IMG/VR virus record: IMGVR_UViG_3300021142_000188
Location: 1-23,016 of that record
Length of the DNA stretch: 23,016 nucleotides
Direction: 5' to 3' (one strand)
From: a virus
Part shown: positions 1-23,016 of the stretch, one piece after another
How positions within the stretch are numbered: the first letter of the stretch is position 1
Layout of the letters: every line of letters begins with the position of its first letter
Program-made: the position numbers and the translations under genes
The notes under the pieces: generated by a model
Database searches by the model: none
Told to the model about the DNA's origin: nothing
What the model saw: the letters and a program-made list of their open reading frames with translations, nothing else

Positions 1-1
1 T

Positions 2-1585
2 GTTGGAACGGGGCCTTTTTCAGCAAACTTGTCAAGCGCATTTACACCAGATTCCCGTAATCTGTGGCAGTTTGACTTACAGTATTCCCCCGTTGGCGGA
101 GAACTTAAAGTTTTAGCGCATCCAGGTTTAAATTTATCGAATATTGATAACGGCATACCGACTCAAGTGATGTATGGTAACATCGAGCCGTCTTCTCCTG
201 GTGTTTGGAACTTTATTGGATTGGCAGATACTACAGGCCAAAACCCAACCAATCGACCAATCTCTGTAGACGGTGGTGTTTGTGTTCTGTATCCTTACAT
301 TTTTGTGTATGGTTCAAACGGCTATATTGCAAACAACCACGTTGAGACTACATATGGATCACAAACTTTAACTGACTGGAATGGCGCAACCGCCAACCAA
401 GTCAATATGGCTTCTAGTAAGGTTGTTAAAGGCATTCCGATGCGCGGTGGTACTAATTCACCAGCGGGTTTGTTTTGGGCAACAGACAGTTTGATTCGCG
501 TAACGTTTACTGGCACAGCGCCATTGTACTGGCGTTACGATATTATTTCTAGCCAAATCTCCACCATGTCATCTAGTTGTTTTGTTGAGATGGACGGCGC
601 GTATTACTGGATGGGCGTTGACCGTTTTTATGTTTATAACGGTCAAGTAAGTGTTCTGCCAAATGATAAAAACGTAAACTGGCTATTTGATAACATTAAC
701 TTTACACAACGCCAAAAAGTATGGGCCACCAAGGTTCCGCGCTATAACGAGATTTGGTTCTTTTATCCTAGAGGTGATGCAACAGAATGTACTGATGCAA
801 TTATCTACAACGTTAAAGATAAAATCTGGTACGATGCCGGTCAAGCGGTCGGCGCGCAACGTTCTGCCGGTTGGACCACAGAGATTTTCCCAACGCCAAT
901 TTGGGCTGATTGGAATTATGAAGTTTCTTACAGTGTGCCAAGCTATGTTATTGCAACCCCAAGTGGTGCACCAGCACCGGCAACAAACCAATTTTATTTA
1001 AGCGGCAATCAAACCACTTTGTTTGCCATTGGAACATATACGTGTTTTAACAACACTACTGGTAAACCAGTATATTTAATAACAAACGCATCATACAGTT
1101 TAACGTATGACGCCACATTAATAACTGTATCTCCAGTTCTTAGCCCAACGCCTGCGGTTGGTGCTACAGCATTTATTATTTCTGGCGGGTATCCCATTTG
1201 GCAACATGAATTTGGGTACAATAAGATTTCATTTTTTGGTGAAACAGCTGTCAGTTCCAGTTTTACAACTTGTGATATTAGTTGGGTTGGTGGTGATCCA
1301 TCACAAGATACTTCTAGTGGCGCAAACCGTCGGATGCATTTACGTCGCTTAGAGCCAGACTTTGTGCAAGCTGGTGATATGACTTTAACGATTGTGGGCT
1401 ATAAGTTTGCTCAAAGCAGTTCAGAAGATTCTGGCCCATTTACCTTTGCTCCAGATACCGGTAAAATTGATATGCGGGTAGAACACAGGGAAATGAGTTT
1501 GCAGTTTAGTTCTAATACCCTTGGCGGCAATTACGAAATGGGACGCATTCTCATTACCGCAGAATACGGTGACGAGCGACCATAA
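2..1585 (+). CDS. Tail nozzle/stabilisation-like virion protein, 5' end cut by window
   Basis: The reading frame is open to the left edge (it enters as VGTGPFSANLSS...), so this is the C-terminal 527 residues of a longer protein; the TTG at 29 is an internal codon, not a needed start. The protein is rich in Trp, Tyr, Gly and beta-strand-like segments. It carries the run RQKVWATKVPRYNEIWFFYP and then IIYNVKDKIWYDAG, which I recognise from environmental podovirus virion proteins that resemble the P22 gp10-type tail/stabilisation (nozzle) family with a beta-propeller fold. That family assignment is from memory of sequence style, not a search. The stop TAA overlaps the next start (TAATG), so it is coupled to the 83-aa gene. 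Position ahead of the ejection-protein genes fits a tail role. A tail tube or other connector protein is the alternative. Confidence 0.6.
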   Translation, partial: VGTGPFSANLSSAFTPDSRNLWQFDLQYSPVGGELKVLAHPGLNLSNIDNGIPTQVMYGNIEPSSPGVWNFIGLADTTGQNPTNRPISVDGGVCVLYPYIFVYGSNGYIANNHVETTYGSQTLTDWNGATANQVNMASSKVVKGIPMRGGTNSPAGLFWATDSLIRVTFTGTAPLYWRYDIISSQISTMSSSCFVEMDGAYYWMGVDRFYVYNGQVSVLPNDKNVNWLFDNINFTQRQKVWATKVPRYNEIWFFYPRGDATECTDAIIYNVKDKIWYDAGQAVGAQRSAGWTTEIFPTPIWADWNYEVSYSVPSYVIATPSGAPAPATNQFYLSGNQTTLFAIGTYTCFNNTTGKPVYLITNASYSLTYDATLITVSPVLSPTPAVGATAFIISGGYPIWQHEFGYNKISFFGETAVSSSFTTCDISWVGGDPSQDTSSGANRRMHLRRLEPDFVQAGDMTLTIVGYKFAQSSSEDSGPFTFAPDTGKIDMRVEHREMSLQFSSNTLGGNYEMGRILITAEYGDERP

Positions 1586-1836
1586 TGTCAACCCAACCGT
1601 TTTTCCCGTTTATCCCAGACTATATGACTTGGGAAGAGTGGAATGGCAATATGCTGATCTATTTTAGTCAAGAGCCCATATCGTATCATCCAGAAGCAGA
1701 TTGGAAACTATCTGCCAGAAACATTGGATTGCTAGCTACTTTTAGTGCCTATCCAGTGCCAGATCCAGAGTTGTTTGACAAGTGGCAAGACTGGGCTAAA
1801 CAGTTCTCATTAATTGTTAATGGCACAGGCCATTAG
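1585..1836 (+). CDS. Small hypothetical virion-region protein (83 aa)
   Basis: The start ATG overlaps the stop of the tail protein as TAATG, so the gene is translationally coupled to it. The product is acidic and aromatic-rich (MTWEEWNGNML near residue 15, then FDKWQDWAKQF near residue 65), with no Cys pairs, signal peptide or membrane segment. I do not recognise a named family. Its place between the tail gene and the ejection-type genes suggests a structural or assembly role, which is inference only. A 58-bp gap carrying a promoter-like motif follows, so it is probably the last gene of its transcription unit. Confidence 0.75.
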   Translation: MSTQPFFPFIPDYMTWEEWNGNMLIYFSQEPISYHPEADWKLSARNIGLLATFSAYPVPDPELFDKWQDWAKQFSLIVNGTGH

Positions 1837-1854
1837 GGCGTAAACCATTATTTC

Positions 1855-1876
1855 TTTGCATTAGTATATGTATAAT
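1855..1876 (+). promoter_or_regulatory. Putative phage promoter, copy 1 (TTTGCATTAGTA motif)
   Basis: TTTGCATTAGTA at 1855-1866 is followed by TATGTATAAT and lies 28 bp before the ATG at 1895, on the same strand. The same 12-mer occurs four more times, on the minus strand before leftward genes. This copy also contains TATAAT (1871-1876), but no good sigma70 -35 box sits 16-18 bp upstream. It is in the short gap after the 83-aa gene. Confidence 0.6.
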
Positions 1877-1894
1877 CTTTCAATTTGAATAAAA

Positions 1895-2263
1895 ATGACT
1901 CCGACAGAAATTATCCAAGCAGATTGTAAACGGACAGGACTAGACCCAAATATGGTATTGGGTAAGATTGGCCGCTTGGTTAAAAACAATGCTTGTCATT
2001 TCTTAAAAGAAGGTAAGTTTTTATTGATGGTTATTCCGTTGGATAAATCTAATAAAAGCGTTGAAATCCATTTATACGGTGCCGGCACGCTTGCTGAACT
2101 TCCTGAAGCATTAAAAAAATTCATTAAACAACTTAATGACTCTGATGCCAAAATGGTATACGGAGATGCCAATATCCCAGCGTTACTAAGTTTATTAAAA
2201 CGTCTTGGCGCGGATATACAAAAATCTGATAAACCTGGCTATGTTTGGATGGCTCCAGTATGA
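1895..2263 (+). CDS. GNAT-like protein (122 aa)
   Basis: A compact alpha/beta protein. Residues 35-65 form paired strands (KFLLMVIPL then VEIHLYGAG), followed by a helix rich in Lys/Leu (ALKKFIKQL) and a C-terminal LLSLLKRLGADIQKSDKPGYVW. That ending is typical of small phage proteins distantly related to GNAT acetyltransferases, where the final strand follows a 'rlG' turn. I see no clear acetyl-CoA pyrophosphate-binding loop, so catalytic activity is not supported. Phages often encode such proteins in the virion block. A second protein of this type lies at 9075-9485. The stop overlaps the next ATG (ATGA). A promoter-like motif lies just upstream. Confidence 0.6.
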   Translation: MTPTEIIQADCKRTGLDPNMVLGKIGRLVKNNACHFLKEGKFLLMVIPLDKSNKSVEIHLYGAGTLAELPEALKKFIKQLNDSDAKMVYGDANIPALLSLLKRLGADIQKSDKPGYVWMAPV

Positions 2264-4665
2264 GATACGGATTAGAATCAACACTACCAATTAACGCATT
2301 TTCCCCTAGGACAAAGGGTCCTTTTGCTCGCGGAATGACACTTGAGGGTGGAGGCGGTGGTGGAAGTAGTAACAACGGCGGCAAAACAGACCCAATTCAA
2401 ACGGCAGTTAATGCAGGTAGCGATTTAGTACAAAGTGCAGGCAGTGTTTTAGCTAGCGTAGATCCAGGTCCAGCAATTAGCGATGCTGCTAGTGCTGTTG
2501 GTAGCGCAATTAATAGCGCCGCCCAAAACGTAGGCAATTTCTTTGCAAACATTGATCCAGGCCCTGCAATTGGTAACTTAGGTAGGTCTCTTGGTACTGG
2601 ATTATCTGAAGCCGGACATGCTGTAGGTGATTTGTTATCTAATGGTGAAAAGTATATTGGCCAAACGTTAGATTCAGCTGGCCACTGGGTTGACGTTACC
2701 GTTGACCGTCTTGGTAATACAATTGTTCACACACTTAATTCTGGTGCGGGTGCTTTTGGACCTGGAGGCGTATTTGACACTGGTGCTCAAAATCTTGGCC
2801 AAGTTGGTGCTCACTTAGACAAAGCTGTTAATGACACTGTTCCCGGAGGTTGGGGAACTATTGCTGGTGTTGCTGCAATTGCTGCAGCTCCGTTTGTTGC
2901 TCCAGAATTTCTAGCTAGTTCGGATGCTATTAGCACTGCGGCATCTGCCATTGATGCTGGTGCGACTCCAATAGAAGCGGCTGCCCAAGCAGGTTCTGTT
3001 GGTGGTTGGACAGCAGATAGCGTATTATCTGGTGCCCAAAATTTAGCAACTGCAGTAGGAAGCGGCGCTGCAAAAGGTGCCGGAGCTGGTGCAGTAAGCT
3101 CTTTAATAGCTGGTAAAGACCCATTGCAAGGCGCCCTTAAAGGTGCTGAAATGGGCGGACTTACTGGTGGTGTGGGTGATTTAGCCCAAGCAGCCGATTT
3201 AGGTTCTGCAGGAACAAGATTAGTTCAAGCTGCAGCGCCCAGTTTAATTACTGGCAAAGATCCTACAACAGCATTAGAAAATGCTGCTATGTCTTTAGGT
3301 GCTGGTGCTGTTGGTGGCGAACTAGGTTTAGGTAATCAAGCTTCTCAAACTGCATTAAGTGTTGGTAAAGCATTGACCGCTGGTGGCGATCCTACTAACG
3401 CATTACTGGGTTCAGCAATTGGATCCGCTGTTGGTGCGACAACCAACGCATTCTCTTCAGCATTCCAAGACGCCATTAAAAATGGTATGACACCAGAGCA
3501 AGCATATACAATTGCTTCTCAAGCTGATAGTGCAGATGCAGCTACTGCGTCACCAACAGACACTGGTGGTATTACCGGACAAACAACCGACGCTTCTGGC
3601 AATACGGTTTATAATTATGACGATGGGTCATCACTTACTGTAGACAGTTCTGGCAATGTGGTAGATGCAACACAAGCTCCATCTTACACAGATCCAGGTA
3701 CTGCCGCAGCTGATGCTAAAGCAACTGGCGCTTATGTAGACCCTGGTACTGCATCAGCCGATGCTAATGCCACTGGCGCTTATATAGATCCCAATGCACC
3801 ATCAACAGATACAAGCGGAACGAGCGCCGGTGGGGCATTATCTACCGCAGCTGGTAATCTTCCTGGCCAAGCACAAGGTGCATTAAATAGTGCGATTACT
3901 TCTGCTGTTAAAAAAGCAGTTCTACCAACTGCTGCACCGTTGTCAAAAGCAATTGCAGCAAAAACAACTGCTTTAGCAAAACCCGTTTCAACATTAGCTC
4001 CAATACAATCTGCCGCCAATCAAATTCTTTCTGGTGCAGCTCCCGCACAGGCAACAACAGGCGTGATGACTCCAGCCGAAAGAATGGCAGCAATTGCAAA
4101 AGCGTTTGGTGGTGTTGCGCCGGTATTAACGCCAACTACAACCGGTAGCACCGTAAAACCAACATCTTCTTTGTCTCCTGGCGTATTTGCTTCAGGTGGC
4201 TCTGTAGACTATTCAAGTCAATTTATTGATCAGCAAGCTCAATCAGCAATGCCGTATATGAAGCCAGCTATTAGCCATGGGAACGCTGGCTACTCTATGC
4301 CGGGTTATCCGTTTGGACAGCTATGGCGAATCGGTATGGCCCATGGTGGTACGGTGGGAGAACATAACCCAGAATTTTTTAGCGAAGGCGGTTTAAACTC
4401 TTTAGACAACACTTACGTTAAAGGCAATGGGGACGGTACAAGCGATTCCATTCCAGCCATGTTAGCTAATGGCGAGTTTGTTATTCCAGCAGATGTGGTA
4501 TCTGGTTTGGGTAATGGTAGTAACGACAGCGGCGCAAAAGTACTAGATGAGTTTTTAAAAACAATTCGTGAACATAAACGTAAAACTGGTGCAGATAAAT
4601 TGCCGCCAGATAGTAAAGGCCCGCTTGGGTATTTATTGGAAGCTAACAAAAAAGTGAAGAAATAA
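2260..4665 (+). CDS. Large Ala/Gly-rich internal virion (ejection-type) protein
   Basis: The start at 2260 (ATG, MRYGLEST...) is chosen because ATGA overlaps the previous stop; a TTG at 2245 would add five residues. The product has 801 residues. It opens with a GPFARG segment and a poly-Gly run, then a long low-complexity Ala/Gly/Ser region with repeated DPGPAI segments (near residues 70-110) and a 16-residue tandem repeat (YxDPGTAxADAxATGA) near residue 475. Two Gly/Ala hydrophobic stretches could insert in membrane. The C-terminal ~90 residues are more conserved in style (GDGTSDSIPAMLANGEFVIP, then IREHKRKTG), a signature I associate with phage internal-core or tape-measure-like proteins. 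Role in DNA ejection is inference. It is followed after one base by the next start. Confidence 0.75.
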   Translation: MRYGLESTLPINAFSPRTKGPFARGMTLEGGGGGGSSNNGGKTDPIQTAVNAGSDLVQSAGSVLASVDPGPAISDAASAVGSAINSAAQNVGNFFANIDPGPAIGNLGRSLGTGLSEAGHAVGDLLSNGEKYIGQTLDSAGHWVDVTVDRLGNTIVHTLNSGAGAFGPGGVFDTGAQNLGQVGAHLDKAVNDTVPGGWGTIAGVAAIAAAPFVAPEFLASSDAISTAASAIDAGATPIEAAAQAGSVGGWTADSVLSGAQNLATAVGSGAAKGAGAGAVSSLIAGKDPLQGALKGAEMGGLTGGVGDLAQAADLGSAGTRLVQAAAPSLITGKDPTTALENAAMSLGAGAVGGELGLGNQASQTALSVGKALTAGGDPTNALLGSAIGSAVGATTNAFSSAFQDAIKNGMTPEQAYTIASQADSADAATASPTDTGGITGQTTDASGNTVYNYDDGSSLTVDSSGNVVDATQAPSYTDPGTAAADAKATGAYVDPGTASADANATGAYIDPNAPSTDTSGTSAGGALSTAAGNLPGQAQGALNSAITSAVKKAVLPTAAPLSKAIAAKTTALAKPVSTLAPIQSAANQILSGAAPAQATTGVMTPAERMAAIAKAFGGVAPVLTPTTTGSTVKPTSSLSPGVFASGGSVDYSSQFIDQQAQSAMPYMKPAISHGNAGYSMPGYPFGQLWRIGMAHGGTVGEHNPEFFSEGGLNSLDNTYVKGNGDGTSDSIPAMLANGEFVIPADVVSGLGNGSNDSGAKVLDEFLKTIREHKRKTGADKLPPDSKGPLGYLLEANKKVKK
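3685..3810 (+). repeat. 48-bp in-frame tandem repeat (2.6 copies)
   Basis: Units at 3685-3732 and 3733-3780 encode YTDPGTAAADAKATGA and YVDPGTASADANATGA. A decayed third unit from 3781 begins YIDPN. The copies differ mostly at third codon positions, so the repeat is kept at protein level and is not a very recent duplication. Confidence 0.85.
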
Positions 4666-4666
4666 T

Positions 4667-6028
4667 ATGGGCGCTCTAAACGATCTTGCATCAAATTCGG
4701 TAACGCAAGCAACTACCATGCCAACATGGTATGACTCGGCTCAACAAGCCGTTGTCAACCAAGCTGCTCAAGGTGCTGCAGCTGTTCCCAAATTAGGGCA
4801 AACTGTTGCAGGCCAAGCAATCAATCAACTGAGCGGCGCAGCCAATCCATTTACTCAAGCTCAAGGCACGCTTAATCAAATTGCCACTGGCGCGGCAAAC
4901 CCTTGGATTACTAGCGCTTCTGGTCAAGTCACTCCAAATACAAACACCGCATTAGGCGGTTTGTTTCAAGCACAAAATCAACAGCTTAATCAGTTGTTAC
5001 CTAATGTAACAGCCCCTGTTGAAGGTGCTAACATTGCTTCCGGTAACTTTGGTAGTTTACGTGGTCAAACTGCAGTAGATAAAGCCAAAGCAGATGCGTT
5101 GGCAACCCTTAATACTGCTCAAATGCAAGCGGCATTACAAAACCAGCAAACTGGGGTAAGCGCTGCAACCGGCTTAGGCAACGTAGGTTCACAAGGTGTA
5201 ACATCCGAAACAACATTAGGTCAAGCACAACAAGCTGACCCATTGTTAGCTGCTAGTGGTTTAGGTAAAATTGTTGCTGGTATTAATGCGCCATCAACCG
5301 TAACCAGCCAAACACAGCTTTCACCACTAAATTTGGCAGGCACATTAGCCTCTGCATTAGGCGGTTCTGTTGCCGGTGTAAACAGCTTATTAACTGGTTT
5401 AGGTGTTACCGGTGGTTTGGGTGGATTACTTGGTGTTTCAACTCCAAGTACCCCGGCAACAACAGGAACAACGGGTTCTTCTGGCGGCGTTCTTTCATCA
5501 ATTGGAAAATTACTAGGTACCGGAGGCACAACTCCAACGCAAGGATCTACAACTACTCCATCAAGCGGTACTACTGGTACAAAACCAAGCACTAGTGGAT
5601 TGCCTAGTTCTTCGGGTAGTGCAACAAACACTATGAGCGGACTTAATGGCAGTGGAATTACAACAGATGCAAACGGCAATCCGGTTCCAGGTACATACAG
5701 ATTGGCTGATGGCAGTGCAATGACTATTGGTTCTGATGGCTCTATGACCATTGCAAAAGCAGATGGAAGCCAACAAGTATTTGATGCCAATGGTAACCAA
5801 ATTAGTAATACTGACGCCAATGGTAATCCAATTGCAGATACCGGTAACGTCACTCCTCCTGATACTGGTACCGTCACTCCTCCTGATACCGGTAACGTCA
5901 CTCCTCCTGACAATAGTGGCAACTTACCATCTCAGGAAGATCCCTCAACAGTAGTTGTTGATGTTGTGGATAATGGTGATGGAACCACAACAACGTATTA
6001 CGCTGATGGACATTCGACAACTAATTAA
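4667..6028 (+). CDS. Ala/Gln/Gly-rich putative internal virion protein (453 aa)
   Basis: The ATG lies one base after the preceding TAA (TAATATGG), so it is tightly coupled. The N-terminal ~200 residues are helical and Gln/Ala-rich, with the recognisable stretch GNFGSLRGQTAVDKAKADAL near residue 125 that I have seen in environmental phage virion proteins of unknown function. Residues ~240-330 are a Gly/Ser/Thr low-complexity linker. The last 120 residues are DANGN-type Asp/Asn/Gly repeats (DANGNPVPG, DANGNQISN, DANGNPIAD) and a proline repeat (TPPDTGNV). The second half could therefore be an exposed fibrous or adhesive segment. No enzyme motif is visible. A structural or ejection role is inferred from place and composition. 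A 233-aa ORF on the other strand inside it is a shadow. Confidence 0.7.
   Translation: MGALNDLASNSVTQATTMPTWYDSAQQAVVNQAAQGAAAVPKLGQTVAGQAINQLSGAANPFTQAQGTLNQIATGAANPWITSASGQVTPNTNTALGGLFQAQNQQLNQLLPNVTAPVEGANIASGNFGSLRGQTAVDKAKADALATLNTAQMQAALQNQQTGVSAATGLGNVGSQGVTSETTLGQAQQADPLLAASGLGKIVAGINAPSTVTSQTQLSPLNLAGTLASALGGSVAGVNSLLTGLGVTGGLGGLLGVSTPSTPATTGTTGSSGGVLSSIGKLLGTGGTTPTQGSTTTPSSGTTGTKPSTSGLPSSSGSATNTMSGLNGSGITTDANGNPVPGTYRLADGSAMTIGSDGSMTIAKADGSQQVFDANGNQISNTDANGNPIADTGNVTPPDTGTVTPPDTGNVTPPDNSGNLPSQEDPSTVVVDVVDNGDGTTTTYYADGHSTTN
5837..5908 (+). repeat. 24-bp tandem repeat, three copies
   Basis: Three 24-bp units (5837-5860, 5861-5884, 5885-5908) encode DTGNVTPP, DTGTVTPP and DTGNVTPP in frame. 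Units 1 and 3 are almost identical, so this is a young, possibly length-variable repeat near the C-terminus of the 453-aa virion protein. Confidence 0.9.
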
Positions 6029-6036
6029 AGAATACT

Positions 6037-7956
6037 ATGGCAGATACTAATACACCTCAACAACCAACGGGCGCTTTGCCAGTTGCTGACCAACAAACTC
6101 AAATGGGTGGTTTACCTTCAGATGCAATTACCGTCGGTAAAAAAACATATAGTGCATCTGAGACAGACCAGATTCTAGCCAATATGCAAAAAATGATGGA
6201 GGAACGTCAAGGTCCTCTTAATACCTTTTTGTCTGGTTTGAAAGATGCCGCAGCTTGGACTGGTGGTGGTATTAACGGGCCAACAGCCACATTAGCTGCT
6301 CGTGATTCACAGAAACAGCAAGAAGCTAAAGAGCTGTTTGACATGCAAACTAAGATTGCAGAAATTCGTGCAGCTGAAGAGCAACAACGTCAATTTGCAC
6401 AGGAACAACAAAACGCTTTTGGTGGCGGACCTTTTGGTTCTTCCACTGGGGCAGCTGGCACTCCTGGTACTGGAACTTCTGGCGGATCTGGTGCACCAGT
6501 TGCTGGTCAAAATGGTGTAGTATATAAAGGCGTTCCAATTGATATGGAAACCGCTGTGGCAATGCGCCAAGCTCCTAATCGTGACGCTCGCGATAAAATA
6601 TTTAATGACTTTGTTAGTAATCTTGCTAAAAATCGTCAGCAATTTAAATACAGTGCTCCAGGCTATAATAAAACTGTTGAAATTAAAGTGCCAGATGGCA
6701 AAGGTGGTTACAAGCTTGAAATGGTTTCACCAATTGAAGCTGAACGTATGGAATCTTCTGGCCAAGGTACAGTTACCCAACCACAAGCTCCTACCGCCCC
6801 CACTGGTGTAACTCCAGCAGCAATTCGCCAAGTTGAAACTGGTGGTCGTGAAGGTTTGGTAAGTCCTAAAGGTGCTATGGGCGTAATGCAAGTTATGCCT
6901 AATACAAACCGCAATCCTGGCTTTGGTGTTACTCCGGCTAAAGATAATTCTCCAGCAGAATTAAAACGTGTTGGTGAAGACTATTACGGTGCAATGCAAA
7001 AGAAATACGGCAACGATACTCTTGCTGCCATTGCATACAATATGGGTCCTGGTAAAGCGGATGCATGGTTGGCTAAAGGTGGTGATTTTAATGCCCTTCC
7101 GAAAGAGACTCAGAATTACATCGGCAAAGTGCATCTTGCACAAGCACAATTAAGTCGTCAACCAGGTGGTTTAGCTGGCGCTGCTGCAGATTTGGCTCCA
7201 ATATCCACAGCAAAAGCTGCTCAAACCATTCCAGAAATGAAATCACAACTGGCAGTTACTCAAGCTGGTGGTGAGGCCGAAGCAAGAGAACTTGGTAAAG
7301 AAGCTGGAGTTGAAGCTACTGCGCTTGAATCTGCGCGTTCTAATGCTGGTGAGCGTTTGAACTCTGTAAACTATGTTCGCAACCAAATGGCCAACACAAA
7401 CGTTGTCGGCATTCTTTCTAAGCCGACAGTTGCCGCAGCGTTGGGCACATTACTTAAAGAAGGCATTGATGCTGGCGGAAGCAAAACTTCTATTGGTGGT
7501 TTAGATCAAGCCATTGCACAAGTAATGAAGGGTTCTAACGAAAAAGATATTGCAGCAATGCAAAACATTGGTCGTGAATTTGCTAAGATGGAATTGACTG
7601 AATCTAGAAATTACCTTAAAGGTCAAGGTGCTGTTTCTGATGCAGAACGTCGTCTCATCACTCGTGCAGTTTCTAATATTGGTTCTAGTCCTGAATCTAT
7701 TAAAGACTTTCTTAAGATTACTGAAATGCGCGCTAAGTTTGATGACAGAGCTGGTATTGCTTGGGAAAAATATCAAGATGCAAATCCAGACGCATCTTAT
7801 CGCAAGTTTAAACGTTCCGATGAATTTAAAAATCTTAAAGACCAATATTTAAATGAAATTAAAGGGTTTACGCAATCTACTCTGCAACCTAAACAACCTG
7901 CAGCAGGAACAGTACATCCCGGTGCAGCCTTAGTTGACAAATACTTAAAGCGATAA
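6037..7956 (+). CDS. Internal virion protein with lytic transglycosylase (SLT) domain
   Basis: The product has 639 aa. Residues 260-345 hold a soluble lytic transglycosylase fold: the catalytic Glu is E267 in the IRQVETGG run, followed by SPKGAMGVMQVMP (276-288) and AYNMGPGKADAW (333-344). These enzymes cleave the MurNAc-GlcNAc bond of peptidoglycan; in podoviruses such a domain on an ejected core protein (T7 gp16 type) opens the cell wall for DNA entry. Before it are a coiled coil (residues 90-125, KQQEAKELFDMQTK...) and a Gly/Ser/Thr linker (128-160); after it comes a long helical region to the C-terminus. The start ATG lies 9 bp after the previous stop. It sits among Ala/Gly-rich virion genes, which supports the ejection role. 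Confidence 0.85.
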   Translation: MADTNTPQQPTGALPVADQQTQMGGLPSDAITVGKKTYSASETDQILANMQKMMEERQGPLNTFLSGLKDAAAWTGGGINGPTATLAARDSQKQQEAKELFDMQTKIAEIRAAEEQQRQFAQEQQNAFGGGPFGSSTGAAGTPGTGTSGGSGAPVAGQNGVVYKGVPIDMETAVAMRQAPNRDARDKIFNDFVSNLAKNRQQFKYSAPGYNKTVEIKVPDGKGGYKLEMVSPIEAERMESSGQGTVTQPQAPTAPTGVTPAAIRQVETGGREGLVSPKGAMGVMQVMPNTNRNPGFGVTPAKDNSPAELKRVGEDYYGAMQKKYGNDTLAAIAYNMGPGKADAWLAKGGDFNALPKETQNYIGKVHLAQAQLSRQPGGLAGAAADLAPISTAKAAQTIPEMKSQLAVTQAGGEAEARELGKEAGVEATALESARSNAGERLNSVNYVRNQMANTNVVGILSKPTVAAALGTLLKEGIDAGGSKTSIGGLDQAIAQVMKGSNEKDIAAMQNIGREFAKMELTESRNYLKGQGAVSDAERRLITRAVSNIGSSPESIKDFLKITEMRAKFDDRAGIAWEKYQDANPDASYRKFKRSDEFKNLKDQYLNEIKGFTQSTLQPKQPAAGTVHPGAALVDKYLKR

Positions 7957-7959
7957 TAA

Positions 7960-8919
7960 ATGAGCGACGAATTAAACCGCGTTTATGAGGCATTACAAAA
8001 AGCCGACGAAGCTGGTAACGTAGAGGACGCTAAACAATTAGCGTCTTATGCTCGCCAATTAGAACAACAGGCTAAAGCTCCGTCAGAAGAGAAAGAAGCT
8101 AAACCAGTTGAAGCGCAGCTTAATGATATTATGTATCCTGCAGCTGGTGCTGTTGCTGGTGGTGTTGCAGGTGGTGCCACAACAGCAGGTCGGATTATTG
8201 GCGGCTTAAAAAACGCTGCTAAGGCAGCCGATCCGGTTGCTATGGAAGAAGCACGCCGGGTTGCTGAACGAAATGCAGTGGAAACTTGGGGCCGTACGCA
8301 ACATCGTGTCCCAGGTATGGCTGCTGAAAAACCCGGTTTGTATTTTGGTGAACCAAATTACGCATTAGAAAAAGAACGTGCGTATCGTGAAATTCAAAAA
8401 ATGGCTGCAGACCCAGAATATCACGCTAAAGTGCTAGCAGAACAAAAACCTGCAGCAGCGCAATATGCTAAACGAATTGCGCAAGCTAACCCAACGATGC
8501 TGCAAAAAGTAGGTCGAGTATTGGGTAAAGCTCCATTGGGTGCAATTGGTGGTGCTTTAACTGGCGCAGGTGCTGGTATGCAAGCTGCTGATGCGATGAA
8601 TCGTTTTGAAGCTGGTGATAAACTTGGCGGTTATATTAGTGGCGCTGGTGCCCTTGGTACCGGTTTAGCAATGATTCCAACACCAATCACCCGTATTGGT
8701 GGGACTGCAATTGGTTTAGGCGCAGAAGGTTTAAATGCCTATATTGATTATTTAAAAACACACAATCCGTTTGACAATCCACAAGTCAAACAGATGTTGC
8801 AACCACAACAGCAACAAGCCCAACCACAACAAATGGCTACTGGCGGTAAAGTAAAACCGCTGTCTAAAGCACAACGTCACGCTAAATTTTTAATTGACCA
8901 AAAGAAAGCGAATGCGTAA
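7960..8919 (+). CDS. Putative internal virion/ejection protein with Gly/Ala hydrophobic segments (319 aa)
   Basis: The start lies 4 bp after the preceding TAA. The N-terminal ~45 residues are a charged helix (YEALQKADEAGNVEDAKQLA). Then comes a Gly/Ala hydrophobic stretch near residues 60-80 (AGAVAGGVAGGATTAGRIIG) and another near 190-240. These glycine-zipper-like runs are common in phage proteins that insert into the host envelope during ejection. The C-terminus is Gln-rich and then basic (KVKPLSKAQRHAKFLIDQKK). I do not recognise a named family. Its stop codon overlaps the next small ORF in another frame (ATGCGTAA). Confidence 0.7.
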   Translation: MSDELNRVYEALQKADEAGNVEDAKQLASYARQLEQQAKAPSEEKEAKPVEAQLNDIMYPAAGAVAGGVAGGATTAGRIIGGLKNAAKAADPVAMEEARRVAERNAVETWGRTQHRVPGMAAEKPGLYFGEPNYALEKERAYREIQKMAADPEYHAKVLAEQKPAAAQYAKRIAQANPTMLQKVGRVLGKAPLGAIGGALTGAGAGMQAADAMNRFEAGDKLGGYISGAGALGTGLAMIPTPITRIGGTAIGLGAEGLNAYIDYLKTHNPFDNPQVKQMLQPQQQQAQPQQMATGGKVKPLSKAQRHAKFLIDQKKANA

Positions 8920-9055
8920 GTTTGTATTTGTTCCGCATCCCATTCCAGTGTTTAGTAAACCACTAGACACGAATGAACCAAACCCCCCTGTATTGAAAAA
9001 GCCAAATACTGATATAATTAAAAAGAGACCAGCAAAGTTTGGCGGCTCTTTTTAA
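8912..9055 (+). CDS. Small Pro/Lys-rich ORF (47 aa) ending inside a terminator
   Basis: The ATG at 8912 lies within the last three codons of the 319-aa gene, so it is overlapping and coupled. The product is basic and proline-rich (FVPHPIPVFSKPLDTNEP, then IIKKRPAKFGGSF). The last ~11 codons and the stop lie in the hairpin at 9020-9053. Overlap coupling and lack of stops support it as a gene; short length and no recognised family limit confidence. The basic tail resembles small phage virion or scaffold-associated proteins, but no function can be assigned. Confidence 0.5.
   Translation: MRKFVFVPHPIPVFSKPLDTNEPNPPVLKKPNTDIIKKRPAKFGGSF
9020..9053 (+). terminator. Rho-independent terminator after virion block
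   Basis: AAAAAGAG(A)CC pairs with GGCTCTTTTT, giving 10 bp with one bulged A and a 13-nt loop, ending in TTTTT. It is nearly symmetrical, so it may also work on the minus strand against leftward transcripts running past 9486. The stop of the 47-aa ORF is just after the T run. Confidence 0.75.
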
Positions 9056-9074
9056 ATAACAGAAAGGCTAAGTC

Positions 9075-9485
9075 ATGGAAGTTTTACTAGTGCCCATAGA
9101 GGACACGGACTTACACTGGCTAAAAGTAAAAGACTTTATTAATAAAGCAGTCTATTACACAAACGGTATGGCTAACATAGATGACGTCTATAACACGCTT
9201 CTTACTGGCAAATCATCATTATGGGTTGTTTATAAAGACAATAACGCAATTGGTGGTTTAATTACTAGCATTTCTTTATATCCCCAAAAAACTATATTAA
9301 ATGTACAGTTTTGCGGTGGTGTTGATTTTAAAGAATGGAAAGACATAGCGTTTAATGCAATACGTCAATATGCCAAAGAGCATGACTGTCAAGCTATGCA
9401 AGTCGCCGCTAGACCCGGTTGGGGTAGAATCTTTAAAGACGACGGTTGCAAGCTTCTTTGGTCTACTTTTGAAATTGCTGCATAG
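9075..9485 (+). CDS. GNAT-family-like acetyltransferase (136 aa)
   Basis: AAAGG 7 bp before the ATG is a fair ribosome-binding site. The protein has the order expected of a small GNAT: an N-terminal helix pair, a strand ending LWVVYKDNNAIGGLITSISL (residues 50-70), a central strand (TILNVQFCGG), a helix (AFNAIRQYAKEHDCQAMQV), and a C-terminal ARPGWGRIFKDDGCKLLWSTFE. The RPGWGR turn and 'G-C-K' ending are typical of phage GNAT-like proteins next to virion genes. The canonical Q/R-x-x-G-x-G/A acetyl-CoA loop is weak, so activity is uncertain. It stands alone between a terminator and the convergent polymerase gene; its stop at 9485 directly abuts the polymerase stop at 9486. Confidence 0.7.
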   Translation: MEVLLVPIEDTDLHWLKVKDFINKAVYYTNGMANIDDVYNTLLTGKSSLWVVYKDNNAIGGLITSISLYPQKTILNVQFCGGVDFKEWKDIAFNAIRQYAKEHDCQAMQVAARPGWGRIFKDDGCKLLWSTFEIAA

Positions 9486-10619
9486 TTATTTCTTATAACG
9501 CTTATTAACCCAGCCCTCCGCTGCGAGAGGAAAATCAGGCGCCCATAATGGCGGCGTTATCATAATCTTGATAACGTCATTCATTGCGGACTCCCCATTT
9601 TGTTCTTCTACTAGGAGTAGCACCTCGTCATGGATGGAGTTAATAACCTCATAGCCAGCTCGCTCGAGCTCTATCATAGCAAACGCCAAGAAATCGCGAG
9701 CCGTTCCTTGAACGGCACTTTGGAAGATACTACTTCCGATCAATTGGTTACGAGTCCATTGCCGCGTGTAGGTGCTCTGGCTGTGGACAGTAACTCCCAT
9801 CTTCTGTTCACCCCATGGTGTGGTGAGCAACTCGAGTTGTGGCCTTTGCCAACAGATCAATCTACCACTCGGTAGCTTTAACCACAGTACCTTATTACGG
9901 CACCACATCTGCAATTTATTCCCTACCTTAAACGTCACATTCGTTGTCTCAACCGCTTTGGTTGCGGCATCCTCACATGCATACCATAACTCTTTTACCT
10001 TGGAGTAGGATTTGCGGTAACCATCTACTGCATTTTTAGCTTGCACCTCAGTCAGTTTGACCCCCATCCCCTCAGCATACTTAACAAGACCTTTAGCTCC
10101 TTGACCAAACATCGCACCGAGGACAGCTGATTTGCTGATCTGGCGTTGATCCTTCGTAACTTGATCATAAGCGACTCGGTATAAACTTTCTGCAGCAAAG
10201 ACTTTATATTCATCTAATCCCTTTCTAAATAATTCTACTTTATCATTTTGCCCAGCCAGGTAGACGCCAACTCGGTTTTCAATTGAGCTAAAATCCACGT
10301 CAACGAAGGTTTTGCCTTTTGGGGCGGATATGGCTGATCGTACAAGGCTTGATAGTTGTTGCATCGTACCCACTCCTTGATTAAATACGCCTGGTATCGC
10401 CTGTTCAATCTCTTCATCGCTGATCGTGGGGCGAGCAATATTCTGGAGATTAAGCCCGCCACGACTAGCCCAACGACCCGTACTGGCGCCGTGATAAACA
10501 AGAGTATTACGAATCCTACCTTCACGTTGAATCTCCATCATCTTAGCGTACTTAGCCACGCTAGTTTGGCTTCCTTCTTGGCGTAATTTGAGCACCTTTA
10601 AAATTAGTTCTTGGTTCAT
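9486..10619 (-). CDS. polA: DNA polymerase family A, C-terminal (palm/fingers) half of a split gene
   Basis: This 377-residue ORF holds the whole polymerase core. Motif A is VDVDFSSIENR with catalytic D109 and E114. Motif B is around residues 158-175 (R159, K163, then MFGQGAKG). Motif C is IHDEV with H330, D331 and E332. It lacks the 3'-5' exonuclease domain and begins at the point where that domain and linker would end in full-length phage PolA (LKLRQEGSQTSVAKYAKM, a segment normally internal). The missing part is at 12612-13433. The start ATG overlaps the stop of the previous small ORF (ATGA) and is preceded by the junction repeat at 10617-10638. All catalytic residues are present, so an active two-chain polymerase is plausible, but that is inference. 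Confidence 0.93.
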   Translation of the reverse strand: MNQELILKVLKLRQEGSQTSVAKYAKMMEIQREGRIRNTLVYHGASTGRWASRGGLNLQNIARPTISDEEIEQAIPGVFNQGVGTMQQLSSLVRSAISAPKGKTFVDVDFSSIENRVGVYLAGQNDKVELFRKGLDEYKVFAAESLYRVAYDQVTKDQRQISKSAVLGAMFGQGAKGLVKYAEGMGVKLTEVQAKNAVDGYRKSYSKVKELWYACEDAATKAVETTNVTFKVGNKLQMWCRNKVLWLKLPSGRLICWQRPQLELLTTPWGEQKMGVTVHSQSTYTRQWTRNQLIGSSIFQSAVQGTARDFLAFAMIELERAGYEVINSIHDEVLLLVEEQNGESAMNDVIKIMITPPLWAPDFPLAAEGWVNKRYKK

Positions 10620-10873
10620 TTTTCTTGTGCCTTCCTTAGATATTCCGCAAGTCTTTCACCATAAGTCAATGAATGTATATCCATTTTTAATGCTTCTATT
10701 TCAGACTTTTGATTGACAATAAACAATTGATAGTCTTCTGCAATGGTCAATAGTTGTTCTATTTTAGCTTGTTGCTGGCGGAGCATGGTGGCGGCTTGGT
10801 CAAACAGTTTATAGTCCGTTGAGTAATACGGTTCGGTTTCTTGAAGTGCATCAGCTAGTTCATTTGCGTTCAT
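10616..10873 (-). CDS. Small coiled-coil cassette protein ending RKAQEK (85 aa)
   Basis: Lies directly before the polymerase half and overlaps its start by ATGA. It begins MNANELADALQE and then forms a heptad-rich helix (AATMLRQQQAKIEQLL, KSEIEALKMDI), which predicts a coiled coil. Its last residues LRKAQEK are encoded by the junction repeat. A 19-bp stretch encoding EIEALK (10686-10704) is identical to one in the small gene at 11698-11904. I recognise the general style from small accessory proteins of environmental phages; no function is known. Confidence 0.7.
   Translation of the reverse strand: MNANELADALQETEPYYSTDYKLFDQAATMLRQQQAKIEQLLTIAEDYQLFIVNQKSEIEALKMDIHSLTYGERLAEYLRKAQEK
10617..10638 (-). 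repeat. Junction repeat copy 6 (before polymerase half)
   Basis: A diverged copy of the 22-bp junction repeat (AAGGCACAAGAAAAATG on the minus strand). It encodes LRKAQEK-stop of the 85-aa gene, the ribosome-binding site, and the ATG of the polymerase half. Confidence 0.85.
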
Positions 10874-11055
10874 TCGCAGTTCTTCCTCATTCGTTTAGTC
10901 TTGTCCTCGTTATCACTAAAGTATTTACAATCCTTGCCTTCTCTAGGACTATCAACAAAGTAAGACTGGTACTCTGGCGTAGCTCTAGCAGTAAAGCGAT
11001 AACACCTCTCACGCTTCTTACAAGTCTCGTCACGACACATTGTTATATCAGCCAT
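10870..11055 (-). CDS. Cys-rich small protein, possible zinc-binding (61 aa)
   Basis: The start overlaps the upstream stop (CTAATGG), and its own stop overlaps the next start (TGCGAATGAAC), so it is coupled at both ends. The N-terminus has C7, C12 and C18 (CRDETCKKRERCYRF), with two more Cys at 43 and 60, enough for a metal site. The rest is Arg/Lys-rich. No junction repeat precedes it. The function is unknown; a small zinc-binding nucleic-acid or host-takeover protein is possible. Confidence 0.7.
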   Translation of the reverse strand: MADITMCRDETCKKRERCYRFTARATPEYQSYFVDSPREGKDCKYFSDNEDKTKRMRKNCE

Positions 11056-11333
11056 TAGTTCATCCCCGTAAGTCCATGTTGCGACTGTATTGTCTTAACA
11101 TATTGCACCGCATCCCAGAATCCATTCTCATACTCTTCAGATTGAATGCCTGTCATCGTAATATCTTCAGCCCAAACAACCATCTTGTTTAGATGTATCA
11201 GTTGCCTACGCTGGCTCTCAATGACTTCCTGAGCCTCCATGAGAATTACTTGAGCTGTACCCCACGGCAATTCTGTGTTTTCTTGTAGGTACTCTCCAAT
11301 ATCGTTTAATACTTTTTCAGTCGTTAATCTCAT
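11055..11333 (-). CDS. Small helical cassette protein (92 aa)
   Basis: I place the start at 11333 (MRLTTEKVLNDIGEYL) because the 22-bp junction repeat supplies its ribosome-binding site (AAAGGCACAAGAGAAATG). An ATG 12 codons further up would read through that repeat (MQVNIVKKGTRE) and is probably not used. The product is mostly helical and acidic (AQVILMEAQEVIESQRRQL, then EEYENGFWDAVQYVKTI). It has no Cys cluster or membrane segment, and no named family. The stop overlaps the next start. Confidence 0.7.
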   Translation of the reverse strand: MRLTTEKVLNDIGEYLQENTELPWGTAQVILMEAQEVIESQRRQLIHLNKMVVWAEDITMTGIQSEEYENGFWDAVQYVKTIQSQHGLTGMN

Positions 11334-11352
11334 TTCTCTTGTGCCTTTCTTA
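11331..11352 (-). repeat. Junction repeat copy 5
   Basis: A copy of the 22-bp junction repeat. Here the stop TAA of the upstream 31-aa ORF lies inside the repeat, so the repeat is untranslated and acts as ribosome-binding site for the gene starting at 11333. It shares the extra upstream bases ATTGT with copy 3. Confidence 0.9.
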
Positions 11353-11445
11353 ACAATGTTTACTTGCAATAATCATCATAAAAGATTGAAAAATTACAAT
11401 AATACTTAGAATGGTTATAGTTACTCTGCTCCAAAATGTAGTCAT
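11350..11445 (-). CDS. Single-span membrane microprotein (31 aa)
   Basis: Reads MTTFWSRVTITILSIIVIFQ and then SFMMIIASKHC. The hydrophobic run from about residue 8 to 26 is a good membrane span with Arg at the N side and Lys/His at the C side. Its ATG overlaps the stop of the 39-aa membrane ORF (ATGA) and follows the diverged junction repeat copy 4. Its stop is inside copy 5. Short, but well framed by the repeat pattern. Confidence 0.55.
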   Translation of the reverse strand: MTTFWSRVTITILSIIVIFQSFMMIIASKHC

Positions 11446-11561
11446 TTTTTTTGTGCCTTTATTAGTATTGCCATTGAATACAATAATCCAGCCAAAAATC
11501 CTGCCACAACAAAAAATATAATATGCAATCCAATTAACAGATATATCATTTCAATATCCAT
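11442..11561 (-). CDS. Single-span membrane microprotein ending KAQKK (39 aa)
   Basis: Begins MDIEMIYLLIGLHIIFFVVA and continues to LLYSMAILIKAQKK. About 25 residues are hydrophobic, giving one long or two tight membrane spans with a basic cytoplasmic tail. That tail is the translated form of a decayed junction repeat (AILIKAQKK compared with AILRKAQEK elsewhere). The start lies 16 bp inside the end of the upstream gene; the stop overlaps the next ATG. Confidence 0.55.
   Translation of the reverse strand: MDIEMIYLLIGLHIIFFVVAGFLAGLLYSMAILIKAQKK
11443..11464 (-). repeat. Junction repeat copy 4 (diverged)
   Basis: AAAGGCACAAAAAAAATG on the minus strand, with A replacing G at two places in the AAGAGAA part. 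Homology extends upstream (GCAATACTAA is shared with copy 1), so the shared unit is longer than 22 bp in these two copies. Confidence 0.75.
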
Positions 11562-11701
11562 TTCTTAATCATCTTGCTGTATCTGCACATAAACTGAAAA
11601 TTTCTTAATCTAAAAATAAAGCCAAAACTACCTTTATCAGACAATGCGTAGAAGTTAAAACCGTTTTTTACAGACTCACATTCTTTACGGATGTATATCA
11701 T
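11546..11701 (-). CDS. Small basic aromatic protein (51 aa)
   Basis: The start at 11701 (MIYIRKECESV) is preceded by GGAGAAAACAA and overlaps the upstream stop as ATGA; a start nine codons earlier would overlap the upstream gene further. The product is basic and rich in Phe/Tyr (GFNFYALSDKGSFGFIFRLR, ending KMIKKWILK). There are two Cys and no recognised family. The next gene starts inside its last codons. Confidence 0.55.
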   Translation of the reverse strand: MIYIRKECESVKNGFNFYALSDKGSFGFIFRLRNFQFMCRYSKMIKKWILK

Positions 11702-11904
11702 TTGTTTTCTCCAACTTGCACAAGCCATTGTGATAGTCTTTTACATTCAGCCTTTAATGCTTCTATTTCAGCTTTCAGCACTTCCCTGCCAATTGATAAA
11801 CAATATGGGCAACTAGCATGACCCATTGAATTTTTTGGGTGGTCTGTAAGTTTATAAAATGAATGCCCTGATTCGCATTGCTCTAAGATTGGTTCATTGT
11901 TCAT
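11698..11904 (-). CDS. Small zinc-ribbon-like plus coiled-coil protein (68 aa)
   Basis: Residues 10-35 hold C10, H14 and the pair CPYC (32-35), a possible zinc site. Residues 43-60 form a short coiled coil (LKAEIEALKAECKRL). Its first 15 bp (encoding MNNEP) are identical to those of the gene at 12334-12615. Its EIEALK-coding 19 bp are identical to a part of the 85-aa gene. A junction repeat provides its ribosome-binding site. It looks like a mosaic built by recombination between neighbours. The function is unknown. Confidence 0.7.
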   Translation of the reverse strand: MNNEPILEQCESGHSFYKLTDHPKNSMGHASCPYCLSIGREVLKAEIEALKAECKRLSQWLVQVGENK

Positions 11905-11923
11905 TTCTCTTGTGCCTTTCTTA
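11902..11923 (-). repeat. Junction repeat copy 3
   Basis: A perfect copy of the AAAGGCACAAGAGAAATG core. The upstream 33-aa ORF stops at the TAA in its left part, so the repeat is a 16-bp untranslated leader with ribosome-binding site for the 68-aa gene. Confidence 0.9.
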
Positions 11924-12022
11924 ACAATATTTACCCATTAAAAACCCAGTAGCCCAAACCAAAATAAACCATCCGCCTGTGCCATCAAAATACCAATCTA
12001 AAAACTTATCCCACCGAGTCAT
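11921..12022 (-). CDS. Membrane microprotein (33 aa)
   Basis: Reads MTRWDKFLDWYFDGTGGWFI and then LVWATGFLMGKYC. A hydrophobic, aromatic-rich segment (GGWFILVWATGFLMG) forms one short membrane span after an amphipathic N-terminus. AGGAG lies 6 bp before the ATG (TTAGGAGAAGAACATG), a good ribosome-binding site. It starts inside the end of the 71-aa gene. Its KYC ending and stop in the repeat match the KHC ending of the 31-aa ORF. Confidence 0.6.
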   Translation of the reverse strand: MTRWDKFLDWYFDGTGGWFILVWATGFLMGKYC

Positions 12023-12221
12023 GTTCTTCTCCTAAGTTCATTGTTAACCTTACTTCTCCAACTGTGAAGTTGTTTGTTTTTTGGAATTGCTCAAGAGCTT
12101 CTGTTAGCTCTCTTAAAACTTTTCCATCATCCCAAATTTTGTCTCTGTTATATGTTGCTACTTTTGCGGTGAATCTTATTGTTACTTCTTCCAGTTTTGG
12201 TAAGCTATAAGATATTGTCAT
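12006..12221 (-). CDS. Small hypothetical protein (71 aa)
   Basis: The start ATG is the end of junction repeat copy 2 and overlaps the stop of the 39-aa ORF upstream. The product has an N-terminal strand-rich part (EVTIRFTAKVATYN), a helix (GKVLRELTEALEQFQ) and a C-terminal strand (FTVGEVRLTMNLG), a small alpha/beta layout. There are no Cys, no membrane segment and no recognised family. Confidence 0.65.
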   Translation of the reverse strand: MTISYSLPKLEEVTIRFTAKVATYNRDKIWDDGKVLRELTEALEQFQKTNNFTVGEVRLTMNLGEEHDSVG

Positions 12222-12337
12222 TTCTCTTGTGCCTTTCTTAAATTAGGGGTTGACTGTGTAGACGGTAGCCAACCAATACCGTTAGCAATCGGATGAGAAG
12301 TCCCATCCCCTAGCACTACACTTGCCTTACTAATCAT
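12218..12337 (-). CDS. Small ORF ending RKAQEK (39 aa)
   Basis: Starts with the ATG of junction repeat copy 1 and ends in copy 2, reading MISKASVVLGDGTSHPIANG, then IGWLPSTQSTPN and LRKAQEK. Both ends overlap neighbours by ATGA. Its framing by two repeat copies is the main evidence that it is translated. The function is unknown; it could also be a decayed remnant of a larger cassette. Confidence 0.5.
   Translation of the reverse strand: MISKASVVLGDGTSHPIANGIGWLPSTQSTPNLRKAQEK
12219..12240 (-). repeat. Junction repeat copy 2
   Basis: A perfect core (AAAGGCACAAGAGAAATG), read as LRKAQEK-stop for the 39-aa ORF and as ribosome-binding site plus ATG for the 71-aa gene. Confidence 0.9.
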
Positions 12338-12615
12338 TTCTCTTGTGCCTTTCTTAGTATTGCTCTAGAAAATTCAAATATACCAACCCTACTAAATTCG
12401 ATTCCTTCAAAATCTTCGTACAATGAATAAACATACTCATTGTTGCTTGCAATTTTTTTAATAACTTCCGTTATTTCCTCATCTGTTAGTGTCTTTGCTG
12501 GATGGGTGTAGAGTGGAACATAACCTTCTTTTGGGTTTGGAATAATACCGCTTGCCGTTACCCAATAATCATGTTCTTCTAAATACTTTCCATACGCTAC
12601 TGGTTCATTGTTCAT
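12334..12615 (-). CDS. Small phage accessory protein, MNNEPVAYG...LYTHPAK type (93 aa)
   Basis: First gene of the array. Its ATG overlaps the stop of the polymerase N-terminal half (ATTATGAAC). I recognise the layout NEPVA... then VPLYTHPAKTLTDEEI, widespread in small accessory proteins of environmental and enteric phages; the function is unknown. It ends AILRKAQEK, coded by the junction repeat. The first 15 bp match the start of the gene at 11698-11904, and the downstream polymerase half also begins MNQE, suggesting that cassette starts recombine. Confidence 0.75.
   Translation of the reverse strand: MNNEPVAYGKYLEEHDYWVTASGIIPNPKEGYVPLYTHPAKTLTDEEITEVIKKIASNNEYVYSLYEDFEGIEFSRVGIFEFSRAILRKAQEK
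12335..12356 (-). repeat. Junction repeat copy 1
   Basis: A perfect core (AAAGGCACAAGAGAAATG). It encodes LRKAQEK-stop of the 93-aa gene and supplies ribosome-binding site and ATG for the next ORF. Upstream bases GCAATACTAA are shared with copy 4. Confidence 0.9.
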
Positions 12616-13433
12616 AATCCCTCCAATTCTGCAATTTTAGCGTTTACTGTCTCTGCGGTCAAATCTTTTAAATCGGCACCTTGGGCATTTAGCCACCCTA
12701 GCAATTTAGCCCTCTCAGACGGCTTAAAACCGGTCAAGGAGACGCATTCCTTGTCAATGGCATCCTGCGCCCTTACCACAGCAAGGACAGCGTTGTGGAG
12801 CTCATTATAGTCCACAGGAACGCCTCTAAGGTTGATCCGCTGGGTTAGGTACCAAACTTCCATTTCTTGAGCGCTAAGGGGCCTTAAAACGCTTCCTATG
12901 GCCATCTCTGCGCGTACGTCCTGTGCGCAATAGCGGAACAGTTCTTCCATGAGCATGGGGTCGTTGTTAAATTGCCCCTCTTTTTTGGGTTTGCATAGCT
13001 TCTGAATAAGGTATCTACCACGGGTATCTTTTTGTTGGTTTGCGTCCATAAAGATAGCTGCGTCACCCAAAGCCTGCGGTATGTTATTGGCTGCTGCTAT
13101 AGCCATGGAGTCAATGCACTGCTCTAGTTTTAGTGGTGGCCAACCGTACTTAGGTACACAGACGCAGTTCCAGATGGCGTACTCGAACATGGCGTTCCAT
13201 GCTTGGATTTTGCCGCCGTTTTCAACATAAACTAGCAATTTGTGTAATTGTGTTGAAAAATTGTCCATTGAGCCTAGTCGGACAGGCTGCGCTTTTACAA
13301 CTTGTACATTATCAGGTTGGGTGCCGAACGCAATACACAACACTTCTGTTGTGTCATCGTTGGCGTAGATGTCTAGCCCTTGTTCGGCTAGGTCGATGGT
13401 GCTGCGGGTTTCAAAGTCAATGCTGTAAATCAT
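12612..13433 (-). CDS. polA: DNA polymerase family A, N-terminal 3'-5' exonuclease half of a split gene
   Basis: The start at 13433 (MIYSIDFETRS) has AGGAG 6 bp upstream; the ORF is open further up, but that part is not protein-like. The 273 residues contain the DnaQ-like proofreading exonuclease: Exo I D6/E8 (SIDFETRS), Exo II N80-x-x-F-E84 (AWNAMFEYAIWN), Exo III Y168 and D172 (YCAQDVRAE). After it comes the start of the thumb/linker region (QRINLRGVPVD). It ends at AKIAELEGL, just where the palm part should follow, and the palm half is 2.0 kb downstream at 9486-10619. Together they total 650 residues, a usual full length for phage PolA of the type found with DUF2800 and DUF2815. The stop TGA overlaps the first array gene. 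Confidence 0.92.
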   Translation of the reverse strand: MIYSIDFETRSTIDLAEQGLDIYANDDTTEVLCIAFGTQPDNVQVVKAQPVRLGSMDNFSTQLHKLLVYVENGGKIQAWNAMFEYAIWNCVCVPKYGWPPLKLEQCIDSMAIAAANNIPQALGDAAIFMDANQQKDTRGRYLIQKLCKPKKEGQFNNDPMLMEELFRYCAQDVRAEMAIGSVLRPLSAQEMEVWYLTQRINLRGVPVDYNELHNAVLAVVRAQDAIDKECVSLTGFKPSERAKLLGWLNAQGADLKDLTAETVNAKIAELEGL

Positions 13434-13482
13434 AAATGCTCCTAAGGCAGCCAACGTATTGGCGGAATAAATACTGTAACAT

Positions 13483-13511
13483 AAAAAAGGGGATGCTGTA
13501 CAAGCCACCCC
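13483..13511 (-). terminator. Weak rho-independent terminator between nrdJ and polymerase N-half
   Basis: On the minus strand GGGGTGGCT pairs with AGCATCCCC around a 5-nt loop, with two mismatches, followed by TTTTTT. It lies 26 bp after the nrdJ stop. The internal mismatches suggest attenuation rather than full stop, since the polymerase has no clear promoter of its own. Confidence 0.6.
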
Positions 13512-13536
13512 CAACATCACCACCAAGTGAAAAACT

Positions 13537-15420
13537 TTAAATCTCGCAAGATCCCGCAGAGCATGCTAACTGCTGCGCGCCTTCGACGTTGTCTGTGTTT
13601 TCTTTGAACTCTTCCCAGTTGATTTGGGGGAGACTGGCTTTGAGCTCTTTGTAGACTTCTTTGGTGCACTCTTCGTACGGGGCTTGGCGGTACGTTCCGC
13701 CATCGTACGGGAGGTAGGAAACTCCGCTAATTTCGTCAAAGTTTTTCCATGTCCACGCTCCAACTTCTGGCCAGTCTTTTTCTTCAACGGAAATGGTAAC
13801 CGAGGGTTTGTGTTCACACCAGTGTCTTTGGTACGTGAGCCAGAGTTCAAGGTGTGAAATAGGCGTGACATCGCTTCTTGTAATGCCTGCTGGCGCTTTA
13901 ATAGGGAACGAAAAAACGACGGTTTGGTCGGGCTTGTAGACGCATGCTTCATTTGGGATTCCTTGTTCAATTAAGAATTGGGTGAGAGGGTCTTTCTTAT
14001 CTCCCCTAACTCTTCGTATGTAGTATTTAGCGTGTCGAGGGTGGATTCCAGAAGCACTATCAACGAGCTGGCTGACGGTTCCACTGGGCTTGACGCAAGT
14101 AATTGCAGCACTCTTAGGTATTCCAAGCAACTCTGCAAACTCCTCATTGGCTCGTCTAGCCTCCTCTCGAAGCTCTGTAAGTAAACCATTTAGTTTTTCT
14201 CCTTGAGTTGTTAGTAACGGGTTGTCATAAATTCCTGTAAGGGACACACCGAGTAATCTTTCTTCTTCCGTATTTCTCTGCCACACCCTACGCAGATAAG
14301 GGAACTTGGTAAAAGTTGCTTGTATTGTTCCGAGTATAGCGGCAAGGCGTACTTTAGACAAAAGGGTTTCTCTTGTGTCGTCATGGCGCACTACACATTC
14401 ACTAAGATTGCAAAATTGGTATGGTCGGAGAATGATTTCACTGCACGGATTTGTTCCCCATTCAAAATTTGGATCTCGATGCCCGTATTTTTCAACCGTC
14501 TTTTTAGCAGCCTCCCGATTAAAAATGCCTCGTTCACCGGAATGGGAGTTGTAAAGTGATAGCCATTCTTCCATGAACTTTCCGACAGTAGGTGTTTCGT
14601 TATACACCGCACTGTTGTTCGCAAGAGCGCGGTGTGGCGCTGTGTCCCACCATGGTCCAGCTTTTGCATGTCGAATCCTTTCATCATCCAGATCGGAAAG
14701 TGAAATCATAGCAGAGCGACGTACACCACCCACTACAACTACCTCACCAATTTTACACATCAAGTCATGACACTCTAATGAGTTTAATCGGCGACCTTTT
14801 GCATGTTTAAAAGTATTAACCGTAAACTTAAATAAGTCAACTAGTGGTTCCGGCCCGGAAGCTCTTCCACCAAAAGTTTTGAGTCGTGTTCCGGCTGGGC
14901 GTACGTTGGAAACGTCCCAACGTGGAATTTCTCCTGCCCAGAGGTGGGCGAGGAGTAAACGCAATGACTTTGCCCAACCTTCTTTGGAGTCGTGGACTGC
15001 GATGGTGTGCTCGGAATCAAACAAGTTTTCTGGCACTTCTGGCAAGTTGTTAATGTACTTGGATTCAACTGAGAATCCAACACCAGTTCCGCAAAGCAAA
15101 ATGAACATTGCTTCGTCAAAGGATTTGGGGTCATCCACTGGGAGATACGAGCAATTATAGACGCAAGTATTGTCACGATCGGCACTCTTTCCTGCTGTCA
15201 TCATGGCGCGCATGGACGGCATTAAATCTAGATTATAAATGGCACTACGAATTTCGGTTTTTAATTCTGTGTTTTGTGTGATTGCTGGTGTACGGCTAAA
15301 AATATAATCGACATAACGGTCAACTGTTTCGCCCCAATTTTCACGACGGCTCTTATCGTCTTGGTAACGGGCGTAACGGCTTGCTGCTATATATTCCATG
15401 TATTGATCCATCTTAACCAT
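13537..15420 (-). CDS. nrdJ: Adenosylcobalamin-dependent (class II) ribonucleotide reductase
   Basis: Reduces ribonucleotides to deoxyribonucleotides for phage DNA synthesis, using B12 to form the radical. Seen directly: the first active-site Cys region (NTCVYNC, residues 84-90), FGGRASGPEPL (183-193), the catalytic NPCSEI with N324, C326 and E328, the KPSGTVSQLVDSASGIHP segment, and a C-terminal CSAGSC (C620/C625) redox pair with the CxxxxC spacing of the Lactobacillus leichmannii monomeric enzyme. At 627 residues it is about 100 shorter than that enzyme. The start at 15420 has GGAG 7 bp upstream and overlaps the endonuclease gene by 8 bp; M4 is an alternative. It follows a GIY-YIG gene and precedes the polymerase, so it supplies dNTPs for the same replication module. 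Confidence 0.95.
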   Translation of the reverse strand: MVKMDQYMEYIAASRYARYQDDKSRRENWGETVDRYVDYIFSRTPAITQNTELKTEIRSAIYNLDLMPSMRAMMTAGKSADRDNTCVYNCSYLPVDDPKSFDEAMFILLCGTGVGFSVESKYINNLPEVPENLFDSEHTIAVHDSKEGWAKSLRLLLAHLWAGEIPRWDVSNVRPAGTRLKTFGGRASGPEPLVDLFKFTVNTFKHAKGRRLNSLECHDLMCKIGEVVVVGGVRRSAMISLSDLDDERIRHAKAGPWWDTAPHRALANNSAVYNETPTVGKFMEEWLSLYNSHSGERGIFNREAAKKTVEKYGHRDPNFEWGTNPCSEIILRPYQFCNLSECVVRHDDTRETLLSKVRLAAILGTIQATFTKFPYLRRVWQRNTEEERLLGVSLTGIYDNPLLTTQGEKLNGLLTELREEARRANEEFAELLGIPKSAAITCVKPSGTVSQLVDSASGIHPRHAKYYIRRVRGDKKDPLTQFLIEQGIPNEACVYKPDQTVVFSFPIKAPAGITRSDVTPISHLELWLTYQRHWCEHKPSVTISVEEKDWPEVGAWTWKNFDEISGVSYLPYDGGTYRQAPYEECTKEVYKELKASLPQINWEEFKENTDNVEGAQQLACSAGSCEI

Positions 15421-15838
15421 TGTTTAATCTCCAAATTGTCATTGCGTTTTTCTTTTTATCTCCACCTAATAAAAAGGCGGTGTTTTGTGGACCATATCCC
15501 ATTTTTGCCAATGCTTTAATCATTGTTACAACTTCATCAGCAAATTTTGATGGATACTTCCAATCGGGATTACTTAAATTATTAAACCTTGGTTTGAACT
15601 TTTCAATCTTAGTTAATTCTAAACTTAATGCAGCTTCTTTGCTTAAGCCGTTTGCCATTATGCTTACAACATCTTGCATTGTATGGCCTAACGCAAATAA
15701 TTCATTCAATCTTTCTTGGTGATTTTTCTTTCTGTTAGAGCCTCGGCATAACCAAGCTCTTTCGTAACTTCCCATTCCGATGTAAAGCAATTCACCGGTT
15801 TCGGGATCTATGTGCTGGTACACGTAATATTGATCCAT
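15413..15838 (-). CDS. GIY-YIG endonuclease (homing type)
   Basis: The N-terminus reads YYVYQHIDPETGELLYIGMG (residues 4-23), the two strands of the GIY-YIG fold with YVY and YIG motifs. R27 follows at the expected distance, and a Glu lies in ALSLELTKIEKFKPRFN, the usual metal-ligand region. The last ~50 residues are basic with a likely helix-turn-helix (MIKALAKMGYGPQNTAFLLG), a DNA-binding tail as in free-standing homing endonucleases. It overlaps the start of nrdJ; ribonucleotide reductase genes are classic homing targets in phages. No intron is seen in nrdJ, so it would act as a free-standing (intronless) element. It follows a terminator, and its promoter is not evident. Confidence 0.85.
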   Translation of the reverse strand: MDQYYVYQHIDPETGELLYIGMGSYERAWLCRGSNRKKNHQERLNELFALGHTMQDVVSIMANGLSKEAALSLELTKIEKFKPRFNNLSNPDWKYPSKFADEVVTMIKALAKMGYGPQNTAFLLGGDKKKNAMTIWRLNNG

Positions 15839-15874
15839 GGTTTCTTTTATTGTTATATGGTTGGTCTAAAGGGC

Positions 15875-15904
15875 AAAAAGGGGCGACCAGTTTCTAGCCG
15901 CCCC
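15875..15904 (-). terminator. Rho-independent terminator after the DUF2815 gene
   Basis: On the minus strand GGGGCGGC pairs with GTCGCCCC (one G-U pair) around a 9-nt loop and is followed by TTTTTG. It lies 23 bp after the stop of the ssDNA-binding protein gene and before the endonuclease. Confidence 0.8.
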
Positions 15905-15926
15905 GCCCACTACTTGGGTACTACTA

Positions 15927-16439
15927 TTAATCGAATACTGCTGCGGATACTACAGCACCACCGAGTTTTTGGCCATCTTCTAACTTCTTAACAGCGTTCA
16001 AACCAAAAGCGATACCGCGTGTTCCATTGATATCGTATGGATACATTGTGATAGAAGCTTTTCCATAACAACCGCTATAAAAATCAGCCTTATCTAAAAT
16101 GGCATTTGAATTTTCATCAAAGATGCCTGGCTTTTCGCTACCGCTAGCATTAAAGAAATAGTGACCAGCATACACTGCGTCATCTTTCTCAGCATCACCA
16201 TCACGCAAACCACCTTTAAGGTTCTTTGGAATAGCGCCCCCAAAATAACCGACGTTTGCTTGTTTTGTTTCTTCAAATGCCTTATTAAAAGCAGCAACTC
16301 CTTCTTTGTCTGTCTTTGGGATCAGAATAGAAGCGGAGTACTTCATAGAGCCGTTCAGTGTCTCAGCTGGTTCAAATACATGAACAAAAGAGAAACGTAC
16401 CTTACCGGTTACAAACTGCACTTTAGTTGATTTAGCCAT
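15927..16439 (-). CDS. DUF2815-family single-stranded DNA-binding protein
   Basis: A 170-residue protein that coats single-stranded DNA during phage replication. It shows the family layout: KVQFVTGKVRFSFVHVFEP (first strands), SASILIPKTDKEGVAAFNKA (residues 35-54), LRDGDAEKDDAVYAGHYFFN near 80-95, and the C-terminal DINGTRGIAFGLNAVKKLEDG. DUF2815 proteins sit next to DUF2800 nucleases and PolA in many phages, as here. AAGGT lies before the ATG in the leader AAAAAGGTAAAAATT, which is shared with the DUF2800 gene. It has its own promoter-like motif (16495-16516) and its own terminator, consistent with high expression as a stand-alone transcript. Confidence 0.88.
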   Translation of the reverse strand: MAKSTKVQFVTGKVRFSFVHVFEPAETLNGSMKYSASILIPKTDKEGVAAFNKAFEETKQANVGYFGGAIPKNLKGGLRDGDAEKDDAVYAGHYFFNASGSEKPGIFDENSNAILDKADFYSGCYGKASITMYPYDINGTRGIAFGLNAVKKLEDGQKLGGAVVSAAVFD

Positions 16440-16494
16440 AATTTTTACCTTTTTACCTTTTTAAGTGACGCGGACTTTAGGGGCCACATCGTTA

Positions 16495-16516
16495 CCCTTA
16501 CAACTACTAATGCAAA
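16495..16516 (-). promoter_or_regulatory. Putative phage promoter, copy 3
   Basis: The minus strand reads TTTGCATTAGTA then GTTGTAAGGG, in the gap between the 85-aa gene and the ssDNA-binding protein gene, 65 bp before its ATG. GG follows the 12-mer at the same spacing as in other copies. Confidence 0.7.
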
Positions 16517-16550
16517 AATTCTACTACAAATATTTCACAATGTGAGATAG

Positions 16551-16808
16551 TTAGGCGTCGTACAAAATACCTAGTTTAGACAGCGCCTGCTTCATGGCCA
16601 GAGCGCTAACAAAATCAGATAGGTATTCTACCTCATGTAACAACTCTGGTTCTTCGGCAATTAAATCTAGTATCTCTTCAATTGATTCTCTGATTTGCTG
16701 GACGCCTTCTCGGTACTTACTGCCCGGCAAGCCATCAAAATCCTTGGCATACTTGTCAATCAGTATATCCGGGATATCAAATTTTGAATCAAAATATTCT
16801 ATGATCAT
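16551..16808 (-). CDS. Small acidic hypothetical protein (85 aa)
   Basis: The ATG overlaps the stop of the upstream 47-aa membrane ORF (AAATGATCATAG). The product is acidic and helical (REGVQQIRESIEEILDLIAE, then ELLHEVEYLSDFVSALAMKQ), with no Cys and no membrane segment. I do not recognise a family. It is the last gene of the unit beginning with the DUF2800 nuclease, before the promoter of the ssDNA-binding protein. Confidence 0.75.
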   Translation of the reverse strand: MIIEYFDSKFDIPDILIDKYAKDFDGLPGSKYREGVQQIRESIEEILDLIAEEPELLHEVEYLSDFVSALAMKQALSKLGILYDA

Positions 16809-16948
16809 TTAGCTACCAAATATAGACCTACGTTTCCTAAACAATATCCTAAAAAAGATATCCCTATACCTAATTGCCCTTTCCTAAACGAATCTATGGC
16901 AATTATAAAATAAACCACTCCGACTCCAGCTATTAAAATTGCGTTCAT
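16805..16948 (-). CDS. Two-span membrane microprotein (47 aa)
   Basis: Too short to be called by default. Reads MNAILIAGVGVVYFIIAIDS, then FRKGQLGIGISFLGYC and LGNVGLYLVAK. Two hydrophobic spans (residues ~3-18 and ~26-45) are joined by a basic loop (FRKGQ), predicting a hairpin with the loop in the cytoplasm. It overlaps both neighbours by ATGA, with the nuclease gene upstream and the 85-aa gene downstream, which argues for translation. The function is unknown. Confidence 0.65.
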   Translation of the reverse strand: MNAILIAGVGVVYFIIAIDSFRKGQLGIGISFLGYCLGNVGLYLVAK

Positions 16949-18069
16949 TCAAAATCTGCCTTTAAGTCTTTGGCTTTTACCAATTTGGGTTGGCCCTCTG
17001 GGCGCATCACCAAATCACCTAACCATGCAGCCACTTGTTTGTTCATCTTTTCCAATGACGCTAATGATTTGAGTTTGCGGGGTTCCCAAATCGCTTCATC
17101 AGGTAATCCTTTTTCTTTCAATACGTTAGCAGCCAGTCCTTGATCGGCAATGCGGCGGTGTGTCACACTGGTGGATAGCTTGTATCCCGGAGGAATTACG
17201 TTCTCACTGATTGCTTTGTTCAGCGCATACTCTTCGACGTCATTGACCCATGTGCGCAGGTTTTGTGCCTTACCAAGAACCATTGACATCTCATCTTCCG
17301 AGAGCAATGGTGGGTCGCGGAATTCTAATTTGGAGAGTTCTGTTTGGAAGTCCGATCGGGCGCGGCATTGTGCTTTTGCTTTACAGAACTGGCACCACTC
17401 ACCCGGAAGGAATTCTCCGGAACCGCTCCAGGCTTTCTTGGCTTTGGGTTTGACGAAGTAATTTGCCCAATCGACCAGTTTTGCGATGGTCGTGCCGTCA
17501 GTTGATATGCTGTCCAAGCGAGGCTGGTGGATCGTGTAGCTAACTTCTTTGATGTTCGGAAAATCTTCTTTAAATTTTGAATATGCACCAAGAGAATATA
17601 GTCGTAGCTGTGTATTGTCGAGTGCTGATACTGGCACACCCTTACCGAATTTGAGATCAATGACTCGAATGGCATGCTCAGAAAGAATGACCACATCCGC
17701 TGTGCCAAAACCGTCGGGAACCCAATCACTAAAATCAACTCGCTGCTCAAATAGCGGAGTGTCGCCCTCACCGATTTGAGAACGGACATATAGTACGTAA
17801 TTGTCGACGTTTGCTTCGAAGTCTTCATTGTAGTACGGCGTGTTTTTGATGATCTCGTATTCACGTTCAAACTCCTCAATTCCAATCTGATTGTAGTAAT
17901 GCCTTAATTTTATTTCGCCCAATGTGTGGGCCATTGTTCCTTCTTGGCTGAAGTCAAAAGCCCCGGGCTTGCGTTTCTGATCGGGAAGGGTGCTTTCAAG
18001 GCGAGCTGAAGGCGTGCATGATAACCATCTTTTTGAACCGGACGCCGAGAGTAATGCGTGAGCAGTCAT
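16945..18069 (-). CDS. DUF2800 Cas4/AddB-like PD-(D/E)XK nuclease
   Basis: A 374-residue exonuclease-type protein of phage replication/recombination modules. The nuclease core shows GTADVV (D125), IDLKFGKG (D138, K140) and QLRLYSLGA (Q154), matching PD-(D/E)XK motifs II, III and IV. Four cysteines placed as in iron-sulfur nucleases of the Cas4/AddB group are present: C18, C226, C229 and C235 (EWCQFCKAKAQC). It therefore probably carries a 4Fe-4S cluster and resects DNA ends, working with the DUF2815 ssDNA-binding protein and PolA encoded downstream. AAGGT precedes the ATG. A promoter-like motif lies 26 bp upstream, right after a terminator. The stop overlaps the 47-aa membrane ORF. Confidence 0.9.
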   Translation of the reverse strand: MTAHALLSASGSKRWLSCTPSARLESTLPDQKRKPGAFDFSQEGTMAHTLGEIKLRHYYNQIGIEEFEREYEIIKNTPYYNEDFEANVDNYVLYVRSQIGEGDTPLFEQRVDFSDWVPDGFGTADVVILSEHAIRVIDLKFGKGVPVSALDNTQLRLYSLGAYSKFKEDFPNIKEVSYTIHQPRLDSISTDGTTIAKLVDWANYFVKPKAKKAWSGSGEFLPGEWCQFCKAKAQCRARSDFQTELSKLEFRDPPLLSEDEMSMVLGKAQNLRTWVNDVEEYALNKAISENVIPPGYKLSTSVTHRRIADQGLAANVLKEKGLPDEAIWEPRKLKSLASLEKMNKQVAAWLGDLVMRPEGQPKLVKAKDLKADFE

Positions 18070-18094
18070 ATTTTTACCTTTTTAAGAATTTTTA

Positions 18095-18114
18095 CCTACA
18101 TCTACTAATGCAAA
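18095..18114 (-). promoter_or_regulatory. Putative phage promoter, copy 2
   Basis: The minus strand reads TTTGCATTAGTA then GATGTAGG. Its first T residues are the T tract of the terminator at 18113-18141, so a terminator and a promoter are fused back to back. The predicted RNA would have a ~27-nt leader before the DUF2800 ATG. Confidence 0.72.
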
Positions 18115-18141
18115 AAAGGGAGCCTTTTGAGCTCCCTTTTT
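18113..18141 (-). terminator. Strong rho-independent terminator after the TerS-like gene
   Basis: A perfect 11-bp stem including A/T flanks: on the minus strand AAAAAGGGAGC, a 7-nt loop, then GCTCCCTTTTT. It lies 24 bp after the stop of the TerS-like gene. The hairpin is symmetrical, so it could stop both strands. Confidence 0.9.
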
Positions 18142-18164
18142 GTAAAAAAGTGAAAAATAAATAA

Positions 18165-18560
18165 TTAGGATTTAAGGGCGGAAATCAAACTCGCTATTTC
18201 TTTGTTGAAATCCACCGTAATTTCTTGCTTAACATCTTGTTTAATATCCATTCTTTCGCGGTAGTCTTCTGGATATTGTCCACGAAGCGCAATTTCTGCG
18301 ATGCGGGAATTGAATGCCTTGTTGTCGACATTCGAGATCATTAGGTTTTCCCAAAATGCTTGGCCATAAACTGTAGCCATATCAATCGTTTCCGCAAAGA
18401 ATGGGTCTTCCTTTTTGAGTCGAGCCGCTGTAGCTTTACTGATATTGATGGCTGCATACATAGCTTTTTGGGACGCGCCTTGTTTACCCAGTTCCAAAAT
18501 GGTATCCGCCATTTCCTGAGTAAAATAAATTTTGTTTGGGGGTGCTTTTTTAGCTGCCAC
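18165..18560 (-). CDS. Terminase small subunit-like protein
   Basis: Binds phage DNA to start packaging, if the assignment is right. I use the GTG at 18560 (AAGGTGG 4 bp upstream), giving 131 aa; an ATG at 18605 would overlap the upstream gene by 56 bp. The N-terminal half has a helix-turn-helix (MADTILELGKQGASQKAMYA, then ISKATAARLKKEDPFF), then a long helix (TIDMATVYGQAFWENLM), a NPKAF-like NVDNKAFNSRIAEIALRGQYP and a C-terminal KQEITVDFNKEIASLISALK. This order is that of phage TerS proteins. It is on the leftward arm, away from the virion genes, and no large terminase is in the window. A general HTH protein is the alternative. Confidence 0.7.
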   Translation of the reverse strand: MAAKKAPPNKIYFTQEMADTILELGKQGASQKAMYAAINISKATAARLKKEDPFFAETIDMATVYGQAFWENLMISNVDNKAFNSRIAEIALRGQYPEDYRERMDIKQDVKQEITVDFNKEIASLISALKS

Positions 18561-18816
18561 ACTTCCACCTTTTAAGAGATGCTGCTTTGCGTGTTGGTTT
18601 ACCATTCTCGTCCTTCATAGGACCTGGCATACCAGACATGCGTGCGCAGAATGATTTTTTACGAGGACCGCCCTCTGGTTGAGGGGCCTTTAGATGCGAG
18701 CCAGTAGCCGCATTATACTTAGCACGACCCTTGGCGGTAAGCCCAGCGCCCTTAGATACAGGCAGCTTCTCACCACGACCAATTGCAAGCGAGGGGCCAT
18801 TCTTTTTTGTTGCCAT
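18550..18816 (-). CDS. Conserved small basic phage protein (DUF6321-like)
   Basis: 88 residues, Gly/Lys/Pro-rich: SLAIGRGEKLPVSKGAGLTA, then KAPQPEGGPRKKSFCARMSG, MPGPMKDENGKPTRKAASLK and RWKC. I recognise this as a very widespread small phage protein of unknown function. Two Cys (in SFCARMSG and RWKC) could bind metal. The ATG overlaps the previous stop (TAATGG). Its own end overlaps the GTG start of the TerS-like gene, with which it is usually found. Confidence 0.8.
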   Translation of the reverse strand: MATKKNGPSLAIGRGEKLPVSKGAGLTAKGRAKYNAATGSHLKAPQPEGGPRKKSFCARMSGMPGPMKDENGKPTRKAASLKRWKCGS

Positions 18817-18965
18817 TATTTCTTTGCAGTCTTTGCTGATTGTTTGAATGCTTTGGCTGTAGGGGCGCCTTTGGCACCCGGTTTCCTCATTTTTTCTCCG
18901 CTACCAGCTTTAATGCGTTCTTGTTTAGCGTGGATGTTTGCGTACAAACCGGGTTTAGATGCCAT
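18816..18965 (-). CDS. Small conserved basic phage protein MASKPGLYANIHAK (49 aa)
   Basis: Reads MASKPGLYANIHAKQERIKA, then GSGEKMRKPGAKGAPTAKAF and KQSAKTAKK. This is a well-known small phage ORF (PGLYANIHAK... EKMRKPGAKGAP), often beside the DUF6321-like gene, with no known function. It is short but the family match is convincing. Its stop overlaps the next ATG as TAATGG, and the lysine-rich end (AAAGAAATAATGG) doubles as ribosome-binding region. Confidence 0.8.
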   Translation of the reverse strand: MASKPGLYANIHAKQERIKAGSGEKMRKPGAKGAPTAKAFKQSAKTAKK

Positions 18966-18974
18966 AATGCTCTC

Positions 18975-19235
18975 TTAGAATATTACTGAAACGCCAGATA
19001 ACTTCTTAGCTACGCTTGCTAGTTCTTTTGTTGTCTGACCGCTGATAAAGGTATTGATCTCAATCGCTTTATCGATGATCTCTTCTGTTGTTGGAAAAGA
19101 TGGCGCTAATTCTGCAGCCTCTTTTGTTGTCTTATTAAGCACTTCCCATGCAGCCATGTTGGCTTCATGTTGCTTAATCATGAGGTCTTTAGCGGCGTTA
19201 AAAATAGAAAAACGTAGTTCAAATGGTGAAACCAT
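18975..19235 (-). CDS. Small helical hypothetical protein (86 aa)
   Basis: The start at 19235 (MVSPFELRFSIFNAAKDLMI) has AGGAG 8 bp upstream (CAGGAGATTTATCATGG); longer frames reaching 19369 or 19409 lack support. The product is amphipathic and helical (IKQHEANMAAWEVLNKTTKE, then IIDKAIEINTFISGQTTKEL), resembling phasin-like or other helical bundle proteins, but I cannot name a family. It follows a 183-nt leader with a promoter motif at 19416-19436. Confidence 0.75.
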   Translation of the reverse strand: MVSPFELRFSIFNAAKDLMIKQHEANMAAWEVLNKTTKEAAELAPSFPTTEEIIDKAIEINTFISGQTTKELASVAKKLSGVSVIF

Positions 19236-19415
19236 GATAAATCTCCTGTGTGTAATGTGATGTGTGAAATGCCCGCATTTGGTGCAAAATCCTTGCTGTC
19301 TTGGGCGTTGCAAGAATCCCAGTCTTCTATGCAGGTGGACTGGGAACCTGTGACTTTCTTTACAGCCATGGTAGATAGCCGAGTATCCCCAGCCCAAGGG
19401 GAGCTTCACAGCTTG
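19236..19415 (-). promoter_or_regulatory. Structured leader RNA region before the 86-aa gene
   Basis: About 180 nt lie between the promoter-like motif and the ATG at 19235. It contains two hairpins: TCCCAGTC...GACTGGGA, an 8-bp perfect stem with 13-nt loop at 19317-19345, and TCCCC...GGGGA at 19386-19402. Two overlapping ORFs run through it (63 aa from 19369, and a frame open from a GTG at 19409, continuous with the 86-aa gene). Neither looks like a known protein, though the second contains CTKCGHFTHHITH. A long structured leader or a small leader peptide are both possible. Confidence 0.4.
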
Positions 19416-19436
19416 CCCTATATCTACTAATGCAAA
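19416..19436 (-). promoter_or_regulatory. Putative phage promoter, copy 4 (closest to T7-type layout)
   Basis: The minus strand reads TTTGCATTAGTA then GATATAGGG: 17 bp from the TTG to a GGG, with TATA just before it, the same geometry as TAATACGACTCACTATA-GGG of T7. It stands in the gap after the 76-aa gene. Confidence 0.72.
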
Positions 19437-19455
19437 GATCGCTGTAAATCCGCCC

Positions 19456-19686
19456 TTACATATCGTCAGGAACGATAATGGTCTTTTTAGGCTTGGACGG
19501 CGGGGTTTTATTCAGAGCGCTGTGTAGGTGTGGCATCATGTCATTGAGCATCATTTTGGCCATTGCGGCGGCCTTTTCCTGGTGCTCGATCTCCTGTTCG
19601 GCCGTGGTTCTTTTGGCCTTACGTTCAACTTCAGCTATGATGTCGCTGCTCACACCTGCTCGTTTAAGAAGCTGCTTCAGATTCAT
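19456..19686 (-). CDS. Small basic helical protein (76 aa)
   Basis: The start at 19686 (MNLKQLLKRAGVSSDIIAEV) lies inside the end of the upstream gene, 23 bp overlap, with AGAAGAGACTAAGA upstream. It is helical and charged, with Met-rich AAAMAKMMLNDMMPHLHS and a basic Pro/Lys tail (PPSKPKKTIIVPDDM). No family is recognised. The N-terminal helix could bind nucleic acid, but that is a guess. Confidence 0.65.
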   Translation of the reverse strand: MNLKQLLKRAGVSSDIIAEVERKAKRTTAEQEIEHQEKAAAMAKMMLNDMMPHLHSALNKTPPSKPKKTIIVPDDM

Positions 19687-19873
19687 TCTTAGTCTCTTCT
19701 GCCTGCAACGCATCAAACTGTGGAGTGCATTGTGCCTGGATGGCATTGATCAATCCAACAGCTTGAACAAATGGTAGGCTTCCCAAAATGTTCAAAATAG
19801 AATTTACTTCTTTAACGGTGAATTCCAATTTTAAAATTTTGTCATCCAATGGAGTGCTTACTGGTTCAGTCAT
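19664..19873 (-). CDS. Small conserved phage protein, KEVNSILNILGSLPF type (69 aa)
   Basis: Residues 15-50 (FTVKEVNSILNILGSLPFVQ, then AVGLINAIQAQ) follow a pattern I have met in many small phage proteins, with a helix, an LPF turn and a second helix. The function is unknown. The start overlaps the stop of the upstream gene (GAAATGACTG), and its Ser/Glu/Ala tail overlaps the next start. It belongs to a run of small coupled genes. Confidence 0.75.
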   Translation of the reverse strand: MTEPVSTPLDDKILKLEFTVKEVNSILNILGSLPFVQAVGLINAIQAQCTPQFDALQAEETKNESEAAS

Positions 19874-20205
19874 TTCTTTTTACTGCCTTTCTTTTTGGTT
19901 AAAATTTCAAATAATTTATTATCATCTGTATTTGGTACTGCTACTTCAGGTGAGTCACCAAACCGAGTTTTGGCAAAGTGACCATTTTTTAGCATCATTT
20001 CAAATCCATCCCATACGCGCTGAAAATTCATATCAGTGACATATTTGATACCATCTAAACGATTTGCTAATTCGTCTTCTTTAAACGGGCCTTGCGGACG
20101 ATCTAGATGTTGGCGAACTAACTCTTCAATCATCTCGACAACACCCCATGCTTTGATGATGTCTTGCTCTAATTCAAATCGGTCATATTCACAAAATAAT
20201 TTCAT
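19870..20205 (-). CDS. Hypothetical protein with lysine tail (111 aa)
   Basis: A mixed alpha/beta acidic protein: YDRFELEQDIIKAWGVVEMI near the N-terminus, then KYVTDMNFQRVWDGFEMMLK and FEILTKKKGSKKK at the end. No Cys cluster, membrane segment or known motif. Both ends overlap neighbours by ATGA. The final KKK codons (AAAAAGAAATGA) appear to double as the ribosome-binding region of the next gene, as also happens in the gene before it. Confidence 0.75.
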   Translation of the reverse strand: MKLFCEYDRFELEQDIIKAWGVVEMIEELVRQHLDRPQGPFKEDELANRLDGIKYVTDMNFQRVWDGFEMMLKNGHFAKTRFGDSPEVAVPNTDDNKLFEILTKKKGSKKK

Positions 20206-20429
20206 TTCTTTTTACCTGCTTTTTTAGCTTTTTTAATTTCACTGGGAAAGTCAATGCTATACCAACTACCGACTATCATTATTGCTGGAAGTAACTCTTC
20301 CCAAGCAACTATGTCATCTTCATGCCAATGCGTGCCGTTTTTCATCATGTCTTTAATGCTGACGTAGCTTTGAGCTAAGTTGGCTGCAGTAATGTCGTCT
20401 GTAAAATCGTCGTCAATTTCGATCATCAT
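20202..20429 (-). CDS. Small acidic hypothetical protein with lysine tail (75 aa)
   Basis: Begins MMIEIDDDFTDDITAANLAQ and ends KKAKKAGKKK, so charge is strongly polarised from acidic to basic. The middle has a Trp-rich stretch (GTHWHEDDIVAWEELLPAIM). Starts are coupled: TTATGATG overlaps the upstream stop, and the terminal GGTAAAAAGAAATGA overlaps the next start. No family is recognised. Confidence 0.7.
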   Translation of the reverse strand: MMIEIDDDFTDDITAANLAQSYVSIKDMMKNGTHWHEDDIVAWEELLPAIMIVGSWYSIDFPSEIKKAKKAGKKK

Positions 20430-20632
20430 AATTTAATATTCCAGTTTGTTTTGTTTTCACCATCCCACTCCATGCACTGAGCGGCGGCCAGGGTGGTTTC
20501 TTTTCTAAAGGGTAGTGCTAGAAATTGCGCCTTCATCTCTTTACACTTTGGCTCATCTACCGGTTTGTTACTGGATACAAAGTTACAGCTTTGTCCAATG
20601 CACACAATAGATACAAAAATAAAAGCGTTCAT
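20426..20632 (-). CDS. Small exported Cys-containing protein (68 aa)
   Basis: The start at 20632 (MNAFIFVSIVCIGQSCNFVS) overlaps the stop of the DUF3310 gene as ATGA. The first ~15 residues are a short hydrophobic segment typical of a signal sequence, ending near C15, so export to the periplasm or a membrane anchor is likely. The mature part has two further Cys in CKEM and AAQCMEWDG that could form a disulfide. No family is recognised; the lipobox consensus is not met. Confidence 0.65.
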   Translation of the reverse strand: MNAFIFVSIVCIGQSCNFVSSNKPVDEPKCKEMKAQFLALPFRKETTLAAAQCMEWDGENKTNWNIKL

Positions 20633-20862
20633 TTTCCACACTCCAAATCTGCTTTGTTAATCTTGATGCGCTTAGCTATCTCTCTACCGATATACCATTG
20701 TGCTTTACGCAAATCTTCTATCGCATCTTTCTTTAAGTCACAACGCCAGATATATTTAACAGCATTGCCTAAGTTAAAGCCCATGTGCTCGGTCACTTGA
20801 ATGCACTCAATACCAGATGGATGTTCTGTGTAATGCTTAGGCTGATTGACTGGATCGTGCAT
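20629..20862 (-). CDS. DUF3310 protein (T7 gp1.7 nucleotide-kinase-like)
   Basis: The N-terminus reads NQPKHYTEHPSGIECIQVTE, then NLGNAVKYIWRCDLKKDAIE and DLRKAQWYIGREI, the complete DUF3310 signature found in phage early regions. In T7 the related gp1.7 is a nucleotide kinase active on dTMP and dGMP, so a nucleotide-metabolism role alongside NrdJ is reasonable; it is an inference for this short 77-aa form. AGGAG lies 9 bp before the ATG (AAAGGAGATGCGCCATG). It overlaps the upstream gene by 26 bp. Confidence 0.9.
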   Translation of the reverse strand: MHDPVNQPKHYTEHPSGIECIQVTEHMGFNLGNAVKYIWRCDLKKDAIEDLRKAQWYIGREIAKRIKINKADLECGK

Positions 20863-21028
20863 GGCGCATCTCCTTTAATTCGTTTTCCATGACCTGTGTT
20901 TCTTCTTCACTGTCAGTAACCCAAATACCCATAATGTCTTTGTACATGGAAGTATCAATGTCTTCTACACCACGTAACGTTTCCATGACGTAGTGCCCTT
21001 TAACTTTGTGTTCAATAATAAAATTCAT
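20837..21028 (-). CDS. Small hypothetical protein (63 aa)
   Basis: Reads MNFIIEHKVKGHYVMETLRG, with a beta-rich N-terminal half and an acidic helix (SEEETQVMENELKEMRHA). The ATG overlaps the upstream stop (CTATGAATTT). Its last codons contain the ribosome-binding site of the DUF3310 gene. No family is recognised. Confidence 0.7.
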   Translation of the reverse strand: MNFIIEHKVKGHYVMETLRGVEDIDTSMYKDIMGIWVTDSEEETQVMENELKEMRHARSSQSA

Positions 21029-21342
21029 AGTCCCAGTTCCTTTTTAATAAACTCTACGCCCTTAGCAAAATGATACCGCCAATACTTTTCAGTAACATGA
21101 AGATCATTATAATTTAAACCGTCTAAAAACGCTTCTAAAACAAAATGTTGCTTTTGTGGCATGTTGTTTGAAATCAACTTGCGGATGTCGTTAATGTCTT
21201 CTGGATCCCATGGTAGCCAGCCCTCAATTAACTGCGCCGAAATGCTTTCCATATCGTCTTGCTCAATTGGATCTGGGTCCTCGTCTGACAGGCGCGGCGT
21301 ACTGGCTTTAATTCTGTGTTTTGTTCTTATTGTTTTCTTCAT
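21025..21342 (-). CDS. HTH protein resembling sigma region 4 (105 aa)
   Basis: The N-terminus is basic then very acidic (LSDEDPDPIEQDDMES). The C-terminal part QKQHFVLEAFLDGLNYNDLH then VTEKYWRYHFAKGVEFIKKE has the spacing of a sigma-70 region-4-like helix-turn-helix (conserved Leu/Gly turn, recognition helix with Lys-Tyr-Trp-Arg-Tyr). A role in early transcription control is plausible given its place just behind the helicase; alternatives are a small DNA-binding repressor or unknown. The promoter-like 12-mer lies only 5 bp before the ATG, so the mRNA could be leaderless. Confidence 0.6.
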   Translation of the reverse strand: MKKTIRTKHRIKASTPRLSDEDPDPIEQDDMESISAQLIEGWLPWDPEDINDIRKLISNNMPQKQHFVLEAFLDGLNYNDLHVTEKYWRYHFAKGVEFIKKELGL

Positions 21343-21344
21343 GT

Positions 21345-22688
21345 CTATACTAATGCAAAATTTAAGGCGTCTAACAGGGCATCTTGCAAATTTATTTTGC
21401 CCTCTAGAACTTTGACTACGTGTTCATCCAATGTGTTTTCCATTACTAATTGATGAATGATAACCGGAGACGTTTGGCCTTGACGGTGAATACGCCCGTT
21501 GCCTTGGGTGTATTCTTCACTGCTCCAAGTGCTGTCAAACCATACGATTTGGGCCAGCTTTCCTGAGTTGTTTTGAAGATTGAGCCCAGCGCCTGCGGAT
21601 TTCGGGTGTGCGAATAGGATTGAAATTTCACCAGACTTCCACGCCTCAATGTTGGAAGCATCCAGCACCACACCTTGAGGAAACTCGGCCTTGAGTCGTT
21701 CCAAAGAATGTTTGTAGTTGTAAAAGATGAGGGTCGGCGATACATTACTCTCCATGATCTCAGCAAGGAATTCCATTTTATCGCTATGGGTTTCGACCCA
21801 TTCTCCACCCTGCGTGTATGTTGCGCCCGAAGTGAATTGCAATAATTTGTTCGATAGTGTCGCTGCAGTTGGGGCTGTAATTGTTTCCCCCGCCATTTCA
21901 AGCACCATGTCTTTTCTAAGTTGGTCATATTGCTTCCTTGCGTTATTAGACAATTCTATTTTGTGTATAATATTTGTTACAGGCGGTAATGTCAGATAGT
22001 CCTCGGCTTTGAGAGAATAACAGATATCCGATATTTTTTGATTCAATATCGTATCAACTCCAGGTCTTAGTTTCCAAGAATATACCACTCGAGTATGTCG
22101 GTTCATTTGATCCGGCATCATATAGGCTTCTCTAAAGGCCGTTAAAGACTTTCCAAGGCGTTCTCCTAGGTCCAGTATACCAACCTGCCCAAAAAGGTCT
22201 TGTAGGCCCTGTGGTGACGGCGTAGCGGTTAATATAAGTCTATGCTTAAACTGTTTAAGAAACTTCTTAATTGCCTTAAATCTTTTGGTGCTTGTATCCT
22301 TAAACTTTTGGCTTTCGTCAACAACAAAGTTAGTGAACACTAACATTTCTGGGCGGCTGGTTAGCCATACTAAGTTTTCAAGATTAATTACATAGATGTC
22401 AGCGTCCTGTTGCAAAGCAGCAATACGCTGTTTCTCAGAACCGAGCACTATCGATATTTTTAAATGGCATAAATGCTCCCAGTTTGCAGCTTCTTTATGC
22501 CACACTGTTTCTGTTACCTTTTTGGGCGCAACAATTAACGTTTTGCCTTTGTACTGTTCCGCAATGATGGTCAATGCGGTTGCCGTTTTACCTAAGCCTA
22601 CTTCCAGAAATAAGCCAAGATGCGGGTGCGTCTTGGCATTTTCTATCATGGCTTGCTGGTAGCTATGTAGTTGTGTTCTTTTTAGCAT
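21345..22688 (-). CDS. SNF2-type DEAD/H-box helicase
   Basis: With the start at 22688 (MLKRTQLHSYQQAM) the product has 447 residues; an ATG at 22721 would add 11 and overlap the endonuclease further. Motifs: GLGKT (Walker A, residues 31-35), DESQKF (motif II, 124-129), LTATPSPQ (motif III, 153-160) and QGNGRIHRQGQ (motif VI, 395-405). This is the phage replication-module SNF2/DEAD-like helicase, which moves along or remodels DNA with ATP and is normally found with DUF2800, DUF2815 and PolA. It overlaps the HNH gene upstream. Its last codons NFALV-stop contain the promoter-like 12-mer. Confidence 0.92.
   Translation of the reverse strand: MLKRTQLHSYQQAMIENAKTHPHLGLFLEVGLGKTATALTIIAEQYKGKTLIVAPKKVTETVWHKEAANWEHLCHLKISIVLGSEKQRIAALQQDADIYVINLENLVWLTSRPEMLVFTNFVVDESQKFKDTSTKRFKAIKKFLKQFKHRLILTATPSPQGLQDLFGQVGILDLGERLGKSLTAFREAYMMPDQMNRHTRVVYSWKLRPGVDTILNQKISDICYSLKAEDYLTLPPVTNIIHKIELSNNARKQYDQLRKDMVLEMAGETITAPTAATLSNKLLQFTSGATYTQGGEWVETHSDKMEFLAEIMESNVSPTLIFYNYKHSLERLKAEFPQGVVLDASNIEAWKSGEISILFAHPKSAGAGLNLQNNSGKLAQIVWFDSTWSSEEYTQGNGRIHRQGQTSPVIIHQLVMENTLDEHVVKVLEGKINLQDALLDALNFALV
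21348..21359 (-). promoter_or_regulatory. Putative phage promoter, copy 5 (inside helicase end)
   Basis: TTTGCATTAGTA on the minus strand, coded within the helicase C-terminus and followed by TAGACATGAAG. If it works like the other copies, transcription would begin at or within a base of the ATG of the 105-aa HTH gene. Downstream bases fit the consensus less well, so it is the weakest copy. Confidence 0.45.
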
Positions 22689-23016
22689 GTATGTGGTTCC
22701 ATATCCAATCGGCAATGTCATAATGTTCCTGCATTGTGCCGTTGTCTTTTATTCGATTAGCGCGGTGAGATATAAAAGCCACGTTGCCAATCACATATCC
22801 TAATTCTGGAATGATGCGGTCTAACTGCGCGCCATTTGGTTTCATTTTTCCTCGGCCCATTTTAGCACGCCCCCATTCTAACCGGGTGTGAAAGATAGGA
22901 CAAAAGTCGGATTCAATACTTCTTAAATATTCCAAAGTGAGGTTGAACGGAATGTCCTTTAAACGTGCTCTTCTTCTTGCCGCATCAAAGTATCTTCCAA
23001 TATGCCATTCTTTTTC
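22663..23016 (-). CDS. HNH endonuclease, 5' end cut by window
   Basis: The frame is open to the right edge (EKEWHIGRYFDAARRRARLK), so the true start is outside; a TTG at 22935 is not needed. The visible 117 residues show an HNH-like core: RRRARLKDIPFNLTLEYLR, CPIFHTRLEW, PNGAQLDRIIPELGYVIGNV and AFISHRANRIKDNGT. The DRI...GYV.GNV...ANR.K pattern is the common phage HNH form in which Asp-Arg and the final Asn/Lys build the active site. It overlaps the start of the helicase gene. A homing or packaging nuclease are both possible. Confidence 0.85.
   Translation of the reverse strand, partial: EKEWHIGRYFDAARRRARLKDIPFNLTLEYLRSIESDFCPIFHTRLEWGRAKMGRGKMKPNGAQLDRIIPELGYVIGNVAFISHRANRIKDNGTMQEHYDIADWIWNHIHAKKNTTT

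Follow-up and report, generated by a model that had tools for sequence, protein, structure and literature searches.

The window analyzed here, i.e., the whole 23,016-nucleotide stretch that covers positions 1 to 23,016 of IMG/VR record IMGVR_UViG_3300021142_000188, carries 11 small open reading frames (ORFs) between the two halves of a gene for a family A DNA polymerase, and a short repeat recurs at the borders of these ORFs. The arrangement raises the question of whether the repeat only helps to start translation or also marks the places at which very small phage genes are gained, lost and swapped.

Repeat copies and gene borders in the window

Six copies of the 22-bp repeat were found where the original prediction had placed them, at six of the 12 junctions among the 11 ORFs between polA-N and polA-C, all in a single orientation (Table 1). 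By chance, 0.07 matches to the 18-mer would be expected in the window if up to 3 mismatches are allowed, and none of 100 shuffled windows reached six copies. The core, which had been described as common to all copies, is exact in only four of the six, with those at 11443 and 10617 two bases off. The predicted dependence of its role on frame was observed: the repeat is translated as the C-terminus LRKAQEK of the preceding gene at 12335, 12219 and 10617 and as the variant tail LIKAQKK at 11443, while the copies at 11902 and 11331 open with the TAA stop of the preceding gene as the first triplet. Each of the six copies ends, also as predicted, in the ATG that starts the following gene, and in the in-frame copies stop and start overlap as ATGA. 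As such 4-base overlaps occur at 8 of the 12 junctions, the array looks like a single operon with coupled translation.

The full form of the repeat extends to up to 38 bp (TTTGCTAGAGCAATACTAAGAAAGGCACAAGAGAAATG), and its 5' edge is graded, by 0 to 20 nt, across copies. A role as a promoter was rejected, with promoter-like hits in the array region at chance level (7 vs. 9.2 in shuffles), as was a role as an RNA structure, with no stable fold or hairpin detected in the three copies tested (z 0.3 to 1.3). Strong inverted repeats were absent from the regions tested around the repeat. Almost none of the cassettes could be assigned to known families.

Table 1. Features of the polA region (window positions)
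Feature	Position	Strand	Description
polA N-half (polA-N)	12612..13433	-	273 aa; DNA polymerase, phrog_17; exonuclease motifs intact by eye
c1	12334..12615	-	93 aa, MNNEPVAY...FSRAILRKAQEK
c2	12218..12337	-	39 aa
c3	12006..12221	-	71 aa
c4	11921..12022	-	33 aa
c5	11698..11904	-	68 aa
c6	11546..11701	-	51 aa
c7	11442..11549	-	35 aa, membrane-like
c8	11350..11445	-	31 aa
c9	11055..11333	-	92 aa
c10	10870..11055	-	61 aa, phrog_20586
c11	10616..10873	-	85 aa, MNANELAD...LRKAQEK
polA C-half (polA-C)	9486..10619	-	377 aa, PF00476; polymerase motifs A/B/C intact by eye
c2-c8 block (seven genes)	11330..12377	-	99.7% identity with L313 over 1048 bp; repeats at both ends
Junction repeat 1 (c1/c2)	12335..12356	-	in frame, LRKAQEK-stop; extended, including most of the 38-bp form (TCTAGAGCAATACTAAG...)
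Junction repeat 2 (c2/c3)	12219..12240	-	in frame, LRKAQEK-stop
Junction repeat 3 (c4/c5)	11902..11923	-	TAA stop of preceding gene within repeat
Junction repeat 4 (c7/c8)	11443..11464	-	in frame, variant LIKAQKK-stop
Junction repeat 5 (c8/c9)	11331..11352	-	TAA stop of preceding gene within repeat
Junction repeat 6 (c11/polA-C)	10617..10638	-	in frame, LRKAQEK-stop; supplies polA-C ATG

The split polymerase gene

Together, polA-N (which ends in ...AELEGL-stop, with GGAGG preceding the next ATG) and polA-C span the exonuclease and polymerase parts of intact relatives, and the split falls in a loop that joins two predicted helices (263-268 of the L237 model). The array might simply have killed the gene, leaving a phage that uses another polymerase or is defective, and the single open frame that spans the junction in 142 relative loci, where polA is intact, is compatible with this. 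We nevertheless regard such a loss as unlikely: both halves are open and keep their catalytic motifs, with a dN/dS of ~0.2 in each, the same as in intact relatives (although a recent split could not yet show decay), each half has a start with either a Shine-Dalgarno (SD) sequence or the repeat, and the break lies in a loop. In addition, the N-side split junction, which has no repeat, recurs with the same border in L317, a divergent phage with a different N-half, which also makes an assembly error unlikely. No further examples of the C-side junction were found by a degenerate pattern search.

Split family A polymerases are moreover reported in MEP401-type phages. In the OM43 phages MEP401 and MEP402, polA consists of two ORFs, one for the exonuclease and the N-terminal polymerase part and one for the C-terminal part, separated by one small ORF that the authors suggest is a possible intron (PMC10580990). 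The window, in contrast, has 11 shuffled ORFs and no Rfam intron; an intron or intein was rejected, as positions 9000-14000 contain no group I or group II intron RNA in Rfam and the insert has many stops and independent ORFs with their own starts. The array would have entered polA in the loop between the two helices; the end of the upstream half overlaps the beginning of c1, and repeat 6 supplies the start of the downstream half. The polymerase is thus probably made as two chains, although activity of the split enzyme is only inferred.

The original prediction of an array inside a split essential gene holds for this phage but is not typical, as arrays elsewhere lie mostly outside polA; the split polA is a special case, seen in two phages, and stands outside the general system.

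Occurrence and conservation in other phages

The original prediction would have been refuted by a repeat restricted to this one genome or by relatives with the same fixed gene set, and neither was found. The exact 18-mer is present in at least 120 IMG/VR contigs, as compared to 0 for the reversed 18-mer used as a control. The carriers are uncultured phages, largely aquatic, and apart from one GenBank record all source contigs were assembled from metagenomes. An origin of the repeat in a host or a plasmid was rejected, as it had 0 matches in plasmids and 15 among bacterial and archaeal contigs (257 Gb), where approx. 7 or 8 would be expected by chance. Multi-copy contigs in MAGs, which resemble binned phage, were an exception to these chance-like counts.

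Arrays contain 2 to 9 copies of the repeat, and in 49 of 50 records all copies share the same strand. Proteins ending in RKAQEK, which the prediction had expected beyond this genome, belong to many families, and the longest upstream frame is in the KAQEK/TGA phase in 231 of 267 copies, with 57 upstream families represented. Directly after the 15-mer, ATG occurs in 265 of 276 unique copies and GTG in 4 more, with the ATGA overlap in most copies. Individual codons of the repeat are nearly invariant, i.e., AGA in 177/177, AAG in 175/177 and GAG in 165/177 (window backgrounds 18%, 30% and 28%, respectively); fixation this far above background indicates that conservation acts at the level of DNA.

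Where the same cassette was found in other contigs, its downstream flank was unrelated in 42 of 42 ordered pairs and its upstream flank in 37 of 42 (reciprocal pairs counted twice). Homology between relatives stops at the repeat, and did so in both partners in 33% (vs. 8% expected on one side). When c2 was searched for by its body without the repeat, a full repeat was present at every visible border in the window and 7 other contigs, among which c2 has 6 distinct left and 5 right neighbors. Among the other cassettes, c8 also occurs in L043 and L117 with unrelated neighbors, the start of c1 is 98% identical to L043 and L228 (in both, a repeat stands before it), c9 and c10 share 90% nucleotide identity with L061 across 515 bp, and c10 is 91% identical at the nucleotide level to L081, whose polA is only 27% identical. 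The c2-c8 block is shared with a different phage, L313, in which the array is flanked by genes for a Sak annealing protein and a YqaJ exonuclease.

Arrays also differ between otherwise near-identical phages. A precise 346-bp two-gene indel bounded by repeats separates L080 from L230 and L088, the arrays of L073 and L229 differ between flanks with 99.2-99.3% identity, and L106 and L034 have one repeat each as compared to six in L117. These differences bear out the proposal that the border permits insertion, loss and swapping of small genes; homologous recombination as the route is inferred from such footprints, without experiment. Many exchanges also use intragenic anchors, i.e., the MNNEPVAW start and PAKTLTDEEI, both seen in c1.

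Exchange at the repeat and its alternatives

We conclude, with a probability of roughly 80%, that the locus is an array through which very small phage genes are shuffled, in which the repeat border combines a gene tail, a start and a homology foothold, and in which exchange occurs by annealing-type recombination. The coding frame of the repeat gives the upstream gene its last residues, RKAQEK, and its stop codon, the overlapping ATG (ATGA) starts the next gene, and the identical repeat DNA would serve as the foothold. Recombination between repeats of co-infecting phages could then add, remove or replace one cassette or a run of cassettes, and exchange at such a translation-safe border would keep every frame and start intact. 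The likeliest agents would be the phages' own single-strand annealing proteins (Erf, Sak, RecT or Gp2.5-like). Annealing proteins were identified in 23 of 50 repeat-bearing records (Erf 14, Sak 5, RecT 1, Gp2.5-like 3), and the window encodes a Gp2.5-like/Enc34 ssDNA-binding protein; as none was found in 27 of the 50 records, which are partial, the enzyme is not settled and its involvement is an inference. At 22-38 bp, the repeats are short for recombination, which, together with the frequent use of intragenic anchors, is a weakness of this mechanism.

A translational function of the repeat is itself inferred, and the repeat might be no more than a translation element, similar to the start-associated sequences discussed below, that is kept for ribosome binding and coupling while illegitimate recombination and selection account for the shuffling. 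The start codon that nearly always adjoins the repeat and the frequent ATGA overlap would fit, but we find this explanation improbable. The SD-like part is just AAAGG, 10 nt from the ATG; CACAAGAGAA is equally conserved yet has no SD role, and the conserved upstream AGAAAG, often with 16 more nt, is left unexplained. Moreover, precise indels and identical multi-gene blocks ending at repeats require homology there.

Integron cassettes are single-gene units that carry a common recombination sequence, form arrays and are inserted and lost precisely. The phage cassettes are likewise single-gene units in arrays with a common border, and direct orientation, arrays of 2 to 9 copies and exact gain and loss would suit a dedicated site-specific recombinase that recognizes the repeat. 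Unlike integrons, however, the phage arrays have neither an integrase nor a foldable, imperfectly palindromic attC, and their border overlaps coding sequences. Among the 50 repeat-bearing records, of which many are fragments, no domain of a tyrosine integrase or of a serine resolvase was found, and the lack of a fold and of strong inverted repeats in the regions tested as well as the graded 5' edge, which leaves no fixed crossover, make such an enzyme very unlikely. A site-specific enzyme of an unrecognized family is still not ruled out.

Assembly chimeras, formed where the repeat is common to many phages of a single sample, are an equally poor explanation of the arrays and the polA insertion even though nearly all sources are metagenome contigs, as different IMG records agree on the filled site (L230 and L088) and on the one-repeat state (L106 and L034), the split junction that recurs in L317 has no repeat, and frames are kept at junctions. 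Because of these sources, single chimeric joins at repeats can not be excluded case by case.

Comparison with known systems and implications

The start-associated sequences (SAS) and extended SAS (ESAS) of cluster K mycobacteriophages are short asymmetric repeats with one orientation and many copies per genome; SAS lie directly upstream of start codons of small non-structural genes, whose families vary by phage, and conserve positions beyond what SD pairing explains (PMC3203893). The suggested resemblance to these elements is supported by the position next to start codons of small genes and by the single orientation, but not by sequence or inverted repeats. The 13-bp SAS consensus GGGATAGGAGCCC has 0 matches in the window with up to 2 mismatches, and the 17-bp inverted repeats that precede part of the copies in ESAS are absent from the four window repeats examined, which have either weak arms (72-79%), unshared between repeats, or none. 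The window repeat is also longer, includes the ATG and is usually translated as the C-terminus of the preceding gene; here, moreover, cassettes are documented to be exchanged at the repeat.

In T4-type phages, PeSLs likewise form a short repeated border for modular shuffling of small early genes between related phages (Arbiol 2010 and Comeau 2014, cited in PMC4503421); they lie between genes and consist of an early promoter and a terminator stem-loop. Modular exchange at a border sequence is common to both systems; the repeat described here, in contrast, is unstructured, forms part of coding sequence and includes a start codon, with promoter hits at chance level. Rad52-like phage recombinases recombine short or diverged homologies and thereby produce mosaics (De Paepe 2014, PMC3945230). 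Array contigs often encode annealing proteins, but Rad52-like shuffling uses any gene homology, whereas a standard border is found here at many gene junctions.

No earlier report of the repeat was found in the open-access literature (subscription journals were not covered), and the coding-tail version of the border and its spread appear undescribed, although the above analogues are known. On balance, we favor the broader view of a widespread, undescribed exchange system of aquatic phages, in which phages with unrelated replication genes draw, through one border (coding tail, start and foothold), on a pool of mini-genes from >100 families, and which is even able to colonize the linker of an essential polymerase and to spread the split allele to other phages. 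The polA gene in the window shows a polymerase gene interrupted at a loop that is structurally tolerant. It has long been asked how phages acquire and exchange their many tiny genes of unknown function, and the usual answer is illegitimate recombination combined with selection. A defined border of 22-38 bp predicts the sites of exchange and thus makes direct tests possible, both in metagenomes of populations and at the bench; by the same border, cassettes can be recognized in unannotated phage DNA, and it explains the RKAQEK tail common to unrelated small proteins.

Gene order and junctions in the window

The window spans a complete IMG/VR virus record of 23,016 bp. Its early operon runs on the minus strand in the order SNF2-type helicase, DUF3310, small terminase-like gene, DUF2800 nuclease, ssDNA-binding protein, ribonucleotide reductase, polA N-half, 11 small ORFs (c1, next to the N-half, to c11) and polA C-half. 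The six copies of the junction repeat put forward in the original prediction were confirmed at their positions. When each of the 12 junctions among the polA halves and the small ORFs was inspected singly, 6 carried the repeat and 8 a 4-nt ATGA overlap. At four of the six repeat-bearing junctions the upstream gene uses the LRKAQEK frame (in one of the four as LIKAQKK), and at two the upstream TAA stop is located within the repeat. The ATG of c1 is preceded by a GGAGG supplied by the end of the polA N-half, and the last repeat supplies the ATG of the C-half.

Two other ORFs were observed. A 141-aa ORF whose start (YVYQHIDPETGELLYIGMG) resembles GIY-YIG, located between the ribonucleotide reductase and ssDNA-binding genes, had no match in Pfam and homologs in just two of the fetched polA contigs; it is possibly a homing endonuclease. 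A 136-aa ORF right after the polA C-half had neither a homolog in the fetched contigs nor a Pfam match.

Coordinates of features in the window and in one related record
Feature	Position	Strand	Remark
ssDNA-binding protein		-	PF10991 / phrog_112
141-aa ORF	15413-15838	-	
polA N-half	13433-12612	-	
c1	12334-12615		
c2-c8 block	11330-12377		
Repeat copies	12335-12356, 12219-12240, 11902-11923, 11443-11464, 11331-11352, 10617-10638	-	
polA C-half	10619-9486	-	
136-aa ORF	9075-9485	+	
Extra polA segment of L194	about 6971-8040		IMGVR_UViG_3300021440_000105

Distribution and conservation of the repeat

The repeat is a phage element, as its exact 18-mer core occurred in at least 120 IMG/VR stretches, as compared to only 15 in bacterial and archaeal contigs (257 Gb), none in the plasmids searched and one clear phage record in GenBank (source, Manatee Spring). 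The reversed 18-mer had no matches in IMG/VR. This prevalence is a lower bound, exact matching biases the sample toward perfect copies, and nearly all data are metagenome contigs; "aquatic" is only a loose label for the carriers, taken from the titles of MAGs from lakes and from the Manatee Spring record rather than from IMG sample metadata. Among 50 repeat-bearing records counted whole (reversed control, 0), copies ranged from 1 to 9 and were all on a single strand in 49; repeats on both strands were seen solely in G006, the whole record of locus L015.

Comparison of 279 unique copies located a fixed right edge, with the 15-mer core followed by ATG in 265/276 unique occurrences, and a graded left edge, where the match to TTTGCTAGAGCAATACTAAG extends 0 to 20 more bases (all 20 in 74/277 copies). 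The KAQEK/TGA phase was the longest upstream frame in 231/267 copies, as compared to approximately one third expected with free phase; 57 upstream families are involved, and part of the excess reflects shared descent of one large family. With the amino acids of the RKAQEK-stop tail held fixed and codons free, codon choice was nearly invariant (AGA 177/177, AAG 175/177, GCA 169/177, CAA 176/177, GAG 165/177 and AAA 174/177), unlike usage in the window (AGA 18%, AAG 30%, GAG 28%). The DNA of the repeat itself is thus conserved or kept homogeneous.

The split polymerase gene

polA is one open frame in 142 relative loci spanning the split junction (some being the same contig fetched twice), and in phages of the window's family the array normally lies some kb upstream of the SNF2 helicase, with polA intact (e.g., L105). 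A division of polA into two ORFs has been described for MEP401-type phages (PMC10580990). Mapped on the model of an intact relative (L237; pLDDT 81.6; closest solved folds, Klenow-type polymerases), the array falls in a 6-residue loop (residues 263-268) between two predicted helices. Motifs are kept in both halves and dN/dS is near 0.2 in both, as in intact relatives, although decay would not yet be visible if the split were recent.

An assembly error on the N-side is unlikely, and the N-side split has itself passed between phages, because this junction recurs in L317, an independent contig. The N-half of L317 is mostly 50-80% identical to the window, but identity rises to 94-100% over the final 150-200 bp ahead of the split. 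The L317 contig stops before the C-half, and the search revealed no second C-side junction.

The intact polA genes of this family (L237, L249, L257, L171 and other loci) are themselves mosaics around an LELRQEG motif. Strong breakpoints cluster right after the linker where the window gene splits (L237 and L249 are 75% identical before the breakpoint and 100% after), as if polymerase halves reassorted. In L194, a distant relative, approximately 1 kb extra lies in frame between the N- and C-parts and ends in ...NGLISITGN, after which the polymerase resumes; this segment looks like an intein.

Cassette exchange and comparison with known systems

Some cassettes recur almost complete in a second contig (42 ordered pairs, partly reciprocal, approximately 27 unordered). 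The 100 bp past the downstream repeat were unrelated in all 42 ordered pairs, and the flank past the upstream repeat in 37. Searched with its own body, c2 had the repeat at all visible borders in the window and seven contigs, next to six different left and five different right neighbours. Contig L080 has a single repeat where L230 and L088, with otherwise the same flanks, have repeat, two genes (346 bp) and repeat; L117, approximately 95% identical to L106 and L034, carries six repeats in place of their single one; and L073 and L229 share 99.2-99.3% identity over 7 kb and have wholly different arrays. The c2-c8 block matches L313 at 99.7% identity over 1048 bp, with both ends at repeats; c9-c10 is 90% identical to L061, and c10 is 91% identical to L081, a phage with a polA of only 27% identity. 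Overall, both partners had their homology ends within the repeat zone in 33% of cases, whereas random positions would give 8% on one side.

The repeat is the main but not the sole foothold for exchange, since homology also ends at conserved stretches within the common MNNEPVA...LTDEEI...FARAILRKAQEK cassette family. c1, a member, is mosaic against the end of L317 (first 22 bp and last half the same, middle different), so these stretches also serve as crossover sites.

The L313 array has a Sak single-strand annealing protein (PF06378, E 5e-41) on one side and a YqaJ exonuclease (PF09588, E 5e-33) on the other; the exonuclease gene begins at a repeat in six contigs. Among the 50 repeat-bearing records, many of them fragments, annealing proteins were found without overlap in 23 (14 with Erf over the cut-off, 5 with Sak, 1 with RecT and 3 with a Gp2.5-like protein), and tyrosine integrases and serine resolvases in none. 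Rad52-like recombinases of phages can act on short, diverged homologies (PMC3945230). From these observations we infer that the best mechanism is homologous recombination of the annealing type at the repeat.

In its position the repeat resembles the start-associated sequences of cluster K phages (PMC3203893), and in its shuffling the T4 PeSLs (cited in PMC4503421). It belongs to neither system, because it failed tests for the consensus of the former and for the structure and promoter features of the latter. What appears to be new is that a single border serves at once as coding tail, start and recombination foothold, with direct evidence from sequence comparison for exchange across distant phages.
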